DNA of 64,000 nucleotides from Thermus sediminis. GTDB taxonomy: Bacteria; Deinococcota; Deinococci; Deinococcales; Thermaceae. The position numbers were made by a program, and so were the translations under genes. Location: the NCBI RefSeq assembly GCF_003426945.1, contig NZ_QURO01000004.1:186001-250000 (forward strand). Reading direction: 5' to 3'. Under the pieces are notes generated by a model. It searched no databases. It saw only the letters and a list, made by a program, of their open reading frames with translations, and was not told where the DNA came from. Position 1 is the stretch's first letter. Each line of letters begins with the position of its first letter. Below, one piece after another: positions 1 to 64,000 of this stretch.

Positions 1-1
1 G

Positions 2-319
2 CGCCTCAGGGCCGAGGCCCGGGCCCTTTTCGGGGAGGTGGACCTCCTCCTCCTCCCCACCACCCCCCACCCCGCCTTCCCCCTGGGGGGCCGCCCCGAC
101 CCCTTGGCCATGTACCGGGAGGACCTCTACACCGTGGGGGCCAACCTCGCGGGCCTCCCCGCCCTCTCCTTCCCCGCGGGGTTTGAAGGGCCCCTGCCCC
201 TGGGCCTCCAGCTCCTCGCCCCCTGGGGGAAGGACGAGCTCCTCCTCAGGGCGGCCTTCGCCCATGAGGAGGCCACGGGGGGGGCCTTCGTTCGGACGCC
301 CTTGGGAGAAGCCCTCTGA
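2..319 (+). CDS. gatA: Amidase-family protein, C-terminal part; probably GatA
   Basis: This is the last 105 codons of an amidase-signature protein whose start and catalytic Ser-Ser-Lys lie outside the window. The stretch [20 protein letters not shown] followed by LPLGLQL matches the C-terminal part of GatA, the glutaminase subunit of the Asp-tRNA(Asn)/Glu-tRNA(Gln) amidotransferase, which supplies ammonia to convert mischarged tRNA. That is family knowledge; another amidase is possible because the catalytic part cannot be seen. The gene ends in TGA 25 bp before the next gene. Confidence 0.75.
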
Positions 320-343
320 TAGCCCATCCCGGCTAGGGCCAGG

Positions 344-1120
344 ATGGGGATCCCGGTAATCCGGACTGGCCTTATGATGGACCCCGCCTTCCGCTACCGC
401 CTGGCCACCCGCCTGGCCCGCCGCCTCCGGGCCGAGGGGAGGCCTTTGCCCCTCCCCGCTTTGGGGGAGGCCTTGGGCCTGAAGGGCCCCGTGGCCCCGG
501 TGGTGGTCCCCCTTCTGGACGGCCGCTTCGTCCCTGGGGAGGAGGTGGGGCTTTGGGAGTGGCGCTACCCCTTCCCCCACCCGGAGGAGGCGGTGGTGGT
601 CTTGGACCTGGAGACCACCGGTCTGGCCCCCGGCCTGGACGAGATCATCGAGGTGGCCCTGGTGCGCCTCGAGGAGGGGCACCGCCAGGCCTTCCAGAGC
701 CTGGTCCGCCCCCACCGCCCCCCAAGCCCCTTCGTCCAGCGCCTGACGGGGATAACCCCGGAGGAGCTGGAGGAGGCCCCGCCTCTGGAGGACGTCCTCC
801 TTCAGGCCTACCCCCTCCTGGAGGGGGCCACCCTGGTCATCCAGAACGCCGCCTTTGACCTGGGCTTTCTCCGGCCCGCGCTGGAGGGCCTGGGCCTAGA
901 CCTCAGGAACCCCGTGGTGGACTCCATCCGCGTGGCCAGAAGGGCCATGCGGGGCCTCAAGGGCTACGGCCTGGACGCCCTTTCCCAGGTCCTGGAACTC
1001 CCGCCAAGGGAAAAGCACCGGGCCCTTGCGGATGTGGAGCGCACCCTCGCTGTGGTGTACGAGGTGTATTATATGGTCACTTCAGGGAGCCCCCGCCCCC
1101 TGGTGGACCTGGGGAGATAG
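344..1120 (+). CDS. DnaQ-like DEDDh 3'-5' exonuclease
   Basis: A 258-residue protein. Its second two thirds form a DEDDh exonuclease domain: ExoI motif LDLETTG (Asp88, Glu90), ExoII around VIQNAAFDLGFL, and ExoIII HRALADVERT with the catalytic His and Asp. This is the fold of the DNA polymerase III epsilon proofreading subunit, but the roughly 80-residue N-terminal extension is not part of standard DnaQ, so repair or RNA processing is as likely as replication proofreading. The start is uncertain: ATG at 344 follows a weak AGG, and ATGATG at 374 is an alternative. The next gene begins 1 bp after its stop. Confidence 0.85.
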   Translation: MGIPVIRTGLMMDPAFRYRLATRLARRLRAEGRPLPLPALGEALGLKGPVAPVVVPLLDGRFVPGEEVGLWEWRYPFPHPEEAVVVLDLETTGLAPGLDEIIEVALVRLEEGHRQAFQSLVRPHRPPSPFVQRLTGITPEELEEAPPLEDVLLQAYPLLEGATLVIQNAAFDLGFLRPALEGLGLDLRNPVVDSIRVARRAMRGLKGYGLDALSQVLELPPREKHRALADVERTLAVVYEVYYMVTSGSPRPLVDLGR

Positions 1121-1121
1121 T

Positions 1122-2183
1122 ATGACCACCCGCTATGTCTTGACCAGCACCTGTATCCAGACGGGCACCATGGCCCTCACCGCCTCCTTGCGCCAGCGCC
1201 TCCTGGGAAAGGAGCGCGTCCGCTTCGTGGACGAGGACGGGGAGGCCTACGAGGGGGAGGTGGACTGGAAAGCGGGCCTGGTGCGGGGCCTGGCCCCCTA
1301 CTACGCCAAGCGCCGCCTGGCGGCCAATGAGGCCATCCTCCTCCACTTCCGGGGGGGGGAGGTGGAGCTGAAGGCCCTGCCCCGCGTCCCCCTGCGCCCC
1401 CCCCAGCCGGAGAGGCCCCAGGAGAAACCGAAAAAGGAGGAGCACCCGGCGCCGGAGAAGCGGCGGGTGCGGGTCACCCCCTACCCCAAGGAGGTGCTCT
1501 TCCCCCACCAGCCCAAGGTCCTGGAACCCCCCGGGATCACCGAGGACCTGAGGCGCCTGGGCTTCTTCCTGGAGGGGGGCCCCCCCTGGACCTACAAGGC
1601 CTCCTTGGGGCGGCGGCAGGTGGTCCTGGCCCTCCTGCGCCTGGGGGAGGGGGAGGCGGATCTCCTAAGGCCCTACCGGCAGCAGGGGGCCCATGTGGCC
1701 TTCCTGGCCCCGGAGTCGGAGAAGGAGGCCGTGCCCCAGGGGATGGGCCACCTCTCTCCCGAGGCGGTGAGCCGGCTGGTGCGCCTCAAGGCCCGCCTCC
1801 CCATCACTCCCTTGGACCTGGAGGACCTCCTGAAGGGGGGCCGGGTAGACCTCGAGGCGGTGGAAGCCCTGGAGGACCGCCTGTTGGCGGAGCTCTCCGA
1901 GAGGGGGGCCTTCGCCGCCTTCCTCCTCCTCCTCGCCAAGAAGCGCTTGGGCGAGGTCTTCCTCCTCCCTGACCTCGAGGCCGAGGCCCTGGAGGAAGGC
2001 CTCAGCCCCGAGGCGGTGCGCCAGGGGGTGGAGCTCCTCGCCCAGCCCCCCTTCCTCCTCCTCAAGCGGCTTTCCCCTGGGGAGTTTCTCCTCAGGCAGG
2101 AGGTGGAGGAGGCCCTCTCCGACCTCCAGGCCTTTTCCGAGGCGGTGAAGGGCCGTCTCAGCCGCGTCCGTGGGGACGCTTGA
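1122..2183 (+). CDS. Hypothetical protein, acidic/leucine-rich
   Basis: A protein of 353 residues that I do not recognise as a named family. ATG at 1122 is chosen because it follows the exonuclease stop by one base; upstream codons in this frame only overlap that gene. It has an N-terminal segment of about 110 residues, a charged linker rich in Pro, Glu, Lys and Arg (about 95-125), and a C-terminal half rich in Leu, Glu and Ala that looks alpha-helical (for example EALEEGLSPEAVRQGVELL). There is no signal peptide or membrane segment. Its 3' end overlaps the convergent csaB by 26 bp. Adjacency to the exonuclease suggests co-transcription but gives no function. Confidence 0.7.
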   Translation: MTTRYVLTSTCIQTGTMALTASLRQRLLGKERVRFVDEDGEAYEGEVDWKAGLVRGLAPYYAKRRLAANEAILLHFRGGEVELKALPRVPLRPPQPERPQEKPKKEEHPAPEKRRVRVTPYPKEVLFPHQPKVLEPPGITEDLRRLGFFLEGGPPWTYKASLGRRQVVLALLRLGEGEADLLRPYRQQGAHVAFLAPESEKEAVPQGMGHLSPEAVSRLVRLKARLPITPLDLEDLLKGGRVDLEAVEALEDRLLAELSERGAFAAFLLLLAKKRLGEVFLLPDLEAEALEEGLSPEAVRQGVELLAQPPFLLLKRLSPGEFLLRQEVEEALSDLQAFSEAVKGRLSRVRGDA

Positions 2184-3150
2184 TGGGCGAGGCCTCGCCC
2201 AGGGCCAGGTCAAAGCTCCTCTTGGCCCTCTCCTTCAGGGCCGCCACCTTTTCCCAGTCGGGGTAGCGTCCGTACATGGCCGCTTTGGAGAGCTTGATGG
2301 GGTCCCCGGGAAGCTCCTGGTAGTAGGCCCCGGCCTCCTTGGCGAAGGCGGCTACCTTGGGGTCGTAGGAGAGGGCGGCGAAGGGGGTGCCCGCCGCCGC
2401 TGCCAGGACCAGGCCGTGGAGGCGCATGGAGATTACGTACCCCGCCTGGGCCGCCAGGTAGAGGACCCGCCTGGGGTCGGAGGTCTTTTCCACCCGGTGA
2501 TGGGGAAGGTTTTCCAGAACCTCGTCGTCGTAGCCCGGTTGCAGGAGGAGGACCAGGACCTGCCTCCCCTCGTGGAAGAGGTGGTTGGCCGTGACGTAGA
2601 GGGTACGCACCCCCTCCGGGCCCACCCCCGCCCGGGGGATGATCAGGACCAGCTCCTCCTCCCGCTTCACCGGGGGTGGGGTGAGGAGGAGGGCGGGATC
2701 GGCCCCTAGCTCGGCGGGAATCCCGAGCCTTTTGGCGTAGTCTAGGGAGTCCTGGTCCCTGAGGACCACCAGGACCCCTTTGAGGGCCTGCCCCACCTGC
2801 CTCTCCCCCCAGGGGGAGAGGGGGCCCAGGGACTGGTTGAAGACCACCACCCGCTTGTGGAAGGCCCGGGCTAGGCGCAAGACGCTGAGGTAGTAGAGGA
2901 GGCTTAGGCGGCTGGTGGCGTCCTGCAAGAGCCCCCCCCCACCTAGAAGCCAAAGGTCCGCCCGCAGGAGGGCCAGGGGGTTTAGGCGGTGGGCGGCCCG
3001 GATCCCGTGCTCCTCCCGGGTGCGCTTGGGGTCTCCCGAGAGGGCCAGGACCTGATGCCCCCTTGCCTTCAGCTCCCGGGCGATGGCCTCGAGGATGGCC
3101 TCGTCCCCGGCGTTTCTGAACCCGTAGTACCCCGCTACCCCGACCACCAT
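2158..3150 (-). CDS. csaB: Polysaccharide pyruvyl transferase CsaB
   Basis: A 330-residue member of the polysaccharide pyruvyl transferase family. It opens with VGVAGYYGFRNAGDEAIL, the typical start of CsaB; later it has LLGGGGLLQD and the C-terminal MRLHGLVLAAAAGTPFAALSYDP block of the GT-B-like fold. CsaB adds ketal-linked pyruvate to a cell-wall polysaccharide, and in Bacillus and Thermus this modification anchors SLH-domain surface proteins. The gene overlaps the 3' end of the upstream membrane protein gene by 16 bp, so the two are probably translationally coupled and may act in the same envelope pathway. Confidence 0.9.
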   Translation of the reverse strand: MVVGVAGYYGFRNAGDEAILEAIARELKARGHQVLALSGDPKRTREEHGIRAAHRLNPLALLRADLWLLGGGGLLQDATSRLSLLYYLSVLRLARAFHKRVVVFNQSLGPLSPWGERQVGQALKGVLVVLRDQDSLDYAKRLGIPAELGADPALLLTPPPVKREEELVLIIPRAGVGPEGVRTLYVTANHLFHEGRQVLVLLLQPGYDDEVLENLPHHRVEKTSDPRRVLYLAAQAGYVISMRLHGLVLAAAAGTPFAALSYDPKVAAFAKEAGAYYQELPGDPIKLSKAAMYGRYPDWEKVAALKERAKRSFDLALGEASPIKRPHGRG

Positions 3151-4841
3151 GCCCTAAGCCTCCTTACCAGGATAACCCCAGCCAGCCCCAGGAGACCCCC
3201 TATGAGGACCCCGTTCACCACCCGGAAGAAGGAGACGGGAAGGGGGGTGTGGAAGTGGCTGAAGGTGTTGAGGATGGAGGCCGTGCCGATGGCGGCCAGG
3301 AAGAGGAGGCCGTTTTGCACCCACCGGGGCCAGGGGAGAAGGAGGGCCAGGGGAAAGAGGGCGTGGCCGAAGACCTCCTTGAAACGGGGGCGCACCATGA
3401 GGTTCTGGAGGAGGTCCCTTAGCCTCAGCTCAACCTCGGGGACCAAGGCGATGGGGGCCTCATTCCCCCGCCTCAGGAGGGCCAGGGCCACGAGGGCCAG
3501 GGCCACGAGGGCCAGGGCCACCTCCCCCAGGCGCAGGGGATGGGCGTAGAGGCGGACCAGCGCCTCTTTGTAGTTCTTTTCCAGAAAGCTCAAGGCCACC
3601 AGCAGGGGGGGGAGGAGGAGGGTGAGGGAGACCCCCTTGAAGGGGGCGAGGCCCAGGACCGCCTCCGGGGTGGAGCCCAAGGCGGAGAGGAAGACCGCCC
3701 CCGCCAGGGCGTACCCCAGGGTCCTGGCCCACATCCAAAGCCCATTCCTGGGGCCCAGAAACCCCAGGACAGGGAAGACCAAGGCGGCCAGAAGGGCACC
3801 CCCCTGGCCCCCTGCGTACCCCAGGGCCAGGAGGAGGAGGAGGAGGGCCAAAAGGGGTCCGAAGACGGGAAGCCCTAGGGCCAAAAGCCCCAACCCCGCA
3901 AAGACCCCCAGCCAGGCGAAGAGGCCCAGGGGGTTTGGGGTGAAGTCCCGGGGGCCAGGGTTGCCTATAGGGATGCCGCTCGCCTCTAGGCCCTCGCTGA
4001 TGCGCTTTAGGAAGCGCCGGGTTTCCTCGGGGTAGGGGTAGGGCCTGAGGTAGAGGAGCTGGTGGCCTCGCTCCCGGGCCGCCAGCAGGTACTTGTCCGC
4101 GGCCTCCTCAGGAGCCAGTCTGAGCTGCCACTCGTAGGGCAGGCTGAAGAGCCTGAGGAGGCCGTTTTCCCGGAAGGCGCTCAGGCCGGGCTGGGGGGTG
4201 CCCTCGATGAGGGCCACGGGCACCCTGAGAAGGGCTTCGGCTTCCTTCAGACGGTAGGGGTGGCCCAGGGCCTCGAGGCCAGCGAAGACTACGGCCTGGG
4301 CCTCCGGGGGCACCAGGGGGAGGGAGGGGTCTAGAACCCGGAAGCGTTGGTTGATGGGCCGCGCGACGACGAAAAACCCCGCCTCCTGAGCCTTCCTTAT
4401 CTCCTCCAGAGGGTAAAAGGCGGGGAAGACCTGCACGTCCAAGGGGAAGCCCAGCCAGGGGCCGAGTTGCTGCGTGGGCAGGGTGTAGGCCCGCTCCAGG
4501 AGGCTGAGGAGCCAAGCCTCCCCCTTGAGGTAGTGCCAGTCCCGTCTGGCGGGAAGCCCCGCCTCCACGAGCTCCCGCCCCTGGCGGTAGAGGAGGACTC
4601 CCTCGGCCACCCAGTCCCTGACGAAGCGTTCGGGGAAGGCCACTCCGTTTACCCCCAGGGTCCGGTACTCCAGCAGAACCTCCACGAGGCTCCTACCGGT
4701 GGCCTTGGCTTCCTGCCTGAGGGCCTCAGCATCCATGACCAGGGCCACGGGGCCAGGGCCCTCGGCCCTGAGCCTGGGTTCCAGGGCTAGGAGGGAAGGG
4801 AAGAGGGCGAGCAGAATGAGGAGGTTGAGGAGGGGCTTCAT
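3135..4841 (-). CDS. DUF5693-family polytopic membrane protein
   Basis: A 568-residue protein. ATG at 4841 is chosen because it starts a clear signal/anchor segment (MKPLLNLLILLALFPSLLA) and overlaps the stop of an upstream ORF as ATGA. Residues ~25-315 form a soluble extracytoplasmic domain; residues ~320-560 contain many hydrophobic segments typical of a polytopic membrane protein. The layout and the linkage to csaB fit the DUF5693 family. In Bacillus csaA-csaB pairs the first gene encodes a membrane protein thought to export the wall polysaccharide. A transport or assembly role here is inference from that parallel, not from sequence similarity to CsaA. Confidence 0.75.
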   Translation of the reverse strand: MKPLLNLLILLALFPSLLALEPRLRAEGPGPVALVMDAEALRQEAKATGRSLVEVLLEYRTLGVNGVAFPERFVRDWVAEGVLLYRQGRELVEAGLPARRDWHYLKGEAWLLSLLERAYTLPTQQLGPWLGFPLDVQVFPAFYPLEEIRKAQEAGFFVVARPINQRFRVLDPSLPLVPPEAQAVVFAGLEALGHPYRLKEAEALLRVPVALIEGTPQPGLSAFRENGLLRLFSLPYEWQLRLAPEEAADKYLLAARERGHQLLYLRPYPYPEETRRFLKRISEGLEASGIPIGNPGPRDFTPNPLGLFAWLGVFAGLGLLALGLPVFGPLLALLLLLLALGYAGGQGGALLAALVFPVLGFLGPRNGLWMWARTLGYALAGAVFLSALGSTPEAVLGLAPFKGVSLTLLLPPLLVALSFLEKNYKEALVRLYAHPLRLGEVALALVALALVALALLRRGNEAPIALVPEVELRLRDLLQNLMVRPRFKEVFGHALFPLALLLPWPRWVQNGLLFLAAIGTASILNTFSHFHTPLPVSFFRVVNGVLIGGLLGLAGVILVRRLRAWWSG

Positions 4842-5203
4842 GCCACCCCCATCCAGGCCGGGTGGGGGAAGCCCTTGGCCGCGGGGTTCCGGCCTCCCCC
4901 GATCCAGACCGCGTTCCTGGGGTGCCAAGAGGGTTCCGCAAGGGCCTGGGATGGGGGCTTGACCCGGAGGAGGCCCCGCCCCTCCCCCCTTGGGCGGCGG
5001 ATGGGGCCCCCGTGGGCCTGGGGTTCCATGAGGGCCCAGACCCCCTCGGGGTAGGGAGCCGGCTCATGGGCTTGGGGACGGTTCCCCTCGGATGAGGTTG
5101 GGCAGGGGAGGCCCACCCCCTGCCCCAAGGTCCAGGCCAGGGCGTCCCCCCTGCTGGCTGTCCTCTGGGCAATTCCCGTGGCTAAAGCCTTGGCCGCGTT
5201 CAC
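4838..5203 (-). CDS. Possible small ORF upstream of the DUF5693 gene
   Basis: A 121-codon ORF with a GTG start at 5203 that I do not recognise. Two features favour coding: its TGA overlaps the ATG of the DUF5693 gene as ATGA, and most third positions are G or C. Against it, G/C-rich non-coding Thermus DNA also yields open frames, the protein is rich in Pro, Gly and Arg, and a terminator-like hairpin lies just upstream. If it is not real, 4842-5304 is an intergenic stretch without a recognisable gene. Confidence 0.3.
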   Translation of the reverse strand: MNAAKALATGIAQRTASRGDALAWTLGQGVGLPCPTSSEGNRPQAHEPAPYPEGVWALMEPQAHGGPIRRPRGEGRGLLRVKPPSQALAEPSWHPRNAVWIGGGRNPAAKGFPHPAWMGVA

Positions 5204-5218
5204 CCCCCCATGATAAGA

Positions 5219-5241
5219 GGTGGGGAACCACCCTCCCCACC
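5219..5241 (-). terminator. Hairpin terminator after the MalK-type ATPase gene
   Basis: On the minus strand a GGTGGGGA arm, a short loop and a TCCCCACC arm are followed by CTCTTATC. It lies about 65 bp beyond the stop of the upstream minus-strand ATPase gene, in the right place to end that transcript. The T-tract is weak. Confidence 0.45.
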
Positions 5242-5304
5242 TTTTCCCTTGGACGGTTTGTGTGCCTGGGCCCCTCGTCCCGGTGCCGCCAGGTTGGGGT
5301 GGCG

Positions 5305-6435
5305 CTACCGGACCACCGCCGCCTGCTCCTGGGAGTGGCCGATGGTGGTGTCGTTCTCGGGGTCAAAGGCGTGGATGCGGCCCGTGTGCGCAAGAAGCTC
5401 CACCTGGGTCCCGGGCCGCACGGGGGCGTGGCCGTCTACCTTGGCCACCAGCACGGTCCCGTCCAGGTTCACATGGAGCTCGGTCTCTGCGCCCAGGGGC
5501 TCCACCACCTCCACCTCGCCCCGGATCACGTTCTCCTCCTCGGGGATCACGGTGTAGCCCTTGAGGCCCAGGTGCTCCGGGCGGATGCCCAGCCACACCT
5601 CCTTGCCGGCGTAGCGCCTCACCGACTGGGCTAGGACGGGGTTGGCCCGGATGCGGAAGCCGGGGGCCACCAGGTAGACCCTCTCCCCCTGGACCTCCAC
5701 CCGGGCCTTGATGAAGTTCATGGAGGGGCTTCCGATGAATCCCGCCACAAAGCGGTTGGCAGGGAAGTCGTAGAGGTTCAAGGGCGTGTCCACCTGCTGG
5801 ACCTCCCCGTCCTTCATGACCACGATGCGCTGGCCCAGGGTCATGGCCTCCACCTGGTCGTGGGTCACGTAGACCGTGGTGACCCCAAGCCGCCTTTGGA
5901 GCTTGGCGATCTCCGCCCGCATCTCCACCCGGAGCTTGGCGTCCAGGTTGGAGAGGGGCTCGTCCATGAGGAAGACCTTGGGCTCCCGCACGATGGCCCG
6001 GCCCATGGCCACCCGCTGGCGCTGGCCGCCCGAGAGCTCCCGGGGTTTGCGGTTGAGGAGGTGCTCAATCTTCAGGATGCGGGCCGCCTCCTTGACCCGG
6101 CGGTCAATCTCGTCCTTGGGGTAGCGGCGGAGGCGGAGCCCGAAGGCCATGTTCTCGTAGACGTTCATGTGGGGGTAGAGGGCGTAGTTCTGGAAGACCA
6201 TGGCGATGTCCCGGTCCTTGGGGGGGACGTCGTTCACCAGGCGGTCGCCGATGAAGACCTTCCCCTCGGAGATCTCCTCCAGCCCGGCGATCATGCGCAG
6301 GGTGGTGGTCTTGCCGCAGCCTGAGGGGCCCACGAAGACCACGAACTCCCCGTCCTCCGTCTCCAGATTGAAGTCCTTGACCGCCACCACCTTACCGAAG
6401 CGCTTCCACACGTGCTCCAGCTTGACTTTGGCCAT
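5305..6435 (-). CDS. Sugar ABC transporter ATP-binding protein, MalK/MsmX/UgpC type
   Basis: A 376-residue ATPase. ATG at 6435 is preferred because AGGAGGCAAGG stands just upstream and MAKVKLEHVWKRFG is the usual family start. It contains Walker A GPSGCGKTT, signature LSGGQRQRV, Walker B VFLMDEPLSNLD and the H-loop VTHDQ, then the roughly 130-residue MalK-type C-terminal regulatory domain. No permease or binding protein adjoins it. Such orphan ATPases (MsmX-like) often energise several sugar importers encoded elsewhere; that role is inference from family and isolation. Confidence 0.9.
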   Translation of the reverse strand: MAKVKLEHVWKRFGKVVAVKDFNLETEDGEFVVFVGPSGCGKTTTLRMIAGLEEISEGKVFIGDRLVNDVPPKDRDIAMVFQNYALYPHMNVYENMAFGLRLRRYPKDEIDRRVKEAARILKIEHLLNRKPRELSGGQRQRVAMGRAIVREPKVFLMDEPLSNLDAKLRVEMRAEIAKLQRRLGVTTVYVTHDQVEAMTLGQRIVVMKDGEVQQVDTPLNLYDFPANRFVAGFIGSPSMNFIKARVEVQGERVYLVAPGFRIRANPVLAQSVRRYAGKEVWLGIRPEHLGLKGYTVIPEEENVIRGEVEVVEPLGAETELHVNLDGTVLVAKVDGHAPVRPGTQVELLAHTGRIHAFDPENDTTIGHSQEQAAVVR

Positions 6436-6525
6436 CCTTGCCTCCTGGCCCCACGCTTTGAGCCTTTTGGCCCATCGGGGGTGCGGGGGCATTTTACAAC
6501 AAGTGGGGCTTTCACATGTTTTGCA

Positions 6526-6553
6526 CGGGCACCCTTTAACCTTTAGGTGCCCG
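6526..6553 (+). promoter_or_regulatory. Stem-loop in the leader of mscL
   Basis: Perfect 8-bp arms CGGGCACC and GGTGCCCG enclose a 12-base A/T-rich loop, 32 bp before the mscL start codon. It could be an operator or an mRNA structure. There is no T-tract after it, so a terminator is unlikely. A TAAAAT hexamer on the minus strand at 6492-6497 may be the -10 of the divergent ATPase gene. Confidence 0.4.
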
Positions 6554-6585
6554 GAGACGGCGCTCCTTGCTAAGGAGGCGAGGCT

Positions 6586-6960
6586 ATGTTGAAGGGGTTT
6601 AGGAACTTCATCCTGCGGGGCAACGTGGTGGACCTGGCGGTGGCGGTCATCATCGGCGGGGCCTTTGGCCAGGTGGTGAACTCCTTTGTGGCCGACGTGC
6701 TCACCCCCTTGATCGGGGCCTTGGGCGGGGCCACGGATTTCTCCGCCATCAAGCTAGGGCCCATCGCCCTGGGCAAGTTCATCAACGCCTTGGTGAACTT
6801 CCTCGTGGTCGCGGCCGCCATCTACTTCCTAGTGGTGACCCCCATGAACGAGGTGGCCAAGCGGCGGAAGGGGGAGGAGGCTTCCGCACCTCCGCCGGAG
6901 CCCCCGGAGGAGGTTAAGCTCCTCCGGGAGATTCTGGCCGAGCTCCGGAAGAGGGCCTAA
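6586..6960 (+). CDS. mscL: Large-conductance mechanosensitive channel MscL
   Basis: A 124-residue channel protein of normal family length, preceded by a strong AAGGAGG. The N-terminal GFRNFILRGNVVDLAVAVIIGGAFG is the MscL amphipathic S1 helix and first transmembrane gate helix. A periplasmic loop, the second membrane segment (FLVVAAAIYFLVVTPMNEV) and the charged cytoplasmic helix ending LLREILAELRK follow. It forms a homopentamer in the inner membrane and opens under tension to release solutes on osmotic downshock. Its 3' end overlaps the convergent downstream gene by 47 bp. Confidence 0.96.
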   Translation: MLKGFRNFILRGNVVDLAVAVIIGGAFGQVVNSFVADVLTPLIGALGGATDFSAIKLGPIALGKFINALVNFLVVAAAIYFLVVTPMNEVAKRRKGEEASAPPPEPPEEVKLLREILAELRKRA

Positions 6961-7774
6961 GGCGGTTCCAGAAAAAAAGCCCCAGGAACCCAAGGCCGAG
7001 CTCAGGCCTGGGCTCCAGGGTCGCGGAGAGGGCGAAGGCGTGGAAGAGGGGGACCTCGAGGGCCCGCAAAGGGGCCCTAAAGAAGAGGTCCTTTAGGGCC
7101 TTTCCCTGGCCCAGGCCCAGGAGCAGGAGGTAGGGAAGGTAGGGCCAGGGCCCCGTGGGGAAGCCCAAGGCGGAGAGGCCCAAGGCGGCGAAGGCCAGGG
7201 CCCGGGCGGGGGGAAGGGGTTTTAGGCCCAGGGGGCGGAGCTCTTCCCACATGGGGACCTCCTCCCCGGGCCAGGGGGCCTTGAGGAGGAGGAGCCTCTT
7301 CCCCTCGTGCCCGCCCAGGTAGGCCTCCGGCCTGGGGGCCACCCCCAGGGGGAGGAGGCGGGCGGGGTCCTCCTTGAGGGCTTGGAAGAGCTCCGGGTCC
7401 AACGGGAGGCCGTCCACCAGGAACCAGGTGTGGGGCCTGCCCGAGAGGAGGAAGCCCTGGGCCCGTTCCACCCTGTGCCCCCGGTGGGCCAGGATGCCCG
7501 GCCAGGCCTCGGGGGGTTCCCGGAGGAGGGCCGCCTTCCAAGGGGGGTCGTGGGCCAGGGGTTCGGGCCTTAGGGCGAAGCGGACCTCCAGGGCCTCCCC
7601 CTCCTCCAGGGCAAAGCGGGCCAGGAAGTTGCCGGAGGCCTGGTACATGGCCTCCGCCCGGCGGGAGAGCCAAAGGTCCATAAGCCTTTGGCCGGGGAGG
7701 TCTTGGGGAAGGGGTAGGGCGTAGCTGCCTGCTTGCAGGGCCCGAAAGCGCAGGGCGAAGCGCACGGGAAACAC
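6914..7774 (-). CDS. Hypothetical protein with C-terminal membrane region
   Basis: A 286-residue protein without a recognised family. Residues 1-185 appear soluble. Residues ~190-275 are rich in Leu, Ala, Gly and Phe (ALAFAALGLSALGFPTG, WPYLPYLLLLGLG) and could make two or three membrane segments. It starts only 14 bp from the divergent aminotransferase start, so the two share a very short intergenic promoter region. Its end overlaps mscL by 47 bp. Codon use is typical of the genome, which supports a real gene. Confidence 0.65.
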   Translation of the reverse strand: MFPVRFALRFRALQAGSYALPLPQDLPGQRLMDLWLSRRAEAMYQASGNFLARFALEEGEALEVRFALRPEPLAHDPPWKAALLREPPEAWPGILAHRGHRVERAQGFLLSGRPHTWFLVDGLPLDPELFQALKEDPARLLPLGVAPRPEAYLGGHEGKRLLLLKAPWPGEEVPMWEELRPLGLKPLPPARALAFAALGLSALGFPTGPWPYLPYLLLLGLGQGKALKDLFFRAPLRALEVPLFHAFALSATLEPRPELGLGFLGLFFWNRLRPSSGARPESPGGA

Positions 7775-7788
7775 GATACACTTTTCCC

Positions 7789-8847
7789 ATGGACTGGCTC
7801 CTCACCCCTGGTCCCGTGCGCCTCCACCCTAAGGCCCTGGGGGCCCTCGCCCGCCCCCAGCTCCACCACCGCACCGAGGCCGCCCGGGCCCTTTTCCTGA
7901 AGGCGCGCCACCTCCTCAAGGAGGCCTTCCGCACGGAAGGGGAGGTCCTCCTCCTCACGGGAAGCGGCACCCTGGCCATGGAGGCCCTGGTACAAAACCT
8001 CTTCGCCCCTGGGGAGAGGGTCCTGGTCCCCGTTTACGGCAAGTTCTCCGAGCGCTTCGCCGAGATCGCCGAAAGCGCAGGGCTCCAGGTGGAGCGGCTG
8101 GACTACCCCTACGGGGCCGTTCCCCGCCCCGAGGACGTAGCCCGAAGGGGGTTTGAGGGCCTCCTCCTCGTCCACTCCGAGACCTCCACGGGGGCCCTGG
8201 TGGATCTCCCTGCCCTCGCTCAAGCCTTTAGGGGGGCAAACCCCGAGGGCCTGGTGGGGGCGGACATGGTGACGAGCCTCCTCCTAAAGGAGGTGGCCCT
8301 CGAGGGCTTTGGCGTGGACGCCGCGGCCTCGGGAAGCCAGAAGGGCCTCATGTGTCCCCCAGGCCTCGGCTTCGTAGCCCTTAGCCCCAGGGCCCTCTCC
8401 CTCCTCAGGCCCCGGGGGTACTACCTGGACCTCTCCCGGGAGCTTAGGGCCCAGCGGGAAGGGGAGAGCGCCTGGACCCCGGCCATCAACCTGGTGGGGG
8501 CGGTGGCGGCGGTCCTGGAAGAGGTCCTTCCCAACCTGGAGGCCCATCTGGCCCTAAAGGCCTGGCAGAACGGTCTCCTCTACGAGGTGGGGGAGGGCTT
8601 GGGGCTTAGGCCTGTGCCCGAGGTCCGAAGCCCCGCCGTGGCCGCCTTTTACCTGCCGGAGGGCGTGCCCTACGGGGCGGTGAAGGAGGCTTTCGCCAAG
8701 CGGGGGGCGGTGATCGCTGGGGGACAGGGGCCCCTCAAGGGGAGGATCTTCCGCCTCTCCCTCATGGGCCACTACGACCGCTACGAGGCCTTTGGGGTGG
8801 CGGCCCTCTTCCGGGAGGCCTTCAGCGATATTCTTCCAGCCTCTTAA
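7789..8847 (+). CDS. Class V aminotransferase (serine/alanine-glyoxylate type)
   Basis: A 352-residue PLP enzyme of fold type I. It starts with LLTPGPVRLHPKALGAL, typical of alanine-glyoxylate/serine-pyruvate aminotransferases. It has TGSGTLAMEALVQNL for cofactor phosphate binding, VHSETSTGALVDL, and ASGSQKGLMCPPGLGF, in which the Lys is the Schiff-base residue. It may act in serine, glycine or glyoxylate metabolism; the substrate cannot be read from sequence. ATG at 7789 lies 6 bp after TACACT, so it may be translated from a leaderless transcript. Confidence 0.9.
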   Translation: MDWLLTPGPVRLHPKALGALARPQLHHRTEAARALFLKARHLLKEAFRTEGEVLLLTGSGTLAMEALVQNLFAPGERVLVPVYGKFSERFAEIAESAGLQVERLDYPYGAVPRPEDVARRGFEGLLLVHSETSTGALVDLPALAQAFRGANPEGLVGADMVTSLLLKEVALEGFGVDAAASGSQKGLMCPPGLGFVALSPRALSLLRPRGYYLDLSRELRAQREGESAWTPAINLVGAVAAVLEEVLPNLEAHLALKAWQNGLLYEVGEGLGLRPVPEVRSPAVAAFYLPEGVPYGAVKEAFAKRGAVIAGGQGPLKGRIFRLSLMGHYDRYEAFGVAALFREAFSDILPAS

Positions 8848-9400
8848 GCATTTCCTCCCGGGTGTAGACGGCCCGGGCCCCACCCACCAGCTTGGGCCGG
8901 GTCTTGGCGGCGATGAGGACCGCCTCGCCCAGCTTGCGTACGGAAAGCCTAAGGGGCACGGCCACGGGGCGGAGGTGCATGCCGATCAGAACCCCGCCGA
9001 TGTCCATCCCTCCATGGGCCCTGGCCCTCAAGGACTCCACCATCACCGGCTCCCGGAAGCGGAGGAAGGCGGCGGTGGCCAAGGCTCCCCCCGCCTTGGG
9101 GTGGGGGAAGACGGTGACCTCCTCCAGGCCATAGGCCTCCAGGGCTCCTCTCTCCACCACTAGGGCGCGGTTCAGGTGCTCGCAGGCCTGGACGGCCACG
9201 AAGACTCCCCTCTCCAACAGGGGAGGTAGGAGGCCCTCCAGGATGGCCTCCGCTGCAGCCAAGCTGGGCCTCGAGCCCAACCTCTGCCCCAAGACCTCGC
9301 TGGTGGAGCCTCCCAGGACGAAGAGGCTCCCCTTGGGCATGGGGAAAAGCTCCAGGTACTCCTCCATGGCCCTTCTGGCCTGCTGGCGAAGCTCCTCCAC
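8822..9400 (-). CDS. UPF0340 (DUF436, TIGR01440) family protein
   Basis: A 192-residue protein matching the UPF0340 family: FVLGGSTSEVLGQRLGS, AVQACEHLNRALVVER, FPHPKAGGALATAAF and GGMDIGGVLIGMHLRPVAVP are characteristic blocks. The family is conserved in Firmicutes and Thermus; I know of no established biochemical function. Cys, His and Glu in the ACEHLNRAL block are candidate functional residues. It overlaps the convergent aminotransferase by 26 bp and lies 15 bp upstream of nothing but the next minus-strand gene mqnP, which it follows in the same direction. Confidence 0.85.
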   Translation of the reverse strand: MEELRQQARRAMEEYLELFPMPKGSLFVLGGSTSEVLGQRLGSRPSLAAAEAILEGLLPPLLERGVFVAVQACEHLNRALVVERGALEAYGLEEVTVFPHPKAGGALATAAFLRFREPVMVESLRARAHGGMDIGGVLIGMHLRPVAVPLRLSVRKLGEAVLIAAKTRPKLVGGARAVYTREEMLKRLEEYR

Positions 9401-9415
9401 GCTCCAAGCCTATAC

Positions 9416-10264
9416 CTAAAGGGCCAGGTCTAGTAGGATGAAGAGGAACATTCCCAGGCTCACGCCCACGTTGGCCTGGAAGAAGGCCAGGTCCACCCGG
9501 GAGAGGTCCTCGGGGGAGACCAGGCGGTGCTCGTAGAGGAGGAGGGCCCCCACCAGGGCGAGCCCCAGGTAGTAGAAGGCCCCGGCCCCGTAGGTGAGCC
9601 CTGCCAGGAGGAGGGAGAGCCAGGCGAGAAGGTGGCTTGCCCGGGCCAACAGGAGGGCCTTGGGGATGCCGAATCGGGCGGGAATGCTCTTCACCCCATA
9701 GGTCCGGTCAAAGGCGTAGTCCTGGGTGGCGTAGAGGATGTCAAACCCGGCGATCCACAGGGCCACCCCCGCCCAGAGCCAAAGGGCGGTGGGGGCGAAG
9801 CTCCCCGTGACGGCGATCCACCCCCCCACCGCCGCCGCCCCAATGGTGAGGCCCAGGACATAGTGGCAGAGCCAGGTGAAGCGCTTGGTGTAGCTGTAAA
9901 AGGCGAGGAAGAAGACGGCCACAGGGAGGAGCCTGGCCGTGAGGGGGTTCAGGGAGAGGCCGGCGTAGACGAGGAGGGCCAGGCCCAAAAGGGCCAGCAG
10001 GAGGGTTTCCCAGGGCTTCACCAGGCCCCGGGGGAGGTGGCGGTTCTGGGTCCTAGGGTTCAGGGCGTCTAGGGGCCAGTCTATGAGCCGGTTCAGGGCC
10101 ATGGCCATGGTCCTGGCCCCCACCATGGCCAGGGTTACCAGGAGGAAGGTATGCCACCCCGGCCACCCCCCCGCCGCCAGGAGCATCCCCCCGTAGGCGA
10201 AGGGGAGGGCGAAGAGGGTGTGTTCAAAGCGGATGAGCTCCAGGTAAAGCTTGAGGCGGCTCAC
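9416..10264 (-). CDS. mqnP: UbiA-family prenyltransferase (MqnP, menaquinone biosynthesis)
   Basis: A 282-residue polytopic membrane protein of the UbiA superfamily. The two Asp-rich motifs are visible: [18 protein letters not shown] (first, near residue 60) and [20 protein letters not shown] (second, near residue 180). These bind Mg-prenyl diphosphate. Thermus makes menaquinone by the futalosine route, in which MqnP prenylates the aromatic precursor in the membrane; the family assignment is firm, the substrate is inferred. It overlaps panD by 4 bp, so the two are co-transcribed. Confidence 0.85.
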
Positions 10265-10623
10265 CCTCGGCGTACCTCGAGGATCCGGTTCCGCTCGTCC
10301 ACCAGGACCACGGTGGGCTTGAGGCTCCGGGCCTCCTCCTCGTCAAAGACCCCGTAGGCCACCAGGATAACCAGGTCCCCCGGGCGCACCAGGTGGGCCG
10401 CGGCCCCGTTGATCTTGACCTCCCCCGAGCCCCTTTTCCCGGGTAGGGCGTAGGTGGTGAGCCGGGCCCCGTTGGTGATGTCGTAGATGTCCACCTGCTC
10501 GTAAGGGAGGATGCCCGCGGCCTCTAGGAGGTCCTGGTCCACGGTCACCGAGCCCACGTAGTGGAGGTCGGCCTCGGTCACCGTGGCCCGGTGGATCTTG
10601 GCGTGGAACATCACGCGCCTCAC
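10261..10623 (-). CDS. panD: Aspartate 1-decarboxylase PanD
   Basis: A 120-residue pyruvoyl-dependent decarboxylase that makes beta-alanine for pantothenate and Co[13 protein letters not shown], then HYVGSVTVD with the Gly-Ser self-processing bond that yields the pyruvoyl group, [13 protein letters not shown], and [20 protein letters not shown] are all present. A start at 10623 (MRRVMFHAK) or the second ATG at 10611 is possible. It heads a short minus-strand unit with mqnP and lies 11 bp downstream of rqcH. Confidence 0.95.
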
Positions 10624-10634
10624 GAAAGGGGAGT

Positions 10635-12185
10635 TTACCCCGCCTCCTCGGGCTTGGGAAGCGTGCCCTCCACGAAGAGGGTCTTGGCCCCGGTGTAGAG
10701 GACCTGGCCCAAAGCCGCCTTTCTGGGCCGCCAGACGTGCTTCTTCCGGGTGTAGTCCACGGGCACCTGGGCCTCGCCCCGGGCCTTGGAGTGGTAGGCA
10801 GCGAGCCTAGCGGCGAAGAGGAGGTCCTCTAGGGGAGGGTTTTTCCCCTCGGCCTTTAGGATCACATGGCTTCCCGGCACCCCCTGGGCGTGGAACCACA
10901 GATCTTCGGAATGGGCCAGGCGGGTGAGGAGATCGTTCTCCTTGGCGTTGCGGCCCACCAGGACGGCAAAGCCCGAGGGGGAGGTGTAGCGGAGGCCGAC
11001 CCGGGTCTCCCGAGCCTCCTTGGGCCGTTTGGCAAGGGCCAGGAGCTCCTCCAGGTCAGCCCCCTGGAGCCGGGCCATCTCCTCCTCCAGGGCCTTCACC
11101 CTGGCCTCGGTCTTGGGGATGAGGTCCAGAGCCCTTTCCGAAAGTTCCTCCAAGCGCCTTGTCCGCTCGTAGAGCCTCTTCGCGTTCTCCTGCGGGCTCA
11201 GGGCGGGGTCTAGCGGGATCTCCACAGGCGCGCCGTCAAACCCGGGGAGGACCACCCGGTCCGCCCCCCTGGGCACCTCCTTGAGGCGGGCCAATAGCAG
11301 GTCCGCCATGGCCCTAAGCCTCGCCGCCTCCTCTAGGCGCTCCAGGGCCTTCTGGTAGTCGGCAAGCCTCGCCAGGAGGGTCCTTTTCTCCCTTTCCAGG
11401 GCCTCGAGGAGGGGCCTCCTCAGGGCCTCCTTCTCCTCCTCGGCCCACCTCTTCCTAAGCTCCTCGGAGAGAGTCGTGCGCAGGGAGGGATCCTCCACCA
11501 GGCCCTTGAGGGCCCTATAGACCCGCCCCACTCCCTCCTCGTCCAGGGGGGTTTCCGGGGTGAGGCCCGCCCGCCGGGCCAGCTCCCGCATGAGCTCGAG
11601 GCCCACGCCGTCCACGAAGCGGACGATCTCCTTTAGGGGCTTCCCCAGGAGGACCCTGAGCTCTTCCTCCTTCAGGGTCCTGGGGTCCAGCTTGGCGTAG
11701 GGGGGCGGGGGGGTGTAGGGGAGGCCGGGGCGGAGCTCCCGGTAGCGGTTCACCTCCTTGGTGATGACCCGGTCCACCCCTAGGATGGTGCCTCCCTCGT
11801 CCAGGAGGAGGAGGTTGGCGTTCCGGCCCGTGGCCTCAAAGGCCAAGACCGAGGGGGGGGTGTCCACGAAGCCCTTCTCCCCAGCGAAGCGCAGGAAGAC
11901 CACCCGATCCAGCTTGAGCTGCTGGGCTTCCAGCAAAGGGCCCTTCACCCGGGAAAGGAGCTGGCGTTGAAAAGGGGTTTTGGGCTCCCCAAGAAGGGTC
12001 CCCTCCTCCAGGACCAGGCTGGGGGAGGGGGGGCGGTAGCGGAGGACCAGGTTGAAGATCCGCCCCCCCCGCCCCTTGAGGAGGAGGGCTGCTGTGCCCT
12101 CATCGGGGAAGGCCAGGCCCAGGTTAGGGACGGGGAGCTCAGGCGCGAGCTCCTTAAGGACGGCGTGGATCAGGAGACCTTCCAT
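10635..12185 (-). CDS. rqcH: RqcH/NFACT-family ribosome rescue protein
   Basis: A 516-residue NFACT protein (older name: fibronectin-binding protein A). ATG at 12185 is chosen because [13 protein letters not shown] is the family start and it overlaps the end of trmI by 16 bp. Order: NFACT-N (1-260), a long coiled-coil of Arg, Glu and Leu (~260-400), and NFACT-R near the C-terminus ([17 protein letters not shown].., then [15 protein letters not shown]). RqcH binds stalled 50S subunits carrying peptidyl-tRNA and adds C-terminal alanine tails that mark the chain for degradation. Confidence 0.9.
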
Positions 12186-12943
12186 TTCCTGAAGGCCACC
12201 AAAAAGGCCGTGTGCCCCACCTGCTGGAAGCGAGGATGGGCCACGGGCAGGCGCACCTCCCACTCCCGCCAGCCCACCTCCAGGACCCTTTCCAGGGCGA
12301 GGGGAAGGCCCTCGGCCTGGGCGATGAGCTCCAGGGCCTGGGTGATGTTGGGGAGGTAGGCCACGAGGAAGCGGTCCCTCTTCAGGGCCTCCACTGCCTG
12401 CGGGAGCACCCTCCAGGGCTCCATCAGGTCCAGGGCCACGCCGTCGTAGGCTTCCTTTTCCAAGGGGGCCTCCTCGAGGCCCCCCTCGTGGAAGCGGATG
12501 TTCTCCACCCTCCAGAAGGCGCGGATGTTCTCCACCGCCTGCTTTAGGTGCTGGGGACGCCTCTCGTAGGTGTCCACGAGCCCCTCAGGCCCCACCGCCC
12601 GGGCCAGGAAGAGGGTGAGCCCCCCGGAGCCCGTCCCTGCCTCCAGGACCCGCATCCCTGGGCTCAGATCCAGGAGGGTGAGGATGGCGCCCGCGTCCTT
12701 GGGGTAGGTGGGGGTGGCGCTCCTTTTCATCTGGAGCACGTACTCCTCCAGGGTGGGGCGGTGGACGGAAAGCTCCTCTCCGAGGTGGGTCTTAACCCTC
12801 CCCCCGGGGCCGGCCTCGAGGAGGGCCTCGTGGGGGACCATCCCTCGGTGGTGGTGGAAAACCCCACCCTTCCGCGCCTTCACCAGGAAGGCGCGGCCCT
12901 TGCTGTCTTTGAGGAGCAAGAGCTCACCCCCCACCCCGCCCAC
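12170..12943 (-). CDS. trmI: tRNA (adenine-58-N1) methyltransferase TrmI
   Basis: A class I SAM-dependent methyltransferase of about 257 residues that forms m1A58 in the T-loop, a modification needed for growth of Thermus at high temperature. It has MKRSATPTYPKDAGAILTLL, the SAM-binding VLEAGTGSGGLTLFLARAVG, DLMEPW in the active site and the C-terminal REWEVRLPVAHPRFQQVGHT. It is close to the T. thermophilus enzyme as I recall it. The start is GTG at 12943, one base after the stop of an upstream fragment, or GTG at 12934. Confidence 0.93.
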   Translation of the reverse strand: MGGVGGELLLLKDSKGRAFLVKARKGGVFHHHRGMVPHEALLEAGPGGRVKTHLGEELSVHRPTLEEYVLQMKRSATPTYPKDAGAILTLLDLSPGMRVLEAGTGSGGLTLFLARAVGPEGLVDTYERRPQHLKQAVENIRAFWRVENIRFHEGGLEEAPLEKEAYDGVALDLMEPWRVLPQAVEALKRDRFLVAYLPNITQALELIAQAEGLPLALERVLEVGWREWEVRLPVAHPRFQQVGHTAFLVAFRKWKVS

Positions 12944-12944
12944 T

Positions 12945-13073
12945 TTAGCGGGCGGGCTCCAGGTAGTCCAGCACCTGGCCGAGGTCAAGGGTGTCCACCA
13001 GGGGCCACACGCCCTTCGTTGGCTGCGGCTCCGGAGAGTAGGAGGACGGGTGGACTAGGCAAAGTGGCCTCCG
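12945..13073 (-). pseudogene. C-terminal remnant of an unidentified protein upstream of trmI
   Basis: The minus-strand frame ending TAA at 12945 reads about 42 sensible codons ending VDTLDLGQVLDYLEPAR, with G/C-rich third positions, one base before the trmI start. Its upstream part cannot be followed in one frame. It looks like the tail of a gene once translated with trmI, but I do not recognise the family. Confidence 0.3.
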
Positions 13074-13330
13074 GACAGATCGTCCACTGGGACATGATCT
13101 GCACCGACTTCCTCAAGAAGGCGAGGAAGGGGGTCTACACCCCCAAGGGCCTGGAGAAGGGGGCTGCTTCTCCTCCGGAAGTTGGTGGAGATGGGGGCCG
13201 GCAATGGGGTGCCCGTCAACCCAAAGCACGTGCCCCTTTTGAGGAAGGCCCAGATGGTCGTGGGGGGCAAGAAGGGGTTCGTGCCCCGAGGACCGGAGGG
13301 AGGTGGTGCCGAAAGGCTAGCCTGGGGGAG
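13072..13330 (+). pseudogene. Decayed unidentified coding remnant
   Basis: Plus-strand codons with typical Thermus usage read WDMICTDFLKKARKGVYTPK and, after a frame change near 13160, LRKLVEMGAGNGVPVNPKHV. No start, stop or family could be assigned, and downstream codons lose coherence. The rest of 12945-13450 holds no gene I can support. Confidence 0.3.
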
Positions 13331-13450
13331 CTCCTCGCCACGGAGTGGGCGGCCCCTGGGGGGCGGGAGACCGGCCAGGGGAGCCCAAGCGGGGCTCTCC
13401 TTCAGGGCTTGGGCAAAGAGGGGCGGGGAAGACCTTCCCTTCGGTTTGAT

Positions 13451-14749
13451 CTAAAGGCTTCGGAAGACGGCCTCGAGGACTTCCAAACCCATGGCCGCCT
13501 CCTCGCGGCTCAGGATGAGGGGCGGGGCCAGGCGCAGGGCGGAAGGCCCGGCGGCGAGGACGAGGAGCCCCTTCTCGAAGGCCAGCCTCTGGGCCTTGTC
13601 CCGGAGGTCGGGGCGGGCCTCCTCGGGGCTCCCGAAATCCAGGCCGATCATCAGGCCCCGGCCCCGCACCTCCCCAAGGAAGGGGAAGCGCCTTTGCATC
13701 CCCTTGAGCTCGGCGAGGAGGAAGGCTCCCACCTCCTTGGCGTTTTCCATGAGGCCCCCCTCGAGGAGGTCCAAGGTGGCGTGGGCCGCCGCCGCCGCCA
13801 CCGCCTGGCCGCCGAAGGTGGTGCCGTGGGCCCCAGGCCGCCAGCTGCCTAGCTCCTCTCGGAAGAGGAGGGCGCTTAAGGGATATCCCGAGGCCAGCCC
13901 CTTGGCCAAGACGTAGACGTCCGCCTCCAACCCCTCGTGTTCCAGGGCGAGGAAACGCCCCGTGCGCCCGGCCCCGGTCTGGACCTCGTCGGCCACCAGG
14001 AGGATGCCGTGCCGCTCCAGGAGGGCCTTAAGCCTGGGAAGGAAGCCCTCTGGAGGCAGGACATACCCCCCCTCGCCCTGGATAGGCTCCAAGAAAAGAG
14101 CGGCCACCTCCTCCGGGGGCAAGGCGGTGCGGAAGAGGTGCTCCAGGTGGTTCAAAACCACTTCTCCCACCGCCTCGGGCCGGGCCCCCAGGGGGGGGCG
14201 GAAGGGGTCGGGGAAGGGTACGTGGACCACCCCGGGGAGGAGGGGGCCGAAGCCCTTGCGGTAGGCGCTCTTGCTAGCGGTGAGGGAAAGCGCCCCCAGG
14301 CTCCTTCCGTGGAAGGCCCCGGTGAAGGCCAGGAGGTAGGGCCTGCCCGTGTGGTACCGCACCAGCTTGATGGCGGCCTCTATGGCCTCGGCGCCCGAGT
14401 TGCCGAAGAAGACCCGGTAGCCCCTGCCCACCTTTTCCACCAGGCGCTCCGCCAGGGAGAGGGTGGGCTCGTGGGTGAAGTCGGAGAAGCAGACGTGGGC
14501 GAACCGCTCCGCCTGGGCCCTGACCGCCTCCAGGACCTTGGGGTGGGCATAGCCGGTGGTGTTCACGGCGATGCCGGCCATGAAGTCCAAAAAGACGTTT
14601 CCGTCCACGTCCTCCAGGAAAACCCCCTCCCCCCGGGCGGGGACGAAGGGATAGGGGCGGACGTAAGATGGGGAGAGGACCCTTTCCCCCCGGGCAAGGA
14701 GCTCCTTGGCCTTGGGCCCCGGTAGGGGTGTCCTCACGCTGGGCTTCAT
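13451..14749 (-). CDS. Class III aminotransferase (4-aminobutyrate/ornithine type)
   Basis: A 432-residue PLP enzyme of the class III family. It contains GNSGAEAIEAAIKLVRYHTG, FTGAFHGRSLGALSLTASK, the LFLEPIQGEGGYVLPP block, VADEVQTGAGRTGRFLA with the cofactor Asp, and LAKGLASGYPLSALL with the Schiff-base Lys. The SLGALSLTASK region and overall length point to a GABA or acetylornithine-like omega-aminotransferase; the exact substrate is not decidable. ATG at 14749 (MKPSVRTPLPGPK) is preferred. TAGACT lies 8 bp upstream of it, which suggests a leaderless or very short leader. Confidence 0.88.
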   Translation of the reverse strand: MKPSVRTPLPGPKAKELLARGERVLSPSYVRPYPFVPARGEGVFLEDVDGNVFLDFMAGIAVNTTGYAHPKVLEAVRAQAERFAHVCFSDFTHEPTLSLAERLVEKVGRGYRVFFGNSGAEAIEAAIKLVRYHTGRPYLLAFTGAFHGRSLGALSLTASKSAYRKGFGPLLPGVVHVPFPDPFRPPLGARPEAVGEVVLNHLEHLFRTALPPEEVAALFLEPIQGEGGYVLPPEGFLPRLKALLERHGILLVADEVQTGAGRTGRFLALEHEGLEADVYVLAKGLASGYPLSALLFREELGSWRPGAHGTTFGGQAVAAAAAHATLDLLEGGLMENAKEVGAFLLAELKGMQRRFPFLGEVRGRGLMIGLDFGSPEEARPDLRDKAQRLAFEKGLLVLAAGPSALRLAPPLILSREEAAMGLEVLEAVFRSL

Positions 14750-14816
14750 ACGGGGCCAGTCTACCAAGGCCCAATGGGCTTTCCCAGCTCAAGTTTATGC
14801 GCCGTTACCCTTGGGT

Positions 14817-15365
14817 TTAGAGGAGCCCTTGCCGGGTCAGGTGGGGCTTGGCGTAGAAAAGGGTGAGGGCTGTGGAGGCGTCTTGGATTTCCCCCGCCTC
14901 AAGGAGGGCATAGAGTTCTTCCAGGGGAAGCTCCACGGGCTCCAGAAGCTCTCCCTCCTCCAGGGCAGGGGGGCGCACGATCCTGGACTCCAGGGCCAAG
15001 AACGGGTGAAAGACCACGGCGGTAAAGGAGGGCTGGGGGTGAAATTGGGGAAGGGCTAGAAGGGTTCCTGCCTCAGCCCCCACCTCCTCCAAAAGTTCCC
15101 TCCTCGCTGCCTCCTCGGGGTTTTCCCCCGCGTCTACCTTCCCCGCGGGCACCTCCAGGAGGAACCTTCCCGTGGGGTGGCGGTACTGTCGGACGAGGAG
15201 GGCCGTGGCCTCCCCGGTCACGGGCAGGACGAAGCTGGCCGCCACGGGCCCCGGGCGGTAGATGTAGGTGATCTCCTTGCCCGTGTGGGTCCTTAGGCGC
15301 TCCCGCACCAAGCGCACGGGCTCGGAAAGGATCTCCTCCAGGGAAAGCCGCTTCCAGGGGCTCAT
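14817..15365 (-). CDS. Nudix hydrolase, ADP-ribose pyrophosphatase type
   Basis: A 182-residue Nudix protein with the box GKVDAGENPEEAARRELLEE, which carries the catalytic Glu residues (GX5EX7REUXEEXGU), followed by VGAEAG. The N-terminal EITYIYRPGPVAASFVLPV and RQYRHPTGRFLLEVPAG are typical of ADP-ribose pyrophosphatases, which hydrolyse ADP-ribose to AMP and ribose 5-phosphate. It overlaps the upstream yqeY gene by 4 bp. Confidence 0.88.
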   Translation of the reverse strand: MSPWKRLSLEEILSEPVRLVRERLRTHTGKEITYIYRPGPVAASFVLPVTGEATALLVRQYRHPTGRFLLEVPAGKVDAGENPEEAARRELLEEVGAEAGTLLALPQFHPQPSFTAVVFHPFLALESRIVRPPALEEGELLEPVELPLEELYALLEAGEIQDASTALTLFYAKPHLTRQGLL

Positions 15366-15748
15366 CGCGTCATGCGCTCAATGACCCGGCGCACCTTCTC
15401 CCCCGGGGCCCTGGGACCTAAGGCCTTGGTCACGGCCCCGATGGCGGCCAGGGGGGTCTTGAACTGGGAGAAGTCAATGTGCTCCCGGATCCAGGCCTCC
15501 AGCTCCTCCTCGGACATCTCCTTGGGGAGGAAGCGGTCCAGAAACTCCACCTCAAAGGCGTTCCCCTGCTCCAGGGCGATCTCCTTGAGGGCCCTTAGGA
15601 CCTTGACCGCCTCCTCGTCGGGGAGGGGTTTGCCATCCCCCTTGCGGTCCAGCTCCGCCTTGACCACCCGGGCGAAGTCCAGGGTCTTCCCGTCCCGGGC
15701 CTTCATGGCCTCCTTGATGGTCTCCTTGATGGCCTCGTAGATGCCCAT
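15362..15748 (-). CDS. YqeY/GatB-C-terminal-domain-like protein
   Basis: A 128-residue YqeY-family protein; ATG at 15748 gives the usual start MGIYEAIKETIKEAMKARD. The two-lobed helical protein resembles the tRNA-binding tail of GatB, and MSEEELEAWIREHID and IGAVTKAL.GRAPGEKV-type blocks are visible. A role linked to tRNA-dependent amidation has been proposed for the family but is not established. It is transcribed divergently from purH, 31 bp away, and overlaps the Nudix gene. Confidence 0.85.
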   Translation of the reverse strand: MGIYEAIKETIKEAMKARDGKTLDFARVVKAELDRKGDGKPLPDEEAVKVLRALKEIALEQGNAFEVEFLDRFLPKEMSEEELEAWIREHIDFSQFKTPLAAIGAVTKALGPRAPGEKVRRVIERMTR

Positions 15749-15766
15749 GCCCTTCAGTCTAGCGGG

Positions 15767-15772
15767 TAGAAT
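15767..15772 (+). promoter_or_regulatory. -10 element of a leaderless purH transcript
   Basis: TAGAAT ends 7 bp before the purH ATG with no Shine-Dalgarno sequence in between. This spacing is the usual arrangement for leaderless mRNAs in Deinococcus-Thermus. No clear -35 hexamer is visible. Confidence 0.55.
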
Positions 15773-15779
15773 CCTCTCC

Positions 15780-17270
15780 ATGTGGGTGCTCCTTTCCGTT
15801 TGGGACAAGCGGGGGCTCCTTCCCTTCGCCGAGGGACTTTTGGGGTTGGGCTACAGGCTCCTCGCCACCGGGGGGACCTATAAGGCCCTGAAGGAGGCGG
15901 GGCTTCCCGTTACCCACATCTCCGACTTCACCGGCTTCCCCGAGGTCCTTTCGGGCCGGGTCAAGACCCTCCACCCCAAGGTCCACGCTGCCCTCCTCGC
16001 CCGCCCGGACCAGGAGGAGGAGCTGAAGGCCCTGGGGTTTGAGCGGATCGGGGTCCTGGCGGTGAACCTCTACCCCTTCCGGGAGACCGTGGCCCGGGGG
16101 GCTTCCTTCTATGAGGCCTTGGAGCAGATAGACATCGGCGGGCCCGCCATGCTCCGGGCCGCCGCCAAGAACCTCGAGGCCGTGCTTCCCGTTTGCGACC
16201 CCGAGGACTACGGGAGGGTCCTGGAGGCCCTAAAGGAGGGGCCCACGCCGGAATTCCGCAGGGCCCTTGCCCGCAAGGCCTTCGCCCACACCGCCGCTTA
16301 TGATGCCGCCATCGCCGAGTGGCTCTCCGGGGAAAAGTTCCCCGAGGAGAAGTTCTTTGTCCTGAAGCGGCTTTCCCCCCTCCGCTACGGGGAAAACCCC
16401 CACCAGGAAGCGGCGCTTTACCGGGTGGCGGGGGAGGAGGGGCCCCTCCTCCTGGCCCAGGTCCTCCAGGGCAAGGCCATGAGCTTCAACAACTACCTGG
16501 ACGCAGAGGCCGTCTGGAACCTGGTATCGGAGTTTGCCGAACCCGCTTGCGCCGCCATCAAGCACCAGAACCCCTGCGGCGTAGCCCTGGGCCGGGACCC
16601 CTTGGAGGCCTACCAGAAGGCCTACGAGGCCGACCCCGTCTCCATCTTCGGGGGGATCGTGGCCTTTAACCGTCCCGTGGACGGCCCCACCGCCTCGGCC
16701 ATGGGGGAGGTCTTTTTGGAGGTGGTCCTGGCCCCGGGCTTCACGGAGGAGGCCCTGACCGTCTTTGCCAAGAAGAAAAACCTGAGGCTCCTCCGGGTGC
16801 CCCAACCCGCCCAGGGCCCCTACCTGGACGTGAGGCGGCTTAGGGGCGGGGTGCTCCTCCAGGATGCGGACACTCTGGACCCCGTGGAGCCCAGGGTGGT
16901 TACCCAGAAAGCGCCCACAGAGGCGGAGTGGCAAGACCTCTGGTTCGCCTGGAAGGTGGTGAAGCACGTGCGCTCCAACGCTATCGCGGTGGCCAAGGGA
17001 GGCCAGACCCTGGGGATCGGGGTGGGGCAGACGAACCGCCTGGCCGCCGCCCAGCAGGCCCTAAGGGCCGCAGGGGAGAAGGCCAGAGGAGCGGTCTTGG
17101 CCTCGGACGCCTTCTTTCCCTTTGAGGACGTGGTGCGCCTGGCGGCAGACTTTGGCATCGCCGCTATCGTCCAGCCTGGGGGGAGCGTGCGGGATGAGGA
17201 CTCCATAAGGGCCGCCGATGAGCTAGGGATGGCCATGGTCTTCACCGGGGTGCGGCACTTCCGCCACTGA
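15780..17270 (+). CDS. purH: Bifunctional IMP cyclohydrolase/AICAR transformylase PurH
   Basis: A 496-residue enzyme that catalyses the last two steps of IMP synthesis. ATG at 15780 gives MWVLLSVWDKRGLLPFAEGL, the cyclohydrolase (MGS-like) N-terminus, with VKTLHPKVHAALLA and QIDIGGPAMLRAAAKN. The transformylase domain shows RYGENPHQEAALY, AIKHQNPCGVALG with the catalytic Lys-His, and the end PGGSVRDEDSIRAADELGMAMVFTGVRHFRH. Length is normal for bacteria. Its end overlaps the convergent desaturase gene by 29 bp. Confidence 0.96.
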   Translation: MWVLLSVWDKRGLLPFAEGLLGLGYRLLATGGTYKALKEAGLPVTHISDFTGFPEVLSGRVKTLHPKVHAALLARPDQEEELKALGFERIGVLAVNLYPFRETVARGASFYEALEQIDIGGPAMLRAAAKNLEAVLPVCDPEDYGRVLEALKEGPTPEFRRALARKAFAHTAAYDAAIAEWLSGEKFPEEKFFVLKRLSPLRYGENPHQEAALYRVAGEEGPLLLAQVLQGKAMSFNNYLDAEAVWNLVSEFAEPACAAIKHQNPCGVALGRDPLEAYQKAYEADPVSIFGGIVAFNRPVDGPTASAMGEVFLEVVLAPGFTEEALTVFAKKKNLRLLRVPQPAQGPYLDVRRLRGGVLLQDADTLDPVEPRVVTQKAPTEAEWQDLWFAWKVVKHVRSNAIAVAKGGQTLGIGVGQTNRLAAAQQALRAAGEKARGAVLASDAFFPFEDVVRLAADFGIAAIVQPGGSVRDEDSIRAADELGMAMVFTGVRHFRH

Positions 17271-18291
17271 GGCGTTTCCTCTCGCGAAGCCTTCGCGCCG
17301 CCTCCTTGAAGCCCACAAGCTTCCGGCTTTCCTCGTCGTGGAGGTGCAGGTCAGCGAAGGCGATCTTGAAGGCGTCCTTCAGGGTGACGGTGGGGGCCAC
17401 CTTCACCAGGTCCACCTCCTCCTGAACCTTGGGCAGGTGGTAGTTGGGGATCTTGGGGGCCAGGTGGTGGATGTGGTGGAAGCCGATGTTGCCCGTGAGC
17501 CACTGGAGAACCTTGGGAAGCTTTAAGTAGGTGCTCCCCTCCATGGCCGCCTTCAGGTACTCCCAGCGGGGGTCGTGCTCCCAGTAGGCGTCCTCAAACT
17601 GGTGCTGGACGTAGAAGAGGAAGATGCCCACTATCCCGGCAAAGTACTGGATGGGGAGGTAGACCAGGAGGAGGGTCTTGAGGCCGAAGGCCAGGTAGAT
17701 GCCCAGGAGGAGGAGGACCAGGAAGAGGTTGGTGAGGGCCACGGAGTTCCTCACCGAGGGCTTATCGGAACCGCAGCCTAGGGGCAGGCGGTAGGAGAGC
17801 ATGAAGACGTAGATGGGCCCCAGGAAGAACATGACGAAGGGGTTGCGGTAGACCCGGTAGGTGAAGCGCTGCCAGGGAGTGGCCCTCAGGTACTCCTCGA
17901 GGGTCATGGTGTAGATGTCCCCTACCCCTCGCTTGTCCAGGTTGCCGCTGGTGGCGTGGTGCCGGGCGTGGGAGAGCTGCCAGTGGTGGTAGGGCACCAG
18001 GGTGAGGACCCCGGTGAAGAAGCCCAGGAGGTCGTTCATCCACTTCCTGGGGAAGAAGGAGCCGTGCCCGGCGTCGTGCTGCAGGATGAAAAGCCTGACC
18101 AGAAAGAGGGCGGCCAGGAAGTTCAGGGCCAGGGTGAGGAGGAGGGAGTAGGAGAGGGAAAGGTGGGCCAGGTAGAAAAGGGCCAGGAGGGGCAAAAGCG
18201 TGTTCGCTACCTGGCGGAGGCTTCGCCAGACATTGGGCTTTGCGTAGGGCTTGATGAGGGGCATCCAGTCCTTAGGCTGTATCTTTTCCAT
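17242..18291 (-). CDS. Membrane fatty acid desaturase
   Basis: A 349-residue integral membrane desaturase. Three histidine clusters that bind the di-iron centre are visible: HDAGHGS (first), HARHH (second) and HHIHH (third), separated by hydrophobic segments in the usual spacing. Such enzymes introduce a cis double bond into acyl chains and need reduced ferredoxin or a similar donor; the position of the double bond cannot be predicted. A fatty-acid desaturase is noteworthy in a genus dominated by branched saturated chains. Confidence 0.9.
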   Translation of the reverse strand: MEKIQPKDWMPLIKPYAKPNVWRSLRQVANTLLPLLALFYLAHLSLSYSLLLTLALNFLAALFLVRLFILQHDAGHGSFFPRKWMNDLLGFFTGVLTLVPYHHWQLSHARHHATSGNLDKRGVGDIYTMTLEEYLRATPWQRFTYRVYRNPFVMFFLGPIYVFMLSYRLPLGCGSDKPSVRNSVALTNLFLVLLLLGIYLAFGLKTLLLVYLPIQYFAGIVGIFLFYVQHQFEDAYWEHDPRWEYLKAAMEGSTYLKLPKVLQWLTGNIGFHHIHHLAPKIPNYHLPKVQEEVDLVKVAPTVTLKDAFKIAFADLHLHDEESRKLVGFKEAARRLRERKRLSGGSAAPR

Positions 18292-18505
18292 TTCTTTCGC
18301 TCCACATCCCTAGGGTGTTCCCCCCACTCTAGCAGGGCTTCAAGGGAAAGTCCAGGCCTCCGAAAAGGGAGCTGAGCGAAGTCGGGTTGCTCGAGGCGCC
18401 TCAGGCCCTCGTGGCCGATCCGCCAGGTCCGTCCCAAAGCCTCGGGAGGGAGAAAGTAGACCGCCAGGATATCCTCTTCCCGGTCCACCAGGGCCTCGAG
18501 CCGCC
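18207..18505 (-). pseudogene. Unidentified gene interrupted by an IS256-family element
   Basis: The minus-strand frame runs from the IS junction at 18505 (RRLEALVDREEDILAVYFLP) to a stop at 18207, about 99 codons with no start of its own at the IS edge. Codon use and the coherent acidic sequence down to about residue 70 indicate a real protein; the last 28 codons overlap the desaturase start and may be read through a lost stop. The missing N-terminal part was not recognised at the other IS junctions. Confidence 0.45.
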
Positions 18506-19847
18506 GGTCGTGTCAAGAGTTTTGTGTAAGGGTCTGTGTACGGGGGGCATACCGCTCCTGAAGCATCTTCTCCAGCGTCTCCCTCGCCTCAAGGTAGCTC
18601 CGCTGACCCGAGAACCCCTTGAGCCGCAAGATGTTCGCTTCGCGAAGCAGCCGCTCCGCCCACCTCCCCTCTTGCCTTTCCGACTCCAAGTAAAGAAGCT
18701 TGTACACCGCCGCCTCGTTGGGAAACTTGTGGGCAAGATAGGCCTTCGGCCTGACCCCGCACCTTCGTTCCCCGCCGCACCTCCCGGATAAACCGCTCCA
18801 TCAGATTGGTGCTCCGCAAGTACGGCCAAAGGACCTTGGGGTACCCATAGAAGCGCAAGAACGCCCCCGAGTCCTGCACCCACAGCCCCACCACCCCCGG
18901 GTACCGCGAACCCCAGGCTTCCCTCAGCCCCTCAAGAGCCCAGAGCGCCTCCTCCCGGCCCTCCGCCCCGTACACCCGCCTCAGGTCCTCGGCCAACAGG
19001 GCCCGGTCCCGCGCCCGCACCTGGGACAGGCTCCATCGCAACCCGTGCACCACGCACCGCTGCCACTCCGCCTGTGGGTAGACCCTCTGGATGGCCTCGG
19101 GAAGCCCGGGTAGCCCGTCGGTGACGAAGAGCAGGACTCGCCGCGAGCCCCGCTGCCAGAGCTCCCCCAAGACCCCCTCCCACCCTAAGGCGCTCTCCGC
19201 CGGCAACAGCCAGAATCCCAGGACCCGCCTCTCCCCACCAGGGGCGATCCCCAAAGCCACGTAGACGGTTTCCCGTACGATCCCCTCTCCGTCCCTAAGG
19301 ACCTTGAGGGAAAGCCCGTCCAGGTAGACGAAGGCCATCTCCTCGGGCAAAAGCCGCCTGCGGAAAGCTTCCACCGCTCCCAAGACCTCGTCCGTCAAGG
19401 CGCTCAAGGTCTCGTGGGAGTAGCGGTGGCCCAAGAGCAGGCGCATCCCCTCGGCCGCTTTACGCTGGCTGACCCCGGCGGCATAAAGGGCCACGGCCAC
19501 TGGAACGTAGCCTTCGGCTGACCTCCCACGTCCACGGGGCGGCGGGCGTAGGGTTTGAGGAAGGCGGGGTGGTACCGGCCTTCCCGATCCCTAGGGACCC
19601 GCAGGTCCACCTGGCCGAAGGTGGTCTCCAGCCTCCTGGGGTAGTAGCCGTTCCTGCGCCCCCCGTGGGCCTGCAGGAACGCCGTCCGGTCCAACTCCAG
19701 GACTGTTTGTAGGACTTCGGCTACCGTTTCCCGCACCGCTTCCCTCAGCAGGCTCCGCAAGGTATCCCGGTCCATGGGGCACCTCCTCCTTCCAAGGTGT
19801 GCCCCCCTATTGAACACGGACCCTTACACAGAATTCCTTACACGACC
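18506..19847 (-). mobile_element. IS256-family insertion sequence, copy 1
   Basis: A 1342-bp element whose ends are imperfect inverted repeats: one reads GGTCGTGTCAAGAG inward, the other GGTCGTGTAAGGAA, both continuing TTTTGTGTAAGGGTC or TTCTGTGTAAGGGTC. It is the same length as copy 2 at 25670-27011 but in opposite orientation, with only two base differences noticed. The 8 bp just outside its right end (CCCTTACC, 19848-19855) are the reverse complement of the 8 bp just outside the right end of copy 2. The left end (18498-18505) shows no matching duplication. Confidence 0.9.
18513..19775 (-). pseudogene. IS256-family (mutator type) transposase, two frameshifts
   Basis: About 420 codons from ATG 19775 (MDRDTLRSLLREAV). 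It has the mutator-type DDE residues YLDGL, VTDGLPG and STNLMERFIRE, with CVVH between. Frame changes occur near 19520, where the frame moves into YVPVAVALYAAG, and near 18755, where KVR continues in another frame as RPKAYLAHKFPNEAAV. Removing one G from CGGGGTC repairs the second. Both shifts also occur in copy 2, so the transposase is either dead, supplied in trans, made by frameshifting, or miscalled in both copies. Confidence 0.85.
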
Positions 19848-19990
19848 CCCTTACCCGAGCGGAGCCCGCAGCCAAGAGGCCTCGGCTCATCTCCTCCAAA
19901 CGCCTGAAGAGCCGCTTATCGGGGGAAAAGGTCGGCGAACCGGGCCGTGAACTCGTGGAGCCTGCTCTCTGCAACCTTGAGCGCCTTCAT
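19848..19990 (-). pseudogene. 5' part of an IS4-like transposase, separated from its 3' part
   Basis: Reading from ATG 19990: MKALKVAESRLHEFTARFAD, a frameshift in a CCCCC run, then DKRLFRRLEEMSRGLLAAGS and the IS256 junction. Joined to the sequence at 27012 with one copy of GGTAAGGG, the frame continues without a break (AGSARVREMVATLPSH). The two fragments therefore belonged to one gene that copy 2 of the IS256 element entered before the segment was inverted. Confidence 0.8.
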
Positions 19991-20031
19991 GGCTCAACTT
20001 CGGCTCCGAAATCTACCACGCAGGCAGGATG

Positions 20032-20045
20032 TGGGTAAAGTCCTG
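20032..20045 (-). repeat. Terminal inverted repeat of the IS4-like element (left end)
   Basis: TGGGTAAAGTCCTG here and at 27877-27890 both read outward from the two halves of the split IS4-like element, as terminal inverted repeats should. They give an original element of about 1.07 kb. No target duplication is evident outside them. Confidence 0.7.
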
Positions 20046-20078
20046 GCATTTGTCCCTTACGAGGGGCACCTAATACCG

Positions 20079-20141
20079 CCCCACGCTGGCTTGCGCCAGC
20101 ATGGGGGCCCCGGTAGAAGGTTCCCGGGAGGCCCTTCTGAG
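20079..20141 (+). repeat. 63-bp repeat with internal palindrome, copy A
   Basis: This stretch and 29778-29840 agree at most positions. Both hold a hairpin of CGCTGGC or CATGCTGGC, a TTG loop and GCCAGC, then GGGGGCCCCGG and AAGGTTCCCG. It lies outside the IS4-like left end and could be a dispersed intergenic repeat or an old IS end. Confidence 0.6.
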
Positions 20142-20152
20142 CTGACAGAGCG

Positions 20153-20180
20153 AAAAAAAGAGGGAGGGCGCTCCCTCCCC
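20153..20180 (-). terminator. Rho-independent terminator after the secreted protein gene
   Basis: On the minus strand a GGGAGGGAGCGCCCTCCCT stem-loop is followed directly by seven T residues. It lies 34 bp downstream of the stop of the minus-strand gene at 20214. Confidence 0.8.
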
Positions 20181-20213
20181 CTCGCCCATCCGGGTCCAGG
20201 CCAGCACGGGGGA

Positions 20214-20864
20214 TTAGAGGCTCCGCTTGAAGAGGCTCAGCCAGGTGGGGTTCATGGGGGTGCTGAAGAGCTCCTTGACCGTGCTCTGACGGCCAGGCTC
20301 CACCTTTACCTGGAAGACCCGGACCACGCCGGCGTTAGCGTCCACGGTAACGGAGTAGAGGTTCTCTTTCCCCGCCAAGTACTGGGCGATGGCGGGGTCC
20401 TCCTGGGCCGCCCTACCCACAAAGCCCGGCACCCAGACCCGGAGGTGGAAGAAGAGAGCCCCCTCGTACCCGGCCTTGGCCAAAGAGGCCAGGGCGTTCT
20501 TGGTAAGGGCGTAGTTGACCTCAGGGGTGGCCTGGCCACCGAAAATCAAGGCCACAGCCTCCTCCTTGGGGTTCAGGGGAGGCACCTCCTCGGGGGAGGG
20601 GAAGACGGTGACCGCCAGGCTCCGCTTCCCCTCGGCGTCCAGGTACCCAGCGCCCATAGCCCCCACGAGGCCGGCGCAGATGGTGGTGTTGTTGGTGAGC
20701 ACGTGGAGGCTCTGCGCCTTCAGGACCCCGGCGAAGACTTGGCCAAAAGCCTGCCCCGTGTAGGCGCGAAGCGCGTAGTGCTCGCCCAGGCTTAGGCCTT
20801 GGGCACCCCCCTCCGAAGCCGAGAGCATAAGACCCAGAATACCGACCACTACCAACCGCTTCAT
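20214..20864 (-). CDS. Hypothetical secreted protein
   Basis: A 216-residue protein with a cleavable-type signal peptide (MKRLVVVGILGLMLSASEGGAQ). ATG at 20864 follows GGAGGTGA. The mature part contains mixed beta-rich sequence with no family I recognise; two cysteines are not conserved in an obvious pattern (one is in TTICAGLVGAMG). It is a single-gene unit: a hairpin and inverted repeat stand upstream and a strong terminator downstream. Before the proposed inversion it pointed the other way. Confidence 0.75.
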   Translation of the reverse strand: MKRLVVVGILGLMLSASEGGAQGLSLGEHYALRAYTGQAFGQVFAGVLKAQSLHVLTNNTTICAGLVGAMGAGYLDAEGKRSLAVTVFPSPEEVPPLNPKEEAVALIFGGQATPEVNYALTKNALASLAKAGYEGALFFHLRVWVPGFVGRAAQEDPAIAQYLAGKENLYSVTVDANAGVVRVFQVKVEPGRQSTVKELFSTPMNPTWLSLFKRSL

Positions 20865-20883
20865 GCTCACCTCCTGCAAGCTT

Positions 20884-20931
20884 GGCAGCCTTTAAAGGGC
20901 TGCCGGTTTATTTATACCCTGGGAAGGTATA
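20884..20931 (-). promoter_or_regulatory. Two inverted repeats upstream of the secreted protein gene
   Basis: GGCAGCC and GGCTGCC form a 7-bp stem at 20884-20904, next to the ribosome binding site. TATACC-N7-GGTATA at 20913-20931 is a second dyad in an A/T-rich stretch that probably holds the promoter. Together they look like an operator plus a leader structure. Confidence 0.4.
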
Positions 20932-21043
20932 GGACAGCGTGGCCTCGTTCACCTTCTGAACCTCTTCCTGAGGCGGGCCCCCGGCCCGCCAGAGTCTGCC
21001 TAGGGCGGGATGTGGTATCCTGGGCCAGAGCAAAAGGAGGGTT

Positions 21044-21886
21044 ATGAGAATCGCTTTGGTAACCGACTCCACCGCCGACCTACCCAGGCCCCTAAGGGAG
21101 CGCCTGGGGGTCTGGGTGGTTCCCCTTTACGTGAACCTGGGGGGCAGGGTCTACCGAGACTGGGAGGAGATAACCCCCAAGGAAATCTTTGCCAAGGTGC
21201 GCTCAGGGGAAGCCTTCCCCACCACCAGCCAGCCCTCCCCCGAGGACTTCGCCAAGGCCTACGGGGAGGCCCTGAAGGAGGCGGACCACATCCTCTCCAT
21301 CCACATCTCCTCCAAGCTCTCGGGCACGGTCCAGTCCGCCCTCCTGGCGGCGGAGGGCTTCCCCGGAAAGGTCGCGGTCTTTGACTCCCAGGCCGCCTCC
21401 TTGGGCGTTGGCATGATGGTCCTCAGGGCCCAGGAGCTTCTCTCAGAGGGGGTGGGCCTCGAGGCGGTCTTGGAGGAGCTCTCCCGCATCCGGGCCGACC
21501 ACTTCGTGCGCTTCACCGTGGCCACCCTGGAGTTCCTGAGGCGGGGCGGGCGCATCGGTGGAGCCCAGGCCCTCCTGGGCACCCTCCTCAACATCAAGCC
21601 CGTCCTCACCCTGAAGGAAGGGCGGGTGGAGACCGCGGGCCGGGCTCGAGGGGAAAGGAAGGCCCGGGAGGAGATCGTGAGGGACTTCCGCGCCTGGGCT
21701 TCCGGGAGGGGGCGTATTCGGGCCTTCTTCCTCTATAGCGGGGAAGAAGAAGCCGTGCGGGAACTGAAGGAGATGGTCCTGGCCTCGGGGACTCCCGTGG
21801 AGGAGGCCCTGGTGAGCGAACTGGGGGCGGTGATCGCTAGCCACACCGGCCCCGGCACCTACGGGTTCTATGCCTACGGCCTCTAA
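21044..21886 (+). CDS. DegV-family fatty-acid-binding protein
   Basis: A 280-residue DegV protein preceded by AAAAGGAGGGTT. The N-terminal ALVTDSTADLP, PTTSQPSPEDF, SIHISSKLSGTVQSA, EFLRRGGRIGGAQALLG with NIKPVLTL, and the C-terminal ASHTGPGTYG are the family landmarks. DegV proteins bind a fatty acid in a buried pocket; in Firmicutes the FakB members present it to the kinase FakA. No fakA-like gene is visible here. A remnant of a second degV copy follows at once. Confidence 0.92.
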   Translation: MRIALVTDSTADLPRPLRERLGVWVVPLYVNLGGRVYRDWEEITPKEIFAKVRSGEAFPTTSQPSPEDFAKAYGEALKEADHILSIHISSKLSGTVQSALLAAEGFPGKVAVFDSQAASLGVGMMVLRAQELLSEGVGLEAVLEELSRIRADHFVRFTVATLEFLRRGGRIGGAQALLGTLLNIKPVLTLKEGRVETAGRARGERKAREEIVRDFRAWASGRGRIRAFFLYSGEEEAVRELKEMVLASGTPVEEALVSELGAVIASHTGPGTYGFYAYGL

Positions 21887-22058
21887 AGCTACCTTGGTGG
21901 ATCTCTTGGGCAAGGACTTCCCCGAGGGAGGCAGGGCCCTGGGGGAGCTTCTCAAGGCCGAGGGGGTGCAGATCCTCTCCACCCCGCAGGTGGGAGCAGC
22001 GATGGGCGTGCATACCGGCCCCGGCACCATCGCCCCCCTCTCCGGGCCCAGGAGGTGA
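21870..22058 (+). pseudogene. C-terminal remnant of a second DegV gene
   Basis: A 62-codon frame overlapping the degV stop. Its end, GVQILSTPQVGAAMGVHTGP, matches the DegV C-terminus (compare ASHTGPGTYG of the neighbour), whereas the fatty-acid pocket and N-terminal domain are absent. It probably remains from a tandem pair after an internal deletion. It carries its own ATG and could still be translated. Confidence 0.55.
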
Positions 22059-22061
22059 GGG

Positions 22062-22517
22062 GTGCGGGCGGTAGTCCAGCGGGTCTCCGAGGCCTTCGTG
22101 GAGGTGGAGGGGGAGGTGGTGGGCCGGATCGGCCTGGGGCTTCTCGTCCTCCTAGGCGTGGGGCAAAAGGACACCCGGGAGGACGCCCACTACCTGGCCC
22201 GGAAGATCGCCCAGTTACGCGTCTTCCCCGATGAGGAGGGCAAGATGAACCTCTCCCTAAAGGAGGTGGGCGGGGAGGTGCTCCTGGTGAGCCAGTTCAC
22301 CCTGTATGCCGACACCCGTAAGGGGAACCGCCCCTCCTTCCTCCAGGCCGCCCCGCCCGAGATGGGCAAGCGCCTCTACGAGGCGGCCATCGAGGCCTTC
22401 CTGGCCCAGGGGGTGCACGTGGAGACCGGGGTCTACGGGGCCCACATGCGGGTGCACCTGGTGAACGAGGGCCCCGTGACCCTCGTCCTGGACTCGGAAA
22501 GCCTCAGGCCCCGCTAG
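22062..22517 (+). CDS. dtd: D-aminoacyl-tRNA deacylase Dtd
   Basis: A 151-residue Dtd that hydrolyses D-aminoacyl-tRNAs. GTG at 22062 follows GGAGGTGAGG and gives the family start [16 protein letters not shown]. The two active-site motifs are present: [17 protein letters not shown] and the cross-subunit loop [11 protein letters not shown]. Normal length. It lies just after the degV genes with the same direction. Confidence 0.95.
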
Positions 22518-22663
22518 GCCCACGCGCCAAACCCGCCACACGCCCCCACCCCTCCGCATCCGTACTCGGAGAGGGGGACCTGGGCCTCTACCCACCGGCC
22601 CAAAGGGCGGCGCAGGCCAGGAAAGGTGGGGAAGGGCGCGCCGCAAACCCTGCGCACCGGCCC

Positions 22664-23033
22664 TCAGGGCACGGGTACCGCTAGGCCTAGGCCGTAGGGG
22701 GTCTTGGCCCCCACGCCGCTGAAGAAGGCCAGGGCCTCGAGGCGGCCCAGGGCCTCCCCCACCTCTTGGCTTGGGCTGAAGACCCGGATCCCCACGGTCC
22801 CGGTGAAACCGGGGAAGAACCCCTTCCCCGCCTGGACCCGGTGGAAGCGGAGGCCGCGGAAGAAGGCGATCTCCGCGTCCAGCTCAAAGATGTTTTCTAG
22901 GGCGGCCCGCTCCTTGGGGTTGTAGGGATAAGGGCCCTGTTGCTCTTTTTCCAAAAGGGAGCGGAGGATAAGCCTGGGTTCGGGAAGGGAAGCGTCCCGG
23001 GTCCGCCCGCCCAGCTTGGAGGTGGCAAAGACG
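22664..23033 (-). pseudogene. cas6: Cas6-like CRISPR RNA endonuclease, C-terminal fragment
   Basis: About 123 codons of a RAMP protein without its N-terminal part. FATSKLGG.., LPEPRLILRSLLEKE, PGFTGTVGIRVFSP and the glycine-rich end FFSGVGAKTPYGLGLAVPV match the Cas6 C-terminal domain, whose Gly-rich loop contacts the repeat RNA. The frame continues upstream only into an insertion sequence that begins at 23034. Cas6 cuts precursor crRNA; this copy lacks the domain that usually carries the catalytic His, so it is presumably inactive. A piece of CRISPR repeat lies at the other end of the IS. Confidence 0.7.
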
Positions 23034-24046
23034 CAAAACTTGCACTTATGCGCCTTGGGGACAGTGATGCTCGGTGGACTACTTGAAAGGGGCCGCGGGT
23101 TTCCCGTCCGATGAGGGGTACCATGCACCCCACGGCCCTGTCCCCCCTCCCGGCCATCCTGGCCCTTTGGCCAACACCTCCGGGAATCCCTCAAAGCCCT
23201 GCTCTTCCTGTTTCTCCAGGACGACGGCAAGTGGTACTGGACCGGGAAAAAAGGGCCCAAGCCCCGCCTCCTGGTGGTCCTGGACCTGGTCACCCTGGAG
23301 AAGCGAGGCCGCTTCGGGGCCCTGCCCCTCTCCCCCTTTCACGGCAAGGGGGGGCTCCACCCCGTGGTCCTTCCCCTCGTCCACGGGGACCTCCGCTTCC
23401 CCTGGGCCTACCGCCTATGGCGGGGTAAGGGGGAGAAGGGCCTCTCCCTCACTGGCCTCCCTGCCCCCCCGGATGCGCCGGGCCTACCGGGTACGGGTGG
23501 CCGCGGACGCGGCCTTGGGTACGGCCTCGTTCCCCTTTGGGGTGAAGCGGTTGGGTTTGGGTCAGCCCCGAAGGGGCTACCTTGGAGCGGGGGTGGGGAT
23601 GCGGCGGGACCGGCGGCTGCGGGAGGGGGGAGGCTTTCGGACCTGAGGCGCCAGAGGGTGAGGGTCCATCTGCGGGGACTTTCCTTCCCGGTCTGGGTGG
23701 CCGGGTACCACCTTTCCTACCACGCCCCGGACCATGCTCACCTGGGGGAAGAGGCGGTTCACCGTAGAGCACTTCTTCCGCGTCGCGAAGGGCGGGTTCT
23801 CCCTGGGCCGTTCGGGCAGCGGACGGCTTTGGGGGCGCGCCGCTTTTTGGTGCTCTCCCTTCTGGCCCACTGGGTGGGGGTGGGGGGGAAGGGAAGCTGG
23901 CGAGAGGTGCGGGCGCGGGCGGCGCGGGTCCTTTTGCCCGACCTCCTGGTTCGGGTCCTCTTCCAGGAGCTCCACGCCCTGGGTCTGGGGCCGCCGGGGG
24001 GAAGGGGTGAAGGGTTATGCGGGCTATGCGGGAGGTGCAAGTTTTG
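23034..24046 (+). mobile_element. 1013-bp insertion sequence with 12-bp terminal inverted repeats
   Basis: CAAAACTTGCAC at 23034-23045 is the exact reverse complement of GTGCAAGTTTTG at 24035-24046, and these bracket a transposase remnant. The left end cuts a cas6-like frame, and the right end abuts the 3' half of a CRISPR repeat. No target duplication is visible, which suggests that a deletion accompanied or followed insertion. Confidence 0.8.
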
Positions 24047-24047
24047 A
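23111..24047 (+). pseudogene. DDE transposase, multiply frameshifted
   Basis: Coherent pieces appear in three frames: MRGTMHPTALSPLPAILALW, then FLQDDGKWYWTGKKGPKPRL and LLVVLDLVTLEKRGRFGALP, then LPPRMRRAYRVRVAADAALG, then TWGKRRFTVEHFFRVAKGGF, and a tail ending LHALGLGPPGG...CGRCKF. The layout resembles Thermus IS4/IS701-like transposases with Asp in VAADAA and Glu in VEHFFR. At least four frame changes make it non-functional as read. Confidence 0.75.
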
Positions 24048-24120
24048 GGGATTGAAACACCCCCAGGTCTCCGACCAGGGTCTGCAGGGCTTCCAGGTTG
24101 CAGCAGTCGTTAGCCTCTAG
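24047..24120 (+). CRISPR. Vestigial CRISPR: partial repeat, one spacer, decayed repeat
   Basis: AGGGATTGAAAC (24047-24058) matches the 3' end of a known Thermus 36-bp repeat (ending GAGGATTGAAAC). It is followed by a 38-bp spacer-length stretch (24059-24096) and then by GTTGCAGCAGTCGTTAGCCT (from 24097), 16 of 20 matching the repeat start GTTGCAAACCTCGTTAGCCT. The similarity stops about 24118. The first repeat is cut by the adjacent IS. The repeat identity is from memory and needs a database check. Confidence 0.6.
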
Positions 24121-24255
24121 TTCATAGGTAGGCCTCTCAAGGAGAGCCTCTAGAAGTGTAGGGCTATGGCCGTGGCGCTAGGGGGGCCTCGCTTATCCAT
24201 TGGAGTGGAGCGGGAATGCATACCTGTCATCCTGATCTCTGCGGGGCAAGTGCAG

Positions 24256-24284
24256 TTGACATGAACCAAGAACTTCGGTACAAT
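24256..24284 (+). promoter_or_regulatory. Consensus sigma-A promoter of the alcohol dehydrogenase gene
   Basis: TTGACA (24256-24261), a 17-bp spacer and TACAAT (24279-24284). Transcription would start near 24291, with AAAAGGGGGG as ribosome binding site before ATG 24307. Between the CRISPR remnant and this promoter (24121-24255) I see no gene. Confidence 0.8.
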
Positions 24285-24306
24285 ATTAAGTAAAAGGGGG
24301 GTAACC

Positions 24307-25329
24307 ATGGCGAATACGATGAAGGCTGCGGTCGTTCACGCCTTTGGGCAGCCCTTGTCCATAGAGGAGCTACCGGTCCCAGAGCCCGGGGAGGGCCAGA
24401 TTCTCGTCAAGGTGGAGGCCTCCGGCGTGTGCCACACCGACCTGCATGCGGCGGAGGGGGACTGGCCAGTGAAGCCCAAGCTGCCCCTGATCCCCGGCCA
24501 CGAGGCTGCAGGCTATGTTGCGGCGGTAGGGAAGGGGGTCAGAAATGTTAAGGAAGGGGACCGGGTTGGGGTTCCTTGGCTCCATAAGGCCTGCGGCTAT
24601 TGTGAATACTGCCTGACTGGTCGTGAAACCATCTGTCCAGAGCAGCGCAACACCGGTTACTCCGTGGACGGCGGGTATGCAGAGTACGTCCTAGCTGACC
24701 CGAACTACGTGGGTCGCTTGCCAGACAATGTTCCTTTCACTGATATCGCACCCATACTTTGCGCGGGTGTAACTGTCTACAAGGGGATCAAAGCCACCAA
24801 TGTTCGTCCGGGCCAATGGATAGCCATCTCGGGGATTGGTGGCCTTGGCCATGTGGCTGTTCAGTACGCCAAAGCGATGGGAATGTATGTGGCGGCGGTG
24901 GACATCGCCGACGACAAGCTACAACTCGCCCGGGATCTCGGTGCCGACCTGACAATTAACGCTGCGCTGGAAGACCCCGACCAGGTCTTGCAGAAGCAGA
25001 TTGGCGGTGCGCATGGGGCCTTGGTTACCGCAGTTTCCCTCAAAGCCTTCGAACAGGCTTGTAAAATAGTGCGACGCGGTGGAACCATCTCTTTGATCGG
25101 CCTGCCGCCAGGAGAGTTCCCCCTGCCGGTTTTTGATATGGTCCTGAACGAGATTACTGTGCGGGGCTCCATCGTCGGCACCCGTGCCGATCTCAGGGAG
25201 GCACTAGATTACGCCGGCGCTGGAAAGGTCAAGGCCAAGGTCCGCCTAGAGCCCCTAGAAAACATCAATCAAGTGTTTTCGGAGATGAAGGCAGGCAAGA
25301 TAGCAGGCAGGGTGGTGCTGACGCTTTAG
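24307..25329 (+). CDS. adhP: Zinc-dependent alcohol dehydrogenase, AdhP type
   Basis: A 340-residue medium-chain dehydrogenase. Catalytic zinc ligands are in SGVCHTDLH and GHEAAG. The structural zinc lobe has four Cys in [20 protein letters not shown]. The Rossmann motif is [15 protein letters not shown], and VDIADDKL supplies the Asp that favours NAD. It oxidises primary alcohols or reduces aldehydes. Codon use is clearly less G/C-rich at third positions than in neighbours (for example TGTGAATACTGC), and it has its own consensus promoter, both pointing to acquisition from another lineage. Confidence 0.93.
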
Positions 25330-25413
25330 CCCTACGCTGTTCACGTAACCTGGCCTTTAGCCCGAGAATCCCGAAACTCAGGGCTTTTCAACGCCTTAGC
25401 AAGCGCCTGCTTA

Positions 25414-25439
25414 GGCTTCGGTCTGGGCGTGCCGAAGCC
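25414..25439 (+). other. Stem-loop downstream of adhP
   Basis: GGCTTCGG and CCGAAGCC form an 8-bp perfect stem with a 10-base loop, 84 bp after the adhP stop. There is no T-tract, so it may mark an RNA end or a decayed element. Confidence 0.35.
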
Positions 25440-25451
25440 GTGCGGTGTCTA

Positions 25452-25640
25452 TTAGAAACGCAAGGGAAGCCCTGTCGACGAATGGGGTAGATCGCTACTT
25501 CCCTCCAGGTACTCAAACGCGCGCCACAAGTTCGGCCTCGTGATCGAGCCTACGAATTCGGCAGGTGCGAGGACGATTACGACAAAATGACCATCGGCGC
25601 AGAGCGCAAGCTTCGCAGGGGATCGAGGCTTTTTGGTCAC
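25452..25640 (-). CDS. Possible small ORF or gene fragment
   Basis: GTG at 25640 opens 62 codons (MTKKPRSPAKLALCADGHFV... ending in TAA at 25452). Base composition is lower in G/C than the genome, like adhP. There is no recognised family and no clear ribosome binding site; it may be a remnant carried with adhP. Apart from this and the stem-loop, 25330-25669 shows nothing I can support. Confidence 0.25.
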   Translation of the reverse strand: MTKKPRSPAKLALCADGHFVVIVLAPAEFVGSITRPNLWRAFEYLEGSSDLPHSSTGLPLRF

Positions 25641-25669
25641 ATAAAGGGGTGATAGACCCCAGGTAGGCA

Positions 25670-27011
25670 GGTCGTGTAAGGAATTCTGTGTAAGGGTCCG
25701 TGTTCAATAGGGGGGCACACCTTGGAAGGAGGAGGTGCCCCATGGACCGGGATACCTTGCGGAGCCTGCTGAGGGAAGCGGTGCGGGAAACGGTAGCCGA
25801 AGTCCTACAAACAGTCCTGGAGTTGGACCGGACGGCGTTCCTCCAGGCCCACGGGGGGCGCAGGAACGGCTACTACCCCAGGAGGCTGGAGACCGCCTTC
25901 GGCCAGGTGGACCTGCGGGTCCCCAGGGATCGGGAAGGCCGGTACCACCCCGCCTTCCTCAAACCCTACGCCCGCCGCCCCGTGGACGTGGGAGGTCAGC
26001 CGAAGGCTACGTTCCAGTGGCCGTGGCCCTTTATGCCGCCGGGGTCAGCCAGCGTAAAGCGGCCGAGGGGATGCGCCTGCTCTTGGGCCACCGCTACTCC
26101 CACGAGACCTTGAGCGCCTTGACGGACGAGGTCTTGGGAGCGGTGGAAGCTTTCCGCAGGCGGCTTTTGCCCGAGGAGATGGCCTTCGTCTACCTGGACG
26201 GGCTTTCCCTCAAGGTCCTTAGGGACGGAGAGGGGATCGTACGGGAAACCGTCTACGTGGCTTTGGGGATCGCCCCTGGTGGGGAGAGGCGGGTCCTGGG
26301 ATTCTGGCTGTTGCCGGCGGAGAGCGCCTTAGGGTGGGAGGGGGTCTTGGGGGAGCTCTGGCAGCGGGGCTCGCGGCGAGTCCTGCTCTTCGTCACCGAC
26401 GGGCTACCCGGGCTTCCCGAGGCCATCCAGAGGGTCTACCCACAGGCGGAGTGGCAGCGGTGCGTGGTGCACGGGTTGCGATGGAGCCTGTCCCAGGTGC
26501 GGGCGCGGGACCGGGCCCTGTTGGCCGAGGACCTGAGGCGGGTGTACGGGGCGGAGGGCCGGGAGGAGGCGCTCTGGGCTCTTGAGGGGCTGAGGGAAGC
26601 CTGGGGTTCGCGGTACCCGGGGGTGGTGGGGCTGTGGGTGCAGGACTCGGGGGCGTTCTTGCGCTTCTATGGGTACCCCAAGGTCCTTTGGCCGTACTTG
26701 CGGAGCACCAATCTGATGGAGCGGTTTATCCGGGAGGTGCGGCGGGGAACGAAGGTGCGGGGTCAGGCCGAAGGCCTATCTTGCCCACAAGTTTCCCAAC
26801 GAGGCGGCGGTGTACAAGCTTCTTTACTTGGAGTCGGAAAGGCAAGAGGGGAGGTGGGCGGAGCGGCTGCTTCGCGAAGCGAACATCTTGCGGCTCAAGG
26901 GGTTCTCGGGTCAGCGGAGCTACCTTGAGGCGAGGGAGACGCTGGAGAAGATGCTTCAGGAGCGGTATGCCCCCCGTACACAGACCCTTACACAAAACTC
27001 TTGACACGACC
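25670..27011 (+). mobile_element. IS256-family insertion sequence, copy 2
   Basis: A 1342-bp inverted copy of the element at 18506-19847, bounded by GGTCGTGTAAGGAATT at the left and the complement of GGTCGTGTCAAGAGTT at the right. GGTAAGGG follows at 27012-27019, and its reverse complement flanks copy 1. The left flank (25662-25669, GGTAGGCA) does not match any other junction. The element interrupts an IS4-like transposase whose 5' part now lies beside copy 1. Confidence 0.9.
25742..27004 (+). pseudogene. IS256-family transposase, same two frameshifts as copy 1
   Basis: It starts at ATG 25742 and reads the same three-frame protein as copy 1: N-terminal DNA-binding region, then YLDGL, VTDGLPG and STNLMERFIRE in the second frame, then AYLAHKFPNEAAVYKLLYLE in the third. 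Two differences from copy 1 were noticed: one replaces Thr by Ala in LETTFGQ and one falls in LQAHGG without altering the protein. The shared frameshifts predate duplication or reflect a common calling error. Confidence 0.85.
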
Positions 27012-27883
27012 GGTAAGGGAGATGGTGGCTACCCTGCCCTCCCACCTCCAGCGCCCCTTCCACCAGGCCGAAGCCCTCTACCGCTTCCTGGCCAACCCCC
27101 GGGTGGGGGCCGAGGCCCTCCTGGAGAGGGTGTGCCGGGAGAGCGTCCTGGCCCTGGAGGGGATAGCCCGGGTGGGGAGGAAGCGGGAGACCGGGTATGA
27201 GCTCCTGACCGCGCTGGGGATGGATGTCCAGGGGCGGCTGGCCCTGGGGTACGCCCACCTGGTGGCCTACGGGGAGCGGGGGTTTGCCAGCCTGCCCCGG
27301 GAGGTGGAGCGGGCCATTGCGGGGGCGCGGGGGGTTCTTGGGGGGGAGGGGCGGCGGCTGGTGTACGTGGCGGACCGGGGTTTTGACGACCGGAAGGTGT
27401 TTGGGCAGGTGCTGGGGTGTGGAGCTTGGGCTGGGATGGAGGGAGGTGGAGGGGCGGAGGCTTCATCTGGTGGTGAGCTGGATACCGGCTTTGGGGAGGC
27501 GGGGGGAGTGGTGGCTTTTGACCAGCTTGGAGGTGAGGGGGGAGAGGGAGGCGCTGCGGGTGGTGGAGATGTACCGGAGGCGGTGGGGGGTGGAGGAGTT
27601 TTTCCGCCTTCTGAGGGCGGGGTTGGGGCTTGAGAGCTTTCAGGTGCGGGGGCTTAGCCGGATTCGCAAGGTGGTGGCTGTTTTGCTGGGGCTGGCGGTG
27701 TTTCTTTGGGAGGTGCGGCGGTCTGGGGGTGTCTTGGAGGGCCTCCTTTTGCGGCTTGGGGGAAAGCTGGGGATAGCCAGTGAGCGGGATGGTCCCTACC
27801 TGCTCTTGCGGGGCTTGGTCCGCCTGCTCAACTACGAGGTCACCAAGGAGGCCTTGGAAGAGGAGGAGGGAAGTTTTGGGTAA
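27012..27883 (+). pseudogene. 3' part of an IS4-like transposase
   Basis: It continues the fragment at 19848-19990: VREMVATLPSHLQRPFHQAE, the DDE Asp in VYVADRGFDDRKVFGQVLG, a frameshift near 27420, then RLHLVVSWIPALG and the YREK-type motif YRRRWGVEEFFRLLR with the catalytic Glu. The ending is LLNYEVTKEALEEEEGSFG. With its 5' part it would make about 335 residues, a normal IS4-like length. The terminal repeat at 27877-27890 closes the element. Confidence 0.8.
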
Positions 27884-27890
27884 AGTCCTG
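27877..27890 (+). repeat. Terminal inverted repeat of the IS4-like element (right end)
   Basis: TGGGTAAAGTCCTG reading outward, identical to the copy at 20032-20045. It overlaps the last codons of the transposase. Confidence 0.7.
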
Positions 27891-27942
27891 TATTACCGAC
27901 CACCTTGCCTAAGGGGTTTTCCCGTGCTAGGGTCAAGGTCAT

Positions 27943-29508
27943 ATGTGGCGGGTGCTGGTTTCCGATGAGATGCGGTTGGGAGGGGCGAGGTACCCCGGGG
28001 TCCTCCTGGACTACCGCCCGGGGATTGGCCGCGAGGAGCTTCTGGAGATCATCCCTAGCTACGATGCCCTCATCACCCGGAGCCGCACCCAGGTGGACGC
28101 GGAGCTTTTAAAGTGGGGCAAGCGCCTCAAGGTGGTGGGCCGGGGCGGCGTGGGGGTGGACAACGTGGACCTCGAGGCCGCAAGCCGCCTGGGCATCCTG
28201 GTGGTCAACGTGCCCGAGGCCAACACCCGCTCGGCGGCGGAGCTGGCCTTCGGCCTCCTCCTTTCGGCCGCCCGGGGCATCGCCCTTTCCGATCGAAAGA
28301 TCCGTGCTGGGGAGTGGGACCGGAAGTTTTTGGGCCTGGAGCTTAAGGGCAAGACCCTGGGCATCATAGGCCTGGGCCGAATCGGGAGCCAGGTGGCCCG
28401 CTTCGCCAAGGGGTTTGAGATGCAGGTCCTGGCCTACGACCCCTACATCCCCAGGACCCGGGCGGAGAGCCTCGGGGTAGAGCTTCTGGAGCACCTGGAG
28501 GACCTCCTCCGCCAGAGCCACTTCCTCACCGTCCACACCCCCCTCACCGAGGAGACCCGGGGGATGATCGGCAGGCGGGAGCTCTACCTCCTCCCCCGGG
28601 GGGCGGTGGTGGTCAATGCGGCCCGGGGGGGGATCGTGGAGGAGAAGGCCCTCCTGGAAGTCCTGGAGGAGGGGCACCTCTTCGCCGCCGGCCTGGACGT
28701 CTTCGCCCAGGAGCCCCCGCCCAAGGACCACCCTCTCCTCCACCACCCCAAGGTGGTCCTCACCGCCCACCTGGGGGCCAACACCCTCGAGGCCCAGGAG
28801 CGGGTGGGGGAGGCCATCCTGGAGCGGGTGGTGCGCACCCTGGAGGGGGACCTCTCCTACGCCCTGAACACCGGCTTTGACCCTGAGGCCCTGGAGGCCT
28901 TAAGGGGCTTCCTCCCCTTGGGGGAGGCCTTGGGGAAGCTTCTGGCGCAGATTACCCGGGGACGGCCGGAGATCCTGGAGGTGCACTTTTTGGGCCAGTA
29001 CGAGAAGGACCCCGAGCCGGTGGCTAGCGCCGTGGCCAAGGGCCTCCTCTCCCGGGTCCTGGGCCCTGAGGCGGTGAACCTGGTCTCCGCCCGGCCCCTC
29101 CTGAAGGACCGGGGCATAAGGCTCATCACCCTCAGGGAGGAGGAGGCGGGGGAGTACACGCGGCTTTTGGAGGTGCGCCTCACCACGGACCAGGAAACCC
29201 GCCGGGCCCGGGGGGTGGTCATGGGGAGCAAGCCCCGGCTGGTGGGTATTGACGACTACACCCTTGAGGTGGTGCCCGAGGGGTACATGCTGGTCTGCGT
29301 CAACTACGACCGCCCGGGGGTGGTGGGCCGGGTGGGGACCCTCTTGGGCGAGGCCGGGGTCAACATCGCCGGGATGCAGCTGGGGCGGGACGTGCCTGGG
29401 GGGCGGGCCCTTTTCGTCCTCACCGTGGACGAGAAGCCAAGCCCCGAGGTGCTGGAGGCCCTGAGGGCCCTTCCCGTCCTGGAGCGGGTGGACCTGGCGG
29501 AGCTTTAG
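27943..29508 (+). CDS. serA: D-3-phosphoglycerate dehydrogenase SerA
   Basis: A 521-residue NAD enzyme that starts serine biosynthesis. It has the substrate-binding domain with VVGRGGVGVDNVDLEAASR, Rossmann motif GLGRIGSQVARFAKG, catalytic Arg in VNAARGGIVEE and His in LTAHLGANT. The intervening ASB domain (~315-440) and a C-terminal ACT domain (MLVCVNYDRPGVVGRVGTLL) follow, as in long type SerA regulated by serine. ATG at 27943 is preceded by AAGGTC. It lies 52 bp past the end of the IS4-like element, so its own promoter region may have been altered. Confidence 0.95.
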   Translation: MWRVLVSDEMRLGGARYPGVLLDYRPGIGREELLEIIPSYDALITRSRTQVDAELLKWGKRLKVVGRGGVGVDNVDLEAASRLGILVVNVPEANTRSAAELAFGLLLSAARGIALSDRKIRAGEWDRKFLGLELKGKTLGIIGLGRIGSQVARFAKGFEMQVLAYDPYIPRTRAESLGVELLEHLEDLLRQSHFLTVHTPLTEETRGMIGRRELYLLPRGAVVVNAARGGIVEEKALLEVLEEGHLFAAGLDVFAQEPPPKDHPLLHHPKVVLTAHLGANTLEAQERVGEAILERVVRTLEGDLSYALNTGFDPEALEALRGFLPLGEALGKLLAQITRGRPEILEVHFLGQYEKDPEPVASAVAKGLLSRVLGPEAVNLVSARPLLKDRGIRLITLREEEAGEYTRLLEVRLTTDQETRRARGVVMGSKPRLVGIDDYTLEVVPEGYMLVCVNYDRPGVVGRVGTLLGEAGVNIAGMQLGRDVPGGRALFVLTVDEKPSPEVLEALRALPVLERVDLAEL

Positions 29509-29777
29509 GGAGCCGTGCCTGGCGGCCTCGCCTCCTCTATGTCAACAAACTTTGGGCTTGCCTTGCAAAGATCAGGACGACGGGTGTATATCTCCCGCTT
29601 TGGGGCCCCTACCCCAAATGAACCGCCTGATGGGTAAGCAAGGCTTGGCTCGCAGAGAGGCAAGCCCCAAGGAGGTGCTCGCCCACAGCCTAGCCCTGGC
29701 CCAAGAGGTGGCTCCACCCACCCCCAAAGGCAAGCCTGGCCCTTCTCCTTTACCGTGCCTTCTTCCGCCTCATGCCA

Positions 29778-29840
29778 CCCCATGCTGGCTTGGGCCAGCA
29801 TGGGGGCCCCGGCAGAAGGTTCCCGAGAGGCTTTTCTGAG
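29778..29840 (+). repeat. 63-bp repeat with internal palindrome, copy B
   Basis: It matches 20079-20141. Here the palindrome is perfect: CATGCTGGC, TTG, then GCCAGCATG. It lies in the 506-bp gene-poor stretch between serA and the GbsR-type gene, just before a transposase-like fragment. Confidence 0.6.
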
Positions 29841-29848
29841 AGGACCTG

Positions 29849-29962
29849 ATGGGGAAGCCTCGGACGGCCATGGCGCGGGCGCTTTTGGAGCTCATCGCCT
29901 ACGGCCTCATGGTTCTTCTCTCCCTTCTCCCACCCCCTCCGGGGTACAAGGCAATTTACTAG
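29849..29962 (+). pseudogene. Possible transposase C-terminal fragment
   Basis: A 37-codon frame, MGKPRTAMARALLELIAYGL followed by a hydrophobic stretch and stop, with Thermus-like codon use. It resembles the tails of some bacterial transposases, but the piece is too short to assign. The rest of 29509-29970 shows no supportable gene. Confidence 0.3.
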
Positions 29963-29970
29963 GCAAGCCT

Positions 29971-30007
29971 GTTTTGTATTGACAAAACCTTCAAAACAAA
30001 CTACTAT
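29971..30007 (+). promoter_or_regulatory. Promoter with overlapping palindromic operator for the GbsR-type gene
   Basis: TTGACA (29979-29984), 17-bp spacer, TACTAT (30002-30007). The start codon ATG 30015 lies 7 bp after the -10, so the mRNA should be leaderless. A perfect 7-4-7 palindrome, GTTTTGT-ATTG-ACAAAAC (29971-29988), covers the -35 and is well placed for a repressor, probably the encoded regulator itself. Confidence 0.75.
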
Positions 30008-30014
30008 GGTTCCT

Positions 30015-30458
30015 ATGGACCCCGCCCTCCAAGCTTGGGTGGAGGAGACCGCCCTCCTCTTTGAGGGGGTGGGCCTTCCCCGGATGGCGGGCCGGGTGCT
30101 GGCCTGGCTCCTGGTGGCCGATCCGCCGGAGCAGACCCTCCGGGAGATGGGGGAGGCCCTGGGGGTGAGCAAGGGGGCTCTGAGCCCGGCCCTGCACCTC
30201 CTCCTCCGCCTGGGCCTGGTGGAACGGGTCCGCAGGTCCGGGGAGCGCTCCGACCGGTATTTGGTGCGGCACGGGGCTTGGAAAAGGCTCCTCATGGAGA
30301 AGGCCAGGGGGATGGGCCTCTACCGGGAGGCGGCGGAAAAGGGGCTTGCCCTTCTCCCTCCGGAAAAGGGGGAGCGGCTTCGGGAGATGCACCGCCTCTA
30401 TGCCTTTTTTGAGAAGGCCCTTCCCGAGCTTTTGCGGCGCTACGAGGAGGAAGTATGA
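30015..30458 (+). CDS. GbsR/MarR-family winged-helix regulator
   Basis: A 147-residue regulator. The leaderless ATG at 30015 is chosen from promoter geometry. The winged helix includes TLREMGEALGVSKGALSPALHLLLRLGLVERVRR (helix-turn-helix near residues 45-70) and a wing with RSGERSDRYLV. The flanking N- and C-terminal helices probably mediate dimerisation, as in GbsR-type proteins. Its stop overlaps the start of the first exporter permease as ATGA, so it is the first gene of the exporter operon and probably represses it. Confidence 0.85.
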   Translation: MDPALQAWVEETALLFEGVGLPRMAGRVLAWLLVADPPEQTLREMGEALGVSKGALSPALHLLLRLGLVERVRRSGERSDRYLVRHGAWKRLLMEKARGMGLYREAAEKGLALLPPEKGERLREMHRLYAFFEKALPELLRRYEEEV

Positions 30459-31639
30459 CCCTCTTGCGCCTCGCTTGGCGGAACGTGTTGCGCCAGAGGC
30501 GGCGCACGCTTCTCCTTTCCCTGGTGTTGGTCTATGTGACCGTGGCTGTCCTCTTCCTGCTGGGCTTTCTGGACGGCTATGGGGAAAGCCTGGTGGAAAG
30601 CTACGCCGCCTACGTGGAGGCCCCGGTGGTGGTGGCCCCCAGGACCTTTTTTGAGGATCCCGACCCGGAGAACGGCCTCGCCACCCCCCTGCGGGTGGAC
30701 CACCCCAGGGTCCTGGCCCAGACCCCCAGGCTCAGCCTCCCCACCCTCCTCCGTTCCCCCTACCGGGCCCTTGGAGGCATCCTCCTCGGGGTGGACCCGG
30801 AAGGGGAAAGGGCCCTTTCTCGGGTGCCTACCAAGGTGGCGGAGGGGAGGTGGCTTAGGGCCCCCGGGGAGATGGTCCTGGGCCACCGCCTGGCGGAGCG
30901 GCTGGACGTGCGGGTAGGGGAGAGGCTTTTGGTGGAGACGGGGAAGGGGGCCTTGGGCCTCACCGTGGTGGGCTTCGTGAAGGCAGGGGTTTCCAACGTG
31001 GACTTCGCCGGGGCTTACGTCCACCTGGCCGACGCCAGGGCCCTTTCGGGGGTTTGGGCTACCCACCTGGCCCTGAAGGTCAGGCGGGGACAGGAGGAGG
31101 GGGTGGCCCAGGAGCTGAACCGGACGCTTCTCGAAGGCCTCGAGGCCCGGGGGGTCTGGGACCTCATGGGTCCCATCCGGGCCGACTACGAGGCGAACCG
31201 CCTCTTCTTCTTCCCCCTTTTGGGCCTCTTCCTCCTCCTCGCCGCCCTGGCCGTGGTGAGCACCGCCTACGTGAGCGTGCGGGAGGGGCTTAGGGAGTTT
31301 GCCGTGGCCGAGAGCTTGGGCCTCACCCCGGGAAAGCTTGCGCTCCAGGTGGCCCTCGAGGCCGCCATAGCCAGCGGCCTCGGCTTCCTCCTGGGCCTCC
31401 TCTTGGGCTACGCCCTCCTCCTTTACACCGCCACCCACGACGTCTTCGGCCCCCTCATGCGCCTTTCCGGGGAGCTCCTCCCCGAGGCGGGCCTAGCGGA
31501 GCACCTCTACACCGCCGTGCGGCCCAGCTACGCCCTCTTCGCCTTTTTGGTGGTTCTCTTCTCTGCCCTGCTGGCCCTCCTTTTCCCCGGGCGGCTCCTT
31601 CTCAGGACGGAGGCTTCCCGCTACCTAAAGGAGGCGTGA
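30455..31639 (+). CDS. FtsX/MacB-type ABC transporter permease
   Basis: A 394-residue permease of the MacB/LolCE class. One membrane helix follows the N-terminal LLRLAWRNVLRQRRRTLLLS, then a periplasmic domain of about 220 residues. Three helices form the C-terminal FtsX domain (LFFFPLLGLFLLLAALAVVS, then ALEAAIASGLGFLLGLLLGY, and YALFAFLVVLFSALLALLFP). Such proteins drive lipoproteins or other envelope substrates out of the membrane with an ATPase of the LolD type, encoded downstream at 33541. Confidence 0.88.
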   Translation: MTLLRLAWRNVLRQRRRTLLLSLVLVYVTVAVLFLLGFLDGYGESLVESYAAYVEAPVVVAPRTFFEDPDPENGLATPLRVDHPRVLAQTPRLSLPTLLRSPYRALGGILLGVDPEGERALSRVPTKVAEGRWLRAPGEMVLGHRLAERLDVRVGERLLVETGKGALGLTVVGFVKAGVSNVDFAGAYVHLADARALSGVWATHLALKVRRGQEEGVAQELNRTLLEGLEARGVWDLMGPIRADYEANRLFFFPLLGLFLLLAALAVVSTAYVSVREGLREFAVAESLGLTPGKLALQVALEAAIASGLGFLLGLLLGYALLLYTATHDVFGPLMRLSGELLPEAGLAEHLYTAVRPSYALFAFLVVLFSALLALLFPGRLLLRTEASRYLKEA

Positions 31640-31641
31640 CC

Positions 31642-32332
31642 ATGAAAAAAGCCCTTTGGCTCCCTTTTCTCCTGGCCCTGGTCCTGGCCCAAACCCCCCT
31701 GGAGAAGCTGAAGGCTGCCTTGGACCGCCTCCGGGGCCCGGCCCACGAGGGGGTGTACCTCATCCGGGTAGAGCGGCCGGGCTCGGAAAAGGTCTACCGC
31801 CTCAAGGTCTACACCGACGGGGAGCGGGCCCACCTTCGGGTCCTGGAGCCCAAAGCTGAGGCAGGGCTCACCTACCTCTCCTTGGGGCAGGACCTCTACC
31901 TCTACGACCCTCGGCTGGGCCGCACCCTTCGTCTGCCCCCCTCGGGAAGGGGGAGCGCTTCCTAGGCTCCGACCTCACCTACCAAGACCTCATGGGTCGG
32001 GACTTGGAAACCCTCTTTGAGGTGGCGGAGGCCCCAGGCTTCCTCCTCCTCACCCCCAGGCCCGGAGCCCCCACCCCCTATGGGAAGGTGGAGGTTCACC
32101 TGAAGGAAGGCTTCTTGGAGCGGGTGGTCTACTACGACCAGAGGGGGCAGGCGGTGAGGGAACTTCTCCTTAAGGGGTACCAGGGCCAGGGGGGGCCTTC
32201 CTCCCCCGGGAGAAGGAGCTAAAGGACCTCCTCCGCCCCGGCCACCGCACCCTCGTCCAGGTCCTGGAGGTCCGGGTGGGGCCGGTGCCCGAGCGGTGCT
32301 TCCAGCCTCTCTACTTGGAAAGGGGGTGTTAG
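31642..32332 (+). pseudogene. LolA-like outer-membrane lipoprotein-sorting protein, two frameshifts
   Basis: Starts MKKALWLPFLLALVLAQTPL (signal peptide) and continues as a lipoprotein-sorting-type beta-barrel: GVYLIRVERPGSEKVYRLKV, then in a second frame GSDLTYQDLMGRDLE and VEVHLKEGFLERVVYYDQRG, then in a third frame AFLPREKELKDLLRPGHRTL to TAG 32332. The shifts lie in a CCCCCC run near 31937 and a G run near 32188, and adding one base at each restores about 230 codons. This may be a sequencing error. The family binds lipids or lipoproteins in the periplasm next to Lol-like exporters. Confidence 0.8.
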
Positions 32333-32333
32333 G

Positions 32334-33530
32334 GTGCTCCGGATGGCCTGGCGGAACCTCTTCCGCGCCCCCGGGCGGAACCTGACCACGGGGGGCGTGG
32401 TGGCCCTGGTGGTCTTCCTCTCTTTGGTGTTCCTCTCCCTCTATGGAGGGGCCATGGACGCTTTCTTCCGGCTCCTCCTGGAGCGCACGGGCCACCTGGT
32501 GGTGCGGGTCCAGGGTTATGGAGAGAAGGAAAGCCTGGAGGATCTGGCCTTCCTCCCCCCGGCCCTGGAGCTTCCTTCTGGGGCCTGGGCGGAGGGGGTT
32601 TTGGAGGGGGCGGCTCTTCTTATCGCCGGGGAGCGGAGCCGCCCGGTCCTCCTCACGGGCCTCGAGGCCCAGGGCTTCGCCCGACATCAGAGGTTCTTGG
32701 TGGCTGGAAGGCTTCCTGCGGTCTCGGGGGAGGCCCTTCTCGGGGAGGCCTTGGCCCGGGCCCTGAGGGTGGGCCTGGGGGAGGAGGTGGTGGCCTACGC
32801 CCCTGGGGGGATGGGCCTCGGGGTCTACGCCTTCCGGGTGGTGGGGTTGTTGGATCTCCCGGAAACCTCCCTGGAAGTCCGCACCCTTCTGGTGCCTCTG
32901 GAGGATGCCCAGGCCCTCCTCCTCCCCGGGCGGGTGACCCGGCTGGAGGTGCGGCTCCCTGGGGTGGGGCTTTACGAGACCGACCCCTTGGAAGCTCTGA
33001 AGGAAGAGCTCGCCTCCCGCCTCCCCGGTCTGGCGGTGGAAACCTAGCTGGAGGCCAACCCCGCCTACGCCGCCGTCCTCCCCCTTTACGACCTGGTGAT
33101 GGCGGTCTACGTGGGCTTCTTCTTCCTCCTCGGGGGCCTGATCCTGCTCAACGCCCTCTACCTCTCTTTGGTGGAGCGGGTGCGGGAGTTTGGCCTTCTC
33201 CACGCCCTGGGCCTCACCGGGGGGCGGGTGGTGGGCCTGGTGCTCTGGGAGAGCCTCTTCCTGGTGGGGGCGGCAACCCTGGTGGGCCTGGGCTTGGGCC
33301 TTCTCGTCCACCTGGAGATGGCGGACGGCTTCCGCCTGCCCTCGCCGGGCTGGGTTTTGGAGCAGTATCGGGAGTTTGGCCTTCCGGAGGTCCTCTATGG
33401 GCGGCTTGGGGCGAAGGAGGTCCTCCTCACCCTGGGGTACGCCTTCGGGGTAGCCCTCTTGGCGGCCCTCTGGCCCGCCTGGGTGGCCTCGAGGCTGGAG
33501 GCGGTGGAGGCCATGCGCTACGTGCCCTGA
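32334..33530 (+). pseudogene. Second FtsX/MacB-type permease with in-frame TAG
   Basis: GTG at 32334 (or ATG 32343, MAWRNLFRAPGRNL) opens a permease with the same plan as the first: N-terminal helix, periplasmic domain, and C-terminal helices (YVGFFFLLGGLILLNALYLS, then VLWESLFLVGAATLVGLGLG, and a final one). TAG at 33045-33047 interrupts it after LPGLAVET; the same frame resumes as LEANPAYAAVLPLYDLVMAV. A single base change (for example TGG or CAG to TAG) explains it. Without readthrough, the product lacks its membrane core. Confidence 0.85.
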
Positions 33531-33540
33531 AGGAGGGGGT

Positions 33541-34224
33541 ATGCCTATTCTGGAAGCCAAAGGCGTGCGCAAGGTGTACCGGGGGGACGGGGTGGAGACC
33601 GAGGCCCTCCGGGGGGTGGACCTGAAGGTAGAGGCGGGGGAGTTCACCGCCCTGGTGGGCCCCTCAGGGAGCGGCAAGAGCACCCTCTTGCACCTCCTGG
33701 CGGGGCTGGACCTGCCCACAGAGGGGGAGGTCTGGGTTGGGGGGGTGGCCCTTTCCCGGCTTTCCTGCGCCCAGAGGGCCCGCTTCCGCCTGAAGAGAAT
33801 GGGCCTGGTCTTCCAGGCCTACAACCTCTTCCCCGTCCTCACCGCCCTGGAGAACGCCGCCTTCGTCCTGGAGGCTAGGGGGGTGCCCAAGGGGGAGCAG
33901 GAGCGACGGGCGCTTGAATTCTTGGAGGTCTTGGGCCTAAAGGAAAAGGCCCACCGCTTTCCCCGCCAGCTTTCCGGAGGGGAGGAGCAGCGGGTGGCTG
34001 TGGCCCGGGCCTTGGCGGCGGAGCCCCTCATCGTCTTGGCGGACGAGCCCACCGCCAACCTGGACTCCAAGACCGGCTTGGCCCTGATCGAACACATGAA
34101 GGCCTTGAACCGGGAGCGGGGGGTAACCTTCCTCTTCTCCACCCACGACCCCCGCCTCCTGGAGCACGTGGGCCGGGTGGTGCGCTTGGAGGACGGGCGC
34201 ATCGTGGGGGAGGAGTGGCGCTGA
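33541..34224 (+). CDS. LolD/MacB-type ABC transporter ATP-binding protein
   Basis: A 227-residue ATPase preceded by GGAGGGGGT. Walker A GPSGSGKST, Q-loop FQAYNLFPVLTALENAAF, signature LSGGEEQRVAVARALA (Glu replaces the usual Gln), Walker B LIVLADEPTANLD, and FSTHDPRL. This group energises FtsX-type permeases such as LolCE and MacB, which fits the two permeases upstream. The gene is intact although its neighbours carry lesions. Confidence 0.92.
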   Translation: MPILEAKGVRKVYRGDGVETEALRGVDLKVEAGEFTALVGPSGSGKSTLLHLLAGLDLPTEGEVWVGGVALSRLSCAQRARFRLKRMGLVFQAYNLFPVLTALENAAFVLEARGVPKGEQERRALEFLEVLGLKEKAHRFPRQLSGGEEQRVAVARALAAEPLIVLADEPTANLDSKTGLALIEHMKALNRERGVTFLFSTHDPRLLEHVGRVVRLEDGRIVGEEWR

Positions 34225-34541
34225 GGGCCTGGGCTTTGGTGGTCCTCCTCCCCCTGGCGGTGGCCTAGGGGTACCAGATTGGGGTCTACGGCCTTGGGGG
34301 GGCTGTCCTCCACCTAGGGCTTTGGGGCGGCTTTACCCCCTTGCCCTGGGCCGCCCTTCTCCCGGTCTGGGAGAGGTGGGGGTGGTGGGGGGGAGGGGGG
34401 AGCCTCACCTGGTACGGGGAGGCCTTGGTGGAAGGGATAGTCCCCACCGGGACGGCTTCGGCCTGCCTTTTGGGGTTTGGTGAGGGGCCGGTTGGCCTAG
34501 GGGCTTATCAACCCGGGGGGTGGTTTGGGGGTTGGTTCTAG
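34215..34541 (+). pseudogene. Small membrane protein remnant with in-frame TAG
   Basis: A frame overlapping the ATPase stop reads VALRAWALVVLLPLAVA, TAG (34266-34268), then GYQIGVYGLGGAVLHLGLWG and PLPWAALLPVWERWGW. The overlap, coherent codons and hydrophobic segments suggest a last operon gene for a small membrane protein, now stopped early. After about residue 60 the sequence becomes low-complexity Gly/Trp. No family recognised. Confidence 0.4.
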
Positions 34542-34552
34542 CGGAGACTTTT

Positions 34553-34585
34553 AGCACGAGCGCTTAAAATCGTGAAAATAATCAC
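34553..34585 (+). repeat. 33-bp A/T-rich repeat, copy A
   Basis: It starts AGCACGAGCGCTTAAAATCG and ends TAATCAC. It matches the reverse complement of 54483-54515 at 27 of 33 positions. It ends at the stop codon of the minus-strand gene 34582. It is A/T-rich against the G/C-rich background. Confidence 0.5.
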
Positions 34586-35010
34586 CTAAGCTTTCCGAAG
34601 GCGTAGACTAACTCATCCCCCCTCCGCACCACCAAAAGCAGGGCGGGCCTTCCCAGGCCATCATTGAGAACATACTTGGTGCGCACCTCCCCATCCACCG
34701 TGCGCTCCTCCTGCCTCTCCAGGAAATACCCTGCCGCAGCGAAGGCGGTAAGGACCTGTTGGATGAAGGCAGCGTGCAGCTGGCTGGCGAGGCCCCGGGC
34801 AGCGTAGACCTCGAGGTTGTACCCCCGCGCCTCGGGGAAGCGGGCCAGGATGGGCTCCGGGCTTCTGGCCCTGTAGCTGCCCTGGGGCAGGCGGACGGCT
34901 GGGTCCAGGCTCGAGGCCACCGCCGCCACCGCCGTCACCTCCACCAGGGTCTGGGCCAGTCCACCTCCCAAAAAGGCCAGGAGCGTTAAGGCGACCTTCC
35001 ATTGGGCCAT
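34582..35010 (-). CDS. Hypothetical small secreted protein
   Basis: A 142-residue protein with signal peptide MAQWKVALTLLAFLGGGLAQ; ATG at 35010 is chosen for this reason. The mature part has predicted helices (SQLHAAFIQQVLTAFAAAGY) and a C-terminal strand-rich section ending ALLLVVRRGDELVYAFGKLR. No named family. It is transcribed away from the Liv operon and shares a 73-bp intergenic region with it. Confidence 0.7.
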   Translation of the reverse strand: MAQWKVALTLLAFLGGGLAQTLVEVTAVAAVASSLDPAVRLPQGSYRARSPEPILARFPEARGYNLEVYAARGLASQLHAAFIQQVLTAFAAAGYFLERQEERTVDGEVRTKYVLNDGLGRPALLLVVRRGDELVYAFGKLR

Positions 35011-35025
35011 GTCCCCATGATACCC

Positions 35026-35054
35026 TTGCGTTCCTTTAGCCCTCGTGTTATATT
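35026..35054 (+). promoter_or_regulatory. Promoter of the first Liv-type operon
   Basis: TTGCGT (35026-35031), 17-bp spacer, TATATT (35049-35054). Ribosome binding site GGAAGGAGGAG follows before ATG 35084. Confidence 0.65.
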
Positions 35055-35083
35055 CCCGGCAAACCAAGCGGAAGGAGGAGCGC

Positions 35084-36271
35084 ATGATGAAGCGTAGGGA
35101 GTTTTTGCGGAAGCTGGGCGTGGGGTCCTTGGCGGCGGTGGGCATGCCCTATATCGCCACCGCCCAGGCCAGGCCGGTGAGGGTGGCCCTTCTCCTTCCC
35201 CTCACTGGCCCTTTCGCCTTCGCGGGCAACGCAGCGCGGGAAGGGTTTGTGGACGCGGCAGAGTACGTGAACGAAGTCCTAGGAGGCATCGGTGGGCGCA
35301 GGCTAGAGCTCATCGTGGAGGACACGGGCTACGACGTGGCCAGGGGCACGGCGGCCTTCAACCGGGTCCTTGCCCGGGAGCGGCCCGAGGAGCTCCTCTT
35401 CCTCTATGGGGACTCCACCGGCCTCTCCAAGGCCCTGGCCCCGGAGATCACCCGCCTGGGCCTGCCCTACTCGGCCACGAGCTTTGCCAACGAGCTGGCC
35501 GATCCCAAAACCTACCCCACCATCTTCGTCTTCGGCCCCACCTACGATGACATGATGGAGGCCCTCTTGCGCCAGGTACGCCTTCAGAGGGGACGGGCCA
35601 GGATCGCCCTGGTCTACTCCAACACCGAGTTCGGGCGCGACCCCATCCCCTACGCCAAGGAGCGGGCCAGGGCCTTGGGCATGGAGGTGGTCCACGAGGA
35701 GGTTACTCCCCCGGCCTTCACGGACGCCACCCCCGTGGTCCTGAACCTCCGGCGGGCCAACCCCGACTTCGTGATCCTCCAAGGCTATGCCCTCTCCGTG
35801 GAGCCCCTGATCCTCAGGGTTGCCCGGGAGCAGGGCCTTAGGGCCCAGTTCATGGGCACCTACTACTCCGCCGAGCTGGCCCTCATCCAGCGGGCCGGGC
35901 CCGCCGCCGAGGGCTTCACCGTCACCTACCACAACCCCTACTGGTACGATACCTTGGCCCCCGTGGTGGAGGAGATGCGTAGGTTCCGCCAAAGGAAGGG
36001 CCGGGACGTCTCCTACCGCACCACTTACTACATGGGCAGCCTGGCCGTGATCTTCGGGCTGGCCGAGGCCATGCGCCGTGCCGCCCAGGCGGGCAGGCTT
36101 ACCCGGGCGGGGGTAGTGGAGCACCTGGACAAGATCGGCGACTACAACGCCATGGGGCTTGTCCGGAGCTACCAGTTCGTGAACCACCGCCTGCCCCACA
36201 CCAAGCTCTACCGGGCGAGCGTGCGGGAGGGGCGTTTCAACGCCATCACCGACTGGGTCAGCCTGGCCTAG
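35084..36271 (+). CDS. ABC transporter substrate-binding protein, branched-chain amino acid (LivK) type
   Basis: A 395-residue periplasmic binding protein of the Leu/Ile/Val family. The N-terminus, MMKRREFLRKLGVGSLAAVG, is a twin-arginine type signal, unusual for this family but common in Thermus. The mature part has RVALLLPLTGPFAFAGNAAR, the hinge GDSTGLSKALAPE and YTNTEFGRD-like blocks (ALVYSNTEFGRDPIPYAKE). The substrate is not deducible; the acyl-CoA ligase in the operon suggests a carboxylic or aromatic acid rather than an amino acid. Confidence 0.88.
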   Translation: MMKRREFLRKLGVGSLAAVGMPYIATAQARPVRVALLLPLTGPFAFAGNAAREGFVDAAEYVNEVLGGIGGRRLELIVEDTGYDVARGTAAFNRVLARERPEELLFLYGDSTGLSKALAPEITRLGLPYSATSFANELADPKTYPTIFVFGPTYDDMMEALLRQVRLQRGRARIALVYSNTEFGRDPIPYAKERARALGMEVVHEEVTPPAFTDATPVVLNLRRANPDFVILQGYALSVEPLILRVAREQGLRAQFMGTYYSAELALIQRAGPAAEGFTVTYHNPYWYDTLAPVVEEMRRFRQRKGRDVSYRTTYYMGSLAVIFGLAEAMRRAAQAGRLTRAGVVEHLDKIGDYNAMGLVRSYQFVNHRLPHTKLYRASVREGRFNAITDWVSLA

Positions 36272-36310
36272 GCCCCCCTTGGAACCATCCGGGGCCCTGC
36301 GGAGGCACCT

Positions 36311-37186
36311 GTGTCCGACCTCCTGCCCTACCTCATCGGCGGCCTGGCCAACGGGGCCCTCTACGGCCTCCTGGCCCTGGGCTTCGTCCTGGTCTACCGG
36401 GCCACCAGCGTGGTCAACTTCGCCATCGGGGAGTTCCTCCTCCTGGGGGCCTACCTCACCTATACCTTCGCCCTCCTCCTGCCCCTTCCCGCCGCCCTCC
36501 TGGCCGCCCTGCCCCCTGCCTTTCTCTTTGGCCTCTTGGTGGAGCGGGGCTTCGTGCGTCCCCTTTTGGGCCGGAACGTGGTGGCGGTGATCATGGCCAC
36601 CATCGGCCTGGCAGCAGCCCTAGACGGCGGGGTGCAGCTCGTCTGGGGCCCTGACCTCAAGTACCTCCCGGGAGGCCTCCCTGACCTAGGCTTTGCGGCG
36701 GGGGAGGTCTTCGTCTCCTCCCGGGCGGTTTGGAACCTCCTTCTGGCCCTACCCCTAGGCTTGGGCCTCCTCCTGCTTTTGCGGAAGAGCCGTTACGGCA
36801 TCCTGGTGCGGGCCATCTCTGAGCGGGAGGTGGCCGCTTTAGCCTTTGGCATCCCCACGGCCCGCATCCTGGCCGGGGTCTGGGGGGTTTCCGCCCTTTT
36901 CGCCACCCTGGCGGGGGCCCTCCTGGCGGTCGCCAGCGGGGTGGACCACAACCTGGTCTTCTTTGGCCTCAAGGTCTTCCCCGTGGCCATCCTGGGAGGG
37001 TTTGACTCCGTGGGCGGAGCCTTGGTGGCCGGGTTCCTGCTGGGGGCCCTCGAGGCCCTCTCCCAGCGCTACCTGGAGCCCTTTCTCCCCGGCTTCACCG
37101 AGGCCCTGCCCTTCCTGGTGGTCCTCCTGGTGCTGCTCTTCAGGCCCTACGGCCTTTTCGGCCAGCGGCAGATCGAGAGGGTGTGA
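36311..37186 (+). CDS. LivH-type ABC permease
   Basis: A 291-residue polytopic permease; GTG start at 36311. LANGALYGLLALGFVLVYRATSVVNFAIGEF is the family opening, and RKSRYGILVRAISEREVAALAFGI carries the coupling region that contacts the ATPase. It is predicted to pair with the LivM-type permease at 40591. The stop overlaps the following ATPase start by 4 bp. Confidence 0.9.
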   Translation: MSDLLPYLIGGLANGALYGLLALGFVLVYRATSVVNFAIGEFLLLGAYLTYTFALLLPLPAALLAALPPAFLFGLLVERGFVRPLLGRNVVAVIMATIGLAAALDGGVQLVWGPDLKYLPGGLPDLGFAAGEVFVSSRAVWNLLLALPLGLGLLLLLRKSRYGILVRAISEREVAALAFGIPTARILAGVWGVSALFATLAGALLAVASGVDHNLVFFGLKVFPVAILGGFDSVGGALVAGFLLGALEALSQRYLEPFLPGFTEALPFLVVLLVLLFRPYGLFGQRQIERV

Positions 37187-37962
37187 TGCTTTCCGTGGAG
37201 AACCTCAAGGTAGTCTACCGGGGGGTGATCCTGGCCCTGGACGGGGTCTCCCTGGAGGTGCGGGAAGGGGAGGCCGTGGCCCTTCTCGGCCCCAACGGGG
37301 CGGGGAAGAGCTCCTTGGTGCGGGCCGTGGCCGGACTCCTCCCCAAGTTCGAGGGCCGGGTCCTGGACGGGCGCATCCGCTTCCAGGGCCAGGAGGCCAC
37401 CCATCTGGACCCAGGGCGGATCTCCGCCTTGGGGCTCACCACCGTCCTCGAGGGACGCCCCATCTTCCGCTACCTGACCCCCGTGGAAAACCTGGTGGCG
37501 GCGGGCTATCGCCTTTCGCCGAGGGAGCTTAAGGAGGGGATGGAGGAGGTCTTCGCCCGCTTCCCCCGCCTCTACGAACGTCGCCACGAGCAGGCGGGCT
37601 ACCTCTCCGGGGGGGAGCAGCAGATGCTCCTCCTGGGCATGGCCCTCCTCACCCGGCCCAGGCTTCTCGTGGTGGACGAGCCCTCCCTAGGCCTCGCCCC
37701 TAGGCTGGTGGCCGAGGTCATGGCCACCCTGGACGCCCTGAGGCGGGAAAAGGGCCTTGCCCTTCTCCTGGTGGAGCAGAACGCCCGGGCAGCCCTCTCC
37801 ATTGTGGACCGGGTCTACGTGCTGGAGCGGGGCCGGTTGGTCTTCGAGGGGGACGCCCAGGCGGCCAGGGAGGACCAGGACGTGATGGAGTTCTACCTGG
37901 GCAAGGAGGAGGTGGGCTTCCGCCAGGCCCGGCGCTACCGGAGGAGGAAGCGGTGGGTATGA
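37183..37962 (+). CDS. LivF-type ABC ATP-binding protein
   Basis: A 259-residue ATPase. Walker A GPNGAGKSS, signature LSGGEQQMLLLGMAL, Walker B LLVVDEPSLGLAP and H-loop VEQNAR, which are characteristic of LivF. The C-terminal end is slightly extended (RQARRYRRRKRWV). It overlaps both neighbours and is translationally coupled with livG. Confidence 0.92.
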   Translation: MMLSVENLKVVYRGVILALDGVSLEVREGEAVALLGPNGAGKSSLVRAVAGLLPKFEGRVLDGRIRFQGQEATHLDPGRISALGLTTVLEGRPIFRYLTPVENLVAAGYRLSPRELKEGMEEVFARFPRLYERRHEQAGYLSGGEQQMLLLGMALLTRPRLLVVDEPSLGLAPRLVAEVMATLDALRREKGLALLLVEQNARAALSIVDRVYVLERGRLVFEGDAQAAREDQDVMEFYLGKEEVGFRQARRYRRRKRWV

Positions 37963-38729
37963 GCCTATCCCAAAGGAGGGAAGCGGTGATCCTCGAGGCC
38001 AAGAACCTTCACCTCTCCTTCAGGGGGGTGAAGGCCCTCGCCGGGGTGGAGTTTTCCGTAAGCGAGGGGGAGTTCTTCGCTGTCATCGGCCCCAACGGAG
38101 CGGGGAAGACCACCCTCCTCAACGTCCTCTCCGGGGTCTACGAGCCGGAACGGGGGGAGGTGGTCTTCCTGGGGGAAAACCTAAGGGGAAAGTCTCCCCA
38201 AGAGCGGGCCCGCATGGGCCTTGGGCGCACCTTCCAGGGCCTGGAGATCTTCCGGGGGATGAGCGTCTTGGAAAACGTGAAGCTAGGGGCGGAGCTGGCC
38301 TTGGGGAGCTACCCCCTGGCCCTGCCCAAGGCGGAGCGGGAGTGGCGGCTAAGGGCCTGGGCGGAGGAGGTCTTGGACTACCTCCACCTCTCCCCCTTCC
38401 GCCACGCGCCCGCGGGGATGCTGCCCTACGGGCTGCAGAAGCGGGTGGAGGTGGCCCGGGCCCTAGCGGGGCGGCCCAAGCTCCTTCTCCTGGACGAGCC
38501 CATGGCCGGGCTCGCCTTGGAGGAGAAGCAGGACCTGGCCCGCTTCCTCCTGGACGCCAGGGAGGAGTGGGGGGTGACCCTCCTTTGGGTGGAGCACGAC
38601 CTCCGCGCGGTGCTGGAGCTTTCCGATAGGGTTCTGGTCCTCTCCTACGGGGAGGTGCTCTACTACGGCTCCCCTACCGGGGTGCGCCAGGACCCCAGAG
38701 TGGTGGAGGCCTACCTGGGCCAGGCGTGA
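37959..38729 (+). CDS. LivG-type ABC ATP-binding protein
   Basis: A 256-residue ATPase. ATG at 37959 overlaps the livF stop as ATGA. Walker A GPNGAGKTT, the long LivG insertion around LGRTFQGLEIFRGMSVLENV, Walker B LLLLDEPMAGLA and H-loop VEHDLRAVLEL. The signature motif is PYGLQKRVEVARAL in place of LSGG/LPYG-type sequences, as usual for this subgroup. It works with LivF as a heterodimer. Confidence 0.92.
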   Translation: MSLSQRREAVILEAKNLHLSFRGVKALAGVEFSVSEGEFFAVIGPNGAGKTTLLNVLSGVYEPERGEVVFLGENLRGKSPQERARMGLGRTFQGLEIFRGMSVLENVKLGAELALGSYPLALPKAEREWRLRAWAEEVLDYLHLSPFRHAPAGMLPYGLQKRVEVARALAGRPKLLLLDEPMAGLALEEKQDLARFLLDAREEWGVTLLWVEHDLRAVLELSDRVLVLSYGEVLYYGSPTGVRQDPRVVEAYLGQA

Positions 38730-38735
38730 GGGAAT

Positions 38736-40589
38736 ATGCAGGGAACGCTTCTGGAACACCTGTACCGGCACGCCCAGGAGCAGCCGAATGCCCCGGCCCT
38801 CAGGGTGAAGCGCCTGGGTGTCTGGCAGAAGACCTCCTGGCGGGATCTCCTGGAGCGGGTGCTGTGTCTCGCTGGGGGGCTTGCTGCCCTGGGCCTGAGG
38901 GATGGGGAGGTCCTCGCCATCCTGGGCCACAACGCCCCGGAGTGGGTGGAGGCCGAGCTCGCCGCCCAGGTCCTGGGGGCCTTTCCCATGGGCATCTACG
39001 CCGACGCCATGCCCGAGGAGGTGGGTTACTTCTTGGAGTTCACAGGGGCCAGAGGGATCGTGGTCTCCGACGAGGAGCAACTGGACAAGGTCTACCCCTA
39101 CCTCCACCTCCTGGACTTCGTCCTGGTCTGGGAGGAGGCGGGGATGAGCCGCCACTTCGGGGGCAAGGTGCGCCGCTTCAGCCAGGCCTTTGGGGACCGC
39201 AGGGTGGGGGAGGAGGCCCTAAAGGGGCGGCGGCCCCAGGAGACCGCCCTCCTCGCCCCTACCTCGGGGACCACGGGGCGGAGCAAACTGGCCATGCTCT
39301 CCCACGCCAACCTTCTCGCTGGGCACCGGGCCCTCGCCCAAGCCCTGGGCTTCCAGAAGGGGGCCTGGGTCTTCAGCTACCTGCCCCTTCCCTGGATCGG
39401 GGAGCAGATGCTCACCGTGGTCCAGAGCCTGGTGGAGGGCTTCACCGTCCACTTCCCCGAGGACCCCACCACCCTCCGGGAGGACCTCAAGGAGGTGCAG
39501 CCCGACTTCTTCCTGGCTCCGCCCAGGCTCTGGGAGGACATGGCGAGCCTCATCCAAAGCCGCATGGCCGATGCCGACCCTCTCAAGGGGTTCTTCTACC
39601 GCGTAGGGATGGGGGCGCTGTTGGAGGGGGCAAGCCGGGAGTTCCGGGGGGAGGGGGTGGGCCTCTGGCTGGGGCTCAAGCGGGCCCTCTTCTACCCCCT
39701 CATCGCCAGGCCCCTCCGGGCCAGGCTCGGCCTCGCTGCCTGCCGCATCGCCGTCACCGGGGGGGCACCTCTGGGCCCCGAGGTCTTCACCTTCTTCCGG
39801 GCCCTGGGTCTGGACATCCGCCAGGTCTATGGCCAGTCGGAGACGGCCGCCGCCACCACCGCCCATACCATAGGGGACGCCCCCCCCGAGACCGTGGGGC
39901 CCCCTCTCCCCGGTGCGGAAGTGCGCCTGAGCGAGGAGGGGGAGATCCAGGTAAAAGGCCCCCAGGTCTTTCAGGGCTACTTCAAGCAGGAAGCAGCCAC
40001 CCAGGAGAGCTTCACCGCGGACGGCTTCTTCCGCACCGGGGACGCGGGTTTCTTTGACGAGCGGGGGCACCTGGTCATCCTAGGCCGGGTGAAGGAGGTG
40101 GGGGCCCTTCTGGACGGCACCCGCTTCGCCCCCCAGTTCCTGGAGAACCGCCTCAAGTACTCCCCCTACATCCGGGAGGCCGTGGTCCTGGGCCACGGCA
40201 AGCCCTTTGTCACCGCCCTCATTGAGCTGGACCCGGAGAACGTGCAGAACTGGGCCAGAAGGCGGGGCCTCCCCTTCACCACCTACCTCTCCCTCACGGA
40301 GCGCCCCGAGGTCCGGGCCCTGATCGCCGAGGAGATCCGCATGGTGAACCAGACCCTGCCGGAGAGGCTCAAGGTCCGCCGCTTCGCCATCCTGCCCAAG
40401 GAGCTCCACCCCGACGATGAGGAGATCACCCGCACCCGGAAGGTGCGCCGCCAGGTGGTGGAGGCTCGCTACGGCCCGGTGATCCGAGCCCTCTACGGGG
40501 GAGGGGGGCAGGTGGAGGTGGTCCTCCCCATCCGCTACCTGGAGGGGGAGGGGAGGCTTCAGGCCACCCTCGAGGTCCAGGAGGTCTAG
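38736..40589 (+). CDS. AMP-forming acyl-CoA synthetase (FadD15-like)
   Basis: A 617-residue ANL-superfamily ligase. The phosphate-binding motif is APTSGTTGRSKLAM, the adenine motif VYGQSETAAATT (here with Q), and DGFFRTGDAGFFDERGHL with ILGRVKE follows; the C-terminal catalytic Lys lies in the ..TRTRKVRR.. block. It makes acyl-CoA from a carboxylic acid and ATP. Its position between transporter genes (livG before, livM after) suggests that imported acid is trapped as its CoA ester. Confidence 0.9.
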   Translation: MQGTLLEHLYRHAQEQPNAPALRVKRLGVWQKTSWRDLLERVLCLAGGLAALGLRDGEVLAILGHNAPEWVEAELAAQVLGAFPMGIYADAMPEEVGYFLEFTGARGIVVSDEEQLDKVYPYLHLLDFVLVWEEAGMSRHFGGKVRRFSQAFGDRRVGEEALKGRRPQETALLAPTSGTTGRSKLAMLSHANLLAGHRALAQALGFQKGAWVFSYLPLPWIGEQMLTVVQSLVEGFTVHFPEDPTTLREDLKEVQPDFFLAPPRLWEDMASLIQSRMADADPLKGFFYRVGMGALLEGASREFRGEGVGLWLGLKRALFYPLIARPLRARLGLAACRIAVTGGAPLGPEVFTFFRALGLDIRQVYGQSETAAATTAHTIGDAPPETVGPPLPGAEVRLSEEGEIQVKGPQVFQGYFKQEAATQESFTADGFFRTGDAGFFDERGHLVILGRVKEVGALLDGTRFAPQFLENRLKYSPYIREAVVLGHGKPFVTALIELDPENVQNWARRRGLPFTTYLSLTERPEVRALIAEEIRMVNQTLPERLKVRRFAILPKELHPDDEEITRTRKVRRQVVEARYGPVIRALYGGGGQVEVVLPIRYLEGEGRLQATLEVQEV

Positions 40590-40590
40590 G

Positions 40591-41658
40591 GTGTACGCCC
40601 TTTCCAAGCGCCTCACCGACGCCTTCAGCCGCCGCTATGCCCGGGCGGTGCGGGAAACCTACCGGGAGGACGAGGCCTACGCCAGCACCCCTCTGGGGAG
40701 GCTCGCCCTTTACGCCTTCCTCGCCCTTCTCCTCCTCCTGCCCCTTCTCCTAGGCCCCTATCCCATGTACGTGGCCACCCTGGTGGCCATCGGGGCCCTC
40801 TCCGCCCTGGGGCTCCACCTCCTGGTGGGCGGGGCGGGGCAGATCTCCCTGGGCCACGCCGCCTTCATGGGGGTGGGGGCCTACGCGGCCAGCCACCTCA
40901 CGGGCCCCCTGGCCCCTTTGGGCATCCTCCTGGGCGGGGGCATCGCCGCCCTCCTGGGCTTAGCCCTGGGCCTCCCCTCCCTGCGCATCAAGGGGGTGTA
41001 CCTGGCCATCGCCACCCTGGCCTTCCAGTTCCTGGCGGACTACGTGTTCAAGAGCTGGGAGGCGGTCACCGGGGGCATCCGGGGCCGCACCCTGCCCCCA
41101 GCAGAGTTTTTGGGCTTTACCCTGGACTCCGCGGATAGGCTCTGGTACCTGGTCCTCCTCTTCCTCCTCCCTCTCTTCCTCTACGGCAAGCGCCTCCTCA
41201 TGACCCGGGCCGGGCGGGCCTTCATGGCGGTGCGGGACAACGACCTATCCGCCCGGGTGGCTGGGGTGGACCTCACCCGGGTGAAGCTCCTGGCCTTCGC
41301 CCTTTCCGCCTTCTACGCCGGGGTGGCAGGGGGGCTTTTGGCCCAGCTCTACAGGGCGGTGACCCCAGAGTACTTCCCCCTTGGCGTCAGCATCCAGTAC
41401 CTGGCCATGGTCATCGTGGGCGGGGCGGGAACGGTCCTGGGGGCGGTCCTTGGGGCCTTCTTCGTCCTCCTCATCCCCGAGGTCCTGAATAGCTACGTGG
41501 GAGCCTTAGGGCCCCAGTACGCCGCGGCCCTCGCTGCCTGGCGCAACGTCCTCTTTGGCCTCCTGATCCTGGTCTTCCTGATCCTCGAGCCCCTGGGCCT
41601 GGTGGGGCTTTGGGGGCGGGTGAAGAACTACTTCCGCACCTGGCCGCTGCCGTACTGA
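40591..41658 (+). CDS. LivM-type ABC permease
   Basis: A 355-residue polytopic permease; GTG at 40591, one base after the ligase stop. LLVGGAGQISLGHAAFMGVGAYAASHL and the coupling segment RAGRAFMAVRDNDLSARVAGVDLTRVKLLAFALSAFYAG are diagnostic of LivM. An N-terminal cytoplasmic extension of about 40 residues (SRRYARAVRETYREDEAYAS) is longer than usual. It completes the transporter begun at 35084. Confidence 0.92.
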   Translation: MYALSKRLTDAFSRRYARAVRETYREDEAYASTPLGRLALYAFLALLLLLPLLLGPYPMYVATLVAIGALSALGLHLLVGGAGQISLGHAAFMGVGAYAASHLTGPLAPLGILLGGGIAALLGLALGLPSLRIKGVYLAIATLAFQFLADYVFKSWEAVTGGIRGRTLPPAEFLGFTLDSADRLWYLVLLFLLPLFLYGKRLLMTRAGRAFMAVRDNDLSARVAGVDLTRVKLLAFALSAFYAGVAGGLLAQLYRAVTPEYFPLGVSIQYLAMVIVGGAGTVLGAVLGAFFVLLIPEVLNSYVGALGPQYAAALAAWRNVLFGLLILVFLILEPLGLVGLWGRVKNYFRTWPLPY

Positions 41659-41684
41659 GGCCCTGTCTGGGCGGGGATGCGGGC

Positions 41685-41736
41685 TTGACGGGCGCCCCAG
41701 GTGGGGGTAGAGTGGGTGTACTTACCGGTCGGTCGT
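41685..41736 (+). promoter_or_regulatory. Promoter and probable TetR operator
   Basis: TTGACG (41685-41690), 17-bp spacer, TAGAGT (41708-41713). TTACCGGTCGGTCGTC just downstream overlaps the expected start site. Its complement contains GACCGACCGGTAAGT, similar to the T. thermophilus PfmR site as I remember it (TACCGACCGNTNGGT). Autoregulation by the TetR gene at 41739 is likely. Confidence 0.55.
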
Positions 41737-41738
41737 CC

Positions 41739-42329
41739 ATGGTGACCCCCACCCGCACCCGCATCTTGGAGGAGGCTGCCAAACTCTTCACCGAGAAGGG
41801 CTACGAGGCCACCAGCGTCCAGGACATCGCCCAGGCCTTGGGCCTTTCCAAGGCTGCCCTTTACCACCACTTCCGCAGCAAGGAGGAGATCCTCTACGAG
41901 ATCAGCCTCCTGGCCCTCGAGGGCCTGGTGCGGTCAGGGGAGCAGGCTTTGAAAGAGCCGGATCCCAGGAGGGCCCTGCTGCGCTTCATGGAGGCCCACG
42001 CCCGCTACTTTGGGGAGAACTACCCCTTCTTTGTGGCCATGCTCCAGGGCCTGCAAAGCCTCTCTCCGGAGAGGCGGGCCCAAACCGTGGCCCTCCGCGA
42101 CCGCCATGAGGAGAACCTGCGGACCATCCTGCGCTGGGGGATGGAGGCCCGGGCCTTCCGCCAGGTGGACGCGGCCCTGGCCGGGCGGGGGGTGCTCTCC
42201 CTCCTCAACTGGATGATCCGCTGGTTCCGGCCGGAAGGCCCCATGCGGGCGGAGGAGGTGGCCCGGGCCTACTTTGACCTCATCTTGAGGGGCCTCGAGG
42301 CCAGGGATGGGCCATCTGGGCCCCTCTGA
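41739..42329 (+). CDS. TetR-family regulator (PfmR/FadR-like)
   Basis: A 196-residue TetR protein; ATG at 41739 starts MVTPTRTRILEEAAKLFTEK. The helix-turn-helix is TSVQDIAQALGLSKAALYHHFRSKEEIL (residues ~27-54). The C-terminal ligand domain is of the TetR_C fatty-acyl/aryl-CoA-responsive kind and includes YPFFVAMLQGLQSLSPE. It lies right after the Liv-ligase operon and may sense an acyl-CoA made by that ligase. The closest known functional parallels are PfmR and FadR of T. thermophilus. Confidence 0.85.
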   Translation: MVTPTRTRILEEAAKLFTEKGYEATSVQDIAQALGLSKAALYHHFRSKEEILYEISLLALEGLVRSGEQALKEPDPRRALLRFMEAHARYFGENYPFFVAMLQGLQSLSPERRAQTVALRDRHEENLRTILRWGMEARAFRQVDAALAGRGVLSLLNWMIRWFRPEGPMRAEEVARAYFDLILRGLEARDGPSGPL

Positions 42330-42375
42330 CGGGGTAAGCTGCACCCAAGGGGTACAATGGGGAGGGGAGGAAGGT

Positions 42376-42852
42376 ATGAAGGGGCATCCCGAGGTCATCC
42401 AGAGCTTGCAGGAAAGACTTTCTGAGGAGCTGGCGGCCATCCTGCAGTACATGGTCCACGCGGAGATGGCGGAGAACTGGGGCTTCAAGGCCCTGGCCCA
42501 GCACCTCAAGGCCCATGCCATCACGGAGATGCGCCACGCCGAGAAGCACATTGAGCGCATCCTGTTTCTGGAAGGCTTCCCCGAGGTGAGCCGCATCGGG
42601 GAGATCAAGATCGGGAAGAACGTCCAGGAGATCCTCTTCAAGGACTACGAGGGGGAGCTCCAGGCGGTCAGGGGCTACAACGAGACCATGAACCTGGCCC
42701 AGGGCCTCGGGGACAACGGCACCCGGGAGATGGTAGCGGAGATCCTCAAGGATGAGGAGGCCCACGTGGACTGGCTGGAGACCCAGCGGGACCTCCTGGA
42801 ACAGATGGGTCTGAGCAACTACCTGCAGTACCTGGCCGGGGAGATGGAGTAG
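42376..42852 (+). CDS. bfr: Bacterioferritin
   Basis: A 158-residue ferritin-like four-helix protein with GGAGGGGAGGAAGGT before ATG 42376 and TACAAT at 42353-42358 as a likely -10. EELAAILQYMVHAEMAENWG carries the first ferroxidase Glu and the Met that could bind heme, EMRHAEKHIERIL the ExxH pair, and KDEEAHVDWLETQRDLL the second set. Bacterioferritins store iron as a ferric mineral in a 24-mer and protect DNA from peroxide. It ends 3 bp from the convergent HxlR regulator. Confidence 0.92.
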   Translation: MKGHPEVIQSLQERLSEELAAILQYMVHAEMAENWGFKALAQHLKAHAITEMRHAEKHIERILFLEGFPEVSRIGEIKIGKNVQEILFKDYEGELQAVRGYNETMNLAQGLGDNGTREMVAEILKDEEAHVDWLETQRDLLEQMGLSNYLQYLAGEME

Positions 42853-42855
42853 GGT

Positions 42856-43182
42856 CTAGGGTACCGGGGCCTTGAGGTGCTTCCTCGCCCAGCCCTCTAC
42901 CGCCTGGATCACCGCCTCTAGCTCCTCCCCCGAGGGGGTGAGGCGGTAGCGGGTGCGGGGGGGCATGTAGGACTCCACGGTCTTCTCCACCACCCCCAGG
43001 CGCACCAGGTGGTCCAGGCGCTGGGACAAGGTGGCTGGGTTCACCCCGCCGATGGCCCGGGAGAGCTCGTTGAACCCCTTGGGCCCCTCGAGGAGAGCGC
43101 GGACGATGTGCAGGGTCCACTTCTCCTGCAGGAGGTTGAGGGCGGCGTAAACGGGGCAGAAGGCGCCTTCTCCCTGCGCCAT
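42856..43182 (-). CDS. HxlR-family winged-helix regulator
   Basis: A 108-residue regulator. CPVYAALNLLQEKWTLHIVR with the conserved Cys, GFNELSRAIGGVNPATLSQRLDHLV as recognition region, and YRLTPSGEELEAVI are HxlR hallmarks. Members often respond to aldehydes, quinones or redox stress through that Cys. Target unknown; convergent bfr is a neighbour but not an obvious target. Confidence 0.88.
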   Translation of the reverse strand: MAQGEGAFCPVYAALNLLQEKWTLHIVRALLEGPKGFNELSRAIGGVNPATLSQRLDHLVRLGVVEKTVESYMPPRTRYRLTPSGEELEAVIQAVEGWARKHLKAPVP

Positions 43183-43199
43183 GGCCCCATGGTAGCACG

Positions 43200-44138
43200 C
43201 TAGAGGTCGGGTAGCCTCGAGGCCGCCTCCTTAAGCCTCTCCCGGGAGGCGTGGAGGTAGATCTGGGTGGTGGCGATGGACTCGTGGCCCAGGAGGTCCT
43301 TCACTGCATCCAGCTCCACCCCGCTTTCTACCAGGAGGGTGGCGTAGGCGTGGCGGAGCTTGTGGGGGGTAAGGCGCCTGGGGTCAAGCCCCGCCCGGAT
43401 GGCGGCCTCCCGGAACCTAGCCTCCACGTAGCGGGCGGAGGGTACCCGGCCCCGGCGCTTGCCCTGGGCAAAAGTGAATATATTCACATTTCCCTGAGGC
43501 GGTCCCAGCTCCAACAGGACGCCCTGGGCTGTCCGGGAAAGGGGCACCAGCCGCTCCTTATTGCCCTTGCCCACCACCCGCACGGCCACGGGATGCCCGT
43601 TTTCCTGCAGGATGTTGCGCCCCTTTAGGAGGAGGGCCTCGGAGATCCTCAGGCCCGTGCCGTAGAGGAATCGGGCCAAGGAGGTGAGCAAGCGGGCCTC
43701 CTTTTCCTGGGACAGGGCCTCGAGGAAGCGCCGGAGCTCCTCGGGGCTTGGGTGGAGGGGAAGCCGCCTCCCGGCCTTGGGCCGGCCGATCCCCTCGGTG
43801 GGGTCCTCCACGGCCTCGCCCCGCACCTGGGCCAGGTAGCGGTAGTAGCTCCTAAGGGCGGCCAGGAACCCCTGGACCCGCCTGGGGGCCCAGCGCTCCT
43901 CGAGGAGGAGGGCCCGCACCGCCTCGGGGCCTGGCGGGAGGCCCTGGGCCTTTAGGAAGCGGAGCCAGAGGGCCAGGTCCTGGAGGTAGCGGCGAACCCC
44001 CCGGGGGGAGTACCCCCGCTCCAGGAGGAGGTACTCCGCATAGGGGGCCAGGGGCAGAAGGGCCTCCGTGGGCTTTTTAACGCCGATGGTTTTCCATATA
44101 ACGGGGATGGCGGGTTCGGTCACGGGGGCATTATACAT
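43200..44138 (-). CDS. Tyrosine recombinase (XerC/XerD-like)
   Basis: A 312-residue integrase. N-terminal SAM-like domain (YAEYLLLERGYSPRGVRRYL) and C-terminal catalytic domain with Arg in GTGLRISEALLL, Lys in VGKGNKERLVPL, HKLRHAYATLL (His, Arg), LLGHES (His) and nucleophile Tyr in TTQIYLHAS. It may be the XerD-type enzyme resolving chromosome dimers. ATG at 44138 is the apparent start; TATAAT at 44130-44135 lies just inside it, so a leaderless GTG at 44123 (MTEPAIPVIW) may be the true start. Confidence 0.9.
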   Translation of the reverse strand: MYNAPVTEPAIPVIWKTIGVKKPTEALLPLAPYAEYLLLERGYSPRGVRRYLQDLALWLRFLKAQGLPPGPEAVRALLLEERWAPRRVQGFLAALRSYYRYLAQVRGEAVEDPTEGIGRPKAGRRLPLHPSPEELRRFLEALSQEKEARLLTSLARFLYGTGLRISEALLLKGRNILQENGHPVAVRVVGKGNKERLVPLSRTAQGVLLELGPPQGNVNIFTFAQGKRRGRVPSARYVEARFREAAIRAGLDPRRLTPHKLRHAYATLLVESGVELDAVKDLLGHESIATTQIYLHASRERLKEAASRLPDL

Positions 44139-44163
44139 GCGCGAAATGTACCTTTCGCGAAAT
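44130..44163 (-). promoter_or_regulatory. Promoter region of the recombinase gene with two direct octamers
   Basis: On the minus strand ATTTCGCG occurs twice (44156-44163 and 44140-44147), 16 bp apart, just before TATAAT (44130-44135). The plus strand also holds the palindrome TTTCGCGAAA at 44153-44162. The tandem octamers on nearly one helical face and a half suggest a regulator binding site. Confidence 0.5.
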
Positions 44164-44188
44164 ATTAGGCCGGAGGGCGCCGACAGGA

Positions 44189-44938
44189 TCACTCCCCTTT
44201 GGGAAAGGCCAGGGGCCGCCCCCGGTGCCAAAGCACCTCAAAGGGCACCTCGTAGACCTCCTGCAGGAGCTCGGGGCGCAGGAGCTCCGAAGGGGGCCCA
44301 TGGGCCAAAAGCCGTCCTCCCTTGAGGAAAACCAGCCAGTCCGCGAAAAGGGCGGCTAGGCTGAGGTCGTGGAGGGCGGAGAGGACCAGGCGCCCTCCCC
44401 GGGCCAGGCGGCGGCAGAGGGCCATAACCTCCAACTGCTGCTTGGGGTCCAGGTGGTTGGTGGGTTCGTCCAGGAGGAGAACGGGGGTGTCCTGGGCCAG
44501 GACGCGGGCCAGGTCCACCCGGGCCCGCTCGCCCCCAGAGAGGGAGGGGTAGGGCCGGTGCGCCAGGTGCAGGGCCCCGGTCTGGGCCAAGGCCCAGGCC
44601 ACGCGCTCCGCCTCTTTGGGCCCCCTTCCGTGGGGAAGCCGCCCCAGGGCCACCACCTCCCAAGCGGTGTAGGGAAAGGCCACCCCCCGGTGCTGGGGCA
44701 AAAAGGCCCGCATGAGGGCGAGCTCGCGGGGCGTGTAGGCCCGGAGGGACTTCTCCCCCAGCCGGACCTCCCCCTTTGAGGGCGCCCACTCCCCGCCCAG
44801 GAGGCGCAGGAGGGTGCTCTTCCCCGCCCCGTTGGGGCCCAGGAGGACCACCAGGGACCCGGCGGGAAGCTTCAGGTCCACCCCCTCCACCAGCCAGCGC
44901 CCGTTGCGGGCATGCCCCAAGGCCCGGGCCTCAAGCAT
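44189..44938 (-). CDS. hmuV: Heme ABC transporter ATP-binding protein HmuV
   Basis: A 249-residue ATPase. Walker A GPNGAGKST, signature LSGGERARVDLARVLA, Walker B LLLDEPTNHLD and H-loop ALHDL. The spacing and the Arg-rich signature are typical of the FecE/BtuD/HmuV group. It overlaps the permease gene by 8 bp and is the last gene of hmuTUV. Confidence 0.9.
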   Translation of the reverse strand: MLEARALGHARNGRWLVEGVDLKLPAGSLVVLLGPNGAGKSTLLRLLGGEWAPSKGEVRLGEKSLRAYTPRELALMRAFLPQHRGVAFPYTAWEVVALGRLPHGRGPKEAERVAWALAQTGALHLAHRPYPSLSGGERARVDLARVLAQDTPVLLLDEPTNHLDPKQQLEVMALCRRLARGGRLVLSALHDLSLAALFADWLVFLKGGRLLAHGPPSELLRPELLQEVYEVPFEVLWHRGRPLAFPKGE

Positions 44939-45920
44939 GCCTCCCCTCCCCCAGGACCAGATAGAGGAACAGGGGACCCCCTAGGACCGTGGTCAGGAGC
45001 CCCACGGGGAGCTCCGCCGGGACGAAGAGGGTCCGCGCCGCCAAGTCCGCCAGCACCGCAAGGCTCGCCCCCCCTAGGAAGGCCCCCGGGAGGAGGAAAC
45101 GGTGGTCTGACCCGACCCACCGCCGCAAGAACCAGGGCACGAGGAGGCCCACAAAGGCGACGTTGCCCCCCGCGGCCACCGCGGCCCCCACCGCCAGGCT
45201 GGACCAGGCCAGCGCCCACCTCCTAAGGGCCCGCACGGGCACCCCCAGGTGAAAGGCCTCCTCCTCCCCCAGGGCCAGGGCGTTCAGGAAGGGGGCCAGG
45301 CGGAGGAGGGCAAGCCCGCTCAGGAGGAGCATCCCAGCAGTCAGGGCTGCGCTCTCCCAGCTAGCTCCGGCAAAACTGCCCAGGGTCCAAAAGCTAAGGC
45401 TCCGCCCCTGGGGATCCTCGACGAGAAACTGGAGGACCCCCAGGACACCCCCCAGGGTGAGGCCGGCCACCACGCCCACGAGGAGGAGGACCGGGCCCTC
45501 CCGGTGGGCCAACCGGGAGAGGAACCCCGCCAGGGCCAGGGCCCCCATGGCGGCGAAGAGGGGGAGGAGCCAGGGGAGGGAGGGCCAGAGGGCCAACCCC
45601 AGGAGGGCCCCCAAGGCTGCCGCTCCACCCATCCCCACGAGCCCGGGCTCCACCAAGGGGGTCCGGAATACCCCCTGCAGGGCGGAGGCGGCCATGGCCA
45701 AGCCTCCCCCCACCAAGGCCGCCAGGACCACCCGGGGGAAGCGGATGTTCCAGAGGACGGCGGCGCGCTCCCCCCCTTCGCGAAGGGCCTGGGGAAGCTC
45801 GGGGAGAGGGATGGGGTAGGCCCCTTGGGAGGCGGCCAGGAGCATGGCCAGGGGGAGGAGGGCGGACAAAAAGGCCAGACCCCTGGCATAGGGCCGCCCG
45901 GCCGAGACGGGTTCCCTCAC
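44931..45920 (-). CDS. hmuU: Heme ABC transporter permease HmuU
   Basis: A 329-residue FecCD-family permease with about ten membrane segments. RFPRVVLAALVGGGLAMAASALQGVFRTPLVEP is the family landmark, followed by GVLQFLVEDPQGRSLSFWTLGSF and the late GGNVAFVGLLVPWFLRRWVGSDHR loop. ATG at 45920 overlaps the hmuT stop as ATGA. Family members import heme, cobalamin or ferric siderophores. Confidence 0.9.
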   Translation of the reverse strand: MREPVSAGRPYARGLAFLSALLPLAMLLAASQGAYPIPLPELPQALREGGERAAVLWNIRFPRVVLAALVGGGLAMAASALQGVFRTPLVEPGLVGMGGAAALGALLGLALWPSLPWLLPLFAAMGALALAGFLSRLAHREGPVLLLVGVVAGLTLGGVLGVLQFLVEDPQGRSLSFWTLGSFAGASWESAALTAGMLLLSGLALLRLAPFLNALALGEEEAFHLGVPVRALRRWALAWSSLAVGAAVAAGGNVAFVGLLVPWFLRRWVGSDHRFLLPGAFLGGASLAVLADLAARTLFVPAELPVGLLTTVLGGPLFLYLVLGEGRHA

Positions 45921-46843
45921 CTCCGGAGGTCTGGGTGCGGGATGAGGACCTGCCCGCCCTTCTCGTAGATGGCCTCGTGGAGGTCCAGGGCCCCCTTACC
46001 CACGGTGTAGCCGTACCCGGAGAGGTAGGTGACGTCCATGGCCACAATCCGGCCCGCCCTGCCCGCGGGGGTTTCGGCCACCCCAGGCAGGCGCAGGACC
46101 GCCTCAAAGCTGAAGGGCTGGTCGGGGAAGACGGGAACCAGGATGACGTCAGGCCGGGCGGCCACCACGGCCTCGGCGCTCAGGTTCACGCATCCCCGCA
46201 ACGCCCCGGGAGCCGCCACCCTCCTCACCGCATTCTGGGCCCCCGCCAGGGCAATCAGGCCAGCCCCGCTGGCCTCCTCCCCGCAGACAAAGGTGTTGCG
46301 GGGGTCCCGGGGGTAGAGGTAGAGGACCCGGGCCTCCGGGCCCCTGCGCACCAGGAGCTTGGAGCGGAGGGCCAAGAGGTCCCGCTCCAAGGCCCGGACC
46401 AGCTCTTCCCCGCGGCCCACCTGGCCCACGGCAGCAGCCACGGTGCGGATCTTCCTCTTGACCCCTTCCACCGTGGGCTCATCGGGCACCAGGACCACGC
46501 TGACCCCAGCACGGCGGAGCTGCTCCAAGGCCGGGGGCGGACCCGCCTCCGAGACCGCGAGCACCAGGGTGGGCCGCTGGGCGAGGATGGCCTCTGCGTT
46601 GAGGCGGAAGAAGAGGCCCACGTCGGGCTTGCGGAGCACCTGGGAGGGGATGTAGGAACCCGTGTCCCGCGCCACGATGCGGTCGGCCACCCCAAGTCTC
46701 CCTAGGATCTCAGAGATGGAACCGCCGATGCTGACGATGCGTTCGCTGCTCCTAACCTCAACCTCCCGGCCAGTGGCGTCGGTAACCCGGACCGGCTGGG
46801 CCCAAGCTAGCCCCAATAGGAGTGAAAGGACCAGTAGGCGCAT
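45917..46843 (-). CDS. hmuT: Heme-binding periplasmic protein HmuT
   Basis: A 308-residue class III binding protein with signal peptide MRLLVLSLLLGLAWAQ. RIVSIGGSISEILGRLGVADRIVARDTGSYIPSQVLRKPDVGLFFRLNAEAIL is characteristic of HmuT (IGG.ITE and the GYxR-type start of the lobe). It would deliver heme to HmuUV. Heme rather than a siderophore is favoured because of the ISEILGRLG and GRAGRIVAMDVTYLSGYG segments, but this is by similarity only. The 298 bp upstream (46868-47165) hold only the paaR promoter region. Confidence 0.85.
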   Translation of the reverse strand: MRLLVLSLLLGLAWAQPVRVTDATGREVEVRSSERIVSIGGSISEILGRLGVADRIVARDTGSYIPSQVLRKPDVGLFFRLNAEAILAQRPTLVLAVSEAGPPPALEQLRRAGVSVVLVPDEPTVEGVKRKIRTVAAAVGQVGRGEELVRALERDLLALRSKLLVRRGPEARVLYLYPRDPRNTFVCGEEASGAGLIALAGAQNAVRRVAAPGALRGCVNLSAEAVVAARPDVILVPVFPDQPFSFEAVLRLPGVAETPAGRAGRIVAMDVTYLSGYGYTVGKGALDLHEAIYEKGGQVLIPHPDLRR

Positions 46844-47118
46844 AGCCAGGGTGAAGGCAAGGCCCAAGGCTCCAAAGGGTCAAGGGGCTCGGCTACAGAG
46901 GGGGCCTCGAGGGCGGGGGGTCGTCCACTCCCTTCCCTTTGCCGCCAAAACCCAGGCGGTAGGCGACCCCTAACTCCGGAGACCCCTTTTGCCGGGGCTT
47001 CGCCGTCTGGGGTTTCCCTACCGGACGAAGAAGGGAAGGATCTGGTCCAAGGGGGGTAAAACCCGTGGTTGGCTTATCCCCCGTGGGGAGGGAGGGGCGC
47101 AAACGTGAGTTGGGACAC

Positions 47119-47163
47119 TTGCCCCTTGGTTTTGGCCGTGATAGCCTAACAAGCGACCGTTAG
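47119..47163 (+). promoter_or_regulatory. paaR promoter with PaaR-type operator
   Basis: TTGCCC (47119-47124), 17-bp spacer, TAGCCT (47142-47147). The 14-mer CAAGCGACCGTTAG (47150-47163) matches the PaaR consensus I recall from T. thermophilus, CNAACGNNCGTTNG, at 9 of 10 fixed positions. It lies just before ATG 47166, over the transcription start. Confidence 0.7.
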
Positions 47164-47165
47164 CC

Positions 47166-47750
47166 ATGGACCGCCGCAGCCAAATCCTCCAGATGGCCGG
47201 CCACCTCTTCAGCCAGCGGGGCTACCACGCCACTAGCATCCGCGACCTGGCCCAGGCCCTGAACCTCCAGGGGGGAAGCCTCTACGCCCACATCGCCTCC
47301 AAGGAGGAGCTCCTTCTGGAGGTGGTGCGCCAGGCGGCGGCCCGCTTCCAGGAGGTGCTAGAGGGCCTCCCCGAGGCCGGTCCCAAGGAGAAGCTGGTGG
47401 CCCTGGTGAAGGGGCACCTTAGGGTTATCGCCGAGGAGCTTCCCCGGGCCACGGTCTTCTTCCACGAGTGGAAGCACCTCTCCCCTCCCCTCCTGGAGGA
47501 GGCCAAAGCCCTCCGCCGCCGCTACGAGGAGGGGGTGCAAAGGGTGATCGCCGAGGGGGTGGAGAAGGGGGTCTTCCAGGTGGAGAACCTCCGCCTGGCC
47601 ACCCTCTTCCTCCTCTCGGCCCTCAACTGGACCTACCAGTGGTACCGACCCCAGGGGCCGATGCCCTTGGAGGAGTTTTCGGAAGCCTACGCCGGGATGG
47701 CGCTCAGGGCCCTTGGCGCGGGAGAAGGAGGTGAGGATGGTCAAGCTTAG
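47166..47750 (+). CDS. paaR: TetR-family repressor PaaR
   Basis: A 194-residue TetR protein heading the paa genes. Helix-turn-helix [28 protein letters not shown] (residues ~25-52); the C-terminal ligand domain ends with [20 protein letters not shown]. Its T. thermophilus counterpart releases DNA on binding phenylacetyl-CoA. The paaA start lies 14 bp inside its 3' end, so regulator and catabolic genes are co-transcribed and autoregulated. Confidence 0.88.
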
Positions 47751-48708
47751 GATCGGCTACCCCGAGGACCCCGACTACAGGGAGCGCCTAGAGGAGTTTG
47801 AGGCCCGCATCGCCCGGGGGGAGAAGATCGAGCCCGGGGACTGGATGCCCGCGGAGTACCGCCGCCAGCTCATCCGCATGATCTCCCAGCACGCCCATAG
47901 CGAGTGGGTGGGCATGCTCCCCGAAGGGGCCTGGATCACCCGGGCCCCCTCCCTCAGGCGGAAGCTCATCCTCCTGGCCAAGGTCCAGGACGAGGCCGGC
48001 CACGGCCAGTACCTCTACCACGCCGCCGAGACCCTGGGGGTGACCCGGGAGGAGATGGTGGAGGCCCTGCTCTCGGGCCGGGCCAAGTACTCCAACATCT
48101 TCAACTACCCCACCCTGACCTGGGCGGACATCGGCATCATCGGCTGGCTGGTGGACGGGATGGCCATCAAGAACCAGACCATGCTGGCCCAGTGCTCCTA
48201 TGGCCCCTACTCCCGGGCCATGGTGCGCATCTGCGCCGAGGAGACCTTCCACCACAAGCAGGGGAAGGAGGCCGTCCTCCTCTACGCCCGAGGGAGCAGG
48301 AAGCAGAGGCAAATGGTCCAGGACGCCTTGAACCGCTGGTGGTGGCCCACCCTGATGATGGCGGGGCCCCACGACACGGACTCCCCCCATACCCCCCTCC
48401 TCCTCCGCTGGGGCATCAAGACCAAGACCAACGACCAGATCCGCCAGGAGTTCCTAAACGAGCACGTCCCCGAGCTCCTGGAGGCGGAGCTTTCCATCCC
48501 TGACCCCGAGCTTCGCTACGACGAGAAGACGGGGAACTGGCTCCACGGCCCCATCCCCTGGGACGAGTTCTGGAAGGTGATCGGCGGCGAGGGCCCCATG
48601 AACCGCCACCGCCTCCTGGCCCGCAGGCGGGCCCACGAGGAGGGGCGCTGGGTGCGGGAGGCCCTCGAGGCCCACGCAAGGCGGCACCTGGCCCAGGCCG
48701 CCGACTAG
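47737..48708 (+). CDS. paaA: Phenylacetyl-CoA epoxidase, catalytic subunit PaaA
   Basis: A 323-residue di-iron oxygenase subunit. ATG at 47737 ([14 protein letters not shown]) is preceded by GGAGGTGAGG. Iron ligands are in [20 protein letters not shown] (E..xxH) and [12 protein letters not shown] (ExxxH). [26 protein letters not shown] is the well-conserved N-terminal block. It forms the ring 1,2-epoxide of phenylacetyl-CoA together with PaaC. Confidence 0.96.
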
Positions 48709-48717
48709 GAGGCCTTT

Positions 48718-49239
48718 ATGTGGGGAACGGAGTGGCCCCGGTGGGAGGTCATCAAGCAGGACACGGAGAGGAGCCTCCCCCAGATGGTGGGCTCGGTGCA
48801 CGCCGCAGACCCCGAGCACGCCCTCCTCACCGCCCGGCACGTCTTTGTGCGCAGGCCCTCGGCCTATGCCCTCTTCGTGGCCCCGGCGGAGGCCTTCTTC
48901 CACGTGACCCAGGAGGCCCTGAAGGACCCAAGCGCCCTGGAGGTGCCTGAAGGAGAGGAGGAGGCCTACTGGGTCTTCGCCAAGAGGAGCCACCGCCGGA
49001 GCATGATCTACGGGGACCTGGTGGGCCGCTTCCTGGCCAAGAGCCCGGGGGAGGCGGTGAAGGAGGCCCTCCTCCAGGCCCAGGGGGTGGCCTTCTGGGC
49101 GGTGCCGGAAAGGGTCATTACCGGCACGGAGCCCAAGGCGGAGGTGGTAGAGAGCTGGTTTGCCCCCGCCAAGGACAAGACCTACCGCCTGCAGTCCCAC
49201 TACGGCCTCGTCACCGCTAAGGAGGTGGAGGATGCTTGA
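48718..49239 (+). CDS. paaB: Phenylacetyl-CoA epoxidase subunit PaaB, tandem domain
   Basis: 173 residues, nearly twice the usual PaaB of about 95. The first half has the standard features (WEVIKQDTERSLPQMVGSVH, AADPEHALLTARHVFVRR). The second half (YWVFAKRSHRRSMIYGDLVG, then AKSPGEAVKEALLQAQGVAF) has the same plan and seems a diverged repeat. PaaB bridges the PaaAC heterodimers. It overlaps paaC by 8 bp. Confidence 0.88.
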   Translation: MWGTEWPRWEVIKQDTERSLPQMVGSVHAADPEHALLTARHVFVRRPSAYALFVAPAEAFFHVTQEALKDPSALEVPEGEEEAYWVFAKRSHRRSMIYGDLVGRFLAKSPGEAVKEALLQAQGVAFWAVPERVITGTEPKAEVVESWFAPAKDKTYRLQSHYGLVTAKEVEDA

Positions 49240-49990
49240 CCCCTACCTGAAGGAGGCCTTGATCCAGAAGCTCACCGCCATGGCCGACGACGAGGTGGTC
49301 CTGGCCCAGAGGCTTTCCGAGTGGGTGGCCCACGCCCCCATCCTCGAAGAGGACATCGCCATCGCCAACCTGGCCCAGGACGAGCTGGGGCACGCCAAGC
49401 TCTACCTGGACCTGAGGCGGGAGCTAGACGGCTCCGACCCCGACGGGCTCGTCTTCCTCCGGGACCCCCTGGACTACCGGAACGCCGTCCTGGTGGAGCT
49501 TCCCAAGGGGGACTGGGCCTTCACCATGGTGCGGCAGTACCTCTTCGACGCCTACGAGAACCTCTGGCTGAAGGAGGCGGCCTCTTCCCAGTACCCCCCC
49601 CTGGCGGAGGTGGCAGGCCGCATCCTCAAGGAGGAGCGCTTTCACCTGAAGCACTCCTCCCTCTGGGTGGAGCGGCTCGCCCTGGGGACGGAGGAGTCCC
49701 ACCGGAGGGCCCAGGAGGCCCTGGACCTCCTCTTCCCCTACGCCCGCCAGCTCTTCCGCCCCTTGGAGGGGGAGGAGGCCCTGGTGGAGGCGGGGATCCT
49801 GCCGGACCCCTTGGCCCTCGAGGGCCCCTACCTGGAGGAGGTGGGGGGCTTCCTCAAGGGGGTGGGGCTTAGGGTGCCCGAGGGCGGGTACGTGCCCAAA
49901 AGCCGCAAGGAGCATACGGAGTACCTTTGGTCCCTCCTCGCCGAGATGCAGTCCGTGGCCCGCTGGGACCGGGAGGCCAAGGCGTGGTAG
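49232..49990 (+). CDS. paaC: Phenylacetyl-CoA epoxidase subunit PaaC
   Basis: A 252-residue ferritin-like partner of PaaA; ATG at 49232. LTAMADDEVVLAQRLSEWVAHAPILEEDIAIANLAQDELGHA and the second half EERFHLKHSSLWVERL are conserved in PaaC. The protein lost the iron site in the family and serves as structural partner. It overlaps paaB and paaD. Confidence 0.94.
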   Translation: MLDPYLKEALIQKLTAMADDEVVLAQRLSEWVAHAPILEEDIAIANLAQDELGHAKLYLDLRRELDGSDPDGLVFLRDPLDYRNAVLVELPKGDWAFTMVRQYLFDAYENLWLKEAASSQYPPLAEVAGRILKEERFHLKHSSLWVERLALGTEESHRRAQEALDLLFPYARQLFRPLEGEEALVEAGILPDPLALEGPYLEEVGGFLKGVGLRVPEGGYVPKSRKEHTEYLWSLLAEMQSVARWDREAKAW

Positions 49991-50439
49991 CGCGCTACTG
50001 GGAAGCCCTAAAAGGGGTCAAGGACCCGGAGATCCCCGTCCTCAACATCGTGGAGATGGGGATGGTCCTGGGCCTGGAGGCGGAGGGGGAGCGGGTCAGG
50101 GTCCGCTTCCGCCCCACCTTCTCGGGCTGCCCTGCCCTGGCCCTCATCCGGGAGGAGATCCAAAAGGCCCTGGAGGCGGCGGGGGCAAGGGAGGTGGAGG
50201 TGGTGGAGGAAAGGACCCCCTGGAGCACCGAGGCCATGACGGCGGAGGCCAAGGAGAAGCTCCTTTTGTATGGCATCGCCCCGCCCCTTCCCCTCCCCAT
50301 GGCCCACAGGGACCCCGCCTGCCCCCGGTGCGGAAGCCCCCAGGTGGTCCTCAGGAACCCCTTCGGGGCCACGCTCTGCAAGATGCTCTACCAGTGCCAG
50401 GCCTGCGGGGAGGTGTTTGAGGCCTTCAAGGCGGTCTAG
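49984..50439 (+). CDS. paaD: Epoxidase assembly protein PaaD
   Basis: About 151 residues: a MIP18-type N-terminal domain (VKDPEIPVLNIVEMGMVLGL, then FSGCPALALIREEI with the conserved Cys) and a C-terminal zinc ribbon (CPRCG...CKMLYQCQACG). GTG at 49984 overlaps the paaC stop. PaaD is thought to help assemble the metal centres of the epoxidase. No paaE reductase is seen in the cluster, so electrons must come from elsewhere. Confidence 0.9.
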   Translation: MVARYWEALKGVKDPEIPVLNIVEMGMVLGLEAEGERVRVRFRPTFSGCPALALIREEIQKALEAAGAREVEVVEERTPWSTEAMTAEAKEKLLLYGIAPPLPLPMAHRDPACPRCGSPQVVLRNPFGATLCKMLYQCQACGEVFEAFKAV

Positions 50440-50466
50440 GGCCAAGGGTCTAGAGGCAGGGATGGT

Positions 50467-52453
50467 ATGCGCAAGCTGCAGAGCTACCTGATGGGCGCCT
50501 GGCGGGAGGGTGCCCGGGAAGGAGGGGTCATCCGGGATGCCGCCACCGGGGAGGCGCTTTTCTGGGTGACCTCGGAGGGGCTTCCCCTAAAGGAGGCCGT
50601 GGCCTGGGGGAGGGAGGTGGGGGGAAAGGCCCTTCTTGCCCTTGGCTTCCAGGAAAGGGGAAGGCGTCTTAGGGCCTTGGCCCAGTACCTCTCGGAGCGC
50701 AAGGAGGAGCTTTACCGCCTCTACGCCACCACCGGGGGCACGGGGCGGGACGCCTGGTACGACGTGGACGGGGGGATCGGGGTGCTTTTCGTCTACAGCT
50801 CCTTAGCCCGCTCCCTCCCCGAGGGGAACCTGCTTCCCGAGGACGAGTACATCCCCCTCTCCAAGGACCTCTCCTTCCAAGGGCGGCACGTTCTGGTACC
50901 CAAAGGGGGGATCACGGTCCAGATCAACGCCTTCAACTTCCCGGTCTGGGGGCTTCTGGAGAAGCTGGCCCCGGCCTTCCTAGCCGGGGTGCCCACGCTG
51001 GTCAAGCCCGCCACCCCCACGGCCCATGTGGCCGAGGAGCTGGTGCGCCTCGTGGTGGACTCGGGGCTTCTGCCTGAGGGAAGCCTCCAGTTCGTGGCCG
51101 GGGGGCTGGGGGAGGCCCTCGAGGCCCTGGACCACCGGGACAGCGTCTACTTCACCGGTTCCAAGGCCACCGCGGACCGCCTAAGGGCCCACCCCGCCTT
51201 CCTCAGGGGAGTCCTCTTCAACGGGGAAACGGACTCCCTGAACGCCGCCATCCTGGGGGAGAAGGCGGGGGAGGAGGAGCTAGACCGCCTCGGCCAGGAG
51301 ATCGCCCAGGAGCTCACCATCAAGACGGGCCAGCGGTGCACGGCCATCCGGCGGGTCCTGGCGCCGGCAGGGCGTCTGGAGGCCCTTCTAGAGGCCACTC
51401 GGAAGCACCTGGAGGGGCTTGTCCTGGGGGACCCCCGGGAGGAGGGGGTGGACCTGGGGCCCCTGGCCTCCCTGGCCCAGAAGGAGGAGGTGGAAAGGGC
51501 GGTGGAGGGCCTCCTCGAAGCGGGGGCCAGGGTCTACTGGGCCCACCCGGGAAGGCGGGACGGGGCCTTCTTCCCCCCCACCCTCCTCCTGGCCGAGGAC
51601 CCCTGGGCCGAGGCCCTCCACCGGATTGAGCCCTTCGGCCCCGTGGCCACCTTCTTCCCCTATAGGGACAGGGAGGAGGCCCTGGGGCTCGCCCGCCTGG
51701 GCGGGGGGATGCTGGCGGCCACCGTGGCCACGCCGGACCCCGAGGAGGCCCGCCTCTTCCTCCTGGGCCTTGGGGGGGAGGTGGGAAGGGTCCACCTCCT
51801 GAACCGGCGGGACGCCAGGACCTCCACGGGCCACGGCTCCCCCTGCCCCGCCTCCTCCACGGGGGGCCGGGCCGGGCCGGGGGGGGATGGAGCTCGGGGG
51901 GCTGCTCTCCGTGAAGGCCCACCTGGCCCGCCTCGCCCTCCAGGGGGACCCGGAGACCCTCCAGGCCCTCACCGGGGAGTACGCCAAAGGGACGGAGAAG
52001 CCCGCCCAGATCCACCCCTTCCGCAAGTTCTACGAGGAGCTAGAGATCGGGGAAACCCTCACCACCCACCGCCGCACGGTGACCGAGGCGGACATCGCCC
52101 TCTTCTCCGCCCTCTCCTGGGACCACTTCTACGCCCACACCGACGAGATCTCGGCGCGGGAGAGCCTCTTTGGTAAGCGGGTGGCCCACGGCTACTTCGT
52201 CCTCTCCGCCGCCGCCGGGCTCTTCGTGGACCCCGCCCCGGGGCCGGTGTTGGCCAACTACGGCCTCGAGGGCCTCCGCTTCACCGAGCCCGTGGCCGCC
52301 GGGGACACCCTCCAGGCCCGCCTCACCGTGAAGGGGAAGCGCCCCCGGGATGAGAGGACGGGGGTGGTGGAGTGGGCGGTGGAGGTGCACAACCAAGAAG
52401 GGAAGGCGGTGGCCGCCTACACCATCCTCACCCTGGTGGCCCGGAAGCCTTGA
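50467..52453 (+). pseudogene. paaZ: Bifunctional ring-cleavage enzyme PaaZ (ALDH + MaoC hydratase), frameshifted
   Basis: The N-terminal aldehyde dehydrogenase (~470 residues) has Glu in LFNGETDSLNAAIL and Cys in KTGQRCTAIRR. The C-terminal MaoC-type hydratase has [40 protein letters not shown] and a hotdog fold. Between them, near 51843 (C5) and 51881-51886 (G run), two single-base losses move the frame twice; adding one C and one G reads [20 protein letters not shown] straight into [13 protein letters not shown]. The gene is probably whole. PaaZ hydrolyses the oxepin-CoA ring and oxidises the aldehyde. Confidence 0.88.
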
Positions 52454-52517
52454 AGGCACCTCGGCCACTGGCGGGCTTTTAGAGAGCTCTGCCCGGCAAC
52501 CTCGGCATCCTCCTCTG

Positions 52518-54155
52518 CTACTCCCGCCGGGTCAACCGCAGAATAGCCTCGCAGGCCAGCTCGAAAGGGTTCACCAGATCGTCCACGCCCATCGCCCTCA
52601 GCGCACGGGCATCCGCCTCTGAGCGCGCGACAGCGATGATCCGGCCGTCAAAACTGGTCCCCCTTACCGTGCGGATCAACTCCTGTATATCGTCCAGATG
52701 GGGTAGCGTAATCACCAACTGCTTCGCCGCCGAGATGGGTAGTCCGAGAACAAACTCCTGGTCTTCCGCCGTGCCAAACAGCGCAGGAATGCCCTCTGCG
52801 TGCATCGCGGCCACCGCTTCCGGATCGTAGTCCACCCCGATTGCGCGGATGCCCTGCGCGTGGTAGTGCTGGAGCACCCTTCGCCCCGTGCGTCCCAACC
52901 CGAAGACAATGGCCTCGTAGGGGGCATCGGTCAGCTCCTCTGCTTCAAAGCGCTTCTCTGCAAAGGGCTCCCTGCGCTCAAAGACCTTGAGGAAGCGCTC
53001 TAGCCGCTGGTACAAAGGCTGGGAGTAGAGGATCATGTAAGTCGAGAGCGCGATGGTGATCAGTCCGACCATCGTGGTGATGCTCAGCGCGTCCTCCCCC
53101 ACGTGGCCCAGCGACATCCCCATTGCGATGAAGATGATGGAGAACTCGCTTATCTGGGCGACGGTCAGCCCAGCAAGAAAGCTTGTCTTTCGGCGGTAGC
53201 CCATGGCGCCCATGATCACCATCACGATCAGCGGGTTGCCGATCAACACGAAAAGCGCCAGCACGAGGGCGGTGAACCACTCCTGCTGCGCCGTTGCCAG
53301 GTCGAACTTCATGCCCAAATAGATGAAAAAGAACAGCAGGAGAAAGTCGCGCAGGGGGGCCAGGCGGGTGCTGATGGCGTCGCGGAAGTGAGAGGCCGAG
53401 AGGGCAAACCCTGCCAAAAAGGCCCCCAGCTCTTTGGAGAGGTCCAGCCAATCCCCCAGCGCTGCCAGCCCAACCGCCCACGCCACGGCGAAAATCAGCA
53501 GCAGCTCCAGCGAGCGCGCCAGAAAGCGCAGCAGCCACCCCAACAGGAAGCGCATGGCTAGATACATCCCCGCGCCCAGCACCGCCAGCTTGAGGGCGAT
53601 CTCGCCCAGCACCTGCGCCAGCCCTTGCGTTCCTGTCTGACCCCCGCCCAGGACGCTCATCGCCACGAGGGCCACGACCACCGCAATATCCTGTACGATC
53701 AAAAAACCGATTGCGATGCGTCCATGCAACGTATCCAACTCGTGCTTGTCTGTAAGTAACTTCACGATGATAATCGTGCTGGAGAAGGTCAGTGCAACCC
53801 CGATGTAGAGCGCGGTCAACCAGTCTTTCCCCAGCAGCAGTATCAGAAGGAAGCCGATGATTATCGTAAAGGTGAGCTGCCCCAGCCCTGTGGCGACAGC
53901 AACCGGTCCGATCCGCCGCACATAGCTGGGGTTCAGCTCTAGCCCCACGAGAAACAACAGGATGGCGATGCCGACCTGCGCCAGCAGGGCCACCACATCT
54001 TGGGACTGCACCAGGCCGAAGCCCGATGGTCCCAGGACGATGCCCAGCAGGATGTAGGTGATGATCAGGGGCTGGCGCATCAGCAACCCGATGGCACCCA
54101 GCACCACCGCGGCGAGCAGAATCAGGCTGACCTCTGTGTAGATACCTACATCCAT
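52518..54155 (-). CDS. CPA2-family cation:proton antiporter with TrkA-N domain (KefB/RosB-like)
   Basis: 545 residues: 12-13 membrane helices (QPLIITYILLGIVLGPSGFG, VGIAILLFLVGLELNPSYVR with the membrane Glu, VLGAGMYLAMRFLL) and a C-terminal TrkA-N domain with AIVFGLGRTGRRVLQHYHAQ and VGVDYDPEAV-like sequence. It exchanges K+ or Na+ for protons under NAD(H) control. The A/T content at third positions is well above neighbours (for example TTATCGTAAAGG), and the gene stands alone on the minus strand within the paa region, so it is probably acquired. Confidence 0.9.
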   Translation of the reverse strand: MDVGIYTEVSLILLAAVVLGAIGLLMRQPLIITYILLGIVLGPSGFGLVQSQDVVALLAQVGIAILLFLVGLELNPSYVRRIGPVAVATGLGQLTFTIIIGFLLILLLGKDWLTALYIGVALTFSSTIIIVKLLTDKHELDTLHGRIAIGFLIVQDIAVVVALVAMSVLGGGQTGTQGLAQVLGEIALKLAVLGAGMYLAMRFLLGWLLRFLARSLELLLIFAVAWAVGLAALGDWLDLSKELGAFLAGFALSASHFRDAISTRLAPLRDFLLLFFFIYLGMKFDLATAQQEWFTALVLALFVLIGNPLIVMVIMGAMGYRRKTSFLAGLTVAQISEFSIIFIAMGMSLGHVGEDALSITTMVGLITIALSTYMILYSQPLYQRLERFLKVFERREPFAEKRFEAEELTDAPYEAIVFGLGRTGRRVLQHYHAQGIRAIGVDYDPEAVAAMHAEGIPALFGTAEDQEFVLGLPISAAKQLVITLPHLDDIQELIRTVRGTSFDGRIIAVARSEADARALRAMGVDDLVNPFELACEAILRLTRRE

Positions 54156-54482
54156 CCCGTTCCCTCAAGACGGCGGCCATTGCGGACGCGAAGGCCATTT
54201 GCCGCAGGGGTTCCCTATCTCAAAAGGTCACCGGCCCAGAGAAGGGAAAGTACCCCAAGGACCAGCATACCCTGCGGGCCTTGGGCCAGGGCGTTGTAAG
54301 GCTGCACCCATGGCCTGCACCTTCACCACCCCTAGGCTGTTGTTGTCGGACCAGTTCGCCCCTTCTGGGCCAGGGCCTTCTGGGAAGGGATGGGCTTCAA
54401 CGATGGCTAGGCCTTTGTTTGTGCTCGGGGAGTTTTGCGGTGTTGCGGCCGGGGCTCGAGGGCCTTTAGTGGAGGGTCTTTA
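54156..54482. other. Gene-free stretch
   Basis: 327 bp upstream of the antiporter gene. Short open frames on the plus strand do not show coherent codons. A degraded transposase is possible, but I cannot support it. The antiporter promoter should lie within 54156-54200. Confidence 0.4.
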
Positions 54483-54515
54483 GTGATTACATTCACGATT
54501 TAAAACGCTTGCGCT
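54483..54515 (-). repeat. 33-bp A/T-rich repeat, copy B
   Basis: On the minus strand this matches 34553-34585 at 27 of 33 positions (core AAATCGTGAA and end TAATCAC). It lies 12 bp past the stop of the minus-strand thioesterase gene. AAAAGCGCAAGCGTTTT on the same strand could fold into a weak terminator hairpin with a T-rich 3' side. Confidence 0.5.
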
Positions 54516-54527
54516 TTTGATCTCCAC

Positions 54528-54950
54528 CTAACCCTCCCGGTAAGCCCGCCACCTCTCTTCCAAACGGGCAAACAAGGCCCCCACCTTGGCCTTGGGCAGA
54601 ATCACCTGCTCGGTCCGGCCCCGGCCAATGAGGTCGCCGAGCTCGTTATAGACCTCCATGGTGGCGTGGACCCGGTTGGCCTCGGTCCTCTCATGGCGGG
54701 CCACCACCCTTACCCGCATCCCCGGGAGGGCCGAGGCCAGGTGCCGCACCTCCACGTAGCTCCCGATGCCCTCCTCCCCCTCCTCCAGGAAGGGTAGGAT
54801 GATCTTCCGCCCCGCCAGCTCCATGTGCTTGGCCATCCAGTAGGTGGCGTAGACGGGGTGCACCCGACCCAGTTCCTCAAAGTCCACGGTCATCTCCTCG
54901 GTGACCACGGTCTCAAAGACCGCCTGATAGCCGATGGGAATGGGGCGCAT
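54528..54950 (-). CDS. Hotdog-fold thioesterase (FlK/PaaI-like)
   Basis: A 140-residue protein. [20 protein letters not shown] with [20 protein letters not shown] resembles the fluoroacetyl-CoA thioesterase family of hotdog proteins, with Thr, Glu and His as possible catalytic residues. It follows paaK by 3 bp, so it probably hydrolyses a dead-end CoA ester in phenylacetate metabolism. Confidence 0.8.
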
Positions 54951-54953
54951 GGC

Positions 54954-56291
54954 CTACTTCCTCAGGTCCAGGACCCGTCTAAGTTTCCCGCCCTCGCTCC
55001 TGGGGGCCTGGCCCGGGGCCAGGAGCGTAACCCTCATGCCCACCCCGATGGTGTCCTTGATCTTGTGGGCCACCTTCTCCCTGAGGGCGTGCAGGCGGTG
55101 GTCCGCCTCTATGACCTCGTCGGAGAGGGCCTTCTCCCCGATCTCCCGGAAGAAGCCCTCCGCCACCTCCACCCTGAGCTCGGCCTCGTCCAGGGTGCCC
55201 TCGCGGCGCACCACGATCTGGTAGTAGGGCACCACCTCGGGAACCCCTAGGAGCACCGCCTCCACCTGGGTGGGGTAGACGTTGACCCCGCGGATGATGA
55301 GCATGTCGTCGGTGCGGCCCAGGATGGGGCCCATGCGCACGTGGGTGCGGCCGCAGGAGCAGGGCTCGTAGTTGAGGAAGGTGAGGTCCCCGGTCCAGTA
55401 GCGGAGGAGGGGCATGGCCTCCTTGGTGAGGGTGGTGAGGACCAGGACCCCCACCTTGCCCTCGGGAAGGGGCTCCCCTGTGTCCGGGTCCACCACCTCG
55501 GGGAGGAAGTGATCCTCCCAGATGTGGCTTCCCTGCCTCTCCTCCACGCACTCGTTGGAAACCCCGGGGCCGATGATCTCGGAAAGCCCGTAGATGTTGG
55601 TGCTCCTCACCCCAAGGCCCTCGTCCACCTGCTTCCTTATGGCCTCGGTCCAGGGCTCGGCCCCCAGGACGGCGTACTCCAGGGAAAGCTCCTCCGGGGA
55701 AACCCCCCGCTTCCTGAACTCCTCAGCCAAGGTCTGGGCGTAGGAGGGGGTGCAGGAGAGTACCTCGGGACGGAGGTCCTGGATGAGCAGGATCTGGCGC
55801 TCGGTCATCCCTCCGGAAACGGGCACCACGGCCATCCCCAGGGCCTCGGCGCCTCCGTGGAGGCCAAGGCCGCCGGTGAAGAGGCCGTAGCCGTAGGCGT
55901 TGTGGAGCATCATCCCTGGTCTAGCGCCCGCCGCCGCTAAGGAGCGGGCCACCACTTCGGCAAAGACCCTGAGGTCGCCCTTGGTATAGCCCACGACCGT
56001 GGGTTTGCCCGTGGTGCCGCTAGACGCGTGGATCCGGGCCACCTCCTCCCGGGGCACGGCGAAGAGGCCAAAGGGGTAGTTCTCCCGCAGGTGGTCCTTT
56101 TTGGTGAAGGGGAGCCTGGGGAGGTCCTCGAGGCCCCGCACCCCTTCGCGGTCCACCCCTGCCTCGTCCAAAAGCCTGCGGTAAAAGGGCACCCGTTGGT
56201 GGACATAGCCCACGATGTGGCGCAGCCTCTCCTCCTGAAGGACCCTAAGCTTCTCCCGAGGCAGCCTTTCCAGCTCAGGCTGGTACATCAT
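54954..56291 (-). CDS. paaK: Phenylacetate-CoA ligase PaaK
   Basis: A 445-residue AMP-forming ligase; ATG at 56291 lies at proper distance from GGGAGG. N-terminal YVHQRVPFYRRLLDEAGVD, P-loop HASSGTTGKPTVVGYT, YGLFTGGLGLHGGAEALG, YGLSEIIGPGVSNEC, GRTDDMLIIRGVNVYPTQVE and the C-terminal catalytic Lys in GGKLRRVLDLRK. It converts phenylacetate to phenylacetyl-CoA, the PaaABC substrate and the PaaR effector. It overlaps a paaI fragment by 17 bp. Confidence 0.95.
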   Translation of the reverse strand: MMYQPELERLPREKLRVLQEERLRHIVGYVHQRVPFYRRLLDEAGVDREGVRGLEDLPRLPFTKKDHLRENYPFGLFAVPREEVARIHASSGTTGKPTVVGYTKGDLRVFAEVVARSLAAAGARPGMMLHNAYGYGLFTGGLGLHGGAEALGMAVVPVSGGMTERQILLIQDLRPEVLSCTPSYAQTLAEEFRKRGVSPEELSLEYAVLGAEPWTEAIRKQVDEGLGVRSTNIYGLSEIIGPGVSNECVEERQGSHIWEDHFLPEVVDPDTGEPLPEGKVGVLVLTTLTKEAMPLLRYWTGDLTFLNYEPCSCGRTHVRMGPILGRTDDMLIIRGVNVYPTQVEAVLLGVPEVVPYYQIVVRREGTLDEAELRVEVAEGFFREIGEKALSDEVIEADHRLHALREKVAHKIKDTIGVGMRVTLLAPGQAPRSEGGKLRRVLDLRK

Positions 56292-56568
56292 CCTTCTCAC
56301 CTCCCAAACGGAACACGGTGTCCGTGAAGAGGTCCACCTTCCTGCCTTCGGAAACCACCCCCACCTGGTAGGTGGCCGTGCACCGGGAGAGGTTCGCCTC
56401 CTCGGCCCAGGGCTCCCCCTTGGCTCCCGGGAAGAGGGGGCAAAAGTAGCCCATGCGGCAAGAGGGGGCCACGGCCCTGCCCCAGGAGTTGCTGGACAAG
56501 GCGAAGGCGCTATCCATCAGGGCATAGGGAAAGCCCCCGTGGACGGTGCCGTGGCCCAGGGTCTCCAT
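56275..56568 (-). pseudogene. paaI: PaaI thioesterase, N-terminally truncated
   Basis: 97 codons from ATG 56568. HGTVHGGFPYALMDSAFALS aligns with the PaaI active-site helix, and TVFRLGG matches its end, but the first 35-40 residues of a normal PaaI (about 136) are absent; upstream sequence is the 3' end of a livF gene. Several positions that are Arg in the T. thermophilus protein are Cys or Gln here (SRCTATYQV). Probably a decayed copy whose role passed to the thioesterase at 54528. Confidence 0.65.
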
Positions 56569-56579
56569 AAGGGGACCCC

Positions 56580-57311
56580 TCACCCCTCCTCCACCTCCCT
56601 GGCTGTGCCCAGGTAGGCCTCCACCACCCTGGGGTCCCGGCGCAGGTCGGCCGCCGGACCGGCAAGGGCCATCTCCCCCGCCTCCATCACCAAGCCCCGG
56701 TCCGCCAGGGAGAGGGCCACCTTGGCGTTTTGCTCCACCAGAAGAAGCGTGGCCCCCTCGCGCTTCAATTCGCCCAGGGTACGATAGATCTCCCGCACCA
56801 GCAAGGGCGCAAGCCCCAAGGAAGGCTCGTCCAAAAGCAGCACCCTCGGCCTGGCCATGAGGGCCCGCCCTATGGCCAGCATCTGCTGCTCCCCGCCGGA
56901 AAGCGTGCCCGCAGCCTGCCGCCGCCTCTCCCGAAGCCGGGGGAAAAGGGTGTAGACCCGATCCAGGTCTGGCCCCAGGTCCTGCCCCTTGCGGAAGCGG
57001 GTAAACCCCCCAAGGAGCAGGTTGTCCTCCACGGAAAGCCCAGGGAAGAGGGCCCTGCCCTCGGGTACCAGGACCACCCCCTGGGCCAGGAGGCCCTCCG
57101 GGCTTCGGGATGCCACCTCCCTTCCCCACAAAAGGACCCGTCCTTCGGCCCGGGCCAGGCCCAAAAGCCCCCGAAGCAGGCTGGTCTTCCCCGCCCCGTT
57201 GGGACCGATCACCGCCAAGGCCTCCCCCTCCCCTAGGGCGAAGGAAACGCCGCGCACCGCCTCCAAGGGCCCGTACCGCACTGAGAGGTCTTGCACCTGC
57301 AAGAGGCTCAT
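56580..57311 (-). CDS. LivF-type ABC ATP-binding protein, second transporter
   Basis: A 243-residue ATPase. Walker A GPNGAGKTS, signature LSGGEQQMLAIGRALMARP, Walker B LLLDEPSLGLAP, H-loop VEQNAKVALSLADRG. It overlaps the permease-ATPase fusion upstream by 4 bp. Part of a transporter beginning at 61220 and probably specific for phenylacetate or 4-hydroxyphenylacetate, judged from location and PaaR-type operator. Confidence 0.92.
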   Translation of the reverse strand: MSLLQVQDLSVRYGPLEAVRGVSFALGEGEALAVIGPNGAGKTSLLRGLLGLARAEGRVLLWGREVASRSPEGLLAQGVVLVPEGRALFPGLSVEDNLLLGGFTRFRKGQDLGPDLDRVYTLFPRLRERRRQAAGTLSGGEQQMLAIGRALMARPRVLLLDEPSLGLAPLLVREIYRTLGELKREGATLLLVEQNAKVALSLADRGLVMEAGEMALAGPAADLRRDPRVVEAYLGTAREVEEG

Positions 57312-59071
57312 GCCGCCTCCCCCTCCACTTCCCCCAGGTAGGCCGCCCGCACCAGGGGGTCCCGTTGCACCTCCTTGGGCGTGCCCTCGGCGATCTTCTC
57401 CCCGTAGTTCATCACCACCACCCGGTCCGCCAGGCCCATGATCAGGTCCATGTCGTGGTCCACGATGAGGATGGTGTACCCCTCGTGGGCCAAGGACCTG
57501 AGGAGGTGGGCAAGCTCCCGCTTCTCCCCCGCCCGGAGGCCCGCACCCGGCTCATCCAGGAGGAGCACCTCCGCCCTCGAGGCCAGGACCCGGGCGATCT
57601 CCAAGAGCCGCTGCTGGCCCGCGGGAAGCCTCTCCGCCCGCTCCAGGGCTAGGGCCTCCAGCCCTACCCGCCCGAGGGCTTGGTAAGCGGTGGCGAGGGC
57701 CCTCTCCTCCTCCTTGCGGTGGAGGCCTAGAAGGACCCGGAGAAACCCCGCCCGGGTACGGGCGTAGGTGCCCAGGGCCACGTTCTCTAACACCGTGAGC
57801 TGCGGGAAAAGGTGGGGGTGCTGGAAGGTGCGCCCGAGGCCCAGGGGGTGGATGCGGTAGGGCGGAAGGCCGGTGATCTCCCGCCCGAAGAGGAGGACCC
57901 GCCCAGCATCCGGTGGCATGGCCCCGGTGACCAGGTTGAAGACCGTGGTCTTCCCCGCCCCGTTGGGGCCGATGAGGGCCAGGATCTCCCCCCGCCTGAG
58001 CTCAAAGGAAACCCCGTTCACGGCCAGAAGCCCACCAAAGGCCTTCTTCAAACCCTCCACCTCCAAGAGCACCTCCCCCCGCCTTCCCGAAGGCGGCCTC
58101 AGGGGCAGGGCCTCCCCGCGGGGTAGGCGACCCTCCCTCCTAGGGAGGAACCGCTCCAAGAGAGGCCACAGGCCCCTGGGGGCCAGGATGAGGATGGCGG
58201 CCAGGATGAGGCCGTAGGCGATGGTTTCGTAGTTCCCCTGCCGCCCCAGGAAGAGGGGAAGGAGGTCCTTTAGCCAGTCCTCCAAACCGGTGAACAAGGC
58301 CGCCCCCAAAAGCACCCCAGGAATGTACCCCACCCCCCCGGCCACGGCCATCACCAGGTACTTGATGGAGGCCTCCAGGGAGAAGGGGGTGGGGTTGACG
58401 AACCTGAGGAAGTGGGCGTAGAGGAAGCCCGCAAGCCCCGCCATGAAGCCGGAGAGGAGGAAGGCCTTTAGCCTCAGGCTCGCCGGATCCACCCCGAAGC
58501 TGGCCGCGGCCAAGGCGTCCCCCCGTAGGGCCAAAAGGGCCCTTCCCAGGCGGCTTTCGCGCAAGTTGTAAAGGAACAGGACGAAGAGGACGAGGAGGAA
58601 AAGCCCCAAAAAGGCGTAGCGGAAGGTGCTGTCCAGGGGGAGGCCGAAGAGCACCAAGGGTGGCAGGCCGCTGAGGCCCGTATGCCCCCCGGTGAGCCCC
58701 ACCAGGTTCCCAGCCAAGATGAAAAGGGCCACCTGCCAGGCGATGGTGGAAAGGGGGAGGAAGTGCCCCTTGAGCCGCACCGTGAGCCCCCCCAGGATCA
58801 GGGCCAGGAGGAGGGAGAGAAGGAGGCCCAGCAAGAGGCCAAGCCAGGGGGAAAACCCTCCCTTCACCGTGAGGAGGGCGGTGGCATAGGCCCCCATGCC
58901 CATGAAGGCCGCTTGGGCGAAGCTGGTCATCCCCCCAAGGCCCGTCAGCACATAGAGGGAAAGGGCCACCAGGGCGGAGAGGGCGAAGAAGTTCAGGAGG
59001 GTCAGGTAGAAGGGGAAGGGGGAAAGGACCAAGGGCAGAAGGAGGAGTAGAAACCAGAGGTAACGCATCAC
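57308..59071 (-). CDS. LivM-LivG fusion: permease plus ATP-binding domain
   Basis: 587 residues. The first 310 form a LivM permease (LSLYVLTGLGGMTSFAQAAF, coupling segment LLALRGDALAAASFGVDPASLRLKAFLLSG). A linker of about 25 residues follows. Residues ~338-580 form a LivG ATPase with GPNGAGKTT, GLGRTFQHPHLFPQLTVLENV, LPAGQQRLLEIARVLA, LLLDEPGAGL and VDHDMDLIM. Both partners are often separate genes; the fusion is known in some bacteria. The frame is continuous through the junction. Confidence 0.93.
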   Translation of the reverse strand: MMRYLWFLLLLLPLVLSPFPFYLTLLNFFALSALVALSLYVLTGLGGMTSFAQAAFMGMGAYATALLTVKGGFSPWLGLLLGLLLSLLLALILGGLTVRLKGHFLPLSTIAWQVALFILAGNLVGLTGGHTGLSGLPPLVLFGLPLDSTFRYAFLGLFLLVLFVLFLYNLRESRLGRALLALRGDALAAASFGVDPASLRLKAFLLSGFMAGLAGFLYAHFLRFVNPTPFSLEASIKYLVMAVAGGVGYIPGVLLGAALFTGLEDWLKDLLPLFLGRQGNYETIAYGLILAAILILAPRGLWPLLERFLPRREGRLPRGEALPLRPPSGRRGEVLLEVEGLKKAFGGLLAVNGVSFELRRGEILALIGPNGAGKTTVFNLVTGAMPPDAGRVLLFGREITGLPPYRIHPLGLGRTFQHPHLFPQLTVLENVALGTYARTRAGFLRVLLGLHRKEEERALATAYQALGRVGLEALALERAERLPAGQQRLLEIARVLASRAEVLLLDEPGAGLRAGEKRELAHLLRSLAHEGYTILIVDHDMDLIMGLADRVVVMNYGEKIAEGTPKEVQRDPLVRAAYLGEVEGEAA

Positions 59072-60044
59072 TCCTCCACCGCGCGAGCCCTGAGGCTCTG
59101 GAAGAAGAGGGCCGGCACCAGGAGGAGAAACACCAGAGCCTCCTTGTAGGCGCTGGCATAGAAGCTGGTGAAGCTCTCAAAGAGGCCCACCAAAAGCGCC
59201 GCCAGAAAGGCCGCCGGATAGCTCACCAAGCCCCCCAGGATGGCGGCCACGAAGCCCTTCAGGCCCAGCATGAAGCCCATGAAGTAGGCAGCGTTGATGA
59301 GGGGGGCAAGGAGGAGCCCCGAGACCGCTGCCAAAAAGCTGGCGATGGCGAAGGCCACCATCCCCGCCTCCTCCGGACGGATCCCGGAAAGCCTAGCCCC
59401 AAGCCGGTTCTGCGCCGCTGCCAGGAGGGCCTTGCCGAACAGGGAGAGGCGGAAGAATAGGTAAAGGCCAAGCACCGAGACCCCGGCGAAGAGGAGGACC
59501 AGGACCCCCTGCCAGGAAAGCCCCACCAACACCTCCCCCACGAGGAGAGGAGCGGGACGGTACTGCTCGGGCCCAAAGAAGACGAGGCCCAGGCCCTGGT
59601 AGGCCACATGGAGCCCCACGGCCATGATCAGGTAGGCCAGAACCGTGGCCTCCCGCATGGGCTGGAAGAAGACCCGGTAGGTGGCCACCCCAAGGTAGAC
59701 CACCAGCAGGGCGCTGACGGGGTAGGCCAGAAGGGGCACCTGCAGGGCCAAGAGGAAGAGGAAAAGAAGGAGAGCCCCGAGGGAAAGGGGCAGAAGCGCC
59801 CCCGCCCCCGGGAAAGCACGGCCCAGAGAAGCCCCAGGGCCAAGGCCAGCCAGAGGGTACCGGGGAGGCTCCCGGACTGGAGCCACACCAGGGAGAGAGG
59901 GGCAAACATGAGAAGGTCCCCGATGGGCACCAGGATCACCCGGGTCACCGCGAAGACCAGGACCAGGGCCAGGGCCAGGAGGCCATAGATCACCCCGTTC
60001 TGCAGGGCGTCCAGGAGGAGAAAGCCGAGGATGGTGGCGTCCAT
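59068..60044 (-). pseudogene. LivH-type permease, one frameshift
   Basis: ATG at 60044 opens LLDALQNGVIYGLLALALVL and continues to LLWAVLSRGRG; a GGGGGCGGGGG run near 59805 then shifts the frame into ALLPLSLGALLLFLFLLALQ and the rest of a normal LivH (LFGKALLAAAQNRLGARLSG coupling segment, end at 59068). Adding one G restores a protein of about 325 residues. This may be a sequencing error rather than a mutation, since the operon is otherwise intact. Confidence 0.88.
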
Positions 60045-60047
60045 GGC

Positions 60048-61220
60048 CTAGCGGAAGGTACGGATAAGCTTCCAGCGGCCGTTCTCCACCTGCACCATTA
60101 CCGCGCTGTCCTCAAAGCGGAGGCCCAGGTGGTCCTCCCGGCTGAAGGTGAAAATCCCGTGGGTGGCCACCAGGCCCCTGGTGGCCTCGATCTCGTCCCG
60201 GAGAACGGCGCGGAAGGCGGCCAAGTCCCTGTCAGGGTCGGCCCTCCTCAAGGCCCGTTCCAGGGCAGGGCGAAGGATGAGCCAGGCGTCCAAGGCGTGG
60301 GCCCCGAAGGTGGAGTAGGAGCCGATCCCGAAGCGGGCCTCGTAGCGCTGGATGTAGTCCAGGGCCACCCGCTTGGAGGGGAAGCCTTCGGGGAGCTGCT
60401 CAGCCACCAGGATGGGCCCCGCGGGGAGCAGGGTGCCCTCCACGTCCTTGCCCCCCACCCGGAGGAAGTCGGGGTTGGCCACCCCGTGGGTCTGGTAGAT
60501 GAGCCCCCCGTAGCCCCTTTCCCTCAGGGTGCGTTGGGGAAGCACGGCGGGGGTACCGCTGGCCCCAATGAGAACCGCATCCGGCCTCCGGGCAAGGATG
60601 CGCAGCACCTGGCCGGTGACGCTGGTGTCCGTGCGGGCGTAGCGCTCGCTCACCACCACCTGGAGGCCCCTAGCCCTGGCCTCGGCCTCAAAGAAGCGGG
60701 CCCAGCCCTCCCCGTAGGCGTCGTTGAAGCCGATGTAGCCCACGGTCCTCACCCCTCTGGCCACCATGTCGGCCACGATGGCCTGGGCCATGAGCTCCTC
60801 CGTCTGGGGGGTCTTGAAGACCCAGAGGCGCTGGGCGTCCACGGGGTGGATGATGTCCTTGCTGGCGGCCAGGGAGATCTTGGGCACCCTAGCCTCGGCC
60901 ACCACAGGGATCATGCCCAAGGAAGCCGGGGTGGTGGTGGTGCCGATGATGGCCACCACGCCCTCCTCCACCAAGCGCCTGGTGTTCCGCACCGCCTGGG
61001 TGGTGTCGGAGGCGTCGTCCAGGATAACGAACTGCACCCTCCTCCCCGCCACGCCCCCCGTGCGGTCCAGGATCTCCTGGATGAGGAGCATGGTGTTCCG
61101 CTCGGGGATGCCCAAGGAGGCGGCAGGGCCCGTGGCCGAGACCACCACCCCCACCTTGATGGCCCCTTGGGCCAGAGCCGAAAGGGCCAGGAAAAGACCT
61201 GCTACCAGCCAACGCTTCAT
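60048..61220 (-). CDS. ABC transporter substrate-binding protein (LivK type), second transporter
   Basis: A 390-residue periplasmic binding protein. ATG at 61220 starts signal peptide MKRWLVAGLFLALSALAQGA. IKVGVVVSATGPAASLGIPE, NTRRLVEEGVVAIIGTTTTP and GFNDAYGEGWARFFEAEARA are typical of the aromatic-acid-binding branch seen in phenylacetate and benzoate clusters. It is the first gene of a unit with a PaaR-type operator, so its ligand is probably an arylacetate. Confidence 0.9.
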   Translation of the reverse strand: MKRWLVAGLFLALSALAQGAIKVGVVVSATGPAASLGIPERNTMLLIQEILDRTGGVAGRRVQFVILDDASDTTQAVRNTRRLVEEGVVAIIGTTTTPASLGMIPVVAEARVPKISLAASKDIIHPVDAQRLWVFKTPQTEELMAQAIVADMVARGVRTVGYIGFNDAYGEGWARFFEAEARARGLQVVVSERYARTDTSVTGQVLRILARRPDAVLIGASGTPAVLPQRTLRERGYGGLIYQTHGVANPDFLRVGGKDVEGTLLPAGPILVAEQLPEGFPSKRVALDYIQRYEARFGIGSYSTFGAHALDAWLILRPALERALRRADPDRDLAAFRAVLRDEIEATRGLVATHGIFTFSREDHLGLRFEDSAVMVQVENGRWKLIRTFR

Positions 61221-61261
61221 CTCGCACCCCCTTTTTCCCACGGGCGTACGCCCAGTTGGGC

Positions 61262-61309
61262 CTAACTAACGTTTGCTTACAGCATAGGAGGGGACCTTTG
61301 TCCCGTCAA
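61262..61309 (-). promoter_or_regulatory. Promoter and PaaR-type operator of the second Liv-type operon
   Basis: On the minus strand TTGACG (61304-61309), 17-bp spacer, TATGCT (61281-61286), then CAAACGTTAGTTAG (61262-61275), which fits CNAACGNNCGTTNG at 9 of 10 fixed positions and covers the expected transcription start. This places transporter, thioesterases and paaK under the same repressor as paaABCDZ. Confidence 0.7.
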
Positions 61310-61313
61310 GGGC

Positions 61314-62270
61314 CTAGATGACGTGCTCGGGGATGCCCTCCAGGCCAGAGGCCCGCGTAGGGATAGGCCTCCCTTCCAGGTCCAGGAAGGGGCTCCCCTC
61401 TAGGAACCAGCTCCTCGGGGTGCGGTGCCCCCAGAGGGTCTGGCGCCGGGGGTCGCTGAGGGACCAGCGCAAGGGGGGGTGGTCGGGGTCCACGGTGAGG
61501 TAGTCGGAGGTGTAGAGCTCCACGCGGTGGCCGTCCGGGTCCCTTAGGTAGAGGAACATGGCGTTGGAGATCCCGTGCCGCCCGGGGCCCCGCTCAATCT
61601 GGTCCGTGCGCATGGCCCCCGCCAGGATGTCCGCTGCCCGGAGGATGGCCATGGCGTCAGGGAGCCAGTAGGCGAAGTGGTGGAGCCTAGGGCCCTCCCC
61701 GTTGGTGAAGGCGATGTCGTGGACGTTGCCCTTGCGGTGGAGCCAGCTCGCCCAAAGCCTCCCCTCCTCGTCCTCGGTGTACTCGCTGAGGCGGAAGCCC
61801 AGGGCCTCCTGGTAGTAGCGGGTGGCCTTCGCCACCTCCGGGGAGAAGACGTTGAGGTGGTCCAGGCGGAGGAGGCCGGGCCCCCGGTACTCGTGGTAGT
61901 TCTGGAGCACCCGGGGAAGCTTCTCCGCCCGGAAGTAGAAGGCCAGGGGGTAGCCGAAGGGGTCCTGGAGGCGGAGGATCTCAGGCCTGCCCCAGTCGGA
62001 CTCCAGCCGGTGGGGAAGCCCTTCCTGCCGAGCCCAGGCCAGGCCCTGCTCCAAGCCCTCGGAGTCCACCTTGAAGCCCAAGGCGCGCACCGCGGGGAAG
62101 GGAGCCTGGGTAAGCTTCAGGCTCCACTCCAGCTCCTCGTAACCCCGGAGGTAGGCCACGTGGCCCTCCCGCCTCTCTAGGCGGAGGCCCAGAAGCCCTT
62201 GGTAAAACTCCAAGCTCCGCTCCAAATCCCTCACCCAAAGCTCCAAGAACCCCACCCTCACGATGGCCAT
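61314..62270 (-). CDS. hpaD: 3,4-Dihydroxyphenylacetate 2,3-dioxygenase (HpaD-type)
   Basis: A 318-residue type I extradiol dioxygenase with two vicinal-oxygen-chelate domains. Metal ligands are His in LLRLDHLNVFSP, His in PRLHHFAYW and Glu in DGHRVELYTSDY. Residues around ERGPGRHGISNAMFLYLRDP match the homoprotocatechuate enzymes. It opens the ring next to the catechol hydroxyls. It overlaps hpaC by 13 bp. Confidence 0.92.
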   Translation of the reverse strand: MAIVRVGFLELWVRDLERSLEFYQGLLGLRLERREGHVAYLRGYEELEWSLKLTQAPFPAVRALGFKVDSEGLEQGLAWARQEGLPHRLESDWGRPEILRLQDPFGYPLAFYFRAEKLPRVLQNYHEYRGPGLLRLDHLNVFSPEVAKATRYYQEALGFRLSEYTEDEEGRLWASWLHRKGNVHDIAFTNGEGPRLHHFAYWLPDAMAILRAADILAGAMRTDQIERGPGRHGISNAMFLYLRDPDGHRVELYTSDYLTVDPDHPPLRWSLSDPRRQTLWGHRTPRSWFLEGSPFLDLEGRPIPTRASGLEGIPEHVI

Positions 62271-62707
62271 ACCAACCTCCTGTAGCCCCTGGCGAAGTAG
62301 ACCAAGGGGGGGCCGGCCTCCCCCAGGGCCACCTCCTCCACCCGGCCCACCACCAGGCGGTGGTCCCCCCCGGGGTGGAGGGCCTGAAGGCGGCAGCGGA
62401 GCACCGCCAGGGCCCCGGGCACGGCCCCCTCCACCAGGGAGACCCCCTCCTGGGGCCTGCCGGCGAAGTGCTGGGAAACCGGCTCCTGCCCCTCCCGGAG
62501 GAGGCTTACCGTAAAGGCCCCGCTCCTCTCCAGGAGGGGGAGGACCTTGGCCCCCTCCCAGATCCCTAGGGCCACCAAGGGGGGCTCGAGGCTTAAGGAC
62601 ATGAAGGCGGTGGCCGTCATGCCCCGCTCCTCCTCGCCAAAGCGGGCGGAGACCACGGTGACCCCGGCGGCGAAGCGGCTCATGGCCTCCTTGAAGGCCT
62701 CCTTCAC
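62258..62707 (-). CDS. hpaC: 4-Hydroxyphenylacetate 3-monooxygenase reductase component HpaC
   Basis: A 149-residue flavin reductase of the HpaC family. FAAGVTVVSARFGEEERGMTATAFMSLSLEPPLVALGI binds FAD or FMN, and the C-terminal GGDHRLVVGRVEEV is the conserved GDH motif. It supplies reduced flavin to HpaB. It overlaps both neighbours, showing tight coupling. Confidence 0.95.
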   Translation of the reverse strand: MKEAFKEAMSRFAAGVTVVSARFGEEERGMTATAFMSLSLEPPLVALGIWEGAKVLPLLERSGAFTVSLLREGQEPVSQHFAGRPQEGVSLVEGAVPGALAVLRCRLQALHPGGDHRLVVGRVEEVALGEAGPPLVYFARGYRRLVWPS

Positions 62708-64000
62708 ACCGCCACCTCCTCAAAGGCCCTTAGGGACCCCTTCAGGAACTCCCGGATCCGGGCCTTGTAGGGCTCCTTGTCGTAGACGCTGTAGAGGGTC
62801 TGGTACATGCGCACCGGGTCCCCGAAGAAGAAGCGCTCGTAGAGTTCCTGCCTCGCCCCGAAGCCCGAGAGGGTCATGTCCCAGGCCAGGCGGAAGAGGG
62901 CCACCCGCTCCTTGGCCTCCAGGGTCGCCCCCTGGAGGTACTTCTCCAGGAGGGGAGCCAAGGGCCCCTTGAAGTCCCTCTCCGAGGGCAGGGTGATGAG
63001 GCCACTGGCCCCGATCTGCTCCAGGATCTCCCTTAGGCGGGGATAAAGCCTTGGGTAGAGGTTCCGGGCCCCGTCCAGGGCCGCGCGGTCCGGGACCAAG
63101 AGGCCGTAGGCGTTCTCCTTGGCCTCCTCCTCCGCCCGGGTCCAGAAGGCCCGCATGGCCTCCAGGTAGACGATGATCTCGGCGATCTTCTCCTGGACGT
63201 GGCCGTAGGCGTCGGCCCCGATCCCTTCGGCCATCAGAGCTGCCACCCCCAGGAAGGCCTCCGTCTTAGCGGTCTTCAGGGCCACCACCTGGTGGGCCAT
63301 GTGGTTCAGGGCCCCGGTGGCGGCGTAGACGCGGTTGCAGAGCTCCACGTTGCCCAGGATGAAGACCCGCTCCCAGGGGACCAGGACGTCGTCGAAGACC
63401 ACCAGGCAGTCCATCTCCTCGAGGCGGCTACTGAGGGGGTGGTCAAAGGGGCTATCCCCCCCCACCAGGCCTTCCCGGCAGACGAAGTGGAGGCCCGGGG
63501 TGGAGGTGGGCAGGGCGAAAGCCAGGGCGTACCGCTCGCTTCCCGCCTGGAGGAGGGTGGAAGGGAAGATGAGCACCTCGTCCGCCAGGGGAAAGGTGGC
63601 CGTCATCCGCGCCCCCCGGACCACGATCCCCTTTTCCGTCTGACGCACCACCCCCACGGGGATGTAGGGGTCGGGCTGGGCCGAGGGGGGCTTGGCCCGG
63701 TTCACCTGGGGGTTGGTGAGGGCGTGGGTGGTGGCCAGGTCGCCGTCCCGGAGGTACCGGTAGTAGCTCCGCACGTTGTCGGCGAACTCCCCGAAGTAGT
63801 CGGCGCTGGCGGCGTAGGCCATGACCACGGCGTTGAGGTAGTCGGGGCTTCGGCCCATCATCCCCAGGTGCTGGTCGGCCCAGAGCTTGTAGGCCCTGCC
63901 CCGCCGCCTCAGGTCCTCCTTGGTCTTGGGGATGAGGAAGCTCATCCCGTGCCGCCGCCCCTCCTCCTCGTAGGTGAGGGCCTCCCGGTGGCGGGGGTCG
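62704..64000 (-). CDS. hpaB: 4-Hydroxyphenylacetate 3-monooxygenase oxygenase component HpaB, N-terminus outside window
   Basis: 432 codons to the window edge; about 50 N-terminal residues are missing compared with the T. thermophilus enzyme of about 481. GMSFLIPKTKEDLRRRGRAY, SADYFGEFADNVRSYYRYLR, RMTATFPLADEVLIFPSTLL (FAD/substrate loop) and GDPVRMYQTLYSVY are nearly those of the T. thermophilus enzyme. It hydroxylates 4-hydroxyphenylacetate to 3,4-dihydroxyphenylacetate with FADH2 from HpaC. Confidence 0.96.
   Translation of the reverse strand, partial: DPRHREALTYEEEGRRHGMSFLIPKTKEDLRRRGRAYKLWADQHLGMMGRSPDYLNAVVMAYAASADYFGEFADNVRSYYRYLRDGDLATTHALTNPQVNRAKPPSAQPDPYIPVGVVRQTEKGIVVRGARMTATFPLADEVLIFPSTLLQAGSERYALAFALPTSTPGLHFVCREGLVGGDSPFDHPLSSRLEEMDCLVVFDDVLVPWERVFILGNVELCNRVYAATGALNHMAHQVVALKTAKTEAFLGVAALMAEGIGADAYGHVQEKIAEIIVYLEAMRAFWTRAEEEAKENAYGLLVPDRAALDGARNLYPRLYPRLREILEQIGASGLITLPSERDFKGPLAPLLEKYLQGATLEAKERVALFRLAWDMTLSGFGARQELYERFFFGDPVRMYQTLYSVYDKEPYKARIREFLKGSLRAFEEVAV

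Follow-up and report, generated by a model that had tools for sequence, protein, structure and literature searches.

The solved protein 4NB5 is MmpR5 (Rv0678) of M. tuberculosis, and a fatty-acid ligand is described in it (excerpts of PMC11072239). According to excerpts of PMC10300004, the transcription start of MmpR5 seems to be directly upstream of its start codon, and the -10 element could be in TTTCAGAGTACAGTGAAA; DNA-binding assays indicate the same region. In B. subtilis, the OpcR operator overlaps the -35 element, which was read as steric hindrance, and that of GbsR is an inverted repeat rich in A/T whose half-sites are separated by 4 bp (excerpts of PMC7396694). Mj223 (1ku9) served as the template for GbsR models (PMC6207618, in excerpt). 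As for leaderless genes, a TANNNT located some 6-7 bp upstream of the start codon is given for about 30% of ORFs in Deinococcus-Thermus (PMC12340547, in excerpt). In the literature searched, which lay mostly outside subscription journals, neither the operator strings described below nor an MmpR5/GbsR regulator in Deinococcus-Thermus was reported.

The locus compared here with these systems lies in a stretch of 64,000 nucleotides of Thermus sediminis DNA, which is called the window. The initial annotation had placed the promoter TTGACA-N17-TACTAT 7 bp from the start codon of a regulator gene and the palindrome GTTTTGT-ATTG-ACAAAAC over its -35 element; both sequence and coordinates proved to be exact to the base. 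The features of the promoter and of the genes behind it are as follows.

29963-29965: outer left half-site position (mirror); GCA in the window strain, that is, half-site absent
29971-29988: candidate inner operator dyad GTTTTGT-ATTG-ACAAAAC, 7-4-7, in the TTY-N10-RAA register (sequence, motif scan, dyad-centre scores)
29979-29984, plus strand: -35 element TTGACA, inside the palindrome (promoter scan)
29994-29996, plus strand: outer right half-site position; AAA in the window strain
30002-30007, plus strand: -10 element TACTAT, 17-nt spacer from the -35 element, 7 nt before the ATG (30015)
30015-30458, plus strand: MarR-superfamily regulator, MmpR5 (Rv0678)-like, 147 aa (MarR_2 PF12802, 4.2e-10; 4nb5, E 3.5e-23)
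30455-31639, plus strand: FtsX/MacB-type ABC permease 1; start codon and regulator stop codon overlap as ATGA
31636-32331 (approximate limits), plus strand: LolA-like outer-membrane lipoprotein-sorting protein, frame broken; PF17131 on both pieces, each match under the curated cut-off
32334-33530, plus strand: ABC permease 2, with an in-frame TAG at 33045-33047
33541-34224, plus strand: LolD-type ABC ATPase (TIGR02211, 9.8e-66, 221 bits, under the equivalog cut-off of 308)

The window strain has a perfect inner dyad and lacks the outer left half-site. A second in-frame ATG at 30006 overlaps the -10 element; the orthologues begin at the position equivalent to 30015. A sigma-70-like promoter scan of 27000-36000 gave TTGACA-N17-TACTAT as its single hit (mean of the shuffles 0.5), and GTTTTGTNNNNACAAAAC at three or fewer mismatches matched once in the whole window, at the palindrome (mean of the shuffles 0.14). 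A perfect 7-bp inverted repeat as good as this one was present in 215 of 5000 local shuffles. With an arm length of 7 and a spacer of 0-8, the window contains 127 inverted-repeat hits, overlapping ones being counted separately, and two of these are AT-rich. The palindrome by itself is a modest claim, only moderately unlikely; the case for an operator is strong because the dyad is conserved across genomes, and not because of the palindrome alone. The second AT-rich palindrome of the window, GTGAATATATTCAC at 43474-43487, is also perfect and lies within a recombinase-like minus-strand ORF. The genome search for GTTTTGT-N4-ACAAAAC suggested in the initial annotation, carried out with up to two mismatches, gave one further site (C4:330111), which falls within an ORF with glycosyltransferase domains.

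The regulator was matched in 17 of 27 Thermus genomes, at full length in 15 and in pieces in two (G005 and G026); L003/L007 and L004/L019 are apparently the same two genomes, and each was counted once. GTTY-N4-TTGACNRAAC, that is, GTTY-N10-RAAC with the -35 element inside, stands before the orthologue in 14 of the 15 genomes, and the fifteenth promoter (G019) is diverged and has a poor site. By eye, all 15 promoters have a TAnnnT whose end lies 6-7 nt upstream of the ATG or GTG; further upstream, nothing was conserved across all of them. When every possible dyad centre was scored in this set, the claimed centre came out on top (4.92 vs 4.25 for the next). In the 27 genomes, the Thermus pattern had 17 exact matches, against two for the reversed control. 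Fourteen are at the orthologues that define the pattern, one is before the decayed regulator copy of G026, which played no part in the definition, and two are elsewhere (G001 and G014). In G026 (L056, L040), the putative operator is kept before the broken regulator gene and the permease-1 orthologue is absent; this locus is apparently a remnant of the regulator-exporter module. The exact letters of the 7-4-7 repeat were also considered as the basis of specificity. This was ruled out: among the 15 Thermus promoters, only that of the window strain has them. The palindrome originally described is the version of the window strain, and the rule of the family is TTY-N10-RAA, with the consensus nTTCAGTATTGACTGAAn.

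Homologues of the regulator were found in 50 of 111 Deinococcota genomes, and all 33 outside Thermus were examined. In a spacing test that did not place sites by a consensus but was chosen after the sequences had been viewed, TTY-N10-RAA occurred within 200 nt upstream of 31 of these 33 homologues (mean of the shuffles 7.7, maximum 13); the other two (L105, L113) have no site within this distance. A second peak was observed at a spacing of 19 (30 of 33; mean of the shuffles 8.4, maximum 15), which points to a further half-site. Spacings of 11, 14, 20, and 23 were found in 16-17 of the 33 each, above the maximum of the shuffles and far under 10 and 19, and all other spacings tested (2 to 23) were within that maximum. 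The phylum consensus is nTTCAGT-ATTG-ACTGAAn, and the site of Deinococcus actinosclerus is ATTCAGTCTTGACTGAAC. The pattern TTYAGTATTGACTRAA, which was read off the regulator promoters themselves, gave 32 matches with one mismatch in 31 of the 111 genomes; 26 are at the regulator's own promoter, and six are elsewhere, vs five for the reversed control.

The claimed centre was also the top one in a scan of 46 promoters (5.61 vs 4.59 for the next), an alignment from which L105 and L113 (no site above 8 of 16) were left out and whose inner columns are partly selected, since its sites were placed by similarity to the previously read consensus. Collapsing of identical sites left 32 distinct 18-mers and 44 distinct 53-mers. 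Positions 4 and 13 are paired in 24 of the 32 distinct sites, vs 18.7 expected (7 of 2000 shuffles). This is the only one of the nine dyad pairs clearly above the shuffles, which ignore relatedness. The small number of covarying pairs is partly due to the -35 element, which fixes one arm. With a single pair clearly above the shuffles, covariation was dropped as the main proof.

The putative outer half-sites are the newer element of this analysis. Among the 44 distinct promoters, 26 have TTY at offset -8 and 43 have it at +1; RAA occurs at offset 14 in 43 promoters and at offset 23 in 33. No other offset between -8 and 39 has either triplet in more than 15 promoters. Nineteen of the 44 promoters carry the two outer half-sites together, 21 carry exactly one, and four carry neither; at least one is thus found in 40. 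The half-site centres of the nested dyad are 9, 13, and 9 bp apart. In L100 and L104, which belong to one genus, perfect 15-bp arms surround ATTG to give a perfect 34-bp nested dyad, and a single compensatory pair distinguishes the arms of the two. TCACA is common to L100 and to the stretch preceding the M. tuberculosis 18-mer; this stretch was taken from a published primer (PMC9531458, in excerpt), and since the table prints both primers fused, the split between them is our interpretation. A 34-bp operator TTC-N6-TTC-N10-GAA-N6-GAA might accommodate two dimers, or one dimer with outer contacts. It might also be ancestral to the MmpR5-like regulators of Deinococcota and Actinobacteria, having been kept with the repressor when the exporter was changed. 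We regard this proposal as rather doubtful, and our estimate was lowered slightly because of the count of promoters having both outer sites.

The best solved protein for the regulator by sequence is 4nb5 (residues 2-145, nearly the whole protein, E 3.5e-23), which is also first for the Deinococcota homologue L100 (2.7e-27) and for the Nonomuraea homologue (3.4e-20). In a fold search with a monomer model (mean pLDDT 85.6; 3-sequence alignment), 4nb5 again came first, with a Z of 15.7, 143 aligned residues, 36% identity, and an rmsd of 6.1, followed by 5jbr with a Z of 14.9, which counts as tied, and Mj223 (1ku9) with a Z of 14.6. The predicted monomer seems to consist of a winged helix and a helical dimerisation part, as in 4NB5. 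This predicted fold alone does not set the regulator apart from other MarR relatives. Fold matches to RPC62, TFIIE, and TrmBL2 were read as the common winged-helix fold and not as a closer kinship. The description of the regulator as GbsR-type holds in a broad sense; as to the closest relative, it gives way to MmpR5 (Rv0678), the match to Mj223 (1ku9) being weaker (E 1.4e-4, Z 14.6). The NCBIfam model NF047500 (CudC/GbsR) gave 25.4 bits vs a cut-off of 218 and fails, and no choline or betaine genes are found within the operon. No mmpS or mmpL genes adjoin the window regulator; its neighbours are the FtsX/MacB permeases, the LolA-like gene, and the LolD-type gene. It is named MmpR5-like, and not an MmpR5 orthologue, because these neighbours are not mmpS/mmpL.

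The region described for MmpR5, TTTCAGAGTACAGTGAAA, contains TTC-N10-GAA in the same 18-bp frame and is identical to TTTCAGTATTGACTGAAA at 13 of 18 positions, a value reached by 27 of 200000 shuffles. The Thermus sites are less similar to the MmpR5 region, to which they are identical at 5 to 12 of 18 positions, and the window site at 7. Among actinobacterial homologues, TTTCAGCTTGTACTGAAA stands before the Nonomuraea regulator and TTTCAGAGATCTTTGAAC upstream of that of Streptomyces anulatus. Upstream DNA was read for seven actinobacterial homologues, out of 19 actinobacterial plasmid records found, and in five of the seven (L121, L122, L153, L154, L155) a convincing site was absent.

The regulator had been predicted to lead an envelope export operon, and comparative gene order and domain content support this. 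An orthologue of permease 1 (at least 72% identity) is present in 15 of the 27 Thermus genomes, exactly those with a full regulator. The five genes are in the same order in 14 of these 15 operons; in the exception (G003, L031), the ATPase was unmatched in the stretch examined. Outside Thermus, in the stretches read, a permease-1 homologue adjoins the regulator at 24 of 33 loci, and an ABC ATPase resembling LolD was found at six. Neither was found in the stretches read at three of these loci (L105, L113, L116). In the window, the two LolA-like pieces are mutually out of frame, and by eye the break is close to C and G runs; the remaining 14 Thermus operons have this gene in a single frame. Similarly, permease 2 has one internal TAG in the window strain and none in the other 14 second permeases. 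The broken gene and the TAG mean either that the operon of the window strain is decaying or that the assembly contains errors. It should be mentioned that overlapping, frame-broken ORFs at 25700-27880, upstream of serA, have by eye the appearance of two transposase remnants.

The leaderless layout first proposed for the promoter is supported by the sequence comparison, TACTAT being 7 nt before the ATG and TAnnnT recurring in relatives; transcription probably starts without a leader. A site is present in 31 promoters outside Thermus, and in 20 of these the distance from the end of TAnnnT to a start codon in frame is 6-7 nt. D. actinosclerus has TACGCT, 6 nt, ATG. In L116, the distance is 5 nt, and in L101 and L114 TAnnnT was looked for and not found. 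The eight promoters of family f5 have the same putative operator and no TAnnnT at that distance; their start codons are further off or were missed by the script, and seven of the eight leaders contain a Shine-Dalgarno-like motif. The leaderless layout is ordinary for the phylum and is not needed for the proposed operator control. It is not tied to the operator, because the f5 relatives keep the operator with a leader.

A regulon beyond the regulator's own operon was considered and rejected: with all patterns, the extra sites occurred at about the rate of the controls. With a looser Thermus pattern, 32 matches were obtained: 15 are at promoters of the regulator, counting G026, and the other 17 are elsewhere, as many as the reversed control gave. 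Since away from its own promoter the site occurs no more often than expected by chance, a single target operon is suggested, and the regulator would control only its own. Only one extra site stood out, a site with all four half-sites in G072 (L144, about 1492-1526). It coincides with the beginning of an ORF on the minus strand (588-1541), and an ORF on the plus strand, whose product by eye resembles a secreted or outer-membrane protein, begins about 100 nt after it. No regulator was found in this genome, which is 67% complete; the site is a possible extra target. Another dyad enclosing a -35 element, GGTTAGC-R-TTGACTAACC, was seen in three Thermus genomes (L060 G004, L074 G023, L081 G013). It precedes a 120-aa ORF that by eye resembles a RelE/HigB-type toxin-antitoxin gene.

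Autorepression, which the layout had been taken to predict, is supported by the comparative evidence in the form of a dyad over the -35 element and is very probably right. In our reading, an MmpR5-like local autorepressor would block the -35 element of its own regulator-ABC-exporter operon; we put the probability of this at about 0.85. From the dyad, its conservation and register, its rarity elsewhere, the operon linkage, and the protein kinship, all read from sequence, we infer binding, the direction of control, the dimer contacts, the transcription start, and the effector as follows. A winged-helix homodimer of the MmpR5 kind would read two TTC/GAA half-sites, 13 bp apart from centre to centre, and, lying over the -35 element between them, would keep RNA polymerase away. 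Further half-sites 9 bp outward, one or two in many relatives, may strengthen binding. Because the regulator gene heads the operon, regulator and exporter would be repressed together. Binding of the exporter substrate, probably lipid-like or amphiphilic, to the regulator might open the promoter, and transcription would then begin at or beside the start codon.

The conserved block might instead be a mere strong leaderless promoter, with the palindrome incidental to TTGACA and the AT-rich flanks. The perfect 7-bp inverted repeats in 215 of 5000 local shuffles are compatible with this, and the -35 and -10 elements do belong to the conserved block. However, TTY before the -35 element and RAA after it are conserved as well, and outside Thermus TTY-N10-RAA is found in 31 of 33 cases vs at most 17 for the spacings from 2 to 23 besides 10 and 19. 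In addition, few matches to the pattern occur at other places in these genomes. To our knowledge, no promoter rule demands TTY upstream of the -35 element or RAA after it. A promoter without an operator seems very unlikely.

Occupation of the dyad by a different transcription factor, the adjoining MarR-type protein working elsewhere, is given little credence here. AT-rich dyads are indeed used by many transcription factors, and that the regulator binds this one is what we infer. Nevertheless, the site travels with the regulator gene across the phylum, is retained in G026, where the regulator gene has decayed, and agrees with the region described for MmpR5, the closest characterised relative. 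The position of a site alone cannot give the direction of control, and a regulator bound to the dyad could activate, or act both ways depending on a ligand; but the dyad encloses the -35 element, an arrangement comparable to the steric hindrance described for OpcR (excerpts of PMC7396694), and MmpR5 is termed a repressor (excerpts of PMC10300004). Activation is considered highly improbable.

The local autorepressor is of interest for its operator geometry, which seems to be common to Deinococcota and a medically important actinobacterial regulator, and for the outer half-sites. The DNA rule TTY-N10-RAA around the -35 element, often with outer half-sites, locates the probable target in most of the homologues examined. 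The homologues of Thermus and its relatives, whose operator is conserved and sometimes perfectly symmetric, should be well suited to solving a structure of this regulator group on DNA and to a search for the natural effector.

When compared with known systems, the regulator is closest to MmpR5: it is nearest by sequence, MmpR5 has the TTC-N10-GAA frame at its own promoter, and MmpR5 regulates an efflux pump. The two differ in that the MmpR5 region is placed at the -10 element, whereas the Thermus dyad encloses the -35 element, and in that MmpR5 controls the MmpS5-MmpL5 pump, whereas the Thermus regulator leads an ABC exporter operon. GbsR and OpcR of B. subtilis are likewise MarR-type repressors of transport genes, but GbsR works as a downstream roadblock. 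Like the leaderless genes of Deinococcus-Thermus, the window promoter has a -10 element of the TANNNT form at 6-7 nt; unlike these, it adds a consensus -35 element that bears the putative operator.
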